DNA of 64,000 nucleotides, from the NCBI RefSeq assembly GCF_030551755.1, contig NZ_JAUPEC010000008.1:62001-126000 (forward strand), in the 5' to 3' direction. Both the position numbers and the translations under genes were made by a program. The notes beneath the pieces are model-generated. The model saw only the letters and a list, made by a program, of their open reading frames with translations, was not told where the DNA came from and did not search any database. The number at the start of each line of letters is the position of its first letter. Position 1 is the stretch's first letter. Of this stretch, positions 1 through 64,000 are shown piece after piece. The DNA is from Pseudocolwellia sp. AS88 (lineage in GTDB: Bacteria > Pseudomonadota > Gammaproteobacteria > Enterobacterales > Alteromonadaceae).

Positions 1-419
1 AACAATTTCACCCAGGCTTTTTAGTACCAAATTAGCGAATTTATGAACTGACGCACTAGATGGTGATAAAAGTAAAGTTTGCAGAAAACGTTGAAATTCA
101 GACTGGATCATACCTTCCCTTATATTGGATAATTTGTCAGGTTGCTCAGCCGAGCCTTAACCTAACGATAATGTCCTTTGTACATCCTACGATTAAAGTT
201 ATCAGTTTAAAAAACTTGTGTAAATCAATATGTAGCCTAATACAGATTACTTTGACTTTTCCACAATTTAACTAACTGTATGGAATTAAATAAAATATTT
301 AATATGACTTATAGCCACATTAAAAAACTCTGTCGAATGTCTGTTTTTGTGGCTTAGTTGTCTTTCGGGGTGTAGGTAAACCTACATATTATGAATACAG
401 GAAATAGCTCAAAAATCTA

Positions 420-507
420 TTGATGTTAACGTCCGCTTTCGTATCTTTGTTGACGATAGCTGCTGATTATTCTTTAGGTCAAGTGATAGCCAATTGCAGA
501 CATTAGC
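420..507. repeat. Dispersed repeat, copy A
   Basis: About 80 bp are nearly identical to 1836-1922, with an identical core of roughly 60 bp. The outer ends are imperfect inverted repeats of each other (gttaacgtccgc against gcagacattagc), so a transcript could fold back. A third, truncated copy is at 3397-3424. No coding potential is seen. Confidence 0.8.
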
Positions 508-578
508 TTTTATGAAACCACGATCATAATCAGGGCATTAATAGTCAAATATTACTGCACTTTTGTGGGGCTGGTTTA

Positions 579-744
579 AGCTCAGGCTGTGTGAAAACTC
601 CCAGCGTAAATTTTTTATGTCACGCTACGTAAATTAATAAGTAATTTGGTATCAAACTTACAACAGAATTTAATCTACAGAGCCTTTTTTCGCTGATATT
701 ATCGAATTACGCCAATTAAAAATAGTTTTCACACAGTCTGAGCT
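579..744. mobile_element. MITE-like element with 20-bp inverted repeats
   Basis: The left arm at 580-599 (gctcaggctgtgtgaaaact) and the right arm at 724-743 are inverted repeats matching at 19 of 20 bases and enclose about 125 bp without a gene. The arm resembles termini of some insertion sequences. The length and lack of a transposase fit a miniature inverted-repeat element or an IS relic. No clear target-site duplication is visible. Confidence 0.65.
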
Positions 745-913
745 CATTGTTGACGGTTGCATTGAAAATTTTATGATAGCTTTAAGCGAGGAGAGGACTA
801 TCGAATACCTGCTTTTCGGATAAAGTATATACTTTTGTTCAGAAACTGTTTACCTAAGAAAAGCTTAAGTATACGATTAACTTAAACCATTATAACAAAA
901 CGATTCCTCCTGA

Positions 914-1606
914 ATGATTCTCTCAAAAAATATAGTCAAGAGTTTACTGTTAATTCCAGTTTTTATAATAATTGCAAGTATAGGTAGCCTGATAGCTTTG
1001 GATTCAGTTCAAACACCAGTAAATATAGAAAACAATATACAGCAGCAGTATAAGAAAGTGAGGTTTTCTTCTATTCCACTAAATGCAGAATGCAACAATT
1101 TTTACGAATACCAAATCCCCCTGAAATATAAACCCTACTATTATCAAAGGGGCGTCCGAGAACGTGTAGGTTTTAAAATAAAGACACCAATTTACAAGTT
1201 ACCTTTTGAGAAGGTTACACCTACTTCTGCTAATGAGTTAAGCGTTAATCTTAGGGCAGTAAAGCACGAAAGAAACATGTGGACTTTTAATACTTTATCT
1301 GGCATTCAAACTAAAGAATCCTACTACACACATATAGGTAAAGTAGGTGAATTTGAAAAATATACAAAAGGTCATATAACTTTGTATGTCCTTAAAGAAG
1401 ATAAAAACAATTTACCTATTATAGTTGAAGACTTTTCGTCTACATTTTCTAACTTTCGAGCATACCGCCTGTTAAATAATTATATTGAAATAGACTACAT
1501 TTTCTCTAAAAAAGTTACTATTGAGAAATTACATATTCTGGATAAATATATCCTAGACCTAATAGGTTCTTTCCAAATATCATGCAGTAAAACAACAGCA
1601 ACCTGA
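914..1606 (+). CDS. Hypothetical membrane-anchored protein
   Basis: This is a 230-residue protein that I do not recognise. Residues 9-31 form one strongly hydrophobic segment, a signal anchor or uncleaved signal peptide, so the rest should lie outside the cytoplasm. The remainder is polar, with many Lys and Tyr, two Cys (in ECNNF and SCSKT) and no motif I can name. The ribosome binding site is poor (tcctcctga before the ATG), so the start is uncertain. It stands alone between repeat-bearing gaps, consistent with accessory DNA. No function is proposed. Confidence 0.5.
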   Translation: MILSKNIVKSLLLIPVFIIIASIGSLIALDSVQTPVNIENNIQQQYKKVRFSSIPLNAECNNFYEYQIPLKYKPYYYQRGVRERVGFKIKTPIYKLPFEKVTPTSANELSVNLRAVKHERNMWTFNTLSGIQTKESYYTHIGKVGEFEKYTKGHITLYVLKEDKNNLPIIVEDFSSTFSNFRAYRLLNNYIEIDYIFSKKVTIEKLHILDKYILDLIGSFQISCSKTTAT

Positions 1607-2087
1607 GGTAAAAGATGAAACCAAAAAAAGTAGTTTTTAGAGCTTCTAGAGTTTAAATTAATATAGTATTGAAGAAATGGTTCTCGAAACAACTGATAAT
1701 CTGATATAAATTTAATCTCTAAACAATCCACAAATAGCAAAAATTATAACAGACTTACATAAACGACAGCTTTGGTGGCTTTTGCGACTGTCAGGAGCAA
1801 GACAGATTGAACACTCTAAATAGGTTAAATACTAATTGATGCTAATTTCCGCTTTCGTATCTTTGTTGACGATAGCTGCTGATTATTCTTTAGGTCAAGT
1901 GATAGCCAAAAGCAGACATTAGAAAAATCAGTGGGGCCGTTCACTAACATTAACAGCTGGGTGAAAAAATAATCTACTGAATCTATAATAAAGTAATCTA
2001 ATACATCATTTATGACTCAAAGTGCATAAAACATGTCGATGTGGTTTAATCTGGACTGGAAGAATAATAATTTAATAAAGGGAACTT
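1607..2087. other. Intergenic, repeat copy B, no gene
   Basis: No frame here has both a credible start and family character. The stretch contains the second copy of the 80-bp repeat at 1836-1922 and the leader of the next gene, whose ribosome binding site (aaaggg) is at 2078-2083. Confidence 0.5.
1836..1922. repeat. Dispersed repeat, copy B
   Basis: It matches copy A at 420-507 in the same orientation, with differences only near the two ends. Both copies end in gcagacattag. Confidence 0.8.
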
Positions 2088-3185
2088 ATGACAAACATCG
2101 CATTCAATACCGATATCAGTTCAATAATCAAAACTAGGTATTCGATAGCCCTTGCTATTCTTCCTTTCACGCTGATGTTCTCTTCATTCGGTGTGATGTG
2201 GCTTATATCAATATGGTTAGAACTGGACACCGATACTCCCGTGAGAGAGTTCGACAATAGCTTAATTTGGGTTATTGGATTTATTGGCCTAATGGTAACT
2301 CTAATGATTGGATTTTACCTTTTAGGATGGTTAATAAACGCTCTGATTTCTTCGACCGTTTTAGGTTGGGATAAAGATAAAGTAAAAAATGTATATCTAA
2401 GATCTCAAGTTCCGGATAACTGGTTAAAAGGAAATCAGAACTTAGAAACTGCAATGGCTAATAGAATGGAGAATTGGCGCGAGAAAAGAGAAAGCGGCAT
2501 GTTTTTTTATGTCTTACAGACTGGTGTTTTGAGCTGGGGTTTAATCATGTATTTAGTTATGGCTGTTTTGCCAGCGCTAAAAGGTTCCGATCAGTTAGAT
2601 CTAGTTTCACTATTGTGGCAAGCCGGAGTATGGGCTATAGGGGGCGCGTTATTTGGGTATGTTGGCTGGCGATTTAGTGAAAGACAGTATTCAAAGTATT
2701 TATCGGAAACACCTAGCTTCGAAATAAAAAACGAATCTGAAGTTACAAGCTTAGATCAAAATACCAAACTCAGCTTATACATCATTTTAGGTGCTATCGG
2801 TGGTGTAATGATCAGTTATTGGGCCATGAGTGGCCTTTTACGTGCCACCAAGAACACTGCTGATATTCTATCTGACACCGCCATTCAACTTAACGAAAGC
2901 CTGCCGATGGTAATAGATGAAGAAACAACTTGGATTGCAAGTTCATCCCATGAAGATACATTCTCTTACACATATCAATTACCAAATTACGAAAGAGAAA
3001 ACATTAATATTGAAACATTTGTTGATGCTATGGCTCCTAATATCAAAACGAGTGTCTGCAACGGAGAATCGATGAAACCATTTAGAGATTTGAAGGCTGT
3101 CGTTATCTATGATTACTTGGATAATAAACAAGAACTCGTCACACAAATTAAAATAGACACTAAAAATTGTGAACAACCTGAGTAG
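2088..3185 (+). CDS. Hypothetical multi-pass membrane protein
   Basis: This 365-residue protein has hydrophobic segments near residues 20-45, 60-90, 140-163, 170-197 and 228-250, so about five membrane spans. They are followed by a soluble C-terminal domain of about 110 residues containing two Cys. A cytoplasmic loop at about 95-138 is charged and rich in Arg, Glu and Asn. The start is supported by aaaggg five bases upstream. I do not recognise the family. It sits alone between copies of the dispersed repeat. No function is inferred. Confidence 0.6.
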   Translation: MTNIAFNTDISSIIKTRYSIALAILPFTLMFSSFGVMWLISIWLELDTDTPVREFDNSLIWVIGFIGLMVTLMIGFYLLGWLINALISSTVLGWDKDKVKNVYLRSQVPDNWLKGNQNLETAMANRMENWREKRESGMFFYVLQTGVLSWGLIMYLVMAVLPALKGSDQLDLVSLLWQAGVWAIGGALFGYVGWRFSERQYSKYLSETPSFEIKNESEVTSLDQNTKLSLYIILGAIGGVMISYWAMSGLLRATKNTADILSDTAIQLNESLPMVIDEETTWIASSSHEDTFSYTYQLPNYERENINIETFVDAMAPNIKTSVCNGESMKPFRDLKAVVIYDYLDNKQELVTQIKIDTKNCEQPE

Positions 3186-3557
3186 AAAAGCGAAGAAGTA
3201 AAATATGGATACTTATGTTTTAGATCACACTGTATTAGCAAGTGATATTGGTTACTTGTATAGATTAATTTTAGAAGTAGAAACAAGTTAGCTCGAACGA
3301 CTCTAGTCGGCACTCTACGGTCAATAATTGCAGCTTACAAAACCCAAAAGACAGTGATCGAAATTAGATAACTGCACTTCCTAGCTGGCAGACAAAAAAA
3401 CGTCCGCTTTCGTATCTTTGCTGACATTATTGGATCGTTGACAAGTTACAAAGTTTTTCTCAGGTGTAACTTAAATATTAAAATTTCTTATCGTGTGACG
3501 CATTTCTCATTATTTGTGACGATCCACATATATAATTGGATAATTAAAGATTCAGTC
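3186..3557. other. Intergenic with truncated repeat copy C
   Basis: The stretch contains a short third copy of the dispersed repeat (cgtccgctttcgtatctttg) at 3402-3421, diverging after about 25 bp. An imperfect inverted repeat (ggatcgttgacaa near 3430; ttgtgacgatcc near 3517) follows it. A 28-codon frame starting at 3205 is too short and featureless to call. No gene is supported. Confidence 0.45.
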
Positions 3558-5324
3558 TCATATTAGGATTTCTTGTATTGCCTGTGTTCGCAATCCCATA
3601 AGCTCTTTTTGTAATATTTCTATTGCATTTTGTTTGTCAATGGCTTGCTGATGCGCATTAGCCATCACTTCTTGTTGTGCTTTGTTTAACGCAGGAACGA
3701 TCATTGTGCTTAAATCTTTACTGGATAACATTAGTGATGTAGTTCCAGTGGCAAGCGAGCTGAGTTGATATTTACCATAATCGGACGATAAGTACTGAAA
3801 TAGTGCTTTTGGAGACATTCTTCTGCAAAGTGGTTTTACCCGCAAGATAGCAAATGCTTGGTTTGCTAGGGCGTTATCTCCTATTTTATCGGGAACAAAC
3901 CCGACCCTGCCTACAGCACCACGACAAACGACCAAAACATCATTGGGTAGTATTAATTGTTTTATTGCACGTTTTGACTGTCGACTATTTAGTGTCAACT
4001 GCCTTGGACTGCCTGCAAGGAGGCCAATATCATTAAGGTTATTTAGCCCATATTCATTAGCTGCTTCATTGCCTTCCTCATTATGTTGTAATGCTTGAGG
4101 CCGGATGATATCAACCAGCTCAGACAATGTGGTGGTTTTAAAACCAGATAAGAATTCGTCTAATTTTCTATCATCTTTTGATTTTAAATAGCGAGCTGGG
4201 GATAAGTTATAGTCAGTATCTGCTATTTCATACATGGATGAGTAAACTATCAGGTCGTCGTCATAATTATAGGGGTTGTAATAAATATCTAACAGTTGTT
4301 TAACATTACTTAGTTGGTTACGTGTTTTTGATAACTTATAAGTAAACGCTTCACTACTAGCATCCATAAATTTAACGTTTAGTGATGTTTTTCTGGTGTC
4401 CAATACAACAAGGCTTATATCTAATGAAGTATGTGACAAGAGTCCATTGGGAAGCGCAATAACTCCTTCTAGTATCTCATTCTCAATTATATCTTGTTTG
4501 AATCGATATTCACCCGCTGCCGTCCGATAAAGAAATGCGTTGGACACGAAACAAATAACCCGGCCTTTACTTTGCGCGAGCATGTGGCGCAAATAATATA
4601 CCTCGCCAAAAAAGGCATCTTCAGGAAAGCGGCACCAAATATCGCCATCAACTTTCCCTTTTATTCTACTACCTAGTGGAGGCATGCCGATAACAGCGTC
4701 AAACTTTCTGAGTCCACCATCAACTATTAGAGAGGGGCTTTTAATAGGGTCGGTTTCGATGATCTGAAGCGATTTGTTTAATAATACAATTTGAACTTTC
4801 GCGTAAAACACGTCGTCTTTACTATTCGTTTCAGTCACTACTTTTGTTTGCTCAGGGAAAAATAAAGCAAAATCACATCCTTTCTCGAATGGGCAGTAAA
4901 CTTGTTGGATTGAACTCCCTAATAAATCAACTCCAAGCTGGCACAGCTCGTTTGGTATAACGTAGTGATGACTGGATTTACCGTACAACACTTTGATAGC
5001 GGTGTTTAGATCTTTGCCATTGATGACTTTGCTTTGAAGTAGGCGTGCAATTTTTGCAATGAACTCATTTAATGCATTCTCCAATTCAGGCCTATTCTTA
5101 AGGCATACCTTAAGAGGTGTTGACAAGTGTAGAGTGATTTTGACCGATGAGTTTAGCTCGTTAAATGTTAGCTTTTTATTAAATTGAAATGTTTGTGGTG
5201 AATTGCTCTGATTGAAGGTATGTAAATAAACGAAGCAAGCACATACCAGCTCGATAAATTCTTCATGACCTATAAGAGAAAGCTCAGATGAGTAGTCAAT
5301 TACTTGTTTAATTGAGGGATGCAT
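3558..5324 (-). CDS. N-6 DNA methylase-like protein with HsdS-like C-terminus
   Basis: The 588-residue protein resembles a type I restriction-modification modification subunit joined to specificity-type sequence. The central part has the methylase core layout (a YCPFEKGCD segment where the SAM-binding motif I falls, then DAVIGMPPLG where the catalytic NPPF/Y motif falls). The C-terminal 170 residues (LSELVDIIRP...; NDVLVVCRGAVGRVGF; QQEVMANAHQQAIDKQNAIEILQKELMGLR) look like an HsdS target-recognition half with its coiled-coil spacer. Both catalytic motifs are degraded: the glycines of motif I are missing and Asn of NPPF is replaced by Met. It may therefore bind DNA without methylating. No hsdR or separate hsdS is nearby. 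It lies divergent from tnsA, so it could be cargo of the Tn7-like element. Confidence 0.7.
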   Translation of the reverse strand: MHPSIKQVIDYSSELSLIGHEEFIELVCACFVYLHTFNQSNSPQTFQFNKKLTFNELNSSVKITLHLSTPLKVCLKNRPELENALNEFIAKIARLLQSKVINGKDLNTAIKVLYGKSSHHYVIPNELCQLGVDLLGSSIQQVYCPFEKGCDFALFFPEQTKVVTETNSKDDVFYAKVQIVLLNKSLQIIETDPIKSPSLIVDGGLRKFDAVIGMPPLGSRIKGKVDGDIWCRFPEDAFFGEVYYLRHMLAQSKGRVICFVSNAFLYRTAAGEYRFKQDIIENEILEGVIALPNGLLSHTSLDISLVVLDTRKTSLNVKFMDASSEAFTYKLSKTRNQLSNVKQLLDIYYNPYNYDDDLIVYSSMYEIADTDYNLSPARYLKSKDDRKLDEFLSGFKTTTLSELVDIIRPQALQHNEEGNEAANEYGLNNLNDIGLLAGSPRQLTLNSRQSKRAIKQLILPNDVLVVCRGAVGRVGFVPDKIGDNALANQAFAILRVKPLCRRMSPKALFQYLSSDYGKYQLSSLATGTTSLMLSSKDLSTMIVPALNKAQQEVMANAHQQAIDKQNAIEILQKELMGLRTQAIQEILI

Positions 5325-5958
5325 TATTTCTTATCCATTTGCACTATCAGTGTTGTGTGAATTATGACTATGGCCATAAATTAGTGTCATTTTGGAGAAC
5401 TTTTAACTCTTATAAAAATATTAGATTATGTATGCTTCATAATTTTGTCAATCTAAAAATAATAATAAGTAAAAAATTATTTTAATTTGTTTTATTGTTT
5501 ATTTTGTGAGATTTACCAAATAAGACCTAATCGCGATTGCTGTTATATCTAAAAGGTGAGTGGTGCGGCAGGTAAGTGATGAATGATGGGATTTTGGATA
5601 ATAAAGATTTTTGTCAATAGTGATGAAAATCTTTATCTGGCAGATACTTTATGAATGTAATGACTTCACACTTCTTATTACGCCTGATGCCTTAGTTGAC
5701 AAGCTCTGAATTTTTGTTACAAAACTCGTGATTAATATTCAATACCTGCTAATTTTTGTGTTTTTATAAATACACTAGTCCTGTTGCTCTTATGAGGTTC
5801 ATTCAACTTGTATCTTAAGTACATATCAATGTTGTCAAATCACCTCCTTGTGTTTTTATAGTTTATTGGTTTTACCAATAATATTGCAATAACACTCTAA
5901 AACTGATTTCAAATTTTATTTCTCTAGCCTATTTTCTAAATTTAAAGGAGAAATACTT
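5325..5958. promoter_or_regulatory. Divergent control region, possible Tn7-like right-end sequence
   Basis: No gene is seen in this very AT-rich divergent gap. It contains a hairpin with perfect 11-bp arms (5601-5611 and 5626-5636), a 10-bp palindrome aatcgcgatt near 5529, and several loosely repeated TTTTTGT / TTGTCAA motifs (about 5440, 5609, 5696, 5710, 5752 and 5831). In Tn7-family elements the transposase-binding right end lies just upstream of tnsA, so these motifs are candidates for TnsB sites. I could not identify a terminal boundary or its inverted partner. Confidence 0.3.
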
Positions 5959-6867
5959 ATGCAAGAAAATCATGAAAATTTAGGTTTTGTTCGAATCGGG
6001 AATCAGCCACCCGTAACATCACTTACCCTAAATCGAATTGCGAAGTGGGAAGCACAAGCAGTCAAGACCAAACAGTATACGCCGTACATTAAGCTAAAGC
6101 GCACACCAACGGTTGGTAAGGGTAGTAAGATTTTTAACCCTGAATCCGATGATAGTCATGAGACTCTGTCGATTATGGAAACTCGATTGCTGAGGTACTT
6201 GGATTTCCTACCGAATGTTATTTCTATCAAAACACAATACCCGTTACTACCAATCAAAACGACACTAGAAATAGCCGATGCTATGAGAGTAAAGCATCCC
6301 AGTTATACCCCAAAAGGCAAGCACATACGGCCATTTCTCAAAGTTAATCAAGCGGTTGTTATGACGACGGATTATCTGATTGATTACTCAGATGAGGATG
6401 GCGTTTTTAAGCAATGCGCGATAGCTCTTAAAGGAGTGAACGAAGATGGACTTTTCTCTGAGAAGCAAAAACGTGATGTAAACATACGCAATAAACTCAA
6501 TATTGAAGTCGAATTCTGTCGAATTGACGGTTTGGGTTGGCGTTTGGTGACTTCTGCAATGCAGTGCTTTGAAGAGGATTTTGCCCGCAACTTATTGGAA
6601 GCAGAAGTTCGAAGCGAACTAGAAATTGATGAAGTGCTTCTGGTAAAGGTCGAAGAAGCTTTCAAGCATAGATTTCGTGAGATGCCTAGAGCTTGTTTCA
6701 CAGCTTTGTTATCTAGCATCGCACTTCAATTAAATCATTCTACGGGGAAAATACGTGGGTCGTTCTGGAAACTTATTTGGCAGAAGCGATTACCAGTTGA
6801 TATATCCAAAGAAATTATCTTTAACCGCCCTTTGCCTATAGGAGAAAAAATATGGAATTGGCAATAA
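5959..6867 (+). CDS. tnsA: Tn7-like transposition endonuclease TnsA
   Basis: TnsA cuts the 5' ends of the element so that TnsA plus TnsB excise it cleanly. The 302-residue protein has the N-terminal nuclease pattern: Glu74 (SIMETRLL), Asp138 (TTDYLIDY) and Lys158 (CAIALKG), matching the E-D-K restriction-enzyme-like site of TnsA. A C-terminal winged-helix-like part follows. The start is fixed by aaaggag upstream. It overlaps tnsB by 16 bp, indicating translational coupling. All predicted catalytic residues are present, so it looks intact. Confidence 0.9.
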   Translation: MQENHENLGFVRIGNQPPVTSLTLNRIAKWEAQAVKTKQYTPYIKLKRTPTVGKGSKIFNPESDDSHETLSIMETRLLRYLDFLPNVISIKTQYPLLPIKTTLEIADAMRVKHPSYTPKGKHIRPFLKVNQAVVMTTDYLIDYSDEDGVFKQCAIALKGVNEDGLFSEKQKRDVNIRNKLNIEVEFCRIDGLGWRLVTSAMQCFEEDFARNLLEAEVRSELEIDEVLLVKVEEAFKHRFREMPRACFTALLSSIALQLNHSTGKIRGSFWKLIWQKRLPVDISKEIIFNRPLPIGEKIWNWQ

Positions 6868-9071
6868 ATAAAGTTCTTGTCGCACCGCCTCTTCATAGTG
6901 AAGACATTAACCATGCGCGATTCACTGTTGTCGAATATGAGTATGGTTCTAACATTGTTATATTGTGCCAGCAGGATAGAAGACGGCCTAAAAAACCATT
7001 TGTTCATCGAATCGGTAGCCCTCTCAAACTAACACACTGTTCCGCAACCGAATGGGTCGATTGGCACTTATTTTCATTAGTTAGTCAGAGTTTTTCGGAC
7101 GCAGTTCACATCCGTTATTATCGAGATTTATGGTTGTCGCAAAACATCCCAAGGGGAAAATCGAAAATCATTGAACACTTCTTTAAACGACGAGAAAACC
7201 GTAAAAAGAAAGTGGAAGAAAAGCGACGCGTAGTTGATGCGTTTGAGCAGATTATTCAGCGGAAAGTGGCTTTCTTCAATGGGGATATCCCAACTCGAAG
7301 CATTAAATCTTTCGCAAAAGGTCTCGGGGTAACTTACGACTTTTTGTGGGATACACTTTGTGTTTACTATGCTTTTGGCCAATGTGAAGAGGCACTTATT
7401 CCTGCATATGGGAATTGTGGCAGTAATTTCGCAATGCCTGAAAATACTAAAGATGCTGAACGTCGTTTTCCTACAGGTAGAGGACGAAAGCGAAAGTCAA
7501 ACAATCAAGTTAAACGGGTATCAAATAAAAACGACTTTAAATGCGTGGAGGAATTTACTAAGTCAAATTTCGACGGTGAAAAATATCTAAGCATAAAGCA
7601 CTTATGCAAACTTTATAATGCCAAGTACGCCATTACGGTGATCTATGAAGATGACTTCGGGAGAAAGATTTACGACTATATCCCCGAAAAATATTTAACG
7701 GTATCTCAGTTTAAAACGCTTTTATTTAAGGCATGCGATGGTCGAACTAAATTCGAAAAAATAAAACATGGCGCAAAAGAGTTTCGTAACAAATTTAAGA
7801 TTCAAACCAGCACTGTCATGAAGCATGTTATTGGCCCAAGTCACATGTATGAAATTGATGCGACCGTTCTGGATGTTCACCTAATTTCTAAATACTGCAC
7901 TGAAGAGAGCTTGCCTATTGAGCGGCCTATTCTTTATTCGGTTGTTGATGTTAGCACTAACATTTTCGTTGGTTTTCACTTATCTCTTAATGGAGCGAAT
8001 GTTGAAGCAGTGTGCCTTGCGCTGTTTAATGCGATGTCTGACAAGGAACAATTTTGTAAACAATGGGGTTATGACTATCAGCCCGGTGATTGGCCTTGTC
8101 ATCACGTCTGTCATACCTTAGTTATTGATAGAGGAGCAGAATATCTTGATGCAGCTATGTCCGCACTCATTAAGTCACAAATAGGCCTTGCTTCTATTCA
8201 AATTACGGAAGCCTATTTAGGTCGGGCTAAAGGGTCAGTAGAAGGGTTATTCAATAAGCTCAATAAAAGCTGCATCCACGGACTTCCCGGAGCGCTCATT
8301 AAAGGCCGTGCAAAAGCTAAAAAAGATCCATCCAATCATGCCGTATACACCATTGATGATCTCTATTACATCCTTATTGAAGAAGTCATTGCACACAATA
8401 ATCACACAATCCTGAATAAGAAGGTGACACAGGAACACCTCGAAAATGGTATTAGGGGAATTCCCAGAGAGCTATGGAATTGGGGGATGGATGAGTTGAT
8501 GGACGGTGGGAAAACAGTCGATCCTAAAACCCTGATGAGTGCATTGTTGCCAAAGAAAAAAGCCATTGTCAGTAAAACAGGGGTGGAATTAATGAAAGAG
8601 GGTTTCAATTATCAAACTTCTAACAAGCAGTTTGAAGAATTGAGGCAGGAGATCTCCATTGATCCCAAGCGCTCAGGTTTCGAGATTGAAGTCATGGCCC
8701 TTCCTTCTTGGACTCAAAAGGTGTGGTTTCAAATGGGTACTACATCAAATGACATTATCGACTTTGATTTGGCTGACTCTAACGAACTGCTGAAAAATCT
8801 TCACTCCGAAGAGGGATTAGCAGTATTAGAGGACATGGCCGTATTCGCTTCTGGTGCACGCTACGCTAACAGTGTTGATGATTCTATTCGAGTAAAAAAA
8901 CAGCGAGATATCGCTGCAAGCAATTGTGAAAACCTGCGCGGTCTAATGCGCCCTGAAGGTAAGTCACCCGCTAAAGGTAAGAAGTTGAATACAAAAGTAG
9001 ACAGGTTCTATGAGGCACAAAATAACGCTAATACAGTTTGCACTGCGATGAGCGACGATTATAACCACTAA
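6852..9071 (+). CDS. tnsB: Tn7-like DDE transposase TnsB
   Basis: TnsB binds the element ends and performs 3' cleavage and strand transfer. The 739-residue protein carries a retroviral-integrase-like core with Asp336 (MYEIDATV), Asp426 (LVIDRGAEY) and Glu464 (GRAKGSVEG), a D-x89-D-x37-E arrangement. DNA-binding helix-turn-helix sequence is upstream of the core, and the C-terminal tail probably contacts TnsC. Its ribosome binding site (taggag) lies within the end of tnsA. The catalytic triad is intact. Confidence 0.93.
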   Translation: MELAINKVLVAPPLHSEDINHARFTVVEYEYGSNIVILCQQDRRRPKKPFVHRIGSPLKLTHCSATEWVDWHLFSLVSQSFSDAVHIRYYRDLWLSQNIPRGKSKIIEHFFKRRENRKKKVEEKRRVVDAFEQIIQRKVAFFNGDIPTRSIKSFAKGLGVTYDFLWDTLCVYYAFGQCEEALIPAYGNCGSNFAMPENTKDAERRFPTGRGRKRKSNNQVKRVSNKNDFKCVEEFTKSNFDGEKYLSIKHLCKLYNAKYAITVIYEDDFGRKIYDYIPEKYLTVSQFKTLLFKACDGRTKFEKIKHGAKEFRNKFKIQTSTVMKHVIGPSHMYEIDATVLDVHLISKYCTEESLPIERPILYSVVDVSTNIFVGFHLSLNGANVEAVCLALFNAMSDKEQFCKQWGYDYQPGDWPCHHVCHTLVIDRGAEYLDAAMSALIKSQIGLASIQITEAYLGRAKGSVEGLFNKLNKSCIHGLPGALIKGRAKAKKDPSNHAVYTIDDLYYILIEEVIAHNNHTILNKKVTQEHLENGIRGIPRELWNWGMDELMDGGKTVDPKTLMSALLPKKKAIVSKTGVELMKEGFNYQTSNKQFEELRQEISIDPKRSGFEIEVMALPSWTQKVWFQMGTTSNDIIDFDLADSNELLKNLHSEEGLAVLEDMAVFASGARYANSVDDSIRVKKQRDIAASNCENLRGLMRPEGKSPAKGKKLNTKVDRFYEAQNNANTVCTAMSDDYNH

Positions 9072-9104
9072 GCAATTTAAAATTAATTATAGGAGTATTA
9101 ATCA

Positions 9105-10409
9105 ATGAAATCAAAGTCTAAAAAAAGTCAATGGGTTTCACCAACGAAACTTAATCCACTAGTTGCTAAATTAAACCTGATAGGCGATAAGCAAGCGTTT
9201 ATGTCTCAGATCGAATTAAGGCAGGATAAACAGTTTAACTTTAATGGGGTAGATGCTCGTGAGAGGAAGCGAGTGTTTGGCTGTGAGTTTTATGCGCCAA
9301 GCGACTTTGCATGGGAAATATACAAAGCAATTAGTGAAATGATTGAATTTGGCTATCGCTTTAAAAATATCGCCTATCCTAGTTTTTACGCAGATATGAA
9401 CAAGGCTGCAATTGGTGGTCAAAAAAGAGTGGAGGGAAAAATCAAAGCAGACAAAAAGATTGACATGGCAGGGTGCATTATCGGCCCTGCCGGACTGGGT
9501 AAATCAGAAACGGTTAACCGCGCTGTGGATATGCTCCCAACGACGATCCTACACCCTGCAAGTGATACTGCTTATCAAAAGTGTTTTTTGCAAATCCCTT
9601 GTATTAAGACTGATATCAATGGGCGTTCGACACTCAGCGTACTGCAAAATTTATTAGCAGCAATTGATGACAAGATAGGAACAAAGTATTACGAAGATAA
9701 CCCTCAACGTAAAGGTGAAGGACATCTAATTGAGGCTTTGGCAAACGCGTGCTGGCAGCATGGAATCGGCCTTGTTATTTTGGATGAGGGGCAGATGCTT
9801 ATAACTGAGAGTGGAAAAGTGTCAGGTAAAGATTCGCCAAATGCGAAATTTCTTCAGCGTTTATTTAATTCATTGAAGGTTCCAATTTTACTCATTGGTA
9901 CACCTGAGTTGGAAGACTTTTTATCTTGCAATGCACATACCCTTCGCCGCTACAAAAAAGACGCAGATATCACTTTAGACAACTATCCACAAGATAGTGA
10001 TTATTGGGATAATTTAGTTACAACGATTATTCAGAAGTATGTGTTTTGTCGTGAAGTGGTATTGACTAGTGCATATTTACGCCAAATCCACGTTTATACA
10101 GCCGGAAATTACAGTGCTCTTCAAATTTACTGTAAAGCATTGATAGACCACGTGGAGGAGTTAAACATAACGAGGTTGAGTGAAAAGTTATTGAAGGACG
10201 TGTATGAACTTAAAAAGTCGGTATTGAATAAATTGACTCGCTTGCACAAAAAGCCAATTCAAGAAAGAAGCTTAAAAGTGTCATTACAAGCATTAAAGCA
10301 TACTAAGAAAGTTGTTCCAATGCCAAATGATCAGACCCCTGATAGTGTTGCTTTGAACCAAAGCAAAGAGTTAGGACGTGCCGCTCATGACATATTTCGT
10401 AAGAGGTAA
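9105..10409 (+). CDS. tnsC: Tn7-like AAA+ regulator TnsC
   Basis: TnsC is the ATPase that links target selection by TniQ/TnsD to the TnsAB transposase. The 434-residue protein has a Walker A motif GPAGLGKS at residues 127-134, Walker B VILDEGQ with Asp227-Glu228, and a later Arg-rich segment. It belongs to the TnsC/TniB branch of AAA+ proteins. The start has a clean ataggag 10 bases upstream. Its stop lies 5 bp before the next start, so the genes form one operon. Confidence 0.92.
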   Translation: MKSKSKKSQWVSPTKLNPLVAKLNLIGDKQAFMSQIELRQDKQFNFNGVDARERKRVFGCEFYAPSDFAWEIYKAISEMIEFGYRFKNIAYPSFYADMNKAAIGGQKRVEGKIKADKKIDMAGCIIGPAGLGKSETVNRAVDMLPTTILHPASDTAYQKCFLQIPCIKTDINGRSTLSVLQNLLAAIDDKIGTKYYEDNPQRKGEGHLIEALANACWQHGIGLVILDEGQMLITESGKVSGKDSPNAKFLQRLFNSLKVPILLIGTPELEDFLSCNAHTLRRYKKDADITLDNYPQDSDYWDNLVTTIIQKYVFCREVVLTSAYLRQIHVYTAGNYSALQIYCKALIDHVEELNITRLSEKLLKDVYELKKSVLNKLTRLHKKPIQERSLKVSLQALKHTKKVVPMPNDQTPDSVALNQSKELGRAAHDIFRKR

Positions 10410-10413
10410 AGTG

Positions 10414-11346
10414 ATGAATACTCATATTATTGACCATTACGCAGCTCAAATTCCTATTTTACCGGGGGAGTATCTCCCGGCTTATTTGTCTCGTTTGCGT
10501 AAAATGACTAGTGGAGTAGACCCTCGAAGATTGATGTCATTTAGTGGCTCAGCGCAGTTAGGAAAATTACATCAGCTATTCCCACGAGTTGCTTCGTGTT
10601 TTGCATATAGAGAAAGTGCAAGAGAGTACAGTGGTGTTTTGTTAAAAGAGCATCTAGGGTCAAGGTTTTGGAGAGGCTTTGTTGGCGAGCAGGCCTATCG
10701 TGAACATATCAAGTGCGTCAAAAGTCGTGTGAAATCTAAGCGGAGTGTTTTTGAAGGCGAAGAGATATTGGATGGACTAAAACCGATGAAATTCTGTGCA
10801 GATTGTCGTGTTGCTGATATTGAAAAATACGGTGTACCGATTTGGCATGCTACTCATCAAATTACTTCGATTTATTTATGTGCAGTCCACAGTAAGCCTC
10901 TTTTAAGTTTCCAGCTTAAGTTAGGTGAAACACTGTTAGATTATCCAGTGATTAACGATGAGGTGTTGAGTCTTGGCATCGAGATTAAATCGGATGAGCT
11001 TCGTAATTGGTTGAACAATCAATCTCGTCAGTTGCTGAGCATATCATCAGAGGATAACCGCAACCGCCTAAAAGACGTAAAGTCCTCTATGGCTAGCGCT
11101 ATGGGAGCCAGAGTAACTACTAGGAATATGCATTTAGATATTACCTACAGATTAGAGTGGCGTAAGTATCTCTCTGATGCTTTGACTAGACTATGTCCGT
11201 CAGCGCAGAATTACGCTTTATTTTCAGATAAAGCTAGTTTGGGATTGCCTCAGCAATTGAAGCTGACAGTTCCAGTTCGGCATCCTTTAGTCTTTTTGTT
11301 AGCGATGAAGTTTGCTGAAGATGCGACGGAGTTTAAAGCCTCATGA
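10414..11346 (+). CDS. tniQ: TniQ-family target-selection protein, short form
   Basis: TniQ proteins recognise or recruit the target site and load TnsC. The protein opens with the family signature (PGEYLPAYLSRL) and contains a zinc-finger pattern Cys128-x2-Cys131 ... Cys156-x2-His159. I prefer the ATG at 10414 (MNTHII, with gagg seven bases upstream) over an in-frame ATG at 10378 that lies inside tnsC; this gives about 310 residues. It overlaps the next tniQ by ATGA. Its short length, without a large C-terminal domain, resembles the TniQ adaptors that work with a separate target binder. No cas genes are present in the window. Confidence 0.85.
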   Translation: MNTHIIDHYAAQIPILPGEYLPAYLSRLRKMTSGVDPRRLMSFSGSAQLGKLHQLFPRVASCFAYRESAREYSGVLLKEHLGSRFWRGFVGEQAYREHIKCVKSRVKSKRSVFEGEEILDGLKPMKFCADCRVADIEKYGVPIWHATHQITSIYLCAVHSKPLLSFQLKLGETLLDYPVINDEVLSLGIEIKSDELRNWLNNQSRQLLSISSEDNRNRLKDVKSSMASAMGARVTTRNMHLDITYRLEWRKYLSDALTRLCPSAQNYALFSDKASLGLPQQLKLTVPVRHPLVFLLAMKFAEDATEFKAS

Positions 11347-12716
11347 TATCTGCTTATGCGCCACCAATATACCATGATGAAACGATATATTCTTATGTGG
11401 CGCGTTTGCATATGTATCGAGCAGAAACTAACCATAGAGTTAGTGCGCAACGGTGGTTTGGGAAGTCTCCAGTAAATATCGACCAGAGATTACCTTTCGG
11501 TATACAGCATCTTGCAGAGTCTACAGGTTATTTAACAAATCAGCTGCTTTACAACCACACATTTTTTCCGTTATTTTCAGGATTTGTTTCCAGACCAGAT
11601 TTATTAAAACAAACTATGCTTTCTAGCTCTGGTTATAACCTTGCAAATGTTTCTGCTGTTGCGCAGGCAGCAATGAAACAACTCGGAGGTAGTTGGTATT
11701 GTCCAGAGTGTATTGAACAAGATAGGCATACATTTGGTCTAGCATTTTGGCATTTGAGCCATCAAATGCATGGGGTGATAAGTTGTCCTGTACACGCAAT
11801 AAACCTGCGTTATTTGAACACATCGAGTCGTAAATTTTATCTTCCTCCACAATTAGATAATACGCCGAGAACAATTGCATCAAAACACGCAGTGAGACTC
11901 ACTGATTTGATCCTGCGCTACAGTCATGATTATCAATTTTTTTCTTACGACTGCCGAGAGGATTATTGGGGTGGTCCAGTAGAGCTTGTTCGATTGAAAA
12001 AACTACTTAAAGGTCAAAGTGTGGACATGACCTTACTGCTCCCACAAGCAAACGAGATATCAGTATCAATATTCGGTTTTAAACTTCTCACCAAGAGTGT
12101 GGTTTTCAATATTCTGCACAAGAGCAACTATAATTGCCACCCTCTAAAATACATCTTTCTTTGCTACGTGCTTGATCAAATGCGTGATAAGGAAAGAAGT
12201 GTACAGATGTCTACAAAAGAAGAGACGGACAAATTACTGGTAGATCGTGAACGTTGCATTAAATTACTAAATAAAAGAACTTATTCATTGCGTGAGATAT
12301 CGAGACGACTTAAGCGAAGCGTTAACTTTGTAAAGAGTATTGCGAATCAAATTGGCATTGTTTTTCAGAAGCGGACTCAGTTTATTACTTCAGATGTAGA
12401 AGCTAAAATACTACAAAGCGCTCACGTTGGGTTGCACAGGAAAATTATTGCAGAGCGAGAGGGCGTGTCAGTAGGATCTGTTGAAATACTTATCCAAAGT
12501 GTGCCCGGATTGAGTGAAAAACGAAAAAGTATACGGATGGATAAGCGACGATTAAGTGCTAGAGAATCCATATTTAAGGCTATAAGTGCACAGTCAGGTA
12601 TTACTCGAAAAGAGCTGAAGAATTTACATTATGCCGATTACACATGGCTTTATAAACATGACAATGAATGGCTGTATCAGATATTACCACCAGCTAAGAA
12701 TTACACAAAAAAATAG
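11343..12716 (+). CDS. TniQ/TnsD-like target-site selector, long form
   Basis: The 457-residue protein starts with the TniQ signature (YHDETIYSYVARLHMYR) and has a zinc-binding Cys120-Pro-Glu-Cys123 ... Cys148-Pro-Val-His151. Its C-terminal 170 residues contain two helix-turn-helix-like segments (YSLREISRRLKRSVNFVKSIA; HRKIIAEREGVSVGSVEILI), as in TnsD, which binds a fixed chromosomal attachment site. It is the second of two adjacent TniQ-family genes, translationally coupled to the first. The likely division of labour is site recognition by this protein with adaptor function or an alternative target for the shorter one; that is inference. Confidence 0.85.
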   Translation: MISAYAPPIYHDETIYSYVARLHMYRAETNHRVSAQRWFGKSPVNIDQRLPFGIQHLAESTGYLTNQLLYNHTFFPLFSGFVSRPDLLKQTMLSSSGYNLANVSAVAQAAMKQLGGSWYCPECIEQDRHTFGLAFWHLSHQMHGVISCPVHAINLRYLNTSSRKFYLPPQLDNTPRTIASKHAVRLTDLILRYSHDYQFFSYDCREDYWGGPVELVRLKKLLKGQSVDMTLLLPQANEISVSIFGFKLLTKSVVFNILHKSNYNCHPLKYIFLCYVLDQMRDKERSVQMSTKEETDKLLVDRERCIKLLNKRTYSLREISRRLKRSVNFVKSIANQIGIVFQKRTQFITSDVEAKILQSAHVGLHRKIIAEREGVSVGSVEILIQSVPGLSEKRKSIRMDKRRLSARESIFKAISAQSGITRKELKNLHYADYTWLYKHDNEWLYQILPPAKNYTKK

Positions 12717-12726
12717 GAGAAATTAT

Positions 12727-12937
12727 ATGGTTGATAAAAAAAAAGATTAATCTGTCAGATGACTTAATTACAAAGGCAAACGTATATTTGGAAAGACTAC
12801 CAAAAACACCCGAAGATGTTATTGAACACTGGACACTACTTGGACAAAAACTTACTGAGGAAATGACTGAACTACAAATAATGCAATTTTTACTGGGTGA
12901 TCTTGATATAGAGCTAAAGGAGAAAAATCAAAAATAA
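12727..12937 (+). CDS. ParD-like small protein, start in doubt (A9 tract)
   Basis: The frame beginning at TTG 12731 encodes 68 residues (KINLSDDLITKANVYLERL...VIEHWTLLGQKL), resembling ParD-like antitoxins with a ribbon-helix-helix fold. A good ribosome binding site (taggag) points instead to ATG 12727, whose frame ends after seven codons. Deleting one base from the run of nine A at 12736-12744 fuses the ATG to the long frame (MVDKKKINLSDDL). The gene may be expressed by slippage, be a recent frameshift, or reflect a sequencing error. No toxin partner is adjacent. It is the last gene of the tns operon. Confidence 0.55.
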
Positions 12938-12971
12938 CAGAAGGTTTGCTAATTATATGTAGATAAAGAAA

Positions 12972-13008
12972 TAGGCTAACTTGTTTATGATTAAAGCAAG
13001 TTAGCCTA
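12972..13008 (+). terminator. Hairpin after the tns operon
   Basis: Perfect 12-bp arms (taggctaacttg / caagttagccta) enclose 13 bases, about 35 bp after the last gene of the operon. There is no long T-run after it, so it may act as a weak terminator or transcript-stabilising hairpin. Confidence 0.5.
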
Positions 13009-13373
13009 GATATCTCAATTGTTTAAAATGCAGATATGCGATTCAGATAAAATGAATTCCCTCTCAAATTGCTTCAGAGCTATTTCCAATCACAAAACTT
13101 ACAACTATGACAAATATATACTTGAAATCTGGTGTTACCGATTTGTAAGCTCATTATTCTGGATCGAATTGAATCATCTGTTAGAGAAGAAGAATATACA
13201 AATTGGATGGTAAATATATTTGTATTATAGGTATTAGTTCAAACTGATTATACTCTCACTAACGGGGAACTTAGTTGTTCTAAAGTACAGTCTTAGAATA
13301 AGTAGAATAAGGGCTATGAAAGGCCCCAAAGGGGAACTTAGTTAATCTACACAACTATCTGAAAATTAATATT

Positions 13374-13402
13374 AAAAAGCGAGCTTAATGCTCGTTTTTT
13401 TT
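13374..13402. terminator. Bidirectional terminator between tns operon and RT gene
   Basis: A cgagc-ttaat-gctcg hairpin is followed by eight T on the plus strand and preceded by a run of A that becomes T on the minus strand. It can terminate both the tns side and the RT gene, which ends at 13408. Confidence 0.8.
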
Positions 13403-13407
13403 GTTTC

Positions 13408-14418
13408 TTAAACCCAATTTATTTTTAGTTTTCTTTTCTTTTTATTAGCAGGTGCATTGATTTTGTTCATCGTTTTTTGATTTATTGCATTTATGCCTAA
13501 TTTTTTTCTTTGCTCCACAAGCTTTTTACCTAATTGCTTATATCTCCCATTAATTTGCCCTGCAGAGAATAAATGGCCTTGTAGTACTTGAAATTCACGC
13601 ATTAAATCATCAGGAGGTATTGATGAATTATTTAAACTTTTATTTAATTTCTGCTTTAACATAAATATTTTATGTCTGTGTTTGTTACAGACTTTTAAAA
13701 TATTATTTACTATTACTACACCAGTAATAGGTTTAGGGGTTCCATCATTATATGCTCTAATCTTATGGCAATCTAATTGCCTATTTCTTTTAAGATACTT
13801 AACTATATAAGATTTGAATTTAGAGGTTATCTTTTTACCTGAAAAAGTTAAATCATCAACATACACTGTGAAATTAATTTCGTTATCAAAGCTATATTTA
13901 GCTATGTGGTCGAATGCAGATCTACTAGCAATGTATGCCATGTTTTGACTTAATGGACTACCCGTAGGTATGAAACCATTGTATGTTGACAGTAAAGCGA
14001 TTGTTTTTGCAATATCATGTGAACATTTGAATTTATTTCTAAATACTTTTTCGATATTAATAAGCTTTACACTTTGGTAATACTTTTTAATATCTACTTT
14101 ATACACAACATCTGATTGTAGGTGATCTTTACCATTCTTTATATGAGATCGTCCTTTAACTCCTGAGTTCATATATTTAGGTATTTCAATACGATTGAGT
14201 AATGAATTTAAACGTCTATGAATTCGAGTCATTTGAGGAAGAGGAACTTCAATCAGTCTTCCAGATGGAAGTTTTGATTCGTAGTAGTTGTAGTCACCTT
14301 TGGATGTTATTTTTTTTAATTGAGCTGTAGATTCTAATAATAGTAATTTAGCTAATTTTGAATGAGAGTTTAATTTGAAAAGAGGGCTTTGATTAAGTGG
14401 GTATCTATTTTTCTTCAT
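13408..14418 (-). CDS. Retron-type reverse transcriptase
   Basis: The 336-residue RNA-directed DNA polymerase has motif A with Asp109 (VDIKKYYQS), the GFIPTGSPLSQ fingers/palm motif, the catalytic YVDD box at residues 186-189 (YVDDLTFSG), and an ITG at 231-233 where retron RTs usually have VTG. There is no maturase, endonuclease or protease domain, which fits a retron or other domesticated bacterial RT rather than a group II intron. The basic C-terminus could bind its RNA template. The start overlaps the upstream XRE-like gene by 14 bp. Retrons normally pair the RT with a structured RNA and an effector or regulator gene; candidates for both are just upstream. Confidence 0.88.
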   Translation of the reverse strand: MKKNRYPLNQSPLFKLNSHSKLAKLLLLESTAQLKKITSKGDYNYYESKLPSGRLIEVPLPQMTRIHRRLNSLLNRIEIPKYMNSGVKGRSHIKNGKDHLQSDVVYKVDIKKYYQSVKLINIEKVFRNKFKCSHDIAKTIALLSTYNGFIPTGSPLSQNMAYIASRSAFDHIAKYSFDNEINFTVYVDDLTFSGKKITSKFKSYIVKYLKRNRQLDCHKIRAYNDGTPKPITGVVIVNNILKVCNKHRHKIFMLKQKLNKSLNNSSIPPDDLMREFQVLQGHLFSAGQINGRYKQLGKKLVEQRKKLGINAINQKTMNKINAPANKKKRKLKINWV

Positions 14419-14695
14419 TTGCTTTCCTTAGCCATAAAATCATATCAAAATATTTATTGATACATTTTATTATTATTTTATAAAGATAATTTTTATTTTT
14501 ACTAAATAACATTCTTAAATAAATTGAACTCACAGACAGATGGTCAGCGTAGTATTTTATGAGAGCATTAGGTATGGGATGTTTTTCTGATTCTATACCG
14601 TTGAGAATATCTTCACTTACTCTTATATCGGTAGAAACTTGAGAAGAAGTTATTTTTAGAACTAATCTCAATTTTAAGATTAAACTCATATTCAT
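14405..14695 (-). CDS. XRE-like helix-turn-helix protein
   Basis: The 96-residue protein has an XRE/Cro-type pattern in residues 5-60 (LKLRLVLKITSSQVSTDIRVSEDILNGIESEK), with divergent helices. Its C-terminal half is Lys- and Ile-rich. It is translationally coupled to the RT. A perfect 10-bp palindrome (acctgcaggt) lies at 14707-14716 directly before it, a possible autoregulatory site. An ATG two codons further in is an alternative start. Some retrons carry an HTH protein beside the RT, so this is probably a regulator or antitoxin-like partner; the role is inference. Confidence 0.6.
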   Translation of the reverse strand: MNMSLILKLRLVLKITSSQVSTDIRVSEDILNGIESEKHPIPNALIKYYADHLSVSSIYLRMLFSKNKNYLYKIIIKCINKYFDMILWLRKANEEK

Positions 14696-14706
14696 TTAGG
14701 TTATAT

Positions 14707-14716
14707 ACCTGCAGGT
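14707..14716. promoter_or_regulatory. 10-bp palindrome before the XRE-like gene
   Basis: The perfect palindrome acctgcaggt lies 11 bp upstream of the XRE-like start. A related acctgcaagt is at 15012-15021 in the structured region. It is a candidate operator for the XRE-like protein. Confidence 0.35.
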
Positions 14717-14740
14717 GATTCACTATTGAGAATTTCTCCT

Positions 14741-14923
14741 CTAAAGAGTTGGAAAGGTTAACCCCGCGTATGATAACAGGCCAATTATTAGTAACTTTGC
14801 TAACCAGAAAAGTATCTTTCCAGCGAGACTTAATAAAAAACTAATCACCCATTTATGCCCAAGTAGACATGCAATGGTTCCAAAAAATCGTTTTCTGAGA
14901 GCTTTCAAGTATTCTATAAACAT
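14741..14923 (-). CDS. 60-residue hydrophobic membrane peptide
   Basis: The peptide has a basic N-terminus (MFIEYLKALRKRF) followed by a hydrophobic stretch from about residue 29 to 56, one long or two short membrane helices. A good ribosome binding site (taaggaataaaccg before ATG) supports translation. It is the first gene of the RT cassette and is followed by the XRE-like gene and the RT. Small basic-hydrophobic peptides beside an HTH gene often act as membrane toxins, and retron types with membrane effectors are known. Whether this one is an effector is untested. I do not recognise its family. Confidence 0.5.
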   Translation of the reverse strand: MFIEYLKALRKRFFGTIACLLGHKWVISFLLSLAGKILFWLAKLLIIGLLSYAGLTFPTL

Positions 14924-15011
14924 CGGTTTATTCCTTATAATTACGACACTCTCTAGGAATGCCTCACATAGTAATTATTAGTACCTACTTACTTGATTAT
15001 CAGAAAATATT

Positions 15012-15128
15012 ACCTGCAAGTTAACCTGCCCAATTTCACATTGGGCGAACCGGGCGGCCGAGGACGACTGAAGTGCCAAGAGCCATACCGTATCAGGTAG
15101 AGCGTAAAACGCTCCGCAGAACTTGCGT
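15012..15128 (-). ncRNA. Structured RNA candidate upstream of the RT cassette
   Basis: Read on the minus strand, this GC-rich segment is closed by gcaagtt / aacttgc arms. Inside are a gagcgt-ttt-acgctc hairpin and a gcccaat-gtgaa-attgggc hairpin, with a GC-rich stretch between. It stands out sharply from the AT-rich surroundings and lies about 90 bp upstream of the first gene of the cassette on the same strand, where a retron msr-msd RNA would be expected. I cannot identify a branching guanosine or a long msd hairpin with confidence. Confidence 0.4.
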
Positions 15129-15310
15129 TCTAATTTTAAGCTATTTCTAACTAGTGTGAGATTATTTCAAGTATTAAAGAAAGCAAAATTATAGTATTCG
15201 ATTCATTTGTAGCTGTAAATAACTTATTTAATTTATATTCATTTACCTGGGTGAAATCATAATTTTAAGTATGAATATTACTAATAAGTTGATCGAATGC
15301 TTGAGGTTTT

Positions 15311-15848
15311 TGTCGCGGTGGCGACGACACCCAAAAGGAGGCTGCCTCCGGCCTCCCTTTGGAATCCCTCGGAGCTGCTTAAAAATGTATTCTTCATAAA
15401 ACTACTAATGTTTTGAGCTAACGTTCAGAACGCACATCCATGTGCTACTTCACTTTGCTGGCGTCCTGCCAGCAATCGCTGAACATTAGTATTTTATTCA
15501 GTATTTTTAAAAGCAGACTAGGCGCTAGCTAATAGTTTTGTATTTCATCTTATGTACTTAAAATGGCTGAGAGTTAATAACTATTAGCTATTTATACTCA
15601 AGGTGTTTTCTGGATAATTTAAGCGATCACCATTTCCCATCTCAGCGATTCAATTAGATATTAGCGATAGTAGGCCTCGACCCGAGACAGGACGTCGAGG
15701 GCTGCCGTTGTTCATGGATGATAAATCGGCAGATTTCGAGGGTTACAGCTAATGCTAATTGAATGTTTTAGCTGAGTAGGGCGCCGCAGGGGTTCCAAGG
15801 GGAGGCGCGGCGGTACGTCGCCCCTTGGGTGCCGTCGCCACCGCGACA
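15311..15848. mobile_element. GC-rich hairpin element with inverted-repeat ends
   Basis: The ends at 15311-15333 and 15826-15848 are 23-bp inverted repeats with one mismatch. Similarity continues inward less perfectly for about 30 bp (cctccctttggaatccct against cctccccttggaacccct). Inside lie hairpins at 15312-15325, 15337-15349, 15432-15445, 15456-15474, 15527-15589 (11-bp arms), 15675-15700 and 15702-15732, plus an outer stem joining about 15379-15412 to 15482-15510. There is no coding frame. It resembles a non-autonomous mobile or highly structured DNA/RNA element. Confidence 0.6.
15621..15645 (+). repeat. 25-bp repeat, copy 1
   Basis: It begins agcgatcacca and ends ccatctcagc, and matches 16719-16743 with two mismatches in the same orientation. 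It lies inside the GC-rich element. Its role is unknown. Confidence 0.6.
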
Positions 15849-15985
15849 ACTAAAGATAAGCGACCACTAAAACTAGGATGATAAAACAGTAAATTGACGC
15901 ATTACTAAGCAAAAAGTATAATTTATTCTAGCTTGAGGTTATATCTGACATTACTAAATCAATTTAAATTAATTAGGTGTACGAC

Positions 15986-16142
15986 ATGTTTAATTCACGT
16001 GAAAAAGTTAAGTCTACACCTTTTTTCTGAATTCGTTCGTAATGCTTCATCTAAAGAGAAACGTAAATTCTTTGATAAAGTTATTAAAGAAACTGTTGCT
16101 ATTCAAAAAGCTATGATTGAAGAGTCTAAAATCTGTAGTTAA
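15986..16142 (+). pseudogene. Small hypothetical gene split by a T-run frameshift
   Basis: ATG 15986, with taggtg upstream, opens MFNSREKVKSTPF and stops in a run of six T at about 16020-16027. The frame one base over continues SEFVRNASSKEKRKFFDKVIKETVAIQ to a stop at 16142. Removing one T gives a continuous 51-residue protein, rich in Lys and Glu, followed by a good terminator. Either the gene is frameshifted or the sequence has an extra T. I recall similar small proteins in other marine gammaproteobacteria but cannot name a function. Confidence 0.5.
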
Positions 16143-16169
16143 TTATATTTTCATTATGTTAAAAGTACT

Positions 16170-16194
16170 AAGCCGCCTACAAAGCGGCTTTTTT
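16170..16194 (+). terminator. Intrinsic terminator after the small split gene
   Basis: An aagccgc-ctacaaa-gcggctt hairpin is followed directly by TTTT. It lies 28 bp after the stop of the upstream small gene. Confidence 0.8.
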
Positions 16195-16285
16195 GATCTT
16201 GCTAAATTAATGTCGGTTAAATTTATTTATTGAATACTCTCAATCAACTCAATCTAGCCGCCCACTGTACAGGTACATGGGACGA

Positions 16286-16525
16286 CTAAGACACCAATGT
16301 CATATCATTTAATTGGAAAGCCTGCTCAGAATCGTCGCTTACTTTACTCGCTGATTGGTTTTCGTATTTCTTCCAAACACGCTCGTGAAAATAAAATACA
16401 ACGGTATTAACTGCGGGCTCTACAAGGGCTACTAGGCCACCAATAACAGCACTGCCAGTTAATAAATAAGTGACTGTAAACGCAACGGTAAAGTGTAAAC
16501 AAGCAAAGGTAATTGTCTTTTTCAT
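16286..16525 (-). CDS. DUF2061 family membrane protein
   Basis: The 79-residue protein matches the small DUF2061 family: an N-terminal KTITFACLHFTVAFTVTYLLTGS segment, a second helix (AVIGGLVALVEPAVNTVVFYF) and the family's HERVWKKY motif. It should form two inner-membrane helices; the function of the family is unknown. The start has agga five bases upstream. A Fur-box-like sequence at 16555-16573 precedes it, suggesting iron-linked control. Confidence 0.8.
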   Translation of the reverse strand: MKKTITFACLHFTVAFTVTYLLTGSAVIGGLVALVEPAVNTVVFYFHERVWKKYENQSASKVSDDSEQAFQLNDMTLVS

Positions 16526-16554
16526 AATGTCCTACTCAATAATAATATCTATTC

Positions 16555-16573
16555 GTTAATGAGAATTATTATC
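16555..16573 (-). promoter_or_regulatory. Fur-box-like site before the DUF2061 gene
   Basis: Read on the minus strand, gataataattctcattaac matches 15 of 19 positions of the Fur consensus and lies about 30 bp upstream of the DUF2061 start. Confidence 0.45.
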
Positions 16574-16718
16574 GATAACTAACGAAAAAGATAATTCATT
16601 TTTACGAACTTCATCATCAGTTAATTCAATGATAGAAATCAGCATATAACTTTTATTTAAATTTATAAAAAACACCCATTTTTAAAAAATTGAAATAATT
16701 GTTTTTTTCGATAGGTTT

Positions 16719-16743
16719 CAGCGATCACCACTTTCCATCTCAG
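16719..16743 (+). repeat. 25-bp repeat, copy 2
   Basis: It matches 15621-15645 with two mismatches and lies directly after the stop of the flavodoxin-like gene. It could be a site or end sequence shared with the GC-rich element. Confidence 0.6.
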
Positions 16744-16747
16744 CCGC

Positions 16748-17305
16748 TTACAAACGATTGGCTAATAACGACACTCGTTCCCCCAAATACTGTGCTGTAA
16801 GTAATGCATCAGCGGGTATCTCCTTATCTTGCGTATACGTAATAAGCCCCGATTGTGCTCCTGAGTTATTTTGTATATTTCTCTCTTTTAAGCCTTTTAA
16901 ATCTAACCCTGCCCATAACATTCCGTGTTGTCCTGCTAGCGTTTGTAGGTATTTAATCGTACTTAATTGGTCGCCTGAGTAATGATTACCAACAGTAAAG
17001 GCAGCGGCAATTTTGTTAGTCCAGCTACCTGTTGACCAAATTTCGCTTGAGGCATCAATAAATGCTTTAAACTGCGCTGATACAGAGCCCATATAAGTGG
17101 GTGAGCCAAAAATAATACCATCAGCTTTGGTTATTTCGTGCAAGATATCTAGGGCGATAAAACGCCCTTGGTGAATATGCTCAGGTAGAATTCGATAAAC
17201 ATTCACTTTAACATCAGCGCAACTGTTAGCACCTTGCACAATGGCGTTGGCTAAACGATGGGTGGAGCCTGAAGCTGAGTGGTAAACCACGGCAATAGAT
17301 TTCAT
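16748..17305 (-). CDS. Flavodoxin-like (WrbA-type) oxidoreductase
   Basis: The 185-residue protein has the flavodoxin FMN-phosphate loop at its N-terminus (VVYHSASGSTHRLANAI) and the second flavin loop (GIIFGSPTYMGSVSAQFKAFID), as in WrbA-type NAD(P)H:quinone reductases. The C-terminal part lacks a recognisable extra domain. It is in the cytoplasm and probably reduces quinones or related compounds. It follows the VOC gene by 43 bp on the same strand, so both should be transcribed from the SoxR-controlled promoter at 17799-17829. That fits a role in defence against redox-cycling agents. The start is supported by aaggg upstream. Confidence 0.8.
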   Translation of the reverse strand: MKSIAVVYHSASGSTHRLANAIVQGANSCADVKVNVYRILPEHIHQGRFIALDILHEITKADGIIFGSPTYMGSVSAQFKAFIDASSEIWSTGSWTNKIAAAFTVGNHYSGDQLSTIKYLQTLAGQHGMLWAGLDLKGLKERNIQNNSGAQSGLITYTQDKEIPADALLTAQYLGERVSLLANRL

Positions 17306-17348
17306 TATTTCCCTTATTCATGTGTATATGAGTTTAGTCTTTATAGTA

Positions 17349-17765
17349 TTAAGCGTATGCGTTGCGGCGTTCATTTAAGTCGCTATGGTACTCAACGAAT
17401 TCTACTTCAATGCCGTTTGGGTCTATGTAATAAATATTTGATCGGTAGGGGTCTTCTGCGCCGTCTTTGGCGTGTTTGAATCCAGCCACTAATAACCTGG
17501 CTTGCATTTCTGCTAAGTTGGTTACTACATAAGCAAAATGCGCTAAGCCGATTTGGTGGCCAGTTAAGTCACGTGCTGTTCCTTCTCCTTCGCTACAAAA
17601 AACGAGGTATTGCTCGTTATTACCAAAATGAAGCCATCTGCGTGTTTTTCCAAACCACTCTTGCTCACCCTCGCCACGTACTGCCCAATTAGGAAATGCT
17701 GCTTGGTAAAATGTTAATGTTTCTTCGATGTTATTTACGACTAAATTAATGTGTTCTAAGTGCAC
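17349..17765 (-). CDS. VOC/glyoxalase-family protein, SoxR regulon
   Basis: This is a vicinal-oxygen-chelate fold protein (HINLVVNNIEETLTFYQAAFPNW; HFAYVVTNLAEMQARL; YYIDPNGIEVEFVEY) with paired beta-alpha-beta-beta-beta modules. Metal ligands typical of the fold are plausible at the His in HLEHINL, the His of GLAHFAY and the final Glu. The longest frame begins at TTG 17813, but that codon is inside the SoxR operator and upstream of the -10. I therefore place the start at GTG 17765 (VHLEHINL), giving 138 residues, a usual family length. It leads an operon with the flavodoxin-like gene. Its substrate is unknown. Confidence 0.8.
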   Translation of the reverse strand: MHLEHINLVVNNIEETLTFYQAAFPNWAVRGEGEQEWFGKTRRWLHFGNNEQYLVFCSEGEGTARDLTGHQIGLAHFAYVVTNLAEMQARLLVAGFKHAKDGAEDPYRSNIYYIDPNGIEVEFVEYHSDLNERRNAYA

Positions 17766-17798
17766 TTTTTTCTCAGTAAAGTTGTTGGTGTTGAGTGC

Positions 17799-17829
17799 AC
17801 TATAAATCCTCAACCTAACTTGAGGTCAA
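17799..17829 (-). promoter_or_regulatory. SoxR-controlled promoter with SoxR box
   Basis: On the minus strand, -35 TTGACC (17824-17829) and -10 TATAGT (17799-17804) are separated by 19 bp, the overlong spacing that MerR-family activators correct. Between them lies the palindrome CCTCAAGTTAGGTTGAGG (17808-17825), which matches the SoxR box CCTCAAGTTAACTTGAGG at 16 of 18 positions. The soxR gene is divergent, starting at 17952. Confidence 0.9.
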
Positions 17830-17951
17830 GGGTTTATTTGTATAATATTAAAATGATACTTATGGCTTCTGTTTCATACCCAGAGCAACGGGAGAAATGG
17901 ACTTAATTCAATAGGATCCATAGAGGAACATGAGACTAACAAAGGAAAGAA

Positions 17952-18428
17952 ATGGATAAATTAGCTGAACGTGAAGACCCATTAACGGTAGGAGCCGTTG
18001 CTAAACGCTGTGGTGTAAAAGTGTCAACGCTACATTTTTATGAAAGCAAAGGCTTGATTAAAAGTTCGCGAAATAGCGGTAATCAGCGGCGCTACAATAA
18101 ACAAGTATTACGCCGTGTTTCGTTGATTAAGGCGGCCCAAAAAATGGGTATAACACTCACTGAGATCAAAGAGCAGCTTGATACATTGAACGGCAAAACA
18201 GCGCCAAGCCAACAAGACTGGCAAAGGCTTTCTACCCATTGGGCTAAAAGCTTAAATGAACGGATTCAAAGAATGGAAAGGCTTCGAGATTATTTATCAG
18301 GCTGTATAGGTTGTGGTTGCTTGTCAATGAAGGCATGCCCACTCTATAACGACAACGATAAACTCGCCACAGAAGGAGATGGCGCTATATTGATAGATAG
18401 AGCAATATCAAGGGGTCCGCTAACTTGA
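17952..18428 (+). CDS. soxR: Redox-sensing activator SoxR
   Basis: SoxR is a MerR-family [2Fe-2S] sensor of redox-cycling compounds. The 158-residue protein has the MerR helix-turn-helix (LTVGAVAKRCGVKVSTLHFYESKGLI, then RRY) and the four-cysteine cluster motif Cys118-x2-Cys121-x-Cys123-x5-Cys129 (CIGCGCLSMKAC), which is diagnostic for SoxR. The start has a strong aaaggaaag. It is divergent from the VOC / flavodoxin operon, whose promoter carries a near-perfect SoxR box. No soxS is present, as expected outside enterics, where SoxR directly controls a few target genes. Confidence 0.95.
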   Translation: MDKLAEREDPLTVGAVAKRCGVKVSTLHFYESKGLIKSSRNSGNQRRYNKQVLRRVSLIKAAQKMGITLTEIKEQLDTLNGKTAPSQQDWQRLSTHWAKSLNERIQRMERLRDYLSGCIGCGCLSMKACPLYNDNDKLATEGDGAILIDRAISRGPLT

Positions 18429-18464
18429 TTTAAGTAATAACTAAAACTAAATAATAAATGTTCT

Positions 18465-19487
18465 TTATTGAATACTCTCAATTAGCTCAATCGTGTCTTG
18501 ATAACATTCTTCACAAAAAACTATAAAATCATCAAGTTCATTTCCAACATGATATAACGCTTCACCTGCTTTAGGAGCTTTATACTTTGCACTGTATTTA
18601 GAAAGAATAGTGATATATTCCAATCTTCGTGTAGCAGGTATGACTAGTGGGGCATAACCAGCTCTTAGTAAAATGAGGTTTGCTATTAAACGTGCAATAC
18701 GTCCATTTCCATCCCAAAAAGGATGTATTTGTCCAAAAATTAAATGTGCTGTTGCATACATCGAAATTGCTTCGCTAATATTCTTAGGTTTACATGATTC
18801 AATATATTCAACCAGAGCAGATGTTAGCTTTGGAACATCAAATGGTTTTGAGTAGGCATGGTATATACGTGAATTATTATCGAGTAATAAATAGGTACCA
18901 TTAGGTACAACTTTGAAATCGCCATAAGGTTTGTCTATATCGAATACAATGTCGGTTTGAACCGCTTTATGTAATTGTTTTATTTTATTTACGGTGAGTT
19001 CATTACTGATTATGTCGTATAGCAAGTCGATTGCTGTGGCGTGTCCCATAACTTCTTTATGATCTTTTAACGACTTACCCGATACGGTTAATCCCTCATT
19101 TAATATAAATTGAGTTTCACCTAAGTTAAGGGTGTTTCCTTCAAGTGCAGTTGAGTTATGTGTCCATATAGTTCGCAACATACTCAGTAATTCTTGTTGT
19201 TTCGAACTAGGTAAACCTTCTAAGAACTTAAAGGTTGGCTTTATTTTGTCTGATGAACTCTCATATTTACGCGTTTTTCTTTCACCCGTAATTAAAACTA
19301 AGCCTTGTTCTGCAGCACTGTTGAGCCAGCGTTGTACTGTACGTCTATCAACTTGAAAATCTGTCGCTACTTTAATTTCACTAATGCTTACCGCTTTTTT
19401 AGCAGACTTTACATAATCAAATATGAGCTTTTTTTCTGTTTTATTTATTTGCATAAGTTTTGTCGCATAAGTGAGTTTATCGGACAT
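18465..19487 (-). CDS. Fic-domain protein with N-terminal HTH
   Basis: Fic proteins transfer AMP or other nucleotides to target proteins. The 340-residue protein has an N-terminal helix-turn-helix (SISEIKVATDFQVDRRTVQRWLNSAA), a Fic core with HPFWDGNGRIAR starting at His255, and an inhibitory motif Ser112-x3-Glu116-Gly117 (STALEGN) before the core, as in class II, self-inhibited Fic proteins. All catalytic residues are present. A 33-bp perfect palindrome covers the upstream side of its start, so the HTH probably represses its own promoter. A partial duplicate of its 5' end lies at 22143-22201. Confidence 0.88.
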   Translation of the reverse strand: MSDKLTYATKLMQINKTEKKLIFDYVKSAKKAVSISEIKVATDFQVDRRTVQRWLNSAAEQGLVLITGERKTRKYESSSDKIKPTFKFLEGLPSSKQQELLSMLRTIWTHNSTALEGNTLNLGETQFILNEGLTVSGKSLKDHKEVMGHATAIDLLYDIISNELTVNKIKQLHKAVQTDIVFDIDKPYGDFKVVPNGTYLLLDNNSRIYHAYSKPFDVPKLTSALVEYIESCKPKNISEAISMYATAHLIFGQIHPFWDGNGRIARLIANLILLRAGYAPLVIPATRRLEYITILSKYSAKYKAPKAGEALYHVGNELDDFIVFCEECYQDTIELIESIQ

Positions 19488-19489
19488 TT

Positions 19490-19522
19490 ATAGTTTTATG
19501 CGACATTGTCGCATAAAACTAT
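19490..19522. promoter_or_regulatory. 33-bp palindromic operator before fic
   Basis: Two 16-bp arms (atagttttatgcgaca and its exact complement) meet around a single T, with one edge three bases from the fic start codon. A further half site (tttatgcgac) is at 19541-19550, and tgtcgcataa recurs inside the coding start at 19461. The arrangement suggests autorepression by the HTH of the Fic protein. Confidence 0.75.
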
Positions 19523-19733
19523 TTATACGACAATATTACATTTATGCGACATTTTATAAGAAAGGAAAAGGACAAATTACTTATTTTCCCAACACAATAC
19601 ACAAACACACCAACGATAATTTATATCTAGTGAACGCTTTATTCTTGCACCCGTAATTAAAATTTAAAACCTGTAAATTGTAGAAGCCCGATGCTATTAA
19701 ATATATACTACGCCCCATATAACTAGGGTAAAC

Positions 19734-20430
19734 ATGAGTTTTTAAATTGCAATTTACAAATAAAGAAGTATTGATATTTGATTTAGACGGAACACTCATT
19801 GATAGTGTGCCGGACTTAGCACTTAGCATTAATGAAATGTTAAAAGCCTTGAATATGGCAACTTATTCTACTGAAGTCATTCGCAGTTGGGTTGGTAACG
19901 GTGCTGAGGTGTTAACTAAAAGAGCTTTATCAGGAAGTATTGATATTTCTGCTGATCTTGATCCGGCTTTTGTTGAAAAAGCCCTTTCAATATTTTTAGA
20001 TTTTTATGCGCAAAATGTTTGCGTAGATACCTGCCTTTATCCAAACGTAAAAAACACATTAGAAACTTTACAGAGCAACGGCTATCGCTTAGTGATTGTA
20101 ACTAACAAGCCTGAACAGTTTATTTCCCCAATACTTGAAACATTTGGCTTAAATAGCTTATTTGAAATGTTAGTAGGAGGCGACAGTTTACCTAAACGTA
20201 AACCCGATCCTATGCAGTTAGAGTATGTGTGTGAAACGCTGGGAGTTAATGCTGCTAAATGTGTAATGATTGGCGATTCTAAAAACGATATTTTTGCCGC
20301 CACTGCAGCGAATATGGAAAGTATTGGTTTAACTTATGGTTACAACCATGGTGAAAACATTAAAAGCCACGGAGCAAGCCTCGTTTTAGATGACTTTGCT
20401 GATATAATTGATGCTGTAGTGCCTCTATAG
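19734..20430 (+). CDS. gph: Phosphoglycolate phosphatase
   Basis: This HAD-superfamily enzyme hydrolyses 2-phosphoglycolate. It has motif I DLDGTLIDS with two Asp, a cap domain (VPDLALSINEML...RSWVGNGAEVLTKRAL), motif II VTNKP, a Lys in KRKPDP and motif IV GDSKNDI, all typical of Gph. The intact frame starts at TTG 19747 and gives 227 residues. A better ATG at 19734 with aggg upstream reads MSF and stops; deleting one base from the five-T run at 19739-19743 would join it in frame (MSFKLQFTNKEV). The start region therefore looks frameshifted or misread, though translation from TTG remains possible. Confidence 0.8.
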
Positions 20431-20548
20431 CTCCGTAATAACGACTGTAATAGTCTCTGCAACTACAGTTGCAAGTTAACCTTATAGCTTTAATAGTATA
20501 AAGCTCATTTTAATCTATCGTAATTTATTACCATTTAATGCCCTAAAT

Positions 20549-22060
20549 ATGCTGTATCAAAATTCTAAGAGTTCTGAAAATTCAAATGTTCGTATTGGTA
20601 TCATCGGCGGTGGTGTTGGTGGGGCTACTATTGCGTTGCGTCTTAGTGAACAAGGTGTAAACGTTATTTTGTTGGAAAAAGAAACCAGCTTAATTAATGG
20701 ACCACCTATGTGTCATCTTCATGCTGGTGGTAACTTGTACAGAGAGATTTCAGATCAACAATGTATCGATTTGTTAAAACAATCTATTAGTACGGCAAGG
20801 CTTTATAGAGACGCTATCGATTATAGGCCAACCATTGTTGCTGTGCCGTTACATGATAACGGGCATCCATCAGATGTTATTGCTCGACTAACAACACTTC
20901 AGCAAGAATATGCGAAGTTAGTAGAGGCTGATCCTCTAAATCAAGTATTGGGCCCAGCTGAAAAATATTTTACTCTGTATGAACGTCAAGATATCGAAAG
21001 ACTTGCTCAACTAGTAGCACCTAAACAGCCTGAAACGTGTGATGAATGGATGATCTCATTCGCCAAAAGTGCTGACTTAAACCAATTAAAGTTTCCGCTG
21101 ATCTTAGTTCAAGAGTTTGGAATTAACGTGTTTAGACTTGCTGCGATTGCCAGTTTAACGCTGGAAAAGAGTGAAAGCTGCAGTTTGTTAACAAACACTC
21201 AGGTCACCTCGGTAATTCAAAATAAGACCAGTAATAAATGGACTATAGAAGCGAAGTGTCAGGAAGAAAAACAAACCTTTGAAGTAGATTACTTAATAAA
21301 TGCCTGTGGTTTTCAAACGGGAACTATAGACAACATGATTGGATTACTGCCAAAGCGCATGGTGGAATTTAAAGCGGCTTATGTGAGCTATTGGCCTAGT
21401 GAGAAGAATAATTGGCCTGAAATTATTTTTTATGGTGAGCGTGGTACAAAGAATGGTATGACTCAGCTAACACCATATCCAAACGGGTACTTTCAAATTC
21501 ATGCCATGACTCCTGAAGTGACTTTGTTTGAAGACGGTTTAGTTTCGTCAGAGTTAGAGAGTGCTCAACCTCAACTAGACAAAAAGTATTTAGCTAAAGT
21601 AAATAATCAGTGGGATCCTCAAGTCGTTAAAACAAGAACGGCTAAAGCCATTGATAAAGTGACTGGTTTTATCCCATCGTTTGGTAATGCTACGTTAGGT
21701 GGGCCTCCTATGTTTGGCGCACAACAAATACCAGGAGCTGATGCTACTTTGCGAGTAGCTAATGTTTCTTTTGAATATGATAACTATGCAAGGTGTGAAA
21801 TCGTTAAGGCTTCATCTGCATTACCAGCGGCAAATACTATTATTAAGAATTTAGTTGAGCATGGCATGCTGTTTAATAACAGTACGTCTGATAGTAACAC
21901 CTCAGGTAGCAATGCCTCAGACACTCATACTTCACAGACTAGTGTTTCTATTACTTACAGCTTAACTGAATTGGAAATTAGCCAACGAGCAGAGCAGCTA
22001 GCTTTAGAAAGAAACTTCCCGAAAGATTTGGCTGGGCGTACTAACCCAAATTTCATATAA
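20549..22060 (+). CDS. FAD-dependent oxidoreductase of unknown substrate
   Basis: The 503-residue protein has an N-terminal dinucleotide-binding fold (IGIIGGGVGGATIALRLSEQGVNVILLEKE, residues about 17-47), a second FAD segment (YLINACGFQTG) and a DAO-like central region. A low-complexity linker rich in Ser, Thr and Asn (NNSTSDSNTSGSNAS) precedes the last 45 residues. I cannot name its substrate. It follows gph by 118 bp on the same strand. Both genes lie between two direct-repeat copies of the fic 5' region, which suggests they entered or were rearranged as a block. Confidence 0.7.
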   Translation: MLYQNSKSSENSNVRIGIIGGGVGGATIALRLSEQGVNVILLEKETSLINGPPMCHLHAGGNLYREISDQQCIDLLKQSISTARLYRDAIDYRPTIVAVPLHDNGHPSDVIARLTTLQQEYAKLVEADPLNQVLGPAEKYFTLYERQDIERLAQLVAPKQPETCDEWMISFAKSADLNQLKFPLILVQEFGINVFRLAAIASLTLEKSESCSLLTNTQVTSVIQNKTSNKWTIEAKCQEEKQTFEVDYLINACGFQTGTIDNMIGLLPKRMVEFKAAYVSYWPSEKNNWPEIIFYGERGTKNGMTQLTPYPNGYFQIHAMTPEVTLFEDGLVSSELESAQPQLDKKYLAKVNNQWDPQVVKTRTAKAIDKVTGFIPSFGNATLGGPPMFGAQQIPGADATLRVANVSFEYDNYARCEIVKASSALPAANTIIKNLVEHGMLFNNSTSDSNTSGSNASDTHTSQTSVSITYSLTELEISQRAEQLALERNFPKDLAGRTNPNFI

Positions 22061-22142
22061 ACCAAAAAAGCTTTATAGGATAGCTTTTGCAAAGACATGA
22101 ATGATAAAAGGCAAGAGTGATCTTTTATTTACATAAGCTTGT

Positions 22143-22201
22143 TTGTATAAGCTCTGTCGCATAAGTGATTTTATCGGACAATTTTAGGTTTATGCGACAT
22201 T
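22143..22201 (-). pseudogene. Relic of a second fic 5' end and operator
   Basis: This 59-bp stretch matches 19449-19507 at about 51 of 59 bases in the same orientation. Translated on the minus strand it still reads SDKITYATELIQT, close to the fic N-terminus SDKLTYATKLMQI, but the start codon is lost and a stop follows soon. A half operator tatgcgacat is kept. It is a decayed partial duplicate. Confidence 0.7.
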
Positions 22202-22211
22202 TTGTTTGATA

Positions 22212-22251
22212 AAAAAAGAATGAATTATTACTCATTCATTCTTTTGTTTTT
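22212..22251. terminator. Terminator between convergent genes
   Basis: Arms aagaatga / tcattctt enclose an 11-base loop. A run of A before the stem and a T-rich tract after it allow use by both the oxidoreductase gene and the oppositely oriented DUF2914 gene. Confidence 0.65.
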
Positions 22252-22308
22252 ATGTGGTTTAAGTAATTGTTTACGCTGGCTGGCGTTATCTGAATGCTTT
22301 ACTACGTT

Positions 22309-23295
22309 CTACCGTGAAACCTTAAACATTACCGTTTTCAAAATATTATCATTCTGATCAACAACCTGAGCTTCCCATTCGCCAATCATGGTTTCATCAA
22401 AGTTTTTACTTGAATAAGTTCGCCATTGGTCATTTCTAATGTTGAGTGTTATTTCAGCTATGAGCTTCTTCTTAAATATCCAACGGTGATAAATTTTTTG
22501 ATTATTCTTACCGTGAATTTCAGTAAATAGATATAACTTATTTTGCTCTTGTAAACTCAAGTGTTTGATATTATCGCTTGGTTCTCTAGATAGTATATTT
22601 GATGTTAATTGTGCTCGATGAACCGCGTTGTTTGTGATTTGATTTGAGGTTAACAAGTTAGCTTTTTTCTGTTCAACCTTATCTACTGTTTCAATTTCTG
22701 CTTCAACTTTTGCTGCGAGCTCTGGCTCTGTTTTCTCTGTTTCTTGTTCTGACAAATTAGAGGCAATCGCTAATATTGCTTTAGTTGTGCTAGCTTCTTT
22801 GTTGCTATTTTCAGTGGTTTTTGTTTCAAGCTTTATATTGGGTATATTGCTTTTTGCGGCTTGTTCTTCATTGTTTACGTTAACGTTTTTAGGTACTTCA
22901 GTATTTGTGGCATTCGTTGCTGTGCTGTTGATTTTATTAGCGAGTGTTTCATCAGCTAGTGTTGTGCTTGCCAGAGTTTCTGGTGTTGATGTCTTGTTTA
23001 ACTTGCTTGGCTTTAACTCGTTTTGCTTTAAATCGCTTTGGCTTAACTCTGCTGTATTTTCATCAGTATCGTTTACTACTGTTTTACTTGATAAGGCATT
23101 GTTTGAAGCATTAAGTGTACTAGTTGAAGAGGGCTCTGAGTCTTGCGTCCACAAGCTGTAAACGCCAAAACCTATAAGACTTAACAAAGTGATGGTGAGT
23201 AACAAAAAATTCCTAATTTTTACAGGATCAAATGGTGCTGGTTCTGATGGTGATACTGGATCTTGAGATAAATTAATTTGAATTTTTAGCTTCAC
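22309..23295 (-). CDS. DUF2914 domain protein, single membrane span
   Basis: The 328-residue protein has a short cytoplasmic N-terminus, one membrane helix at about residues 27-48 (NFLLLTITLLSLIGFGVYSLW), a long low-complexity linker rich in Ser, Thr, Asn, Glu and Lys (about 55-230), and a C-terminal DUF2914 domain (LYLFTEIHGKNNQKIYHRWIFKKKLIAEITLNI...GEWEAQVVD). The C-terminal domain should be in the periplasm. DUF2914 proteins have no settled function. It is monocistronic and converges with the oxidoreductase gene. Confidence 0.75.
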   Translation of the reverse strand: MKLKIQINLSQDPVSPSEPAPFDPVKIRNFLLLTITLLSLIGFGVYSLWTQDSEPSSTSTLNASNNALSSKTVVNDTDENTAELSQSDLKQNELKPSKLNKTSTPETLASTTLADETLANKINSTATNATNTEVPKNVNVNNEEQAAKSNIPNIKLETKTTENSNKEASTTKAILAIASNLSEQETEKTEPELAAKVEAEIETVDKVEQKKANLLTSNQITNNAVHRAQLTSNILSREPSDNIKHLSLQEQNKLYLFTEIHGKNNQKIYHRWIFKKKLIAEITLNIRNDQWRTYSSKNFDETMIGEWEAQVVDQNDNILKTVMFKVSR

Positions 23296-23619
23296 AAGCT
23301 TAACTCCCTTTGTTGTGTGGGCAGCATAATAAAACAGTGTGAAGTAAAAAGCTAAGTGAATTAGGTGCGAGTTTTTAAAAAAATGCTATTTATGCGGCTC
23401 TTGGTATTTTAATCACTGTGTAGATGTTTTTCATAAGGCTATTTGGTGTTTTAACTGCCTATTTGTATAGTGTTGGTAATATATAATATACCGAATATTT
23501 AATCTTTTAAGCGCGTTCTTTCTTGGTTTTTATGCATGAAAGACGCGGGCGCTGAGTTGAGATAATTGAAAGCGGTATATTTATATCTGTAATCATTCAA
23601 GTGAAAATAGTCAGCCGAT
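23296..23619. other. Intergenic, nothing seen
   Basis: This AT-rich gap holds no gene, repeat or strong hairpin that I can support. It should contain the promoter of the DUF2914 gene. Confidence 0.4.
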
Positions 23620-24378
23620 TTATTTAATTTTTATCTCTAAACCAAGGGATATTATTGTGCCCAATAATGTTGTGATAACTACAGAAACTAAAGAGCCAAT
23701 TAACACATATTCAGTCATGCTTCTGTCGTTCGATTTATTCAATTCACCAAATCTAAATATTGATTTAGCGGCTAATACAAAACCTACAGCGGCATAACTT
23801 CCTACCAGTGTAAATGTAAGGATTAATATGCGCTCTAAATAACCAATTAATTCACCGCCAGCAACAAGACCATTATTATTACTACCATCTTCAGGTTCTG
23901 AAATTGGGTATTTCTTTAAAATATTACCAATCATAATTGAAGTGGGTTTGAGAATAAGTAAGTACGCAAAAGCAATCATTACAGCATCCGAGAATTTGTC
24001 ATGTTTAAGTATTGTTTCAACCGTTAAGCCGTCTGCCATGTGATATGAAATAAGGGCGATAACTGATATGTGTAAAGTTTGGTCAATAACAAAATAAGAA
24101 AACTTATGACCGTTTGGTGTAGATACTTTCCATAGGTCTATAAAGAAATGACTTACCGCAACAATAGCGATTAAGCACGCTATTGAATACCCGTTAATAC
24201 CTAAGGTAAAAGCAGGAATAAAGAGCGCGGCGCCGTGTAAAAGTGAATGATAGTAAAGTGCTGGTGCGCGGTAAGTTTTTTGCTTTTTTTCTTCTACCCA
24301 TTTGTTTGGCTGCAGATAAAAGTCACATATGATGTGAATAAGTAAAAATGGTATTAATATCTCAAAATAATCAAGCAT
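23620..24378 (-). CDS. DUF3307 family membrane protein
   Basis: The 252-residue protein has the DUF3307 hallmark (LLIHIICDFYLQPNKWVEEKK...YHSLLHGAALF) and about six hydrophobic segments, the last at the C-terminus. His and Asp residues in the first helices (HIICDF; YHSLLH) are conserved in the family and might bind metal. It overlaps the SatD-like gene by 8 bp, and the two families commonly occur together. Its role is unknown. Confidence 0.8.
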   Translation of the reverse strand: MLDYFEILIPFLLIHIICDFYLQPNKWVEEKKQKTYRAPALYYHSLLHGAALFIPAFTLGINGYSIACLIAIVAVSHFFIDLWKVSTPNGHKFSYFVIDQTLHISVIALISYHMADGLTVETILKHDKFSDAVMIAFAYLLILKPTSIMIGNILKKYPISEPEDGSNNNGLVAGGELIGYLERILILTFTLVGSYAAVGFVLAAKSIFRFGELNKSNDRSMTEYVLIGSLVSVVITTLLGTIISLGLEIKIK

Positions 24379-25021
24379 GTTTCAGTCCTTGTACATGATG
24401 TATGAATCGCCCGTTTAATTCATTGATTAATGACCAACCTGAGGCTTTGAGTGATTTACTTGCTGTTGCATCAGCAATGTTTAATTTTTTAGACAACTCA
24501 GTTATCGATAAACCTTCATTGGTTTTAAGCATTGGCAGTAACACTTCACATTGGCGTGATGTTAATTCGGTGAGTTGTTTGTCTAAATATTTAAAGAGTA
24601 GCTTAAAGTTTTCTGAAAGCTCTACGGGTTCAGAGTTAAAGAGTAATCTTTCACTTTTTAGATTTTTTAGTCCTCGACCAGAAAGCACAAATGCTGCTCC
24701 CATTGATTCAGATACAGATTCACGTAGATCAGCATTTGGAGCAATAGCAAAGCTAATGCGGCTATCAAATAATTTGCCTAGTGCTTTGATTGCAACGCGG
24801 TAGATAATGGTATATCTAAGTGCATTTTCAATATCATGCACTACCGTTTGAAATTCATCACCTCGCTCAATACTATGCACATTCGATTTATTACCTTTGC
24901 TGATCCATGTTTGGATGTCTTTGATCCGCGTAAGTAATTGATCAAATTGTTCAGAGGTTAACTTTGTTGAGTTAATAACATCGCCACTGATCACTGCTAT
25001 TGGTTTATAAGTAGATTTCAC
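24371..25021 (-). CDS. SatD-family protein with C-terminal HTH
   Basis: The 216-residue protein starts with the SatD signature (AVISGDVINSTKLTSEQFDQLL) and contains a cyclase-like IERGDEFQTVVHD segment. Residues 155-216 form a winged-helix/HTH (LTSRQCEVLLPML...LSITELSKKLNIADATASKSLKASGW). It is the first gene of a pair with the DUF3307 membrane protein. Four evenly spaced inverted repeats lie directly upstream, a plausible binding array for its HTH and hence autoregulation. The SatD role is not well defined. Confidence 0.8.
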   Translation of the reverse strand: MKSTYKPIAVISGDVINSTKLTSEQFDQLLTRIKDIQTWISKGNKSNVHSIERGDEFQTVVHDIENALRYTIIYRVAIKALGKLFDSRISFAIAPNADLRESVSESMGAAFVLSGRGLKNLKSERLLFNSEPVELSENFKLLFKYLDKQLTELTSRQCEVLLPMLKTNEGLSITELSKKLNIADATASKSLKASGWSLINELNGRFIHHVQGLKHA

Positions 25022-25053
25022 ATTAACATTCCTTGCTACACATATAATCTAAT

Positions 25054-25155
25054 TTAGCCGCTTATGGCTAATAATGCAAATTTAGCCCTTTTTGGCTAAT
25101 TATAATGATTTAACCGTTTATGGCTAATTGTTATTGTTTAGCCGTTTATGGCTAA
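25054..25155. promoter_or_regulatory. Four-copy phased operator array before satD-like gene
   Basis: Four copies of an 18-bp inverted repeat TTAGCC-N6-GGCTAA begin at 25054, 25082, 25110 and 25138, exactly 28 bp apart. One arm has a single change (TTAACC in the third). The 10-bp spacers are unrelated. The even phasing suggests cooperative binding by a dimeric HTH protein, most simply the adjacent SatD-like protein. The array starts 33 bp upstream of its start codon. Confidence 0.85.
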
Positions 25156-25190
25156 TTTATGCTTTTAGTTACTCTGCTATGTTAGAGAAC

Positions 25191-25225
25191 ATTATTTACC
25201 TTTAATTGTTTTAATGGTAAATAAT
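25191..25225. promoter_or_regulatory. Inverted repeat before the ars operon
   Basis: Perfect 10-bp arms attatttacc / ggtaaataat are separated by 15 bp, about 60 bp before the first arsenic gene. It could be an operator or an AT-rich hairpin. Confidence 0.4.
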
Positions 25226-25283
25226 ATTGTACATATGATATTTCATATATATAATAAATCGCATGTGTCTTTGAGGTGTAACA

Positions 25284-26108
25284 ATGAAAGAAAAACGTAA
25301 ACAAAAAGTGTTGTTTTTATGTACGGGTAATTCAGCTAGATCCCAAATGGCGGAAGCATTACTTAGACATAAAGCCGGTGATAGCTATGATGTTTTTAGT
25401 GCGGGCACACATCCTGAAGGTGTTGATGAACGCACTGTTGAAGCATTAACAAAATTTGGTATTGCGACTCAAGATCTAACGTCTAAAAGTATTGCCACTT
25501 TTGAGGATCAAGTGTTTGATTTCGTTATTACCTTATGCGACAAAGCAAACAGCGAATGCCGAAGTTATCCTAATGCTGGTAAGCAGTTAGCATGGGACTT
25601 TGCTGATCCTAAAGAACGTTCTGGTAGCAACCCATTTTCGGTCACCTTAAGTGAACTTAATAATCGCTTATCTATGTTTCTTTTGGTTGAAGAGAAGCAA
25701 AAAAATACGAAAGATGAGGGGATAGAAGAGCTTACTGATAACAATCCTCAACCGGATGATTTTGATCCTATTTCCTTTTATAAAAGCCTTACCGATGATA
25801 TTCGACTTAAAACTCTTATGCTGGCGCACTACCATGGCGAGTTGTGTGTTTGTGAGTTAATGGAAGCTATGGATGAAGATAGCCAGCCTAAAGTGTCGCG
25901 TAATCTCGCGGTGTTGAAAAAAGCAAAAGTTATAATTGATAGAAAGCATGGTAAGTGGGTGTTTTATAAAATTAATCCTGAAATACCGCTATGGGCTAAG
26001 TCTGTTATTGCACAAACTACAGAAAATAACATTGCACTGATTAATGAAGAGCTTCAGCGTTTAGCGCAAATGCAAAACCGACCTAATAAAGCTAATTTTT
26101 GTGATTAA
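25284..26108 (+). CDS. Fused arsenate reductase (ArsC) - ArsR repressor
   Basis: The 274-residue protein joins two functions. Residues 5-130 are a low-molecular-weight phosphatase-type arsenate reductase with the P-loop Cys13-TGNSA-Arg19-Ser, VITLCDKA with a second Cys, and WDFADP. Residues about 155-255 are an ArsR winged helix with the Cys188-Val-Cys190 arsenite-binding motif (ELCVCELMEA) and recognition-helix sequence QPKVSRNLAVLKKA. It leads the arsenic operon and probably represses it until As(III) binds, while also reducing As(V). The linker (LVEEKQKNTKDEG) is polar. The start has gaggtg upstream. Confidence 0.88.
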   Translation: MKEKRKQKVLFLCTGNSARSQMAEALLRHKAGDSYDVFSAGTHPEGVDERTVEALTKFGIATQDLTSKSIATFEDQVFDFVITLCDKANSECRSYPNAGKQLAWDFADPKERSGSNPFSVTLSELNNRLSMFLLVEEKQKNTKDEGIEELTDNNPQPDDFDPISFYKSLTDDIRLKTLMLAHYHGELCVCELMEAMDEDSQPKVSRNLAVLKKAKVIIDRKHGKWVFYKINPEIPLWAKSVIAQTTENNIALINEELQRLAQMQNRPNKANFCD

Positions 26109-26128
26109 GTGTGTAGAGGACTAAGTTT

Positions 26129-27154
26129 ATGGGAATTTTTGAACGTTATTTGTCGTCGTGGGTTGGCTTAAGTATTTTACTTGGCGTGCTTTTAGGTTTA
26201 TGGCAGCCCAGTGCTTTTGAAGTGATTGCTGGCTTTGAATTTGCTCATGTGAATATTGTTGTCGCCATTTTTATTTGGGTAATGATTTATCCCATGATGG
26301 TTCAAATAGATTTTTCAGCAATAAAAGATGTCGGTAAAAACCCTAAAGGCTTGGTATTAACACTTGTTATAAATTGGTTGATTAAACCTTTTACTATGGC
26401 TGGTTTGGGCTGGTTGTTTTTTAATTTTTTCTTTGTTGGTTTGGTTGATCCTGCATCTGCTCAAGAATACATTGCCGGTATGATTTTGTTAGGTGTGGCT
26501 CCTTGTACTGCCATGGTTTTTGTATGGTCGCAATTAACGAAAGGCGATCCTAATTATACGTTAGTGCAGGTGTCGATTAATGACGTCATTATGATCTTCG
26601 CTTTTGCGCCTATTTCTGCATTCTTATTAGGTGTAAGCGATATTCAAGTACCGTGGGAAACTTTACTTATATCGGTTGTGCTTTATGTTTTACTGCCTTT
26701 AATCGCTGGTGTAGTAACGCGAAAGCTTTTAAATAAAGGCAATGCCGAAACTTCATTAAATCACTTTCTATCAAAACTAAAACCATGGTCTGTTATTGGG
26801 TTATTAGCTACGGTGGTTTTATTATTTGGCTTTCAAGCAAATACCATTATATCTGAGCCTGGCACCATTGGCTTAATTGCTATTCCTCTTATTCTGCAAA
26901 CTTACGGTATTTTCATTATTGCTTATTTAGCTGCTAAATGGATGAAATTACCTCATAACATTGCGGCTCCTGCATGTTTAATTGGTACATCTAACTTTTT
27001 TGAACTGGCGGTTGCGGTGGCTATATCACTTTTTGGTTTACATTCTGGTGCGGCTTTAGCGACTGTTGTGGGAGTACTGGTTGAAGTACCTGTTATGTTG
27101 TCGTTGGTTTACATCATCAATCGGACGAATGATTGGTTTGATCAAAAATCTTAA
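26129..27154 (+). CDS. acr3: Acr3-family arsenite efflux permease
   Basis: The 341-residue inner-membrane protein has about ten hydrophobic helices and Acr3 signatures: [15 protein letters not shown], the [13 protein letters not shown] segment with the conserved Cys used in As(III) transport, and [11 protein letters not shown]. It exports arsenite using the proton gradient. It lies 20 bp after the fused regulator/reductase in the same operon. The length is normal for the family. Confidence 0.93.
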
Positions 27155-27177
27155 TTTATTACTTTTAGGAAAAAACT

Positions 27178-27669
27178 ATGCAATCTCACCCTTTTGATAT
27201 TTTGAAACTTGATAATGGCGCTCAGCTTATTTTTACACCTTGTCCGGGAACAAAAGATGCAAGTTTAGTTGACTCTATTTCAACACTTAAGCAAGCCGGT
27301 ACAGATATGCTAATTACATTAATGTTCGATGAAGAAATAGAGAAGAACAATGCCACATCTTTACCTATTGAATGTAACAAGCAAGAGATAGAGTGGCTTC
27401 AATTACCTATTTTAGACGATGAGGCGCCAACTCAAGCGTTTGAAACTAATTGGGAAAAGCACAAGGCTGAAATTTTAGCGGTAATAAATAATAAAGGGAC
27501 TATTGCTGTTCATTGTAAAGGTGGCTCTGGTAGAACGGGCTTGGTTATTGGGCTTATTCTTTTAGCTATGGGTTGGTCAGGTAGTCGAGTGATTACTGAA
27601 ATTCAGAAAGTTCGACCTAAGTCTTTAAAGAATTTATCTCAGCTAGATTATTTCAATTCATATTTATAA
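27178..27669 (+). CDS. Dual-specificity/tyrosine phosphatase-like protein
   Basis: The 163-residue cytoplasmic protein has the cysteine phosphatase loop His-Cys113-KGGSG-Arg119-Thr (VHCKGGSGRTGLVIGL) and an upstream general-acid candidate in LPILDDEAP. The overall layout fits a small dual-specificity phosphatase. It lies between acr3 and the ArsJ-associated GAPDH in a tight operon. Its substrate is unknown; an arsenate- or phosphate-ester-related role is suggested only by context. Confidence 0.75.
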   Translation: MQSHPFDILKLDNGAQLIFTPCPGTKDASLVDSISTLKQAGTDMLITLMFDEEIEKNNATSLPIECNKQEIEWLQLPILDDEAPTQAFETNWEKHKAEILAVINNKGTIAVHCKGGSGRTGLVIGLILLAMGWSGSRVITEIQKVRPKSLKNLSQLDYFNSYL

Positions 27670-27706
27670 ATTTAACAACAACTTAATTAACACTTAGGAC
27701 ATGATT

Positions 27707-28717
27707 ATGACGATTAAAGTAGGCATTAACGGCTTTGGCCGAATGGGACGCTTATCAATGAGAGCAGCGTTTGATTGGGATGAGGTTGAAATTGTTCAGA
27801 TTAACGATCCTGCTGGAGATGCTGCAACTTTTGCTCATTTAATGGCTTTTGACTCAGTGCATGGCCGTTGGCATCATGAGGTTTCGCACGAGGCTGGTTT
27901 TATGGTGATTAATGGTCATAAAATTCCTTGTACACAAAATACAAAAACTGAAGATACAGATTGGTCAGGCTGTGATGTGGTCATTGAGGCTTCAGGTAAA
28001 ATTAAAACTAAAGCTTTATTACAAGCTTATTTAGATCAAGGTGTTAAGCGTGTGGTTGTTACTGCACCGGTAAAAGAAGATGGCGTGCTGAATATTGTTA
28101 TGGGTGTTAACGAAAACTTATACGACAAAGCCGTTCATCCTATTGTTACTGCCGCTTCATGTACTACAAACTGTTTAGCGCCAGTGGTTAAAGTTATTCA
28201 TGAAAAAATTGGTATTAAGCATGGCTCGATGACAACTATTCATAACATTACCAATACCCAAACTATTATAGATGCACCTCATAAAGATCTACGTAGAGCT
28301 CGTTCTTGTGGTACCAGTTTAATTCCTACAACAACAGGTTCGGCTACGGCGATTACTCATATTTTTCCTGAGTTGCAAGGAAAGTTAAACGGCCATGCGA
28401 TACGAGTGCCTTTAACAAATGCATCACTCACCGATTGTGTATTTGAAGTTAAGCGCGGCACAACGGTTGATGAAGTGAATCAATTATTGAAACAAGCAGC
28501 TGAAGGCGAGTTAGAAAATATTATGGGCTATGAAGAACGTCCTTTGGTGTCTATTGACTATAAAACTGATCCTCGCTCTAGCATTGTTGATGCGTTATCA
28601 ACCATGGTGGTAAATGATACTCAGGTTAAGCTTTATGTTTGGTATGACAATGAATGGGGTTATGCAAACCGTACAGCCGAGCTAGTGCGTATGGTTGGCT
28701 TGGCTGATAAAGACTAA
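27707..28717 (+). CDS. ArsJ-associated glyceraldehyde-3-phosphate dehydrogenase
   Basis: In arsJ operons this GAPDH makes 1-arseno-3-phosphoglycerate from glyceraldehyde 3-phosphate and arsenate. It has the NAD-binding start [11 protein letters not shown], the catalytic ASCTTNC motif with Cys152 (counting from ATG 27707) and the C-terminal WYDNEWGY. I choose ATG 27707 over 27701 because the agga at 27696 is correctly spaced only for the later codon. It directly precedes arsJ (6-bp gap), which supports the arsenic role over glycolysis. Confidence 0.9.
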
Positions 28718-28723
28718 TTTATT

Positions 28724-29935
28724 ATGGGGCTATTATCACTCAAAGATTTATCGCCACAAATTAAACAGTATTTAGTTATTACAGGTAATTACTGGGCGTT
28801 TACTTTAACTGATGGTGCGTTACGCATGTTGGTTGTGCTGTATTTTCATCAGTTAGGTTATGGGCCATTAAGTATTGCCATGCTGTTTTTGTTTTATGAA
28901 GTATTTGGCGTTATTACCAACCTTGTTGGTGGTTGGTTAGGCGCAAGGTTGGGTTTAAACAAAACCATGAATATTGGCTTGGCTATGCAAATAATTGCTT
29001 TAGCTATGCTGGCTGTTCCTGCAGAAATGTTAACGGTTATTTATGTTATGTGTGCTCAAGCCTTGTCGGGTATTGCTAAAGACTTAAATAAAATGAGCGC
29101 TAAAAGCTCAATAAAATTACTTGTGCCTGAAGGAGCTGAAGGAAAGCTTTATCAGTGGGTGGCGATTCTTACTGGGTCTAAAAACACATTAAAAGGTGTT
29201 GGTTTCTTTTTAGGTGGAGTATTACTTACTTTACTTGAGTTTAAAGGCGCCATTATTTTAATGGCTTCTTTGCTAGCTCTTGTATGGATATTTAGCTTAA
29301 TCGCATTAAAAGAAGATTTAGGTAAGGCAAAGAGTAAGCCTAAGTTTACTGATATTTTTTCTAAAAGCTTGGCCATAAATACTTTATCTGCAGCGCGATT
29401 GTTTTTATTTGGCGCGAGAGATGTTTGGTTTGTAGTCGCGCTACCTGTTTTTTTAGCTGTAACCTTTAATTGGGATCACGGGTGGGTTGGTGGTTTTATG
29501 GCAACCTGGGTTATTGGCTATGGCATAGTACAGTCTTTTGCACCTTATTTTACCGGGAAAAAACAAGGTAAAGTGCCAACAGGAAAAGGAGCATTCTTGT
29601 GGGCGAGTTATTTAACGTTGATCCCTGCAGCTATTGCGTTAGCACTACATTTTGATTTCTTTATTCATGCATCAATTATTGTTGGTTTGCTTATATTCGG
29701 CGCTGTTTTTGCTATTAACTCATCATTGCATAGTTACTTAATAGTGAGTTACGCCGGAAGTGATGGCGTTTCTCTAGATGTTGGCTTTTATTATATGGCT
29801 AATGCTATGGGAAGGTTGGTTGGCACTGTGCTTTCCGGCTGGATATATCAAGAATATGGTTTAGAAGCGTGCTTGTGGGTTTCAAGTTTGTTTTTAGCTA
29901 TAGCGTCATTATTGTCATTAAGGTTGAAACAATAA
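28724..29935 (+). CDS. arsJ: Organoarsenical efflux permease ArsJ
   Basis: The 403-residue major-facilitator protein has about 12 membrane segments and the ArsJ N-terminus (KQYLVITGNYWAFTLTDGALRMLVVLYFHQLGY...FLFYEVFGVITNLVGGWLGARLGL). ArsJ exports 1-arseno-3-phosphoglycerate, which then decays to arsenate outside the cell. It is the last gene of the arsenic operon, followed by a terminator. With the GAPDH it gives a detoxification route independent of arsenate reduction, parallel to ArsC plus Acr3. Confidence 0.93.
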   Translation: MGLLSLKDLSPQIKQYLVITGNYWAFTLTDGALRMLVVLYFHQLGYGPLSIAMLFLFYEVFGVITNLVGGWLGARLGLNKTMNIGLAMQIIALAMLAVPAEMLTVIYVMCAQALSGIAKDLNKMSAKSSIKLLVPEGAEGKLYQWVAILTGSKNTLKGVGFFLGGVLLTLLEFKGAIILMASLLALVWIFSLIALKEDLGKAKSKPKFTDIFSKSLAINTLSAARLFLFGARDVWFVVALPVFLAVTFNWDHGWVGGFMATWVIGYGIVQSFAPYFTGKKQGKVPTGKGAFLWASYLTLIPAAIALALHFDFFIHASIIVGLLIFGAVFAINSSLHSYLIVSYAGSDGVSLDVGFYYMANAMGRLVGTVLSGWIYQEYGLEACLWVSSLFLAIASLLSLRLKQ

Positions 29936-30029
29936 AATAAGGGAGATACTTAATCTCACTTATTCTCTTTTAATTCAAACGTTATAAATGACAATTTCCA
30001 ATCACTAAGTTACGCTAGTTAGATAAAAG

Positions 30030-30065
30030 AAGCACTTACATCTAAATAATATGTAGGTGCTTTTT
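30030..30065. terminator. Terminator between arsJ and the hydrolase gene
   Basis: Arms agcacttacat / atgtaggtgct are followed by five T, with A-rich sequence on the other side. It serves the arsenic operon and possibly the converging hydrolase gene. Confidence 0.7.
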
Positions 30066-30096
30066 AGTTATTAACTAAGGTATAAATTACATCTAT

Positions 30097-31437
30097 TTAT
30101 TTACCTTTTTTCCATTCCATACCTGTTGAATAACGGTGATCAAATCCTTTCCAAGCTTCAGGTGTTTTGCCATCAATAGGTATTTGGTTAGAGTTTTCAG
30201 ATAAGTCTAAGTAGCTGCATTTATCTTTCTGCTGTTTTATATAGCAATCCATCATCGCTAGGCCAAAATGCTTATTGTTGTTGTTAAGTACGGTGTGATC
30301 CCATACTGGTTCGTAATAATGACCAATATCTAGCTCACTGGTTTTTGCAACTGACGGAGCAGGGTGAGGCGCTATGTTATGTCGAGCATTTTTATAGGTA
30401 AGTAAGTATTTATCTTGAGTACCTGTTTTCTCGTAAAGAGATTTTATAGATGTGTAATCTGAAATATCATCTAAATCGCCAGAAATGTATAAAACAGGTG
30501 TGTTAATTTTTGCTAATGCTTGAGTGTTAAACACATTGTGCTGCCCACCCCATGGAGCCATAGCGATTACGGCTTGCCATTTTGAGTCTACTTTTGCATT
30601 TTTGTATTGTCCGCCAGCACAACTATTAAGTAATGTTTTTATTTTTTCTATTTGTACCGGATCTTTAATACCTGTAAAAATTGATGTTGTTGCATCTGTA
30701 AAGTCATAACAGCCGCCAATAGTATTTACAGCGCCGTAACCTCCCATTGAATAGCCAACCAGACCTGCTTTGTTTTTATTCATAGCTGCTGAAACAAAAT
30801 TTTCTGTTGTAGTGAGGTAATCTAGCGTGAATTGTTGATCACGTGAACGATTTAACAACGTACTAAAAAATCCAGAAAAAGGAGTGTTTATTAGGTCTAC
30901 TTCAGCATTTGTTGAATCGGTATGATCGATTGCAGCAACAATATATCCGTGTGATGCTAAATGCTCTGCTAAATAATACATTAAAGATCTGTAGCCGGTG
31001 TAACCGTGTGAAAGAATAACTAATGGATATTTAACATCGCCACTAGGTTTTAATACTTTTGAATTACGAAAGGCATCGGCCTGAATTGAAAATGGAATAC
31101 CTGATCGAGTTTCATCTTCATAACTGGTTTTCACGTCTGCTTTATTTACTTTGCTTGGATACCATACTTCAAGGGTTAGTTTTCTGTCTTTTTGTGTTTG
31201 AGTATTAGGATCAAATTGAGCAGGATTAGTAATCTCAATAGTTCTAACACCAACAGTAAGTTGTCCTTTTTCTGCAAGTTCAGGAGCAACATCTACCGGT
31301 AATTTCTTTTGTAGTTCTTCAGGCACTTGTTTACTAACATCGTTTGATATTGGAGTCGCATTTACTACATTTGAAAATTGTAAGTAACTAAACAGCATTA
31401 CGGTTATCATTAATGTTTTATTGTTTTTAATCTTCAT
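30097..31437 (-). CDS. Secreted alpha/beta-hydrolase
   Basis: The 446-residue protein has a signal peptide (KTLMITVMLFSYLQFSNVVNA) and an alpha/beta-hydrolase fold with HGYTGYRSLMYYLAEHLASHGY, the nucleophile elbow GYSMGG, an acid region (YISGDLDD) and a likely catalytic His (NARHNIAPH). It resembles the PAF-acetylhydrolase / chlorophyllase-like esterase group. It should act in the periplasm or outside on an unknown ester. It follows the Gfo/Idh/MocA gene on the same strand by about 60 bp but has no clear tie to galactose use. Confidence 0.75.
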   Translation of the reverse strand: MKIKNNKTLMITVMLFSYLQFSNVVNATPISNDVSKQVPEELQKKLPVDVAPELAEKGQLTVGVRTIEITNPAQFDPNTQTQKDRKLTLEVWYPSKVNKADVKTSYEDETRSGIPFSIQADAFRNSKVLKPSGDVKYPLVILSHGYTGYRSLMYYLAEHLASHGYIVAAIDHTDSTNAEVDLINTPFSGFFSTLLNRSRDQQFTLDYLTTTENFVSAAMNKNKAGLVGYSMGGYGAVNTIGGCYDFTDATTSIFTGIKDPVQIEKIKTLLNSCAGGQYKNAKVDSKWQAVIAMAPWGGQHNVFNTQALAKINTPVLYISGDLDDISDYTSIKSLYEKTGTQDKYLLTYKNARHNIAPHPAPSVAKTSELDIGHYYEPVWDHTVLNNNNKHFGLAMMDCYIKQQKDKCSYLDLSENSNQIPIDGKTPEAWKGFDHRYSTGMEWKKGK

Positions 31438-31499
31438 ATTTTTCCGTTTTGTTATTTAAAATTTAACATTATCTATTTTGAAACACATAGCTTATGTAT

Positions 31500-32483
31500 T
31501 TATTCCCCTGGATATTTAAGTCCCCATTGTTTTCGTAATGTATCCATTAAAGTCATCATTGCTGTTGTTTTATTTAAAGGTAAAATATCGCTTTCGCATT
31601 TATTTTGTCGGATGCATTCCATTGCGTGAGATGTTTCAAAAACAAAGTTGTCATCTTCGTCGAAAGGAAAACTAAGTATTTGGCTTGGCTGATCGTTAAT
31701 ATGGACGTGTAATTCTTGAGCGCCAAGAAAGTTAGGTATGACTATATAACCATTGCTGCCAGAAATTATTCCGTCATTAGGCGCATATTCTGTAATAGAT
31801 GAAGAAAGTATGGCGCGTTGTCCATGTTCATATTCAAGTAAATAACATGAGCTTTCATCTATGCCATCTTCATTCATAACCGCAGAGCTTTGTATTTTGC
31901 TAGGAGTGTCTCCAAAGACTATAGAAGCTAGCGTTAATGGATAAATGCCAAGGTCGAGCAATGCACCGCCTGCAAGAGCTTTATTACGAAGTCTGTGTCC
32001 TGGATCTACTTTACTGCAAATACTAAAATTAGCTTTTACAGTGTGTACATCACCAATAACATTTTGTGCTAACAATTGACTTAAATGCTGAATAGTAGGA
32101 AGAAATCGTGTCCAAACACATTCCATCATAAAACAGTTATTTTGCTTTGCTAAAACGGCGAGTGTTTTGCTTTGTTCAGCATTAATAGTAAAGGGTTTTT
32201 CACAGAGTACATGTTTACCCTTTTCTAAACACAGTTTAATATTTTCGAAATGAAAGTTATGCGTAGTCGCTATATACACGGCATGAACATTGGGATCGTT
32301 CACTAACGATTGATAATTGGTATACGAACTTTGTATTTGGTGAGTTTTAGCGAAGCTTTCAGCTCGTCCTGTCGTAAGGGAAGCACCTGCGACAATTGAA
32401 CAGTTATCTAATTTTTTTATCCCGCGGGCAAATTGATGTGCAATATTGCCACAGCCAATAACTCCCCAATGAATATTTTGCAT
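31500..32483 (-). CDS. Gfo/Idh/MocA family oxidoreductase
   Basis: The 327-residue cytoplasmic dehydrogenase has the NAD(P)-binding start WGVIGCGNIAHQFARGI, the family EKPF motif (HVLCEKPFTINAEQ) and a C-terminal substrate domain with GGALLDLGIYPLTLAS. Members oxidise or reduce sugars and sugar derivatives. It lies 123 bp downstream of galK on the same strand, so it may act on a galactoside or galactose derivative. The exact substrate cannot be read from the sequence. Confidence 0.82.
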   Translation of the reverse strand: MQNIHWGVIGCGNIAHQFARGIKKLDNCSIVAGASLTTGRAESFAKTHQIQSSYTNYQSLVNDPNVHAVYIATTHNFHFENIKLCLEKGKHVLCEKPFTINAEQSKTLAVLAKQNNCFMMECVWTRFLPTIQHLSQLLAQNVIGDVHTVKANFSICSKVDPGHRLRNKALAGGALLDLGIYPLTLASIVFGDTPSKIQSSAVMNEDGIDESSCYLLEYEHGQRAILSSSITEYAPNDGIISGSNGYIVIPNFLGAQELHVHINDQPSQILSFPFDEDDNFVFETSHAMECIRQNKCESDILPLNKTTAMMTLMDTLRKQWGLKYPGE

Positions 32484-32606
32484 AATTAATCCTTGATTAC
32501 TGATACTACATTATGTGTATCAGCCTAAACCAAAATAACTGCTGAATAACCTATATTTTGTAAGTTAAAGCTAACTAGGTAGCTTAAAGAGTATTACCCT
32601 AAAGGT

Positions 32607-33755
32607 TTAAAGCTCTGAAACCTGTAAGCCATCACCCGCTTTACCAACGTAAATAGAAGCATGAATATTAAAACGAGCGTGGTACTGCGCTTCAACCGCC
32701 TCTTTAATTTTAGCAATATCGTCATGACGACATAAACACACTATCGCACCACCAAAGCCACCACCTGTCATACGTACAGCACCTTGTGTACCTAATGCTT
32801 CTTGGCATATTTGTACCAATCCATCAGTTTCAGGAACCGTTACTTCAAAATCATTTTTTAATGACTGATGTGAGGCTGTCATTAGTTCTCTTAAAGTTTT
32901 CATATTGTTATTTTTAAGTGCTTCAACCGCATTTAATACACGATGATTTTCAGTGATAACATGGTGTGCACGTTTGTATTCATTATCTGTCATGATTGAA
33001 CGAGCGGCATTCAAATTATCTAAAGTCGCGTCGCGCAAACTGCTGACAGACATTTTGCTTGCTGCTTCTTCGCAATCTATTCGACGTTGATTGTATTCGC
33101 TGTCGACAAGTTTGCGAGGGTAGTTTGAGTTAACAATAACGATAGATAAATCTTCTGGAATACTAACTGATTGAGTTTCTAAGCTTCTGCAGTCCATTAA
33201 TAGGGCATGACCCTTTTTACCATTAGCCGAAACTAATTGGTCCATGATGCCACATTGGCAATCCATAAAGTCGTTTTCAGCTTCTTGACCTAATAAGGCT
33301 ATCGCTTGGCCTGATAGGTTTAATTGACAAGCTTGATTAAAAATCCCGCCCATAGAAACTTCTAAAGCAGCCGATGACGATAAACCGCTGCCTTGCGGTA
33401 CATTACTGTCGATTAATAAATCTAGACCGCATAGTTGATGACCTTGACGTTTAAATACAAAAGCAACGGCACGAATATAATTGCCCCATTGGGACTCGCC
33501 TGGAGTAATGTCGCCGTCGATACTGAATTCGTCATGCTCGCCAGGGTAGTGTAGAGAATGCACAACAACTTTATTATCTTCACGTTTTTTGTAAAGGATG
33601 CGTGTTGCGAATTCTAATGCGCAAGGTAATACAAACCCGTTATTGTAGTCAGTAAACTCACCAATGAGGTTAACTCGCCCTGGAGCTATAGAAATAGCTT
33701 GAGCAGATTGCTTATAAATTTCTTCGAATTTTTCATTAAAGCTATTATTTGTCAT
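32607..33755 (-). CDS. galK: Galactokinase
   Basis: It phosphorylates galactose at C1 in the Leloir pathway. The 382-residue GHMP kinase has the galactokinase signature GRVNLIGEFTDYNNGFVLP, the ATP loop VPQGSGLSSSAALEV and the late GHMP motif MTGGGFGGAIVCL. It overlaps the end of galT by 11 bp, in the operon order galE-galT-galK. Confidence 0.95.
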   Translation of the reverse strand: MTNNSFNEKFEEIYKQSAQAISIAPGRVNLIGEFTDYNNGFVLPCALEFATRILYKKREDNKVVVHSLHYPGEHDEFSIDGDITPGESQWGNYIRAVAFVFKRQGHQLCGLDLLIDSNVPQGSGLSSSAALEVSMGGIFNQACQLNLSGQAIALLGQEAENDFMDCQCGIMDQLVSANGKKGHALLMDCRSLETQSVSIPEDLSIVIVNSNYPRKLVDSEYNQRRIDCEEAASKMSVSSLRDATLDNLNAARSIMTDNEYKRAHHVITENHRVLNAVEALKNNNMKTLRELMTASHQSLKNDFEVTVPETDGLVQICQEALGTQGAVRMTGGGFGGAIVCLCRHDDIAKIKEAVEAQYHARFNIHASIYVGKAGDGLQVSEL

Positions 33756-34800
33756 TTATTAGCTCCTTTTTGTAGTGTGTTGTACTCACTGAACGCAATA
33801 TTTTAGCGGCGGTTTCAGCTGTTAGATCTCGTTGACTTTCGGCAAGCATTTCGTAACCAACCATAAATTTCTTAACGGTAGACGAACGTAATAGTGGAGG
33901 GTAAAAGTGAGCATGTAAGCGCCAGTGGCTATTATCAGCACCATTTTCAGGCGCACTGTGCCAACCCATTGAATAAGGGAAACTACAATTGAAAACATTA
34001 TCGTAACGTATTGTTAGCTCTTGAAGTATTTGCGCTAGGCTGTTTTTTTGTAGGTCGTTTAATTGACCAAAATGTTCAATATTATCTTTAGCAATTAATA
34101 AAGTTTCAAAAGGCCATGCTGCCCAAAAAGGCACAACTACTATCCAATGCTCGTTTTCTGTAACAATACGATCGGCTTTTGTACTCTCATGTTCAACATA
34201 GTCTGCTAATAATGATTTACCGTATTTATTTTGATAATCAAGTTGCTGTTGATTTTCTTGTTCTATTTCAGTTGATAAATGTTCATGAGCCCATATTTGA
34301 CCGTGAGGGTGCGGCTGAGAACAGCCCATTACGGCACCTTTGTTTTCAAATATACTTACGCAGGTATACTTATTTGCCAGCTCAACATAATTTGATTGCC
34401 AGGTATCTACTACGGCTTTAATTTCATCAACGGTTAATTGGGGTAGAGATTTGTTGTGGTCTGGAGAAAAACAAACAACTCGACACTCACCATGGGCAAC
34501 ATTAGCTTCAAACAACGGGTGTTGTTCATCATTCATTTGTGCTGATTCAGGAGTTTCTTCGGTTAATGCACCAAAGTCATTAACAAATACATGTGTATGT
34601 TTGTAATCAGGGTTTTCTTTGTTTTCTGCTCGCTCATTGCCCGGACAAAGCGGACAGCTTTCATCATACTTTGGTAACTCTATAACAGGGGCATCTTCCG
34701 TGGCACCAAGCCATGGACGATTGTTTCTATGAGGGGAAACTAATACCCAGTCACCTGTAAGAGGGTTTTTTCGACGATGAGTGAACTCTAAATTATTCAT
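33745..34800 (-). CDS. galT: Galactose-1-phosphate uridylyltransferase
   Basis: It exchanges galactose 1-phosphate with UDP-glucose. The 351-residue protein has the zinc-binding CPLCPG segment, the catalytic HPHGQIWAHEH motif with its nucleophilic His, and a C-terminal HAHFYPPLLRS. It lies 3 bp after galE and overlaps galK, so the three genes form one translationally linked operon. Confidence 0.96.
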   Translation of the reverse strand: MNNLEFTHRRKNPLTGDWVLVSPHRNNRPWLGATEDAPVIELPKYDESCPLCPGNERAENKENPDYKHTHVFVNDFGALTEETPESAQMNDEQHPLFEANVAHGECRVVCFSPDHNKSLPQLTVDEIKAVVDTWQSNYVELANKYTCVSIFENKGAVMGCSQPHPHGQIWAHEHLSTEIEQENQQQLDYQNKYGKSLLADYVEHESTKADRIVTENEHWIVVVPFWAAWPFETLLIAKDNIEHFGQLNDLQKNSLAQILQELTIRYDNVFNCSFPYSMGWHSAPENGADNSHWRLHAHFYPPLLRSSTVKKFMVGYEMLAESQRDLTAETAAKILRSVSTTHYKKELINDK

Positions 34801-34803
34801 TTT

Positions 34804-35814
34804 TTATTCCAAACCATTGGGGTATTTAGACTGCCAACGCCATGTGTCGTCAGTCATCGATTTAATGTTTAATTGGGCTTGCCAGCCTAACTTTTTTTCT
34901 GCAAGTGAAGAATCTGCATAATTACTAGCAATATCACCTGTTCGTCGAGGCGCAAATTGATAGTTGATTTTAACTTTGGCTGATGATGAAAAAGCGTTAA
35001 TTATTTCTAAAACAGAGTATCCTTTACCCGTGCCTAAGTTATAAACAAACGAACCATTATCTTCTTTATGTGTTGAAAAAGCAGCAACATGTCCTGCTGC
35101 TAGATCTAAAATATGGATATAATCACGAACACCTGTACCATCTTCTGTATTGTAATCATTACCAAACACATTCACACAGTCTCTTTTCCCTACCGCTGTT
35201 TGCGCTATGTAAGGTATCAAATTGTTAGGGATACCATTTGGACTCTCCCCGAGTAAACCACTTTGATGAGCACCCGCAGGATTAAAATAGCGTAACGAAA
35301 TAGCAAGGTTGTTTTTATTTGCTAAACACCAATCGTTAAGTATTTGTTCAATCATCACTTTCGTCCAACCGTATGGGTTAGTTGCAGAAATGGGATGTTG
35401 CTCATCAATAGGTAAGTATTGAGGGTCACCATAAACCGTTGCTGAAGAACTAAATACAATTTGTTTAACTCCACAATTATCCATTGCAGTGAGTAAATTT
35501 AAGGTACCTGAGACATTATTATCGTAATAGCGTAAAGGTTGCTCGGTTGATTCGCCCACAGCTTTTAATGAGGCAAAATGAAAGACAGCCGGTATATTGT
35601 AATCTCTAAATACACTTTCTAGCATTGCAGTATCTGCTATATCACCCTCTATGAAGTTAAAGTCGTAGTTAGAAATTGCCTTTAATTGCTCTAACACCTT
35701 GACGCTTGAATTCGATAGATTATCGTAAATAACAGGAGTAAATCCTGCCTCAAGTAATGCCAAACAGGTATGGCTACCTATGTAACCCATACCACCGGTA
35801 ACTAATACGTTCAT
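34804..35814 (-). CDS. galE: UDP-glucose 4-epimerase
   Basis: It interconverts UDP-galactose and UDP-glucose. The 336-residue SDR enzyme has the NAD-binding start VTGGMGYIGSHTCLALL, the SSSATVYGDP segment, the catalytic Tyr-x3-Lys (YGWTK) and FNPAGAH. It is the first gene of galETK. A palindromic element at 35839-35853 lies 24 bp upstream and recurs near galM and the TonB receptor. Confidence 0.96.
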   Translation of the reverse strand: MNVLVTGGMGYIGSHTCLALLEAGFTPVIYDNLSNSSVKVLEQLKAISNYDFNFIEGDIADTAMLESVFRDYNIPAVFHFASLKAVGESTEQPLRYYDNNVSGTLNLLTAMDNCGVKQIVFSSSATVYGDPQYLPIDEQHPISATNPYGWTKVMIEQILNDWCLANKNNLAISLRYFNPAGAHQSGLLGESPNGIPNNLIPYIAQTAVGKRDCVNVFGNDYNTEDGTGVRDYIHILDLAAGHVAAFSTHKEDNGSFVYNLGTGKGYSVLEIINAFSSSAKVKINYQFAPRRTGDIASNYADSSLAEKKLGWQAQLNIKSMTDDTWRWQSKYPNGLE

Positions 35815-35838
35815 TTATCACTCAATCAGTAAAGTCTT

Positions 35839-35853
35839 ATTTATAAGATAAAT
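35839..35853. promoter_or_regulatory. Candidate gal operator 1
   Basis: The palindrome ATTTAT-AAG-ATAAAT has perfect 6-bp arms and lies just upstream of galE. Near-identical copies lie at 36502-36516 and 48914-48928. Confidence 0.45.
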
Positions 35854-36501
35854 GAATGTGATTAAATTATCAAATATTATTTTTTTGCAGTAGAAACTAA
35901 TAAGATTTCAGCTTTAATTAGTATAAGAAGTTAGTAGCAGAAAAAATCACATTGAACAAAAAAAGTCATTATATTTTTAACATGTTGTTCCATATGTAAT
36001 TAATGTATTTATATATGCTTATGTTTATACACAGAGAAAGTTAATGGTCTGTAATAAATCACTTAGTTATAAGTTAAATAAAAAAACGGTTTAGTTGGTT
36101 TTATTGTGTTTTTTATATTTTATCTTTATTTTTTAGTTAGTTATTGTTATTCATTGAGTTAACAATATGAAGGGTGACTATTGTTAAATGTTTATTTTAA
36201 TAGCTGACATTTAACTAGACCTATTAATTTATTTAGCAATACTGAAATGCAATAAAAATGCAGTTTTAATTTACAATGACTATTAAATGAAAATACAGGT
36301 ATTTAATAATTGTACTTAATTTTTTCAGTATCAAGATAAATCTGATTAAGAAATAAGAATATAACCTTATTAAGGTTTTAAGTTTTTTATTTTAATTAAA
36401 ACAGTGGTTTATATGTTTTTATTGGATGTTTTTTGCTACGTCACCTAAAATATATTGATTATCTATTGTGGTAATAGTTGACATTATTACACCTCAACTG
36501 T

Positions 36502-36516
36502 AATTATAAGATAAAT
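36502..36516. promoter_or_regulatory. Candidate gal operator 2
   Basis: AATTAT-AAG-ATAAAT differs from the galE copy at one arm position. It lies upstream of the TonB-dependent receptor. Confidence 0.45.
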
Positions 36517-36596
36517 AGGCTTAATAGCTTGTATGGGGTTGGTGATCTTAAGTGATGCCAATCGACAAAATATTATAACAATGAATGGGGAAGATT

Positions 36597-39302
36597 ATGT
36601 CAACAAGTCAAGGTTTAACTCTTACAAAAAGATCACTTATCGCTTTAGCAGTAGCTGGAGCTTTATCAAGCACTAGTGCAATAGCAGAAGACACAGCTAA
36701 AGAACAGGAAGTTGAAGTTATTACTGTAACAGGTATGTTAGGAAGCTTGAAAGCAGCAATGGTAGATAAAAAACATTCCAATACTGTTTCAGATGGTATT
36801 GCTGCTGAAGATTTAGGTAAATTTCCGGATTTAAACGTAGCAGAATCACTACAACGAATCACAGGTGTTTCAATCGACCGTAGTGGTGGTGAAGGCCAAG
36901 CGGTAACAGTTCGTGGTTTTGGCCCACAATTTAACACTGTTCTAGTTAATGGTCGTCAGATTGCAACTGATAGTGCAGGTAGAGAGTTTAACTTCGACAT
37001 TATTGCTGCAGACCAAATTACAGGAGCAGACGTTTTTAAAACTTCTGTAGCTAATCTTCAAGAAGGTGGTATCGGTGGTACTATCGATATTTCAACGGCT
37101 AGACCATTTGATTATAATGGTTTTCAGGTTGTTGGTTCAATAAAGGGCATGTATGAAAGTCTTTCTGAAGAAACTTCACCAGCAGCTTCAATACTAGTAA
37201 GTAATACGTTTGCGGATGATACAGTTGGTGTTTTATTAGCGGTAAGTCATTCCGAGCGCGATGTTCAAATTAACCGTATAGAAACTGCAGGTTGGATGCC
37301 GGGTAGATCGATTCAGACAACTGCTGGAGAAGAGTTATTTGCTAATGCATATATTCCTCGTAACTGGGATCAAATTGTTGATAATCAAGAGCGTACACGT
37401 ACTAATGCAAGTTTAGTACTTCAATACGCACCCTCTGAAGATATAAGTATTACTGTTGATGGTTTTGTTTCAAAATTTGAAGTTGACTCTGTTGCAACTG
37501 ATTTAGCATCATGGTTTGAACCTGGTCGTGTTAACAACGCAACGATTGATTCAGAAACACGTACATTATTGACGTTTGACCAAATTGGCGGCGCAACTGA
37601 TTTTGTATCACATACTCGTAATTCACGTGATGTTTCTACTGATGGTTTTGGTATAAATGTTGAGTGGCAGGTATCTGATCAATTAAGTGCAACATTCGAT
37701 GTTTCAACATCAAGTGCTGAAAATGATAGAGCGGGACAAGATCGTTTCAACGTAGTTGGTATTTTAAATAACTATGAGTTTGATGGTACAGGTGCTATTC
37801 CAACCGTTTTACATGATGGCTTTGAAAATGGTTCATTACCTGATGCTTCACTATCTCGTTTACATTACAACGAAATAGGTAACACTTTTACAGATGAAGA
37901 TGAAGTTAACGAATTTAAAGCCGACTTTATTTACGAAGCTGACGGAGATGTATTCGAAAATGCTAAATTTGGTATTTATCGTCAAGAGCGTGAAAAATCA
38001 AGTTTCCAAATTTTTGCGAGTCAATGTGCTTTCTGTGGATACGGTACAGAAGCTCCAAACGATGTAATAGGTTTTGAATCTTTTACTGCAGAGAACTACT
38101 TCCCTGGATTAATTGATACTTTTTATACTTTTGATGGTGATGCTATGAATAATTTCTTAGCTGACCAAGGTGCACCAATTGAACCGGTATTACAAAATAA
38201 TCGTTATACAATTAATGAAGATATTACTAGCCTATATGCCGATTTTACATTTGGGTATGAGCTAGGTGATATGCCGTTAACGGTAAATGTTGGTGCTAGA
38301 TACTCAACAACAAGTGTTAACGCGATGGCTGTGCAAAGTGATATTGCAGATGTTGTAGTAACAACGGATCCTACGTTGTTTGAAAATGTATTTGGTCCTG
38401 TTCAAAACATAAGTAACTCAAGCAGCTATTCTAATTTACTTCCGAGTGTAAATGTTAAATTAGAAATTCAAGAAGACATGGTGTTACGATTTGCAGCATA
38501 TGATTCACTAACTCGTCCTACCTTGTCTCAAATGTCTCCTGCTACGGTATTTGGTGAGCCTCGTCGTCAAACATTAACAGCATCAGGCGGTAATCCAGCG
38601 CTTAAGCCATTTACTTCTGAAAACTGGGACATTTCTTACGAATGGTATTATAACGATGCAAGTCTATTTTCATTCGCTGTATTTAGTAAAGAAGTTGATA
38701 ATTTTATCAGTGTTAGTACTGGAGCTGAATCTTATGAATTAACCGACCGTGTAGGCCCTGAATATAATTGTGCCGGTGCACTTTGTACGGACACCAATGC
38801 TCAAGTAGATGCTGAACTAAACGGTCAATTTGAAACATATACTGTTGCACGTCCACAAAATGGTGATGTTAAAACTGTTACTGGTTACGAAATTGCTTTA
38901 ACACATATCTTTGAGAATGGTTTTGGTTTTACAGCTAACGCTACTGTGGTTGATAGTGACGAAGATGGAACATCATTTGGATTAGAAGGTTTAGGCGACT
39001 CTCAAAACCTTATTGTGTTTTATGAAGCTGATACTTGGCAAGCACGAGTAGCTTATAATAATCGTGAAGGCTTCTTACGCTTAGCTGATAACGGTTTTAA
39101 TGGTGAACCAGTTAACACTCAAACATTTGGCCAATTAGATATTAGCGCTAGCATCGATGTTTCAGAAAATGTATCTGTATTCTTTGAAGGTATTAATATT
39201 ACTGAAGAAGAGTTAGTACAAACAGGTCGTTTTGCTAATCAAGCATATAACATCGAAGATAACGGATCTCGTTATGCAATAGGTGTTCGTGCTAAGTTTT
39301 AA
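36597..39302 (+). CDS. TonB-dependent receptor, probable galactoside uptake
   Basis: This outer-membrane TonB-dependent receptor of about 900 residues has a signal peptide (KRSLIALAVAGALSSTSAIA), a plug domain (VEVITVTGML...GKFPDLNVAESLQRITGVSIDR...VTVRGFGPQFNTVLVNGR) and a beta-barrel ending in Phe (YAIGVRAKF). The plug sequence is of the type common in carbohydrate receptors of Alteromonadales and Xanthomonas. I prefer ATG 36597 (MSTSQG) over 36585 from the gggg spacing. It heads a row of genes (halogenase-like, SapC, symporter) inside the galactose locus, so galactosides are the likely cargo. Confidence 0.88.
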   Translation: MSTSQGLTLTKRSLIALAVAGALSSTSAIAEDTAKEQEVEVITVTGMLGSLKAAMVDKKHSNTVSDGIAAEDLGKFPDLNVAESLQRITGVSIDRSGGEGQAVTVRGFGPQFNTVLVNGRQIATDSAGREFNFDIIAADQITGADVFKTSVANLQEGGIGGTIDISTARPFDYNGFQVVGSIKGMYESLSEETSPAASILVSNTFADDTVGVLLAVSHSERDVQINRIETAGWMPGRSIQTTAGEELFANAYIPRNWDQIVDNQERTRTNASLVLQYAPSEDISITVDGFVSKFEVDSVATDLASWFEPGRVNNATIDSETRTLLTFDQIGGATDFVSHTRNSRDVSTDGFGINVEWQVSDQLSATFDVSTSSAENDRAGQDRFNVVGILNNYEFDGTGAIPTVLHDGFENGSLPDASLSRLHYNEIGNTFTDEDEVNEFKADFIYEADGDVFENAKFGIYRQEREKSSFQIFASQCAFCGYGTEAPNDVIGFESFTAENYFPGLIDTFYTFDGDAMNNFLADQGAPIEPVLQNNRYTINEDITSLYADFTFGYELGDMPLTVNVGARYSTTSVNAMAVQSDIADVVVTTDPTLFENVFGPVQNISNSSSYSNLLPSVNVKLEIQEDMVLRFAAYDSLTRPTLSQMSPATVFGEPRRQTLTASGGNPALKPFTSENWDISYEWYYNDASLFSFAVFSKEVDNFISVSTGAESYELTDRVGPEYNCAGALCTDTNAQVDAELNGQFETYTVARPQNGDVKTVTGYEIALTHIFENGFGFTANATVVDSDEDGTSFGLEGLGDSQNLIVFYEADTWQARVAYNNREGFLRLADNGFNGEPVNTQTFGQLDISASIDVSENVSVFFEGINITEEELVQTGRFANQAYNIEDNGSRYAIGVRAKF

Positions 39303-39504
39303 GTAGTTATATCATTTAAATTGATATAGAAAATTATGGTCTGAAAGAAAAATTAATCAGGCCATTTTTTCTTAATAAAACAATTAGTTGAACTGAGTGT
39401 TTTATTAAGAGAAATAAACAGTGTTATTTTCATTGTTTTTCTTAATAAACGACTAAAGTTATCGTTAAAAAATAATAACTGAAACTTAGTTAAAGGTGTT
39501 AAAA

Positions 39505-41025
39505 ATGACAAATACTGTAAAAACAATTGCAATAGTTGGAGGAGGAACGGCTGGTTGGTTAACTGCTTCTATTATTGCATCTCATCATAAAAGTGCCTCG
39601 AATAACTCCGTAAACGTTATTTTAATTGAATCTTCAAATATTCCAACCATTGGTGTTGGTGAAGGTACTTGGCCTACTTTAAAAAATACACTTCAAGATA
39701 TTGGTTTAAAAGAAAGCGACGTTTTTAGAAAATGTCACGCGGCTTTTAAACAAGGGGCAAAGTTTACTAATTGGGTTCATGGTAACGGCGATTTTTACTA
39801 TCATCCCTTTACGGTTCCATTAGGTTACGGACGTATTGACTTAGCCCCTTATGTCAATAACATTGAAAATTATGCTATTGAATCAAACTTTCAACATCAT
39901 ATATGTGAGAAAGGATTAGCGCCAAGAACATTCGCTGAAGGTGAGTATCAAGGTACATGCAATTATGCATATCATTTAGACGCATCTATGTTGGGCGAAA
40001 TGTTAAAAGAGCATTGTATCAATAAGCTTAATGTTACTCAGATTGTCGATACTGTGAAAAGTGTGACCTTATCAAACGACGGTAGTATTAAGTCAGTTGT
40101 TTTAAATGAACATAACGAAGTTGATGCTGATTTATTTGTAGATTGCACCGGTGCGTCCTCCTTATTACTCGGAAAAACCTTAGGAGTGCCATTTAAGCCA
40201 GTAGATGATGTATTGTTTAATGATAGTGCTTTAGCTATGCAAGTTCCTTATGAAAATGATGATGACCCTGTTGCCACACATACAATAGCTACTGCCCAAA
40301 ATACTGGCTGGATTTGGGATATAGGTTTAACGCATCGAAGAGGCGTAGGCCATGTGTATTCAAGTAAATATATAACAGACGATGAAGCTGAAAATAATTT
40401 ACGTACATATTTAGGAAAGGCTGGTGAAGGTATTTCTTGTCGTAAAATTAGTTATAAGCCAGGTTACCATGAACGTTTCTGGGAAAAAAATTGCGTAGCG
40501 GTTGGTATGTCTGCAGGCTTTGTTGAGCCCTTAGAAGCAACAGCGATAATGTTAGTTGAAATTTCTGCACGGTACATAGCAGAAAATTTACCTGCTAGTA
40601 AAGAGAACATGCTTATTACAGCCAAACGTTTTAATAGCCAAATGGACTATCGTTGGGGGCGTATTATCGATTTCTTGAAATTGCACTACATGTTAACCAA
40701 GCGAAAAGAACCATATTGGCAAGCCCACTGTGATCCTAAAACTATCCCGGAGTCGTTAAAAGAAGATTTGGCAATTTGGAAGTATAAAGGCCCGACTATT
40801 AGTGACTTTCAAGGAGCAAATGAATTGTTTCCGGCAGCAAGTTATCAGTATGTTCTTTATGGTATGGGGTTTAAACCTGACTTTACGGTTCAGCAACATT
40901 TATATCAAGAGCATTTGCAAGCTGATCGTCTAATCAAGCGTAATGAGCAATTAACAGAACAAATGTTACAAACGTTACAACCTCATCGTCACTTTATTAA
41001 TCAATGGTTATCTGCCACAAAATAA
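39505..41025 (+). CDS. Tryptophan-halogenase-family flavoprotein
   Basis: The protein of 506 residues has the FAD-binding GGGTAGWLTASIIA, the family GVGEGTWPTLK segment with its Lys, and WIWDI, which corresponds to the WxWxI motif of flavin-dependent halogenases. The GTG at 39496 is in frame, but ATG 39505 is better spaced from agg. Family members in TonB receptor / SapC cassettes of marine bacteria have no proven halogenase activity. The substrate is unknown, and halogenation of tryptophan is not implied. Confidence 0.85.
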   Translation: MTNTVKTIAIVGGGTAGWLTASIIASHHKSASNNSVNVILIESSNIPTIGVGEGTWPTLKNTLQDIGLKESDVFRKCHAAFKQGAKFTNWVHGNGDFYYHPFTVPLGYGRIDLAPYVNNIENYAIESNFQHHICEKGLAPRTFAEGEYQGTCNYAYHLDASMLGEMLKEHCINKLNVTQIVDTVKSVTLSNDGSIKSVVLNEHNEVDADLFVDCTGASSLLLGKTLGVPFKPVDDVLFNDSALAMQVPYENDDDPVATHTIATAQNTGWIWDIGLTHRRGVGHVYSSKYITDDEAENNLRTYLGKAGEGISCRKISYKPGYHERFWEKNCVAVGMSAGFVEPLEATAIMLVEISARYIAENLPASKENMLITAKRFNSQMDYRWGRIIDFLKLHYMLTKRKEPYWQAHCDPKTIPESLKEDLAIWKYKGPTISDFQGANELFPAASYQYVLYGMGFKPDFTVQQHLYQEHLQADRLIKRNEQLTEQMLQTLQPHRHFINQWLSATK

Positions 41026-41038
41026 GCTGAAAAGTAAT

Positions 41039-41800
41039 ATGAAAGAACTAGTTGAAGTAAAAAGTAATAACCATAGCGAGTTAAAAGTTCACTTAAACAG
41101 TGCTGTTAAATTTGCGAATAAGTTACATATTATGAATTTGCGTGTTGATGAGATAGGAAAGGCTGTAAGTAGTTTTCCTGTGTTTTTTATGCGCGACAAT
41201 CTAAATGGACATTTGAGACTGTCTATTCTGACAAGTTTTGAAGCTAATACAAACGTATATGTTGAAAATGACCAATGGACCGCTGTTTATAAACCAAGTG
41301 CGATGCAAACCTATCCATTTTATTTAATGCGTTCACCTAATGACGATAAAAGCTATACGGTAGGTATTGATGAGTCAAACCCTATATTTTCTAAAACAAA
41401 GGGGGATGCATTATTTGACGAAGACAAAAATGCTACACCTTATCTGCATCAAAAAACAAAACTACTTGAGGCTGAATTAAAAAGCGATATGCAGTCGTAT
41501 GAATTTATTCAGTGTATTGAGTCACTTAATTTAATTAAATTGATAGACGTAAAAATAGCCTACGAAGATGGGACAACACAGACACTTAAAGGTTTAAGCA
41601 CTATAAATGAAGATAAACTTCAAGGTTTAAATGCGGAGCAGTTGTTTGAGCTAAATAAAAAGGGTTATTTATCAGCTATTCACGCAATGTTAGTTTCTAT
41701 TTATCAATTAAACACATTGATTATTAAAAATAATAATTTTAGTCATTTACATAAAATAAAAAGTATCAAGTTAGAAGTCACTAAAGCTAACCATACTTAA
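41039..41800 (+). CDS. SapC-family protein
   Basis: The 253-residue soluble protein matches the SapC family (FPVFFMRDN...LSILTSFEANTNVYVENDQWTAVYKPSAMQTYPFYLM), named for an S-layer-associated secretion gene. Its function here is unknown. It follows the halogenase-like gene by 13 bp and precedes the symporter by 28 bp. The TonB receptor / halogenase-like / SapC trio recurs in carbohydrate loci of marine bacteria. Confidence 0.85.
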   Translation: MKELVEVKSNNHSELKVHLNSAVKFANKLHIMNLRVDEIGKAVSSFPVFFMRDNLNGHLRLSILTSFEANTNVYVENDQWTAVYKPSAMQTYPFYLMRSPNDDKSYTVGIDESNPIFSKTKGDALFDEDKNATPYLHQKTKLLEAELKSDMQSYEFIQCIESLNLIKLIDVKIAYEDGTTQTLKGLSTINEDKLQGLNAEQLFELNKKGYLSAIHAMLVSIYQLNTLIIKNNNFSHLHKIKSIKLEVTKANHT

Positions 41801-41828
41801 TATAACAAGCTGATTGGGGAAATTATAA

Positions 41829-43301
41829 ATGTCAGATAATTTAATTCAAATATTCGTATTTGTTTTTGTAACAGCTTTAATAGGCTTATTAACCTATTTG
41901 AAATGTCGTGGTCATGGACGAAAAGTAGGGAGCGGGGCTGAAGCGCAAAATAAAGAGTACTTTTTAGCTGGTGGTGGTCTAGCTTGGTATTTTGTCGCAG
42001 GTTCAATTACTTTAACAAATTTAAGTACAGATCAGCTTGTAGGTTCTAACGGAAACCAAATGGCATTACTCGCATGGTGGGAATTTGCAGCTGTGGTTGG
42101 TTTATTTATTTTAGCTAAAGTGTTTTTACCTGTTTATTACAAATATAACTGTACTACTACAACTGAATTATTAGAAAAGCGATATAACAATAAGCATATT
42201 CGTGCTGTTATTGGTGCGTTGTTTTTCTTAAGTAGCGCATTAATATTTTGTCCTGCGGTTATTTATTCTGGAGCGTTGTTTATGAAAACAATGTTTCAAG
42301 TTGATATTCCACTTATGTATATAGCCGTAGCATTTGCTGCAATTGGTGCTATGTACTCTATATTTGGTGGTTTACGTGCTGTAGCAGTGTCTGATACTTA
42401 TTCTGGGGTATTATTACTTGCGATGGCAATTACCGTTGTATTCTTAGCCTTAAATGCGATTGACTATGATTTTTCAGGTATTCCTGCGGAGCGTTTAACA
42501 TTAATTGGCGGTGACGATTCACCTATTCCTTGGCATACGCTATTAACCGGTATGTTATTTATTCAAATGTTTTATTGGGGTACTAACCAAGTTATTACTC
42601 AAAGAGCAATGGCTGCCCCTAACTTAAAAGAAGCACAAAAAGGTGTGTTTGCTGCGATGGGTATTCGTATTATTATTGTACCCGCAATAATTGTAATACC
42701 GGGTATTATTTCATTTAAGTTGTACGGTGATATTGGTGACGCAGCCTATGGCCAAATTGTTGGTGATTTATTACCTGCATGGTTATCAGGTATTTTTGCC
42801 GCAGCAATGGCCGCAGCGGTACTTTCAACTTATAACAGTAACCTAAATTCTGCGACAGCATTATATGTGTGTGATATTCACGAACCTTATATTAACAAAG
42901 ATATTAATGTACCTAAGCTAAGTGCTTGGATAACCGTAGGATTAACCTTTTTAACATTGGCCTTGGTTCCTGTATATCAACAGGCTGATAGTATAATAAA
43001 CTTAATACAGCAACTATGGGGTTTATTTAGTATGCCAATACTATCGATCTTTATTGTAGGCTTATTGTTCAAAGGTGTTCATGCAAATGCAGGAATAGCT
43101 GCAGTGCTGTTTGGTGTGGTTTTATATGGATTACTTTCTTTTGAATTCTCACCGTTTCATGCACCATTTGGTTTGCATTACATTCATCTTATGTTTGTAA
43201 CACTTATCTCATGTGTTTCATTTGCACTATTAATCAATAAGTTTGTGTTTGGCGGAAAAGCTACACTCTCTTTTAAAAATGAAGAGTTAATCGTTAACTA
43301 A
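41829..43301 (+). CDS. Sodium:solute symporter (SSS), probable galactose
   Basis: The 490-residue inner-membrane protein has about 13-14 helices and sodium/sugar symporter features (YFLAGGGLAWYFVAGSITLTNLSTDQLVGSNGNQMALLAWWE; GTNQVITQRAMAA; SGIFAAAMAAAVLSTYNSNLNSAT), as in SglT-type transporters. It would take galactose or a galactoside across the inner membrane. It closes the receptor-headed gene row and is followed by a terminator at 43321. Confidence 0.88.
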   Translation: MSDNLIQIFVFVFVTALIGLLTYLKCRGHGRKVGSGAEAQNKEYFLAGGGLAWYFVAGSITLTNLSTDQLVGSNGNQMALLAWWEFAAVVGLFILAKVFLPVYYKYNCTTTTELLEKRYNNKHIRAVIGALFFLSSALIFCPAVIYSGALFMKTMFQVDIPLMYIAVAFAAIGAMYSIFGGLRAVAVSDTYSGVLLLAMAITVVFLALNAIDYDFSGIPAERLTLIGGDDSPIPWHTLLTGMLFIQMFYWGTNQVITQRAMAAPNLKEAQKGVFAAMGIRIIIVPAIIVIPGIISFKLYGDIGDAAYGQIVGDLLPAWLSGIFAAAMAAAVLSTYNSNLNSATALYVCDIHEPYINKDINVPKLSAWITVGLTFLTLALVPVYQQADSIINLIQQLWGLFSMPILSIFIVGLLFKGVHANAGIAAVLFGVVLYGLLSFEFSPFHAPFGLHYIHLMFVTLISCVSFALLINKFVFGGKATLSFKNEELIVN

Positions 43302-43320
43302 TTCATCATGTATTTATATA

Positions 43321-43346
43321 AAGGAGCTAATATAGCTCCTTTTTTA
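43321..43346 (+). terminator. Terminator after the symporter gene
   Basis: Arms aaggagct / agctcctt enclose aatat and are followed by TTTTTT, 20 bp after the stop. Confidence 0.85.
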
Positions 43347-43512
43347 TTGATTAAATAAAGGTGTTTTATCTACTTTGATTTTTATTTAAAGATGATCAAC
43401 CTGGTAAGAATCCTTTAATGGAAAGTAACACATACAAGAAACAGGCTTAGGTAAGGTAGTTGTATTATTAGGTTTGATTTATTTTAAATAAGTGTTTGAT
43501 CACTATATAGTA

Positions 43513-43550
43513 AAAAGCCCTTATTTATCTAAAAAGGGCTTTGTTTTTTG
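43513..43550. terminator. Terminator, convergent with the GH42 gene
   Basis: Arms aaagccctt / aagggcttt enclose about ten bases, with A-rich and T-rich flanks. It lies 33 bp beyond the end of the GH42 gene and can serve it on the minus strand. Confidence 0.65.
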
Positions 43551-43582
43551 TAATCATTTTACTGTAGTTATTGGTTTTAAAT

Positions 43583-45547
43583 TTAACTATTTAGTTTAAT
43601 GATGGCTACATCATAAGGTGCCATATTGGCTTGCCCTAATAAAAAAGAACCTACGTTTTCTATTGGGAATGTTTGAGCATGACCTGCATAGTTAAATACA
43701 TAAGTCATATCTCCACGATGAACCATGCGCATGTCTTTAGGTAATCTTATGGTTGTAATACCCATTTCATTGGCTAAATCATCAAACAATTCAATTAAGA
43801 AGTTATCACATGTAAGAGTAGCGATATAACTTGTATTACCATGTCGAACTATTGCTGGGTTTTCATCATGATATAGAGCACTAATGTTGACGTTTTCATT
43901 GATCTGAATCTCTTCTCTCCAACAACGACTTTCAAACGTTTTACCTTTGTAGATAAGTGTTTCACTGCAATCAGGGCGTATAGTTTCAGTAGAAATTATT
44001 TGAATAGGCACTAAAGCTTGTAGTTTACCTGGTGGTAAGTTTGGCGCTAATGACAGTTCATCTGTTTTGCCACCTGAGCGAGGACCAAATACAAAGTGAG
44101 CTTTTGCGTTTTTACATTTTTCTATAAAAGCGTCGTTAACAATAGGCAAGCATGGCGCAAGAATTAAATCGTATTGACTAAAGTCACTATCCATTGAAAT
44201 AAAATCTACGACTAAACCTAATTGACGTATAGCTGAATAGTAAGAAAACTCTGTTTCATGATGGCTATAGCTGTCAGCTTGGCGTTCAATTTCGCTAACC
44301 CACTGATTAGTCGTTCCTGAAATTATTGCTACTTTTGCTTGTACTGGTGCATCTGCAGAAAAGGCTACGGTTTTAAGTTCATCGCGCATTTGCTCTATTT
44401 CAGCCCATGCAGCACCTTTAGAGTTGTCATTTCGTTTAACACCTGCATGCATTTGCTCTTGTGCAAATGGCGCTTGTCGCCAGCGGAAATAGCAAACACA
44501 ATCTGCACCATGTGCAAATGCTTGCCAAGACCACAAACGAACCATGCCTTTTTCAGGGCGAGGGTTATGGTGAGCCCAATTTACTGGACCTGGTTGTTGC
44601 TCCATAATCCAAAAGTTCTTTTTGCTGATCCCACGGCTTTGATCAAAGTCGTAACTTGCATAGTCAGGGTGACCAGTGCGCATATAAGGTTTAAATTCTT
44701 CAGCTGGTCTGTTTGCAAAAAATAAATCTGAGCGGCCTAATGGGTAATTATCATAACTAACAAAATCTAAATTTTCAGCTAGGGCATAGTTATCAACTTG
44801 TGTGTCCATCATAGGAATAAAGTTGTGGGTCACAAATCTATTTGGCGCATGTTGACGTATAATTTCGATCATTTTGTTGTGGAAAGCTAACACTTGATCT
44901 GAACTAAAACGACGATAAGCTAATTGATGAGCTGGTTGAGCTTCCGTTAACGTTAAAATAGGTAAGTCTATTTGCTCAAAGTTTTCATATTCCATTGACC
45001 AAAAAACAGTACCCCAATCGGTATTTAACTTTTCAATGGTTTGGTAACGAGATTTACACCACTCACGAAATGCTTCTTTTGCCGCAACAGAACCACTATG
45101 AGTACTATCATGACAGGCAATTTCATTGTCAGTTTGCCAGCCACAAATGGCTGGGTGTTCACCGTATCTTTTAGCTAACACTTCAGAGATACGCATTGCT
45201 TCTCTAAAAAAATTCTTACTAGAAAAATCATAGTGTCTGCGTGAGCCAAATGCACGTGTTACACCTGTATTTATATCAACAGGTAAAATGTCAGGGTACT
45301 TATCAATTAACCATTTAGGAGGTGTGGCGGTAGGCGTACACATGATCACTTCTAAGCCAGCTGCCGCTAATGTTTCAATGGCACGGTCTAACCATTCAAA
45401 GCTGTAAACGCCATCACTAAATTCAATTCTTGACCATGCAAACTCACCAATACGTACGTAACGTAAACCAAGCTCTCGCATTTCTTTAGCATCTTGTGCC
45501 CACATTGATTCGGGCCAATGCTCAGGATAATAGCAAACACCTAACAT
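43583..45547 (-). CDS. Beta-galactosidase, GH42 family
   Basis: It hydrolyses terminal beta-galactosides. The protein has the GH42 start [16 protein letters not shown], an acid/base Glu142 ([11 protein letters not shown]) and a nucleophile Glu316 (FWIMEQQPG), then a trimerisation and C-terminal beta domain ([11 protein letters not shown]). A longer frame begins at 45607, but agagag eight bases before ATG 45547 and the family's usual N-terminus favour the later start, giving 654 residues. There is no signal peptide, so it acts in the cytoplasm on imported galactosides. It is divergent from the alpha-galactosidase gene. Confidence 0.92.
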
Positions 45548-45764
45548 TTTTTTCACTCTCTGTTTATTGTTGTCTGTATAAGAAGAGAATATTTGAATGT
45601 TGTTCAAATATTACTTTTTATCATTAATCTATACTTTTAATTTGTTTTAGATCTATATTAACTTTATTTGTATGATATATACTATTAATATTTATTGATA
45701 TAAAATAAATTAGTAAATGTGGAATAAGCCTCATTGAAAAAAGTTATTTGAAGGAAATAGTTAA

Positions 45765-47897
45765 ATGAAACCATTGCACGATGTTATTCAATTGAACAGT
45801 AAAAACGTTAGTTTGATTATTGATTGTCAAAATAGAACTCCCACTATACTTTACTGGGGAAAGATACTTTCAGCACAAACCTCTACTGAGATGTTAACGT
45901 TATTGTCGACTCGGCAAGAAGCTAAGTGTTCACTTGTTGTTGAAGCCCCTATCTCTTTATCTCCTTTGTTAGGACAAGGGTTTACAGGTGCCCCTGGTAT
46001 TGAAATAGTCGATCAAGATTTTGCATGGTCACTTGGCGGCGACATCGTTAATATTACTCAACGACATGAGCATGAAGTTGTATTTGAAAGTCTTGATGAT
46101 ATTCGCCAAATAAAAGTGGTGCATAATTTATCATTAAATAATGAGACGGATGTTTTGTCTGCCTCTACAACACTCGTTAATTTAAGTGACAAGCCGCTAA
46201 GTGTTAACTGGTGTGCAGCACCTACACTCACGTTACCAGATCAAATGAATAAAATTATGTCATTTGAAGGTCGTTGGTCTAATGAGTTTCAACGTAATTC
46301 ACTTGATTTATTTTTGGGGAGTTTTGTTAGAGAAAACCGTAAAGGTAAAACATCTCATGATAATTTCCCTGGCATGGTCATGCACAATAACCAAACACAT
46401 GAACAAGCAGGCGAGTGTTATGGATTTCACCTTGGGTGGAGCGGTAACCATAAGATGCGTGCAGAGTTATTAGCAGAAGGGCGCAGTTATGTGCAGTTAG
46501 GCGAATTATTACTGCCTGGTGAAGTTGTATTACAGCCGCAACAATCGTATAAAAGCCCAACGCTTTATGCAGCCTTTTCCGATCAAGGTTTTAGTGGCTT
46601 ATCTCATTGCTTTCATCAGTATGTTCGTCGTGAATTATTATCGGCAAAACACAGTCAAAAGCCTCGTCCTGTTCATTATAATACTTGGGAAGGTATCTAC
46701 TTTGATCACGATGTAGAAACCTTAAAGCAGCTCGCAGATAAAGTTGCTGGCTTAGGTGCGGAACGTTTTGTTTTAGATGATGGTTGGTTTAAAGGTCGTC
46801 GAGGAGACTTCGCTGGTTTAGGTGATTGGGTAGTAGATAAAGAAATTTATCCACAAGGCTTAACGCCTTTAATTGAGCATGTTAACGAAAAGGGTATGGA
46901 GTTTGGTTTATGGTTTGAACCTGAAATGGTTAACCCAGACAGCGACTTATATCGTTCTCATCCTGATTGGATATTAGCTACCGCTGGCAATGAACAATTA
47001 ATCTTTAGAAATCAATTGGTTTTAGATTTAACTCGCACTGAAGTTGTTGAGTATTTGTTTAATGCGATTGATGATGTTTTGTCTGAATACCCGAAAATTA
47101 AATACATTAAATGGGATATGAATAGAGACATTAATCACGCCGGTAATGCACTTGGTAAGCCAGCTATTCATCAGCAAACGCATGCTTTATATCAATTAAT
47201 AGATCGCTTAAAAGAAAAACATACTGATGTAGAAATTGAAAGTTGTTCGTCGGGTGGAGCACGCGTTGATTATGGTATTTTGGCACATACAGACAGAGTT
47301 TGGACATCAGATTCAAATGACGCTTTAGATAGGTTATCAATTCAGCAAGGTTGTTCATTCTTCTTTCCTGCAGAAGTTATGGGAGCACATGTAGGGCCTA
47401 GAGATTGTCATATTACTGGCCGTCACATTAGTATGGAAATGCGTGCAGCCGTAGCATTTTTTGGGCATATGGGACTTGAAATGGACCCAAGAGAGCTAAC
47501 GGATAAGGAATGCGAACAGCTAACAACCATCATTGCATTACATAAAAAGCACCGCAAGTTAATACATAGCGGCGAGTTAGTGCGCTTAAATAGCACTACC
47601 GATTCAATTGATTTTGGCTTGATTAATGATGATAAAACACAAGCATTGTTTGCTTATAATAGTGTTACTGAAACTAAAAGAACAACACCACCTAAATTTA
47701 GGTTTGCAGGCTTAGCACTAGATAAGGTTTATAAATTATCACTTATTTGGCCAACTCAGCTTAAAGAGTATTCACCTTCTATTTTAAGTAAGATTCAAGG
47801 GCAAGAATTTAGTGGTGAAGCATTAATGAACTTTGGTATGCAATTACCTGTACTATTCCCACAATCTTCACTGATTTTTGAATTAAAGGCTAACTAA
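45765..47897 (+). CDS. Alpha-galactosidase, GH36 family
   Basis: It hydrolyses alpha-galactosides such as melibiose and raffinose. The 710-residue protein has the GH36 N-terminal beta-supersandwich and a barrel with RFVLDDGWF, WFEPEMVNPDSDL, the nucleophile Asp451 in KWDMN, ESCSSGGARVDYG and an acid/base candidate Asp516 in WTSDSNDALDR. There is no signal peptide. It starts a unit between two oppositely oriented genes. A tatgatata motif at 45671-45679 upstream matches part of the regulator's own palindrome at 52451-52488. Confidence 0.93.
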   Translation: MKPLHDVIQLNSKNVSLIIDCQNRTPTILYWGKILSAQTSTEMLTLLSTRQEAKCSLVVEAPISLSPLLGQGFTGAPGIEIVDQDFAWSLGGDIVNITQRHEHEVVFESLDDIRQIKVVHNLSLNNETDVLSASTTLVNLSDKPLSVNWCAAPTLTLPDQMNKIMSFEGRWSNEFQRNSLDLFLGSFVRENRKGKTSHDNFPGMVMHNNQTHEQAGECYGFHLGWSGNHKMRAELLAEGRSYVQLGELLLPGEVVLQPQQSYKSPTLYAAFSDQGFSGLSHCFHQYVRRELLSAKHSQKPRPVHYNTWEGIYFDHDVETLKQLADKVAGLGAERFVLDDGWFKGRRGDFAGLGDWVVDKEIYPQGLTPLIEHVNEKGMEFGLWFEPEMVNPDSDLYRSHPDWILATAGNEQLIFRNQLVLDLTRTEVVEYLFNAIDDVLSEYPKIKYIKWDMNRDINHAGNALGKPAIHQQTHALYQLIDRLKEKHTDVEIESCSSGGARVDYGILAHTDRVWTSDSNDALDRLSIQQGCSFFFPAEVMGAHVGPRDCHITGRHISMEMRAAVAFFGHMGLEMDPRELTDKECEQLTTIIALHKKHRKLIHSGELVRLNSTTDSIDFGLINDDKTQALFAYNSVTETKRTTPPKFRFAGLALDKVYKLSLIWPTQLKEYSPSILSKIQGQEFSGEALMNFGMQLPVLFPQSSLIFELKAN

Positions 47898-48009
47898 GAA
47901 TAGACAGTTGAGTGCGAGTTTTAACTTGTTTATCGTAGATATTCAGTTAAAACTCTTCTCTTTATGTTGTTTAAATTTACTGAGTTAATTTGTACTTAAT
48001 AGAAACCTA

Positions 48010-48897
48010 TTAGGCTGTTAATTCTTCAGGGGAAATACACATTGACACTGTCACTTTCTCTTGAGGGTTTAATGATATAACTCCAGTGTTTTTAACACCT
48101 TTCTGAGCTAAGTTAATAGCATCTGTGCAATGAGTCACAGGTTCAAAACAAAAGAAATCTTTGCCTTTAGGACTATATATTACGGCAAATTTGCAGTTTG
48201 ATGATGTTGTGATTTTAGCCATTATTTTTCTTTCAGGCCAAGTAATTGTTGCTGCCCCATCAAAACCTGTAAATACATTGTCTAAATTACTTCCTGTTAC
48301 TAATAACCCTTTTGAATCAGTCATACCTGTAGGTACATTAACAAGCTCTATTGGCATGGATTCATCATCTACAGTCCACATTTTTTCTACTGAACATGTA
48401 ATTGATGTGTTATCAGTTAAACTGAAGTAGGGGTGCAAGCCTAAACCTGCAGGCATTTCGTTATTTGAATAATTAATCACAGACAATTCGATAGTTAATG
48501 AGTTGTCTTTAAGTGTAAAAACTTGTTCAGCTCTATAAGAAAAAGGCCAGTCAGAGGTTTTATAGTGATATTGCAGTGTTAAGCTGGTATCCGTTTTATG
48601 TTTTATTTCCCAAGGTAATAGCCAGCCATGACCATGAATACTATGCTTTTCTGGTAAATGATTGAGTGGAAGTGTCATTTCTTTTTCTTGCCAGCTAAAT
48701 TGGCCATGTCTAATACGGTTAGAATAAGGTACTAAGGGAAAATTAGCGCTTTCATGAACCGATTTTGCATTACTCGCTTCTCTTAAAATAGGTATAAACT
48801 GACCATTAAGATTAACATCGTAAGCTAAAATTGATCCGCCTAACGATGGGGAAACTTCTACTCTGGCGGTTGAATTTTCTAAAACAATAGAATTCAT
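48010..48897 (-). CDS. galM: Aldose 1-epimerase
   Basis: It interconverts alpha and beta anomers of galactose, feeding galactokinase or the dehydrogenase. The 295-residue protein has FPLVPYSNRIRHGQF, HSIHGHGWLLPW with the catalytic His, and PAGLGLHPYF with the second His. The late Glu (FFCFEPVTH) completes the site. A palindrome at 48914-48928 directly upstream is shared with galE and the TonB receptor. Confidence 0.92.
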   Translation of the reverse strand: MNSIVLENSTARVEVSPSLGGSILAYDVNLNGQFIPILREASNAKSVHESANFPLVPYSNRIRHGQFSWQEKEMTLPLNHLPEKHSIHGHGWLLPWEIKHKTDTSLTLQYHYKTSDWPFSYRAEQVFTLKDNSLTIELSVINYSNNEMPAGLGLHPYFSLTDNTSITCSVEKMWTVDDESMPIELVNVPTGMTDSKGLLVTGSNLDNVFTGFDGAATITWPERKIMAKITTSSNCKFAVIYSPKGKDFFCFEPVTHCTDAINLAQKGVKNTGVISLNPQEKVTVSMCISPEELTA

Positions 48898-48913
48898 AAG
48901 GTTATTAAGTACT

Positions 48914-48928
48914 ATTTATAAGATAAAA
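48914..48928. promoter_or_regulatory. Candidate gal operator 3
   Basis: ATTTAT-AAG-ATAAAA lies 17 bp upstream of the galM start. It matches the galE copy except at the last base. Confidence 0.45.
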
Positions 48929-49055
48929 TAATTAAAGCATTAACCCAAAGTCTTGTCTACTTATAAGTTTAATTCCTTCAATAATGTAATTAATACTGTG
49001 TTTTTAATGATGGTTTTTTAATAATTAAAGTTAAGTAATGAAAGAATTAGAGAGG

Positions 49056-49952
49056 CTAAATGGTGCATTTAGGCTCAGCTAGAGCAACCACACCATTTAA
49101 TTGAAATATGAATACATTACCGGCTAAAGGTTGTGTTAATAATTGTCTTTTAGACAGTCCTTGTTTTGCAGTTGTTACAATTAACCAGTCTAAATTAGGT
49201 CCGCCAAGGGTTACGCAGGAAGGTTGGGATACAGGTAATAATATTGATAATGCAATATCGCCATTAGTGTCGTACCGGATCACTTGACTATTGCCCCATT
49301 GAGCATTCCATAAATGATCGTCAGCATCTACTGTTGAGCCATCAGGAAATGCTGAGTAGTGAGTGGTGGCAAATAATTGTTTATTGCTTATTGAACCTGT
49401 TGTTTGACAAAAGTCGTATTTGAAAATACTGTGTGATGGAGAGTCAGTATGAAAAAGAATATCTCCTGCTTTATTCCAACATAAGCCATTAGAAATGCTT
49501 AGTTTGTTTACCTTTATATGGCAGTTTAGTTGATGATCAATGCAATATAGTGAAGCTTTTTGTTCTGGTGTAGTTAGCTTTTCCACCATAGTGCCCGCCC
49601 AAAATCGACCTTGTTGATCAGTCTTCCCATCATTAAAACGGTTACCTGTTATATTAAGTTCAGGTTGGCTTAGCCATTCTAAAGATGATGTTTTTATATT
49701 GTAACGAGCAACACCTTGTTCAAAAGCTGCAACAATTTGATCGTCGATAGGGGTAAATGCAAAGCTACCTATACGTTGCGGTAAAGTGAATTTTTCCATG
49801 ATATCGTTTGCAACAAAGTATCGATATAAATGTTTTGCTTCAATATCAATCCAGTAAATTGCCTGTTGTTCTATATGCCACAACACACCTTCGCCTAATT
49901 GACATTGGCTAGGTATGACTTTTAGAAGTTCAGTAGTTACAGTTTTCATCAT
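49056..49952 (-). CDS. SMP-30/gluconolactonase-family sugar lactonase
   Basis: The 298-residue beta-propeller lactonase has CQLGEGVLWHIEQQAIYWIDIE, NRFNDGKTDQQGRFWAGTM with metal-binding Asn/Asp, and SNGLCWN. It would open D-galactono-lactone to galactonate, the second step of the De Ley-Doudoroff route. It lies 6 bp after dgoA in an operon with dgoK and a dehydrogenase, which supports that substrate. Confidence 0.88.
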   Translation of the reverse strand: MMKTVTTELLKVIPSQCQLGEGVLWHIEQQAIYWIDIEAKHLYRYFVANDIMEKFTLPQRIGSFAFTPIDDQIVAAFEQGVARYNIKTSSLEWLSQPELNITGNRFNDGKTDQQGRFWAGTMVEKLTTPEQKASLYCIDHQLNCHIKVNKLSISNGLCWNKAGDILFHTDSPSHSIFKYDFCQTTGSISNKQLFATTHYSAFPDGSTVDADDHLWNAQWGNSQVIRYDTNGDIALSILLPVSQPSCVTLGGPNLDWLIVTTAKQGLSKRQLLTQPLAGNVFIFQLNGVVALAEPKCTI

Positions 49953-49958
49953 GTGTTT

Positions 49959-50588
49959 TTATTTATCATCGAGAAGGTTAATGTTTAACACTTTATTTAA
50001 TTGGATCACTTTAGCTGTAACGGTATCAACAGAATCATTACTTTGATATAAGCTGTTTCCTATACCAACAGCAATTGCATTAAATGATAGCCATTGTGAG
50101 GCATTCTTTTGAGAAATACCGCCAACAGGTATGATGTGTGCATCCCTTGGCAAAACAGATTTTAATGCTTTTAAATGAGCGCAGCCATAAGTTTCTGCTG
50201 GGAATAGTTTTAACCATCTTGCACCCGCCTGATAAGCTAAAAATGCTTCTGTGGGAGTTGCTATTCCTGGAATAACGTCTAAATTATTAGCCAGGCAATA
50301 GTTAATAATATCTATATCACAATGAGGAGAGATGATGAGCTTACCTCCTGCATTGTTAACCTGCTTAACTTGCTCTAAGGTAATAACTGTACCTGCGCCA
50401 ATTAAGCAATCTTCTGGTAGGGCACCAACAATATTCGCTATAGAGGTTATTGCTTGCGGTGAGTTTAATGGGACTTCAATAACTCTGATACCATGATCAT
50501 ATAAACATTGTGCAATATTGATGGCATTACTTGGTAATACTCCGCGTAAAATAGCAACAACAGGATGTTTATCAATAAATTGTTTCAA
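49959..50588 (-). CDS. dgoA: 2-dehydro-3-deoxy-6-phosphogalactonate aldolase
   Basis: It splits 2-keto-3-deoxy-6-phosphogalactonate into pyruvate and glyceraldehyde 3-phosphate. The 209-residue KDPG-aldolase-family protein has PVVAILRGV, the GAGTVITLEQV segment, and the Schiff-base Lys in RWLKLFPAE. IEVPLNSP with catalytic Glu is present. It lies between dgoK and the lactonase. Confidence 0.92.
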   Translation of the reverse strand: MKQFIDKHPVVAILRGVLPSNAINIAQCLYDHGIRVIEVPLNSPQAITSIANIVGALPEDCLIGAGTVITLEQVKQVNNAGGKLIISPHCDIDIINYCLANNLDVIPGIATPTEAFLAYQAGARWLKLFPAETYGCAHLKALKSVLPRDAHIIPVGGISQKNASQWLSFNAIAVGIGNSLYQSNDSVDTVTAKVIQLNKVLNINLLDDK

Positions 50589-50622
50589 AGGTAATCCTTA
50601 TTAAATTTGAAATCAATGCTTA

Positions 50623-51582
50623 TTATTTAGAAGAAGGTAATGCGATAAACTGCTGATAAACAGCGTTAAAACCTAACAAGGTTATTTCACTAACTTCGTA
50701 GATTTTCATCTTAATATCGTGCGCTTTTAGCACTTGAGAAAATTGCTGACTTAACTTATTTTCACCTATGACAGATACGTCGCCAATTTGAGATAATTGC
50801 CATTCTTCGGCATTCATTGCTGCTCTAACATCGCTACCAATAAGTAAACCTGATAGATATGAATATGCTTGAGAATTAGTTAATTCACCAAAAAGCTGTT
50901 TACTGCGAACACTAAATAAACCGTGCGTAAAACTCCCTAGTTCGCTTTTTAAAGTAAAGTCGGCACCTTTTTGAAAAGAGCATAAATCGAATGTAGCATT
51001 ATTGTTTTTTTTAATTAAAATACTGTGATTTATTAACAAATCGAAAAGCTCACCTGTCATAGCTGTTTTAAATAATTCTATCTTGCCATCTTTTACCAAA
51101 ACCCATTTAGTATGCGTACCAGGTAAACAAATTAAATGGGTTCCTATAGAATGCTGACTGCTTTGCTGTAACCAACCCAACACTTGTAATTCTTCACCGC
51201 GCATAACATCATAGTTATCGTTACTTAAACGACAACTTACTCCTGGAACAATGACAATATCATGGTCATTACATGAAAAATTAATACACTTTGAAGCTAT
51301 ATCTTCAAGACTTGTTGGACAGGGCAGGTAACTTGTTTCTTTCCAACCAATACTTGATCCTATTTGTCCCATCATAAATACTGGGATTTTACCGTACTTA
51401 TTAACCCAAGGAGCAATACAATCAAATAGTGTTTTTTCAAAGCTGTTAACTACTTTGTTCACCCCAAGACTCTTTGCATTGTCAGTTAGAGTGAGGGTTT
51501 TATCGTCATTTACTTTACATAAGAAAGCACGTAAATGGCTGGTCCCCCAATCAACAGCAACAACATATTTATGAATTAGCAA
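50623..51582 (-). CDS. dgoK: 2-dehydro-3-deoxygalactonokinase
   Basis: It phosphorylates 2-keto-3-deoxygalactonate at C6. The 319-residue protein has the DgoK N-terminus VAVDWGTSHLRAFL, PVFMMGQIGSSIGWKE, the LPGTHTKWVLV motif and the GLLIGSDVRAA end segment. It abuts the upstream dehydrogenase gene (stop and start adjacent), so they share a transcript. Confidence 0.92.
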   Translation of the reverse strand: MLIHKYVVAVDWGTSHLRAFLCKVNDDKTLTLTDNAKSLGVNKVVNSFEKTLFDCIAPWVNKYGKIPVFMMGQIGSSIGWKETSYLPCPTSLEDIASKCINFSCNDHDIVIVPGVSCRLSNDNYDVMRGEELQVLGWLQQSSQHSIGTHLICLPGTHTKWVLVKDGKIELFKTAMTGELFDLLINHSILIKKNNNATFDLCSFQKGADFTLKSELGSFTHGLFSVRSKQLFGELTNSQAYSYLSGLLIGSDVRAAMNAEEWQLSQIGDVSVIGENKLSQQFSQVLKAHDIKMKIYEVSEITLLGFNAVYQQFIALPSSK

Positions 51583-52350
51583 TTAAATTCTCCCGCCATC
51601 AATAATAATGCTTTGTCCTGTGATTAATGCACTATCGTCAGATGCTAAAAACAATGCTAAATTCGATACATCCTCTGGACTAATTCTTTTTTTTAATGCC
51701 ATGGATTCCATCCACTTTTCTTCTTCTTGCTCTGTTAACCAGCTTGATAATTGACGATCAGTTGCAACCCAGCCAGGTAAAATAGCATTTACTCGGATAT
51801 TAGATTCGCCGAATTCTTTTGATAAAGCTTTAGTCATACCCATTAAGCCTGCTTTAGCAGTAACATACCCAGTCATGTGTTGTTGACCAATTAAGGCATT
51901 AATCGAGCTAAAGTTTATAATGCTACCAGATGCGTTACCTTTCATTAATTTAAACGCTATTTGAGAAGAGAAGAAGGCAGGATCTAAATTAACTTGCATA
52001 CATTTATGCCAGTCATGTGCTGAAATGTTTTCTGTGTATTGACGATTATCGTTACCCACATTATTAACTAACACGTCGAAACCATTAAAGTATTCTGCTG
52101 CTTCAATAATGGCTTGTTGTAATATTTGAGATTGTGTAACGTCGACAGCTTTAAACCAAATGTTATTATTTGATATTGAAGATAATTCAGAAATTAATGC
52201 ATCGGCTTTATCTTGGTTTAAATCAATAAATGCTACTTTAGCTTTTTGTTGAACAAAAGCTTTAACCATCGATGCGCCTATACCACTTGCACCGCCAGTA
52301 ATTAAAATAACTTTATCTTTTAAGCTTGTGTATTGAGTTGATAGACTCAC
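51583..52350 (-). CDS. SDR dehydrogenase, probable galactose 1-dehydrogenase
   Basis: The 255-residue short-chain dehydrogenase has TGGASGIGASMVKAF, the NNVGND motif, a catalytic Ser (INFSSINALIG) and Tyr-x3-Lys (YVTAKAG), and a C-terminal ITGQSIIIDGGRI. It is the first gene of the dehydrogenase-dgoK-dgoA-lactonase operon, which points to oxidation of D-galactose to galactono-lactone. Family sequence alone does not fix the substrate. Confidence 0.85.
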   Translation of the reverse strand: MSLSTQYTSLKDKVILITGGASGIGASMVKAFVQQKAKVAFIDLNQDKADALISELSSISNNNIWFKAVDVTQSQILQQAIIEAAEYFNGFDVLVNNVGNDNRQYTENISAHDWHKCMQVNLDPAFFSSQIAFKLMKGNASGSIINFSSINALIGQQHMTGYVTAKAGLMGMTKALSKEFGESNIRVNAILPGWVATDRQLSSWLTEQEEEKWMESMALKKRISPEDVSNLALFLASDDSALITGQSIIIDGGRI

Positions 52351-52450
52351 TTCAATGCTCCAACTATTGTGAATATGTAATAAAATTAACCTATTTTATT
52401 TTAATAGGCTTTAAAGTATTTAAATGTGTTAGTTATTATCTACATATAAA

Positions 52451-52488
52451 GTTATATCATATTTGTTTGAAATTAAATATGATATAAC
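52451..52488. promoter_or_regulatory. Palindromic operator between SDR and regulator genes
   Basis: Perfect 14-bp arms gttatatcatattt / aaatatgatataac are separated by 10 bp, in the divergent gap between the SDR gene and the FadR-type regulator. It is the likely binding site of that regulator for both directions. Confidence 0.7.
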
Positions 52489-52520
52489 ATATTAATACAA
52501 TAATAGTGGATTTTAGCTAA

Positions 52521-53219
52521 ATGACACCTTCTATTAAACAGAATTTAACTCAGCAATTAACTCATAGTCTAGGCATAGCAATCGTTAAGGGAACTTATCC
52601 TATTGGGGAAGGCTTACCTTCAGAAGCTGATCTTTGTGTTCAATACAATGTAAGTCGAAGCTCAACACGCGAAGCTGTTAAAATGCTATCTGCAAAAGGG
52701 TTAATTTCCTCTAGACCTAAACAAGGTATAAGAGTTCTACCTGAAAGCAGTTGGAACATGTTTGATACCGATGTTTTAACTTGGATATTAAGTAGTAAAC
52801 CATCACTATCTTTATTAAAAGAATTTACACAAGTTCGTGCTGCAATAGAGCCTCAAGCTGCAGCTTTAGCATCTATTAATGCAACTTATGAACAGCTAGA
52901 AGATATTGAAAAAGCTTTAGAACGTATGATCGATGCAGATCAAGGGCTAGACGACCCACTAGATGCAGATATTGCTTTTCATACTAGTATTTTAGTTGCT
53001 AGTGGTAATCGATTTTTTGTTCAACTTACTGAGTTTATAGGAACTGCCTTAAAAGTCAGTATTAGGTATACAAATAAAATTAAAGGCGTACCCGGCGCTG
53101 ATGTAGAAAAACATGCTGATATCCTTAATACCATTAAGTCTCGTAACCCTGAAAAAGCACGTAATGCGGTTAAAACTATTTTAGACGAAGCATTGGAGCT
53201 AATTGATTCACAGCTTTAA
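52521..53219 (+). CDS. FadR/GntR-family regulator of galactose oxidation
   Basis: The 232-residue protein has a GntR winged helix (GLPSEADLCVQYNVSRSSTREAVKMLSAKGLI) and a C-terminal FCD ligand domain with metal-binding candidates (DADIAFHTSI; EKHADIL). DgoR, the galactonate regulator of enteric bacteria, is in this family. It is divergent from the dehydrogenase-dgoK-dgoA operon, with a strong palindrome between them, so it probably represses that operon until an intermediate binds. The ribosome binding site is weak. Confidence 0.88.
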   Translation: MTPSIKQNLTQQLTHSLGIAIVKGTYPIGEGLPSEADLCVQYNVSRSSTREAVKMLSAKGLISSRPKQGIRVLPESSWNMFDTDVLTWILSSKPSLSLLKEFTQVRAAIEPQAAALASINATYEQLEDIEKALERMIDADQGLDDPLDADIAFHTSILVASGNRFFVQLTEFIGTALKVSIRYTNKIKGVPGADVEKHADILNTIKSRNPEKARNAVKTILDEALELIDSQL

Positions 53220-53292
53220 TAATATTCAATCGTTACTGTTCATTAAATACTTGCCTTACCTATCTATATGCGAGGGTTATTTTTGTTGGAAC

Positions 53293-53526
53293 TTAAAACC
53301 TAAAAGAAAAACGCGTATTAATTTGTTGCTGTAGCCAAGTAGCGGCTTTTTTATTAAGTGGATTAGTAACAATAGCACCTTGTGGTGTGATCAAGAATAC
53401 AGAGCGATGTCTGTCGTCTATAAAGCGATATAAGCCATCACCTAAATCTTCAATTTCGAGTGCTTGAGCGCTGAAACCTATAATAAGTAATGCTCCTGTT
53501 AGCATTTTTATCAATAACCTTGGCAT
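53293..53526 (-). pseudogene. Truncated metallo-beta-lactamase-fold gene
   Basis: The 77 codons encode a signal peptide (LIKMLTGALLIIGFSAQALE) and the start of an MBL-fold domain (LGDGLYRFIDDRHRSVFLITPQGAIVTNPLNKKAATWLQQQI), then stop before the metal-binding HxHxDH motif. Intact relatives are some 300 residues long. No continuation is visible downstream in any frame. It is a remnant and should have no enzyme activity. Confidence 0.75.
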
Positions 53527-53964
53527 ATACGATCTCCTTTATTAAAAATAATAATCTTATATGTAATAGAAAGAGCAAAGTCTTGGAAAATTTCAGTAAA
53601 TTAATCAATAACTCAGTGGAAATATTGAATAAACCTATTACGCTTAAGCCTTGTATCTCAGGTGCTACGGGTAATTGGATTAATGCAGGAAAGAGCCAAT
53701 ATTGTTAAGTGTGTTGTAACGCTTTGTAATAATTGAGTTAATTGGCTTTTATCTATTGTTACTCGTTAAACCTTGTGATATTTTTCTTTGTTTTTAGAGG
53801 TTTGCATACAATGTACACTTTATAAACAAAGATAAAAATTAACATTAAAATAAAAATCAAATGGATTATAGGGGCTGTTGACCTTTCATGATTAAATTTT
53901 ATTCAATTTAGAACGGATTTAATCTCGAAAAAAAAGCCCCTAATAAAATTAAAGGAATATTATT
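53527..53964. other. Intergenic, no gene supported
   Basis: Several short frames exist, one overlapping the pseudogene start, but none has a ribosome binding site and family character. The aaaggaatatt ribosome binding site of the next gene lies at its end. Confidence 0.4.
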
Positions 53965-54510
53965 ATGAAAAAAACTCTTATTAGTGCGGCTTTGTTATCT
54001 TTAACTAGTTTTGCTGCTTTAGCACATAATTCAACTCAAACTTACGATGTAGTGCGTGGCTCTGCAGAAACATTTTCTGTTAGCCAAACTGAGCAATTAG
54101 GTAAATTTAGAGCTGTTTTAATGACTAATAGAGGTAGTTGGCATCACAGAACTTCTAGGTTTAATAGACTTGGACTTGTACTAGACGGAGTTATTAAAGG
54201 TGTTTTAAATCCTGACTTCACATTAACGCATTCATTTGTTAATAATAACCGTACAGGTGTTTTATATACAGAGCATGACTCTATTACGACAATTTTTGCT
54301 GGTGATCCAACATGTCAAAACGGTACGGGCTCAACGCCTTTTGAGGTTGAAGAAATCTTAAATATTGTTGGTGGTAGTGGTATTTATGCTGATGTAGAAG
54401 CAGGAAGCTTTATGGTACTGAGAGGCGTTATTAACAATTGTCCTTCGTTACCTGCATATGGTCAAAATACCTTTGAGATAATTGATGGTTCGGTAACCTT
54501 TGCTCAATAA
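53965..54510 (+). CDS. Secreted hypothetical protein
   Basis: The 181-residue protein has a clear signal peptide (KKTLISAALLSLTSFAALA, cleaved near HNS). The mature part is beta-rich with Gly-rich turns (NIVGGSGIYADVEAGSFMVLRGVINNC), a pattern seen in small barrel proteins such as the allene-oxide-cyclase-like group; that match is weak. Two Cys (DPTCQNG, NNCPS) may form a disulfide. It is monocistronic and preceded by aaagga. Its function is unknown. Confidence 0.6.
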   Translation: MKKTLISAALLSLTSFAALAHNSTQTYDVVRGSAETFSVSQTEQLGKFRAVLMTNRGSWHHRTSRFNRLGLVLDGVIKGVLNPDFTLTHSFVNNNRTGVLYTEHDSITTIFAGDPTCQNGTGSTPFEVEEILNIVGGSGIYADVEAGSFMVLRGVINNCPSLPAYGQNTFEIIDGSVTFAQ

Positions 54511-54550
54511 TTTTTTTTAGTAGTCGTTAACTCTTTAAAGGAGATCAGCA

Positions 54551-54610
54551 ATGATTTCCTTTCATTTCGGTTCTATCTTATTCTTTCCATGTTTCAAAAT
54601 TACATTTTAA
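54551..54610 (+). CDS. Possible 19-residue small protein
   Basis: ATG 54551 follows a textbook ribosome binding site (aaaggag seven bases upstream) and encodes a short hydrophobic peptide (MISFHFGSILFFPCFKITF). It lies 40 bp after the secreted protein gene. It could be translated or be chance. Confidence 0.25.
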   Translation: MISFHFGSILFFPCFKITF

Positions 54611-54722
54611 AAGTATTATCACTTTCCTCGTTCATTAAATACTAAAAACATATCTATTAGGCTAAAGCTTTTGCAGGATTATCCGATACAAATGTTATGT
54701 GGATTTAAGGTTAAGGATAATC

Positions 54723-56696
54723 ATGAACAACAATATTTCATCGAGTCAAACAGACTTAATAAATTCGCTTGCCCAGCTAAATCAAAATATCACACATACC
54801 TTAAGCAACGAACTTAAAAATATTGAGCCTGAAATGGTTCAAGCCCTGAATGATCTACAGCTAAAAAAACAGTCACTTGGCGATAAAGAGTTGGATCAAC
54901 TCCTTCAGCAACAGATCACATCTATTTTTACCATATCAGAGACTACTTCAAACACGACACTAAACAGCGTAAAAGCTTTCGATTATAAGCCTTCAAGTGA
55001 AGAATTAGCTATACGTACTGTACTAACAAGTCAGCAGGAAGGGTTACTTAATAATGAGAGTAGCGACAAGTTGATAGAGCGTTTTAATCATTCAGTAAAA
55101 AATGTTCATCAGGCCTACGCAAATACCAGTGATATTTTATCTGACTTAGGCCAATTAGGGCATGAACAAAAGTCGTTTTTAGCTACTAGCCAACAACGTG
55201 TTGATCACGTTTTAGGTGCTTATAGTAATGATATCAGTAATTTAAACAACCCAGATGATGGCAGCTACGTTTTTGAATTATCTGTAAAAACTAAAGAAGG
55301 TGATACTATTCGTATAACCTTTAATTCGTCTCAAGGATACGATAAAAACGTAGATCATTCGGCTAACGAATTAAGTTTTACTTATCAAGTAGAAGGTGAG
55401 TTGTCTGAAGCTGAGCATAAAGCGTTAACACAGGTTATGTCTGGTGTTGGTGCAATGGCAGATGAATTTTTTAAGGTCAGCGAGAATAGTTTTAATCCAT
55501 TTAGAGGGGAAAATCAGGCGGATATGAGTTTAGATTTTTTGTCTGATATTAACCATCAGCAATTATCTGATTTTGATTTATCTCTTTCTACAAATACTGG
55601 AAGTAACGCTTCTGCAAGAACGATTGATTTGAGTTATCAGTTTGATCATGTTGCTCATCAACAGAACTTTGATTTTGAATCAAAAAATGGCTCACAAGTT
55701 GTCGACTTTTCTGTCGCTATGTCAGCATTTGGTGGTAGTGATGTTACTCAAATGCAGCAATATTTATCGGCACTTGATGCTAATCTTGAAGACAGCCGCA
55801 CTCATAGTACTATGGAAGGTAAATCTTCTACGTTTGGTAAAAGTACTGATACCAATATACGCGAGGGTTTTGAATTATTTAAAGAGGCTTTTTCGAGTAT
55901 GTCTTCAGCGGCAGAGCGCTACAGTCAAATAGAGTCGACAGCAGCTAATCAATTTCTCAATAGCCGTAATATGGTGGCTGACTTAGTTGATAATATGATC
56001 ACTCATGATTCTCGTTATCAAGGCCTTAAAACTGATGTAAGTACTGGAGTAGGAAGTGATGTGAGTGAGGATGTAAGAGATACATTAGGCGCTGGTATCT
56101 CTAAATTAGCAGACTTTGATTCGAGCTTCTCTTTCGCTATTGTTGGACAAAAAATCAATCCTAAAACCACCATAGATCTAAGCCAAGAAACGCAGGAGCA
56201 TCAGTCAGGAAAATTATTCAAAGTTAATCAAAGTAAGACAGCAAATACTCATTTTGATTATCAACTAAGCCGTCCTGATTATTATGATAAGACTGAAAGC
56301 TACCAAATCGGCGCAGCCATACAAAATGATGAGTTGGTTGGATTAGATCAAACACATGAAGTTAATATTGATCAAAAGCTTTATCGAGAAGGTAAAAATC
56401 CGGGTCAGTATGAACTGATGATGGAACGTACTGAAAACCAAATGTCTGAAAGTAAAGTGCGCCTAATTGATGATATATGGCTTGAGACTAATGAGAATAG
56501 TCATGATATGAACAAACGAGAACGAGTTGCAGACGAGGGTGAACCAGAAGACTTTAAAACAACTAACCATCATTCACACGATAAATTAATTACACTTATT
56601 GGTGATTTAGACAAGCTTGAAAACAATGAAAAACTAAAGCGTGAATATAATGTTGAATTAAATAAGGTAAACTTTTTTATGGAGAAAAAATTATAA
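54723..56696 (+). CDS. Large hypothetical cytoplasmic protein
   Basis: From ATG 54723 (aagga upstream; the GTG at 54699 is less likely) the protein has 657 residues, no signal peptide and no membrane span. It is polar and rich in Ser, Asp, Gln and Asn. A segment near residues 185-265 (FELSVKTKEGDTIRITFNSSQGY...FTYQVEGELSEAEHKALTQVMSGVGAMADEFF) resembles a domain found in other uncharacterised gammaproteobacterial proteins, and a similar FDFESKNGSQVVDFSVAMSAFGG segment follows. I do not recognise a function. It stands alone between AT-rich gaps. Confidence 0.55.
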   Translation: MNNNISSSQTDLINSLAQLNQNITHTLSNELKNIEPEMVQALNDLQLKKQSLGDKELDQLLQQQITSIFTISETTSNTTLNSVKAFDYKPSSEELAIRTVLTSQQEGLLNNESSDKLIERFNHSVKNVHQAYANTSDILSDLGQLGHEQKSFLATSQQRVDHVLGAYSNDISNLNNPDDGSYVFELSVKTKEGDTIRITFNSSQGYDKNVDHSANELSFTYQVEGELSEAEHKALTQVMSGVGAMADEFFKVSENSFNPFRGENQADMSLDFLSDINHQQLSDFDLSLSTNTGSNASARTIDLSYQFDHVAHQQNFDFESKNGSQVVDFSVAMSAFGGSDVTQMQQYLSALDANLEDSRTHSTMEGKSSTFGKSTDTNIREGFELFKEAFSSMSSAAERYSQIESTAANQFLNSRNMVADLVDNMITHDSRYQGLKTDVSTGVGSDVSEDVRDTLGAGISKLADFDSSFSFAIVGQKINPKTTIDLSQETQEHQSGKLFKVNQSKTANTHFDYQLSRPDYYDKTESYQIGAAIQNDELVGLDQTHEVNIDQKLYREGKNPGQYELMMERTENQMSESKVRLIDDIWLETNENSHDMNKRERVADEGEPEDFKTTNHHSHDKLITLIGDLDKLENNEKLKREYNVELNKVNFFMEKKL

Positions 56697-56925
56697 GCTT
56701 CAATGATCTAATTTTAATCCAAAAACCTTAAGATATAAGCACTCATATACTTATATTAATTATCTACTTAATAAATATTCGATTTTAATACCTCTACCTT
56801 AAAATGTTACTGTTAAAGCAGTGTATAAACACTTAAGCCCTTAAGTGTTTTCTGTGTATTTATAAATATCATCTCCCTGCATATACATTAATACTAATAG
56901 TTCTTATTTGATTATATAAATGCTT

Positions 56926-56944
56926 TTGATAATCATTATCATTT
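56926..56944. promoter_or_regulatory. Fur box before the siderophore receptor
   Basis: The sequence tgataatcattatcat is a close match to the Fur consensus, with palindromic tgataat/attatca arms, and lies about 70 bp upstream of the receptor start at 57011. It predicts repression by Fe-Fur. Confidence 0.8.
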
Positions 56945-57010
56945 GAATTATTTCTATGTATAATGCTTTCAAAAATTATTTACATATTATTAACGCAAGG
57001 GTATTTAAAC

Positions 57011-59143
57011 ATGAAGTCTACGCATTTTTTTGTATTGTCGTCGCTTACTTTGGCTATGGGTTTGTCAAGTTCAGTGAATGCAATGGAGTCAGAAAAAAAC
57101 ATTGAGAAGTCTGATAAAGACGTTGAACAGATTTTAATTTTAGGTGTACGCCAAGACCGTGTAAGCAAAGGCGCTACAGGCTTAACACTAGAATTAAATG
57201 AAACACCTCAATCAATCAGTGTAATTAGCTCTGAACAAATTAAGAACTTTGCTGCTACAAGTGTTAATGATGCTCTTCAAATGGCAACGGGTATAACGGT
57301 AGAGCAAGGTGAAACTAACCGTACTCGCTATACATCACGTGGTTTCGATATTAAAAGCACTCAAATAGACGGTATTGGCCTACCTAATGGTTGGGGTCTT
57401 GTTACTGGCGCTGTAGAGAGTTACGGCTATGAAGATATTGAAATAATTCGTGGTGCCAACGGTCAATTAACGGGTGTAGGTAACTCAGCTGGTACGATTA
57501 ATTATGTTCGTAAACGTCCAACCAATGAAAATGAAGGTGAAGTAGGTGTATCTGTTGGTTCGTATGGTTTAAAACGCGTTGAAGCTGATTATTCTTTCTT
57601 GTTAACCGAAAGTGGAAGTTGGGCTGCACGTGTTGTTGGTGTTTTAGAAGATGCTGATTCATACCTTGACGCTTTAGAAGATGACCGTGGATTTATCTCT
57701 GTTGTGGTTGATGGTCAAATAAGTGATAACTCAACAATTGCTTTTGGTGCTTCTCATCAAGATGCAAATAGTGACGGTGTTATGTGGGGTGGTTTACCAT
57801 TAGCTTATTCTGATGGAACACAAGCTGACTTTGATGTAGGCACAAGCCCGACCCAAGATTGGACGATGTGGGACACTGTTAATACAAACTTTTTTGTCGA
57901 ATATACTTATACATTTGATAATGATTGGGAAATTAAAACGACCTACAACAGACAAGATTCAGATGATCAAAGTAAGTTGTTTTATGTTTATGATGCGCTG
58001 GGTGTTTTTAACAGCCAAACGAATTTAGGTTTAGTTGGTCTTCCTGGACGTTATGATTCTGAGTTTAGTGCTAACTTGTTTGATGTAACGGTTAAAGGTA
58101 AATACGATTTAGCGGGTAGGCAGCATGAGGTAATGTTCGGTGCAAGCACATCTAAAAGTACAGACACTTCATACACTAATGCTGCTGTAGCTGGAGCACC
58201 TTATATTGATTATGCAGGCAATACCGTATTATTCACTCCGGCTTTTCCATATTCAACAAGCTCAGACGCTATTCCAGAACCTGAATGGTCAGAGAAAGTT
58301 AAATACGCTGAACTTGATGTAACCTTAACACGCATATTTGGCTCAACTAAGGTGAACATAACTGATGACTTATTTGTTATTGCTGGTTTTAATGCGATTG
58401 ACTATACCCGTAAAGGCTATAATGAAGGTGGACCTGTTGATAATAATGAAAGCGAAATTAGCCCTTACCTTGCCGCAACTTACTCGATTAATGAAGATGT
58501 TAATGTTTACATTGGTTACTCAGACATTTATCAACCGCAAGAGCAAACAGACTTTGATGGACATTTTTTAGATCCAAGTAAAGGCACTAACTATGAAGTG
58601 GGTGTAAAAACTCAATGGTTTGATGACAACCTACTTGCTACTTTTTCAGTATTTAGTGCAGAGCAAGAAAATGTATCTGTTTTTGCTGGTTTGAACACTA
58701 CGGGTAATTATTATTATGAAGGCACAACAATGGAAACTGAAGGTTTTGAGTTTGAAGTTGTGGGTCATATTACTGAAAACTTGAATACTTATTTTGCTTA
58801 CACCTTCTTGGATATAGAAGATGAATTAGGTGAAAATACAAGTGCTTGGGAACCCAAAGATTTAGTTAAGTTTTCATTAGATTATAGCTTACCTGAAATG
58901 TCTGAATTGACCTTTGGTTTAGGTGGTAAGTGGCAATCAAAAGTTGAAAATGCGGCAGGAACGGTTAAACAAGATTCATATTTACTACTTAATGCTTTTG
59001 CTCGTTGGGATATATCAGAAAAACTTAGCCTACAAGCCAATATTGATAATATTACTGATGAAAAATATATTACCAGTTTAAAGAATGTTGGTTTTTATGG
59101 TGCTCCAACCACGGGGCGTGTAAGTGTAACTTACCAATTTTAA
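57011..59143 (+). CDS. TonB-dependent siderophore receptor
   Basis: This outer-membrane ferric-siderophore receptor of about 710 residues has a signal peptide (FFVLSSLTLAMGLSSSVNAME), a TonB box region (VEQILILGVRQ), a plug (ETPQSISVISSEQIKNFAATSVNDALQMATGITVEQGE...YTSRGFDI) and a barrel ending VSVTYQF with terminal Phe. The long frame starts at 56963, but ATG 57011 with aaggg upstream places the signal peptide at the N-terminus. A Fur box precedes it, so iron starvation should induce it. No siderophore synthesis genes are nearby. Confidence 0.9.
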   Translation: MKSTHFFVLSSLTLAMGLSSSVNAMESEKNIEKSDKDVEQILILGVRQDRVSKGATGLTLELNETPQSISVISSEQIKNFAATSVNDALQMATGITVEQGETNRTRYTSRGFDIKSTQIDGIGLPNGWGLVTGAVESYGYEDIEIIRGANGQLTGVGNSAGTINYVRKRPTNENEGEVGVSVGSYGLKRVEADYSFLLTESGSWAARVVGVLEDADSYLDALEDDRGFISVVVDGQISDNSTIAFGASHQDANSDGVMWGGLPLAYSDGTQADFDVGTSPTQDWTMWDTVNTNFFVEYTYTFDNDWEIKTTYNRQDSDDQSKLFYVYDALGVFNSQTNLGLVGLPGRYDSEFSANLFDVTVKGKYDLAGRQHEVMFGASTSKSTDTSYTNAAVAGAPYIDYAGNTVLFTPAFPYSTSSDAIPEPEWSEKVKYAELDVTLTRIFGSTKVNITDDLFVIAGFNAIDYTRKGYNEGGPVDNNESEISPYLAATYSINEDVNVYIGYSDIYQPQEQTDFDGHFLDPSKGTNYEVGVKTQWFDDNLLATFSVFSAEQENVSVFAGLNTTGNYYYEGTTMETEGFEFEVVGHITENLNTYFAYTFLDIEDELGENTSAWEPKDLVKFSLDYSLPEMSELTFGLGGKWQSKVENAAGTVKQDSYLLLNAFARWDISEKLSLQANIDNITDEKYITSLKNVGFYGAPTTGRVSVTYQF

Positions 59144-59173
59144 CGTTTACTTAAGTAATTGTTAAACATGGCG

Positions 59174-59221
59174 TAAATAATTATTTAACGGTAAATAATT
59201 ATTTAACGGTAAATAATTATT
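59174..59221. repeat. 18-bp tandem repeat, 2.7 copies
   Basis: The unit taaataattatttaacgg is repeated at 59174-59191, 59192-59209 and partly at 59210-59221, just before a terminator. Each unit contains the palindrome aataatt-type core. It probably arose by slippage. Confidence 0.85.
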
Positions 59222-59258
59222 AGCCCTAAACTTTATACATAAGGTTTAGGGCTTTTTT
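59222..59258. terminator. Terminator between receptor and cyclophilin genes
   Basis: Arms agccctaaac / gtttagggct are followed by six T. It lies between converging genes and mainly serves the receptor. Confidence 0.85.
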
Positions 59259-59270
59259 ACCTAAAGTTTA

Positions 59271-59876
59271 TTACTCTTTTTTTTCATCAAGAATAACCAC
59301 TCTTAAAATAGTGATCATTTTCTTCGGCACCGTTGGATAACCCAATTCTTCGCTGTAGCCAACCTCAACTTCTGAAATAGCTTCAAGTACTTCGTAACCT
59401 TCAATAACTTCGCCAAAAACCGCATAGCCCCATGTTCTTCCTGGATCTAAATTAGTATTATCATTTAGGTTAATAAAAAATTGGCTCGTCGCTGAATGGG
59501 CATCATTGAGTTGTTTGGCCATGGTGATAGTGCCGTCTTTATTTTTTAAGCCGTTACCAGATTCATTAAAAATAGGTTTGTCGGGTTCAATTTCAGTGTA
59601 GTTTGTCATAAAGCCACCGGCTTGAATAAGGTAAGCCTCTTCTACGCGGTGAACTAAGGTTTTATCGTATTGGCCACGAGCAACATAACCTAAAAAGTTA
59701 TCAACGGTAATTCTAGCGCGATAGCGATCGAGTTGAAGCACTACATTTCCCATCGATGTTTCTATTCGTACTTTGGGAGATAAGTTGTTTGGCTGAATGT
59801 ATTGACCTTTTGTACCAGCAGCAAGCAGTTGAAAAGACATAAATATTGAAAGAATGATAAGAGAAATTCTGAGCAC
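59271..59876 (-). CDS. Periplasmic cyclophilin-type peptidyl-prolyl isomerase
   Basis: The 201-residue protein has a signal peptide (LIILSIFMSFQLLAAG) and a cyclophilin domain (VRIETSMGNVVLQLDRYRARITVDNFLGYVARGQYDKTLVHRV; QFFINLNDN; YAVFGEVIEGYEVLEAI). Unlike PpiA/PpiB, some catalytic-site residues differ: VHRVEEAYLIQAGGF stands where FHRVIPGFMIQGGGF is usual. It should assist folding in the periplasm. Confidence 0.88.
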   Translation of the reverse strand: MLRISLIILSIFMSFQLLAAGTKGQYIQPNNLSPKVRIETSMGNVVLQLDRYRARITVDNFLGYVARGQYDKTLVHRVEEAYLIQAGGFMTNYTEIEPDKPIFNESGNGLKNKDGTITMAKQLNDAHSATSQFFINLNDNTNLDPGRTWGYAVFGEVIEGYEVLEAISEVEVGYSEELGYPTVPKKMITILRVVILDEKKE

Positions 59877-60060
59877 GTTGAACCCTTTTATGAGAATGAA
59901 ATAAAGCTTAGTTTAATTGAGTAGTATTTTACATACATAACATATTATCTTCAGTTTATTGAAAATACATCAATTTGTATAATATCAATCTCTGAACAAA
60001 ATGGTGTTTTACGTTAGAATACACATGTTCTTCATTCTAACTAAATAACATTCTTAAACG

Positions 60061-61287
60061 ATGCTAAATACTTCTCCTTTCATACAATATCAAAACCTAA
60101 TCAGTGCTAATAAAATAAGCTTCGACGATTCACAACAGCAAGCTGTTGAACTATTGCAAAACTTATATGAAGCAATAGAAGCTGAAGACACAGAAGTTAT
60201 TTATCGTACTGCGATTAAAGGGCTTTATTTATGGGGAAAAGTAGGGCGCGGTAAAACATTTTTAATGGATTTGTTTGTGAATAGCTTGCCAGATACGTTA
60301 TGTAAACGTCAGCATTTTCATCATTTTATGCAAGATGTTCATCGCCAGCTTAAAGATCTTTCTGGTCAGGCTGAACCTTTAAAACGTATAGCTGAAGCAT
60401 TTAGTTGTAAGTATCGAGTATTGTGCTTTGATGAGTTTTTTGTATCTGACATTGGTGATGCGATGTTACTCGGTAATTTGATGCAGTTTATGTTCGACCT
60501 TAATATTATTGTGGTAAGTACAAGTAATTGCGCACCAAGCGAGTTATATCGAAACGGTTTACAACGAGAACGTTTTCTCCCTGCGATTGCCGCTATTGAA
60601 CAACATATGCAAACATTACATTTGGCAGGTGAGCATGATCACCGTCTTCGAACATTAACTTATGATCAAAGTTATTTTGAATTATCTGCCAAGCAATCTA
60701 TTGAAGAGCAAGTGGCTTTACATCAAAGTTTATTAACTCGGTTTGATTTGAAGTCAGATGCGGTTGTTCAAACTCCTCTTAAGGATGTTGAAGATCACAT
60801 TGTCGCACAAGCAAAAACCATCAATATTTTAGGTAGAGAAATGACTTATATCGCTAAAAATATTGAAACCGAAAATCATGTGATTTGTTTTGATTTTACA
60901 GAGCTATGTGAAGGACCACGAAGCCACTTCGACTATATAGAACTAGCCAAACAGTTCACCACTATTTTATTGTTTAATGTGCCTCCTATGAGCGGACAAT
61001 CTTATGAGCGCATAAAAGCCAGAGGTACAGAAGATAATGGGTCAAACATTAATGTTTCAGCGGGTTTAACTGGTGAACGCGAGGTAATGTTAGCTCCTAT
61101 GGATGATGCCGCGAGACGCTTTATTGCTTTAGTTGACGAATGTTACGATTGTGCAATTGATTTATTTATTACGGCTTATGTGCAACAGAGCGAGCTTTAT
61201 AATAGTGGCTCATTAATGTTTGAATTTGAACGTACGAAAAGTCGACTGATAGAAATGGCATCACTTGAATATAGAAATAAGATATAA
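60061..61287 (+). CDS. zapE: Cell-division ATPase ZapE
   Basis: The AFG1-like P-loop ATPase has 408 residues with Walker A GKVGRGKT (Lys65-Thr66), Walker B LCFDEFFVSDI and the family STSNCAPSELYRNGLQRERFLPAI segment. ZapE associates with the Z-ring and is important under stress or low oxygen. It is longer than the E. coli protein by about 30 residues. It is divergent from the cyclophilin gene. Confidence 0.93.
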   Translation: MLNTSPFIQYQNLISANKISFDDSQQQAVELLQNLYEAIEAEDTEVIYRTAIKGLYLWGKVGRGKTFLMDLFVNSLPDTLCKRQHFHHFMQDVHRQLKDLSGQAEPLKRIAEAFSCKYRVLCFDEFFVSDIGDAMLLGNLMQFMFDLNIIVVSTSNCAPSELYRNGLQRERFLPAIAAIEQHMQTLHLAGEHDHRLRTLTYDQSYFELSAKQSIEEQVALHQSLLTRFDLKSDAVVQTPLKDVEDHIVAQAKTINILGREMTYIAKNIETENHVICFDFTELCEGPRSHFDYIELAKQFTTILLFNVPPMSGQSYERIKARGTEDNGSNINVSAGLTGEREVMLAPMDDAARRFIALVDECYDCAIDLFITAYVQQSELYNSGSLMFEFERTKSRLIEMASLEYRNKI

Positions 61288-61442
61288 AACTTTATATTTA
61301 TATTTTAAATTTTTATAAAAAAAGTACTTGTTTTCCTTTCTACTGACCCTAAATAAATCACTGTGATAAAGATGTCTTTTTAAAGAGCTTTAATCACAAA
61401 ACTTGTTTTTATTTTTATGTTGCTTCTAACGGAGGATATATT

Positions 61443-61928
61443 ATGAACTCACTTGATTTAACCCCACTTTACCGAAACAGTGTTGGCTTTGATCGTTTTG
61501 CATCGTTAATTGATCACGCTTTCACATCCGACACATCTGCAAGCGTTTATCCGCCTTACAATATTGAAGTTCTCGACGAAAATCAGTACGGCATTACTTT
61601 AGCTTTAGCCGGTTTTTCTCAAGAAGAACTGGATATTCAAGTAGAAAAAGGTGTACTAACAGTACGAGGAAATAAAAACGCTAAAGACGAGCGAAAATAT
61701 CTGTACCACGGTATTGCTAATCGATCTTTTGAACGTAAATTTAATCTAGCAGATTATGTTGAAGTAACCAGTGCCGATCTTTCTAATGGTCTTCTCACTA
61801 TTAGTTTAGTGAAAGAAATACCTGAAGCTATGAAGCCAAAATCTATTGCTATTAATCAAAATGCAAAAGCGATTGAGCATCAAGCTGACGAAGGCCAAAA
61901 ATCTAAAAAGGAGGATAAAGCTACTTAA
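61443..61928 (+). CDS. Small heat-shock protein, Hsp20/IbpA family
   Basis: The 161-residue holdase chaperone has an N-terminal DLTPLYRNSVGFDRFASLID, an alpha-crystallin domain (YNIEVLDENQYGITLALAGFSQEELDIQVEKGVLTVRG) and the C-terminal I-x-I type end near KSIAINQ. It binds unfolded proteins under heat stress. Its start has ggagga upstream. It heads a group with a small membrane protein and an rpoH-like sigma factor, so that sigma factor may control it. Confidence 0.92.
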   Translation: MNSLDLTPLYRNSVGFDRFASLIDHAFTSDTSASVYPPYNIEVLDENQYGITLALAGFSQEELDIQVEKGVLTVRGNKNAKDERKYLYHGIANRSFERKFNLADYVEVTSADLSNGLLTISLVKEIPEAMKPKSIAINQNAKAIEHQADEGQKSKKEDKAT

Positions 61929-61934
61929 TATATT

Positions 61935-61958
61935 AGAGGGTGTAGCAATACACCCTCT
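61935..61958 (+). terminator. Hairpin with GCAA tetraloop after hsp20
   Basis: A perfect 10-bp stem (agagggtgta / tacaccctct) is capped by a GCAA (GNRA) tetraloop seven bases after the stop. There is no T-run, so it may stabilise the mRNA end or attenuate read-through to the next genes. Confidence 0.6.
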
Positions 61959-62055
61959 ACCTTAACTTGTTGAAAATATTAGTTTACGAATATGTGCTAT
62001 TTCTCTCAAGCGCATTATTTGAGCTTATTTTATATTGCTTAAATGAGGATATATC

Positions 62056-62250
62056 ATGACTTCAAAAAAGAGACCTATGCTTAAAATATTACTTATCTTA
62101 TTAACCCTTGTTTTAGGTATAGGTTTTTCAACGTCAACCATAATTAAAGAAAGTAAAGCCAATGGAGGCTCGTATCAGTTAATCGATTATCAGCACAACA
62201 ATTTAAGTATGCTCAGTTTAGTCAATAAGCCAAAATATAAGGAGGGGTAA
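62056..62250 (+). CDS. Small single-span membrane protein
   Basis: The 64-residue protein has a basic N-terminus (TSKKRPM), one hydrophobic helix at about residues 9-28 (LKILLILLTLVLGIGFSTST) and a polar C-terminal part. It could be an anchored or secreted peptide. It is preceded by gagg and ends 2 bp before the sigma factor gene, so it is co-transcribed with it. I do not recognise the family. Confidence 0.6.
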   Translation: MTSKKRPMLKILLILLTLVLGIGFSTSTIIKESKANGGSYQLIDYQHNNLSMLSLVNKPKYKEG

Positions 62251-62252
62251 CT

Positions 62253-63110
62253 ATGTCTATTCAACTGCCAGCTGCCTTAGCTAATGTGGGATGTTTTCAA
62301 TCATATTTAACTCATGTAAATAGCATTCCAGCACTAAACGAAGAGCAAGAAAGAACTCTGTTTGTAAATTACCAAAACAACAATGATCTGCAAGCAGCTC
62401 AACAAATTGTTTTGTCTCATCTTCGTTTTGTTGCTTACATAGCAAAAAGTTATAAAGGTTATGGTTTACCGATTGAAGATTTAGTTCAAGAGGGAACGGT
62501 TGGCTTGATGAAGTCGGTAAAGAAGTTTAGTTTAAACTTTGGGGTAAGACTCGCAACTTTTGCTGTGCATTATATTAAGTCAGAAATACAAGAGTTTGTA
62601 CTTCGCAATTGGCGTTCGGTAAAGTCGGCAACAACAAAAGCAAAGCGTAAACTTTTTTATAACTTAAGACGCTTAAAAGCGAAAACTGAATGGTTAACAA
62701 ATCAAGAGATAAAGGAGGTTGCTTGTAAGCTTGATGTTAGTGAAGATGATGTAACCGATATGGAGGTTCAGTTAACACAACCTGATGTATATATTGACGC
62801 TTCAACAAATGATAATGAAGAGTCTGGCTCTATGCTTATGAGCAGTTTGCTAGAAGATAAAAGTGAATCCTTCTCTACTCAATTAATACAGGATGATTTT
62901 ACGCAAAAATCTTTACAACAAATAAGAGAAATTGTTAATACCTTAGATGAACGCAGCATAGATATTTTAAATAACCGATGGTTGTCGGATAAGAAAGTTC
63001 CTCATAAGGTTTTTGCTGATAAATATGGTGTATCTCAAGAGCGTATCCGACAAGTTGAAGAAAAAGCCATTATCAAGATAAGAAAAAAGATGGCTGATTA
63101 TATTTATTAA
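62253..63110 (+). CDS. RpoH-type (sigma-32) factor
   Basis: This heat-shock sigma factor has 285 residues with region 1.2/2 (LSHLRFVAYIAKSYKGYGLPIEDLVQEGTVGLMKSVKKF), the RpoH-box sequence KRKLFYNLRR at 131-140 (RKLFFNLR in E. coli RpoH) and region 4 HTH (HKVFADKYGVSQERIRQVEEKAI). Several normally conserved positions differ (HYIKSEIQEFVLRNW is kept, but LNFGVRLATFAV replaces FDPxxGVRLVSFAV), so it may be a second, specialised RpoH. It follows hsp20 and a small membrane protein, and a terminator closes the unit. Confidence 0.85.
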   Translation: MSIQLPAALANVGCFQSYLTHVNSIPALNEEQERTLFVNYQNNNDLQAAQQIVLSHLRFVAYIAKSYKGYGLPIEDLVQEGTVGLMKSVKKFSLNFGVRLATFAVHYIKSEIQEFVLRNWRSVKSATTKAKRKLFYNLRRLKAKTEWLTNQEIKEVACKLDVSEDDVTDMEVQLTQPDVYIDASTNDNEESGSMLMSSLLEDKSESFSTQLIQDDFTQKSLQQIREIVNTLDERSIDILNNRWLSDKKVPHKVFADKYGVSQERIRQVEEKAIIKIRKKMADYIY

Positions 63111-63635
63111 CTGTAGTTTTTTACTTTAAAGTTGACGGATTTTTAGCTCATCAATCTAACCTTAAACCTGAATTTAAGCACAAACCTGAATGAAAACCTA
63201 AACTGTAGATAAGCTCTTTTCATATAGCATGGCGAGAGCTTATTTTGTTTTTTTTCAGTTAACATTCATGTATCAAATAAACCTTCACACTCCATTCAAG
63301 GGTAGCTAAAAAGTATATTAAACCTGAGCTCGGCTTAATATATTCTTCTCTAACAGCTATTTTTACTTGCTTCATCTTTAAATTTACTTGCAATAGGCTA
63401 GCTATTGATACGAAATTTTCCTTGAATAAAGAAAAATTACCAAGCTAGAGTATAAGTTAAGTTTTATTAGTAATGATTTCAATAAATTAAAAATACCTTA
63501 AACCGAGTTCAGGTTATTAATTTAAAAGTTAGGTTTTAAAGCTAACGGTTTAAAGGTAATCTTGCCTAATTTTTATTAGCTGAAAGCCTAGTTAATAAAA
63601 AATGGACTTTTAATAAAGAATATTAGAGATACATA
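63111..63635. other. Intergenic, terminator and nothing else clear
   Basis: This 525-bp AT-rich gap contains the sigma factor terminator at 63209-63254. No gene or repeat is supported in the rest. Confidence 0.45.
63209..63254 (+). terminator. Terminator after the rpoH-like gene
   Basis: Arms ataagctct / agagcttat enclose 17 bases and are followed by a T-rich tract (ttttgttttttttt). Confidence 0.75.
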
Positions 63636-64000
63636 ATGACTTACTTGCTGATGTTTGATCTTATCGGATGTGCAGTTTTTGCATTGTCTGGCGCTATTAT
63701 TGCCTACCAAAAAAGAATGGATGGCATAGGTGTTATTGTTTTAGCTGCAGTAACAGCCATTGGTGGTGGAACCGTGAGAGATCTTTTATTAGGTGTACCT
63801 GTATTTTGGGTGAGTCAACCCAGCTATATTTATGCGATTATTTTTTCGAGTTTAGTTGCTATATTATGGATCAATAGCTCTAAAAAACTGCCTGAGAAAG
63901 CTTTAGAAATTGCTGATGCTTTTGGTTTAGCGTTATTTGTAGTGATGGGTACAGCAAAAGCATTAGGTGTTGGTGTACCTCCACTTACCGCTGTAATTAT
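63636..64000 (+). CDS. TRIC/YadS-type (UPF0126) membrane protein, partial
   Basis: The first 121 residues are present; the gene runs off the window. The sequence has the family start DLIGCAVFALSGAIIAYQKRMDGIGVIVLAAVTAIGGGTVRDLLLG with the Gly-rich GGGTVRD motif of trimeric cation-channel-like (UPF0126) proteins, then further helices. It should be an inner-membrane protein; the family also has glycine-transport annotations. The ATG at 63636 is the only suitable start. Confidence 0.85.
   Translation, partial: MTYLLMFDLIGCAVFALSGAIIAYQKRMDGIGVIVLAAVTAIGGGTVRDLLLGVPVFWVSQPSYIYAIIFSSLVAILWINSSKKLPEKALEIADAFGLALFVVMGTAKALGVGVPPLTAVI

Follow-up and report, generated by a model that had tools for sequence, protein, structure and literature searches.

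A type VI retron cassette in Pseudocolwellia and a candidate antisense match between its msDNA loop and the leader of a membrane peptide gene

The cassette at positions 13408–15128 of the window, by which is meant the whole 64,000-nucleotide stretch of DNA analysed here, encodes a reverse transcriptase (RT) together with two small proteins and a structured RNA. It raises the questions of what kind of element this is and which of its products might control the small membrane-type peptide that it encodes. All components lie on the minus strand, and the order of transcription is a GC-rich segment (15016–15126), a 60-residue open reading frame (ORF), a 96-residue ORF and the RT gene. The original prediction had described a retron-like combination that it was unable to assign with certainty to any described retron type, and had proposed the peptide as a toxin and the XRE-like protein as its regulator.

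Class and surroundings of the cassette

The RT gene (13408–14418) encodes 336 residues with an exact YVDD active-site motif, and a domain search of the protein detected no intron or maturase domain. Retron RTs are characterized by the motifs YXDD, NAXXH in region X and VTG in region Y, the valine of the last being replaced by isoleucine also in RT-Vch2 (PMC6868368); the corresponding NGKDH and ITG of the window RT were counted as near-matches. The best PADLOC family was RT_VI (E = 1.1e-71, 239 bits), the next family reaching E = 5.9e-34 and 115 bits. In a maximum-likelihood tree of 52 RTs, the window RT grouped with full support with those of G287 (loci L038/L092) and Denitrificimonas caeni (L158), and this group of three was placed inside the type VI clade (support 100/98), separate from other retron RTs.

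The 96-residue protein is encoded at 14405–14695, its ORF overlapping the start of the RT gene by 14 nt, and was matched by the PADLOC family HTH_VI (E = 1.4e-6). The HTH proteins of this group of three are divergent, that of the window being 14–32% identical to the others. An AlphaFold model (pLDDT 90.8) gave XRE/Cro-type regulators as the top structural matches of a fold search, but with E values of at least 0.03. The window protein thus belongs, as a divergent sequence, to the type VI HTH family, and its fold is predicted to be XRE-like. The 60-residue ORF (14741–14923) supplies the third gene, and relatives whose RTs are about 50% identical or less have the three genes and the RNA arranged alike.

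By RT family, HTH family and tree position, the cassette is a type VI retron. The combination of three genes is assignable after all, because type VI is already defined by an RT, a DNA-binding protein and a small auxiliary protein (PMC8541194, in an excerpt citing Mestre 2020). The remaining structural claims of the original prediction held up: the RT is of the YVDD kind and free of intron domains, the HTH gene overlaps it, and the small ORF has a ribosome-binding site. Of the outcomes named there as refuting, those open to sequence comparison were not seen: homologous RTs are accompanied by the two small genes as well as the RNA, and the RT groups with type VI. Sequence comparison places the window locus in a three-member type VI sub-clade with divergent HTH proteins and homologous membrane-type peptides of 58–62 residues.

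Type VI relatives were retrieved with alignment queries; a search of viral and genome contigs with the window RT as single query gave no matches. Type VI retrons occur in several phyla, on chromosomes and plasmids as well as in phages. Among 5,426 complete genomes of E. coli, 99 carried retrons of the P2 type, O157:H7 strains included, in identity bands of at least 99%, 80–90% and 60–80%. A second RT_VI/HTH_VI subgroup, which forms the sister group of the main type VI retrons, comprised seven loci (L037, L042, L043, L048, L068, L070 and L072) in which the HTH protein starts with MNIG or MLIG and the upstream peptide is longer (70–85 residues) and less basic. Loci with the MNIG-type HTH were left out of the statistics given below and their leaders were inspected by eye.

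The retron adjoins a Tn7-like module (5959–12716) with a TnsC/TniB-like ATPase, TniQ and TnsD-type proteins, and with ORFs that occupy the places of TnsA and TnsB but gave no Pfam match where searched. Two direct repeats with GGGGAACTTAGTT lie just 3′ of the RT gene (13261–13371). At 15310–15849 there is a MITE-like element of about 540 bp with 25-nt terminal inverted repeats (96%), a related sequence being present on another contig of the same genome (C48); the element contains a match to the Rfam family TwoAYGGAY (15372–15503, minus strand, 45.1 bits). A gene for a Fic/DOC-family protein is located about 4 kb from the retron (18465–19487), and on a Microvirga plasmid a TIR-domain gene (L213:2462–3421) follows a type VI retron.

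Template RNA, peptide gene and peptide leader

The GC-rich segment is closed by the inverted repeat GCAAGTT (15120–15126) and AACTTGC (15016–15022), taken as the a1 and a2 arms, and strong hairpins were predicted within it. The first of these (15100–15115) is by sequence comparison probably the msr hairpin, and is followed by CTACC, as it is in many relatives. The hairpin next to a2, GCCCAATGTGAAATTGGGC (15028–15046), has a loop containing ATGTGA (15036–15041), and at 5 of its 7 pairs both sides had changed with pairing kept among three relatives. According to the general retron scheme, the a2-proximal hairpin would be copied first into msDNA (PMC6868368). No Rfam family matched the RNA, and no clear priming guanosine of the TAGC type was assignable in it. 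From the fold, the three-way alignment and the pair counts, the region 15012–15128 is the best msr–msd candidate, as had been proposed.

The 60-residue peptide is preceded by the Shine–Dalgarno sequence TAAGGA (14932–14937). It has a net charge of +6, a best 19-residue Kyte–Doolittle (KD) value of 2.07 and a predicted helix (pLDDT 72), and is 38–43% identical to the peptides of L092 and L158, with which it has in common the pattern LLGH...W..K..I..LLS..G...P. A short ORF directly 5′ of the HTH and RT genes was found in nearly every type VI locus examined; among 38 representatives these ORFs encode 31–67 residues, are all net positive (median +8) and have, close to the C terminus, a helix that is hydrophobic or amphipathic. 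The gene is recorded as a hypothetical protein in some database records and is unannotated in others. The region of the RNA and peptide is present in one copy in the host genome, and homologues of the peptide are rare in the host's family. The composition resembles that of type I toxins, and together with the homologues and the predicted helix it makes the peptide a plausible membrane toxin and candidate effector, in line with the earlier suggestion.

The leader of this gene, to which the original prediction made no reference, is predicted to fold at 14937–14978 into an outer stem, a bulge and an inner hairpin. The outer stem is formed by ATAATTAC (14971–14978) and GTAATTAT (14937–14944), the inner hairpin by 14945–14963, and the 7-nt bulge on the 5′ side, TATGTGA (14964–14970), repeats the ATGTGA of the RNA hairpin loop. 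The Shine–Dalgarno sequence starts at the 3′ end of the outer stem; its predicted paired fraction of 0.41, against a type VI median of 0.82, indicates partial sequestration. Of the 38 representatives, 28 were predicted to have this architecture, each with an outer stem of different sequence, and therefore the pairing has been kept and the sequence has not. The 3′ end of the outer stem lay at the Shine–Dalgarno sequence, a median of 10.5 nt before the start codon. In eight of the 38 a bulge of this kind was missing from the minimum free energy (MFE) fold.

The leader bulge repeats the hairpin loop, locus by locus

Across type VI loci, the hairpin nearest to a2 was found to have its apical loop repeated, in the same sense, by a leader bulge of about 7 nt. 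Since the repeat in the RNA is in the same sense, a DNA copy of the loop would be complementary to the bulge. The hairpin used was whichever was strongest in the upstream region, and the leader played no part in this choice; start codons and hairpins were picked by simple rules, and the hairpin and leader regions were kept separate in the permutation test. In a set of 27 loci whose RTs are less than 45% identical, the longest string shared by loop and leader was 6.74 nt within a locus and 4.31 nt across loci, and none of 20,000 permutations reached the observed sum; a reverse-complement control gave no excess of matching. When the bulge was taken from the MFE fold alone it had at least 5 nt in common with the loop in 29 of 30 loci (6.43 nt with the locus's own loop against 3.53 nt in cross comparisons, again with 0 of 20,000 permutations). 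As permutations ignore phylogeny, disjoint nearest pairs differing in their loops were also compared, own against swapped, and yielded 12 wins, eight ties and no losses (p = 2.4e-4). Finally, ten loci fetched after the idea had been fixed (two from E. coli, two from Sphingobium, and one each from Microvirga, Serratia, Agrobacterium, Scytonema, Azospirillum and Leisingera) gave p = 2e-5 and added strings not met before, among them CGATGGC, AGGCAAC and GGTGGA; a further held-out locus, L221, had no peptide candidate and was left out. The match failed at L120, L186, L219 and L220.

The window's own match is 6 nt long, a length reached by chance anywhere in the leader in about 20% of shuffles. It is weak alone; what gives it weight is its exact position within the bulge, together with the pattern in the family. 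Comparison across that family establishes the matching of loop and bulge locus by locus, as it does the gene order, the leader architecture and the type VI membership.

In total, 35 different shared strings of at least 6 nt were collected, and loop and bulge were seen to change in concert, for example in CCGAGAGGG/CCGAAAGGA and GAACGAC/GGACGAC. The excess of matching was absent from the base of the 3′ arm of the hairpin and weak at the base of the 5′ arm, and outside the core the identity of loop and leader was near chance. A strand-invasion activator, which would have to extend beyond the core, was considered and is not supported by this near-chance identity.

One interpretation of these data is that loop and bulge act by base pairing, as would be expected of msDNA annealing to the leader. 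It could also be that the hairpin motif, in the msd RNA or msDNA, is a binding site for a protein, either the RT or the one with the XRE fold, and that the bulge copies this site, with no pairing between nucleic acids; the same protein would then repress translation of the peptide when unoccupied by msDNA. We regard this as unlikely, though worth serious attention. A match in the same sense is what a mimic would display, the trinucleotide YGA, present in 27 of the 35 cores, could reflect a preference of the loop fold or of a protein, and the core is invariant among close relatives (RT identity above 74%), which is compatible with coevolution with a protein. However, a single recognition site is difficult to reconcile with more than 30 strings, including AGGCTCGC, AGGCAAC, GGGGCA and GGTGGA, each fully identical inside its locus, and the two sites differ in structure, one being an apical loop and the other an asymmetric bulge. 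Three observations favour pairing over recognition by one protein: the variety of the 35 strings, the unlike structures in which the two sites lie, and the loss of identity to near chance beyond the core.

Proposed control of the peptide and its relation to known systems

The reading to which we give slightly more credence than doubt is that the cassette is a toxin–antitoxin-like type VI retron, in which msDNA acting as antisense DNA would hold down translation of the cationic membrane peptide. A single transcript would comprise the template RNA, a short leader and the coding sequences of the membrane peptide, the XRE-fold protein and the RT. We infer that msDNA is made at this locus, the RT copying the hairpin next to a2, and that its apical loop would then be complementary to the 7-nt bulge of the leader folded around the ribosome-binding site of the peptide gene. 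In the uninfected cell, pairing of the msDNA loop with the bulge would combine with the fold of the leader to keep the peptide untranslated; were infection to remove, block or modify the msDNA or the RT, translation would be released. The peptide, presumed to be toxic, would damage the membrane, and the phage would be stopped by abortive infection, giving the cassette a putative role in phage defence. For type VI retrons at large, we are evenly divided on the corresponding claim that they are toxin–antitoxin systems with a reverse-transcribed DNA antitoxin, the loop of which would pair with the bulge of the toxin leader and control translation.

The antisense step is physically plausible because a retron engineered to make antisense msDNA has already been reported to silence an mRNA (Mao 1995, in PMC6868368). 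No natural antisense msDNA was found described in the openly accessible literature, with few preprints covered, and no effector or mechanism of type VI retrons was described in the literature searched. From the comparative evidence, the msDNA loop acting on the peptide leader is more likely to be the controller of the toxin than the XRE-like protein, to which the original prediction had given that part.

The sign of the control was considered separately. Were msDNA to be made or released on infection, as an excerpt of PMC12039810 describes for the cDNA of some defence RTs (DRT2), it might instead pair with the bulge, open the leader and turn the peptide on; the Shine–Dalgarno sequence already lies in or beside a conserved stem, so that the default could be off. 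This is considerably less probable than mimicry by a protein. Repression is the likelier sign, because RT–msDNA keeps the effector inactive in the retrons studied so far (PMC12409349) and because the matches stop short of the anti-Shine–Dalgarno strand, which a strand-displacing activator would need to reach.

In characterized retrons, the mode described is one in which RT–msDNA holds the effector in a complex, and the peptide itself could be held in this way, with or without the HTH protein, the motif then serving in RNA recognition or processing. Such an ordinary tripartite arrangement gives no reason to expect that each locus should repeat its msd loop in the leader of its peptide gene, and we rate it as improbable, a little below an activating msDNA. 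That the cassette is a decaying, non-functional retron beside a Tn7-like element is scarcely credible, for all that the HTH protein is divergent and has a weak profile match: no ORF is interrupted, relatives conserve the peptide, the RNA and the architecture of the leader, and the model of the HTH fold is a confident one.

The match of loop and bulge points to the small peptide gene as the likely effector and to its leader as the likely target, and it identifies the individual nucleotides on which control would depend. If the pairing is real, it would be a case of natural antisense control by DNA, and msDNA would be a regulator of mRNA besides being a protein-bound inhibitor.

The known type VI retrons used for comparison were those of Mestre et al. 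2020, the PADLOC families RT_VI and HTH_VI, and the elements of Shewanella phage MuM16-1, P2_2H1 and Burkholderia KS5. The window locus resembles them in RT family, in the overlapping upstream HTH gene, in the small protein before it, in the structured upstream RNA and in order and spacing, but differs in belonging to a three-member sub-clade, in its divergent HTH protein and in a more hydrophobic peptide that is homologous among the three members. Complementarity of loop and leader was not described for type VI in the literature searched, which was mainly open access. With Retrons Eco1/Ec86 and Sen2 the cassette would have in common, besides an RT, msDNA and an effector held in check; their effectors are different, and control is described there at the level of protein and not through the effector mRNA.

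Type I toxin–antitoxin systems (tisB/istR-1, hok/Sok, Fst, Ldr and TimP) likewise combine a tiny membrane-type peptide, a structured leader near the ribosome-binding site and a nucleic acid capable of pairing with the leader, as far as excerpts of PMC8309996, PMC7708055 and PMC11228461 describe them. Their antitoxin is an antisense RNA, whereas the candidate here is a reverse-transcribed DNA loop matching 5–10 nt, at most working like one, with an RT and an HTH protein encoded in the operon. The engineered antisense msDNA of Mao et al. 1995, as related in PMC6868368, likewise silences by pairing of msDNA with mRNA, which at the window locus is a candidate pairing; that system was man-made, from Retron-Eco5 (Ec107), whereas the match described here is natural and conserved.
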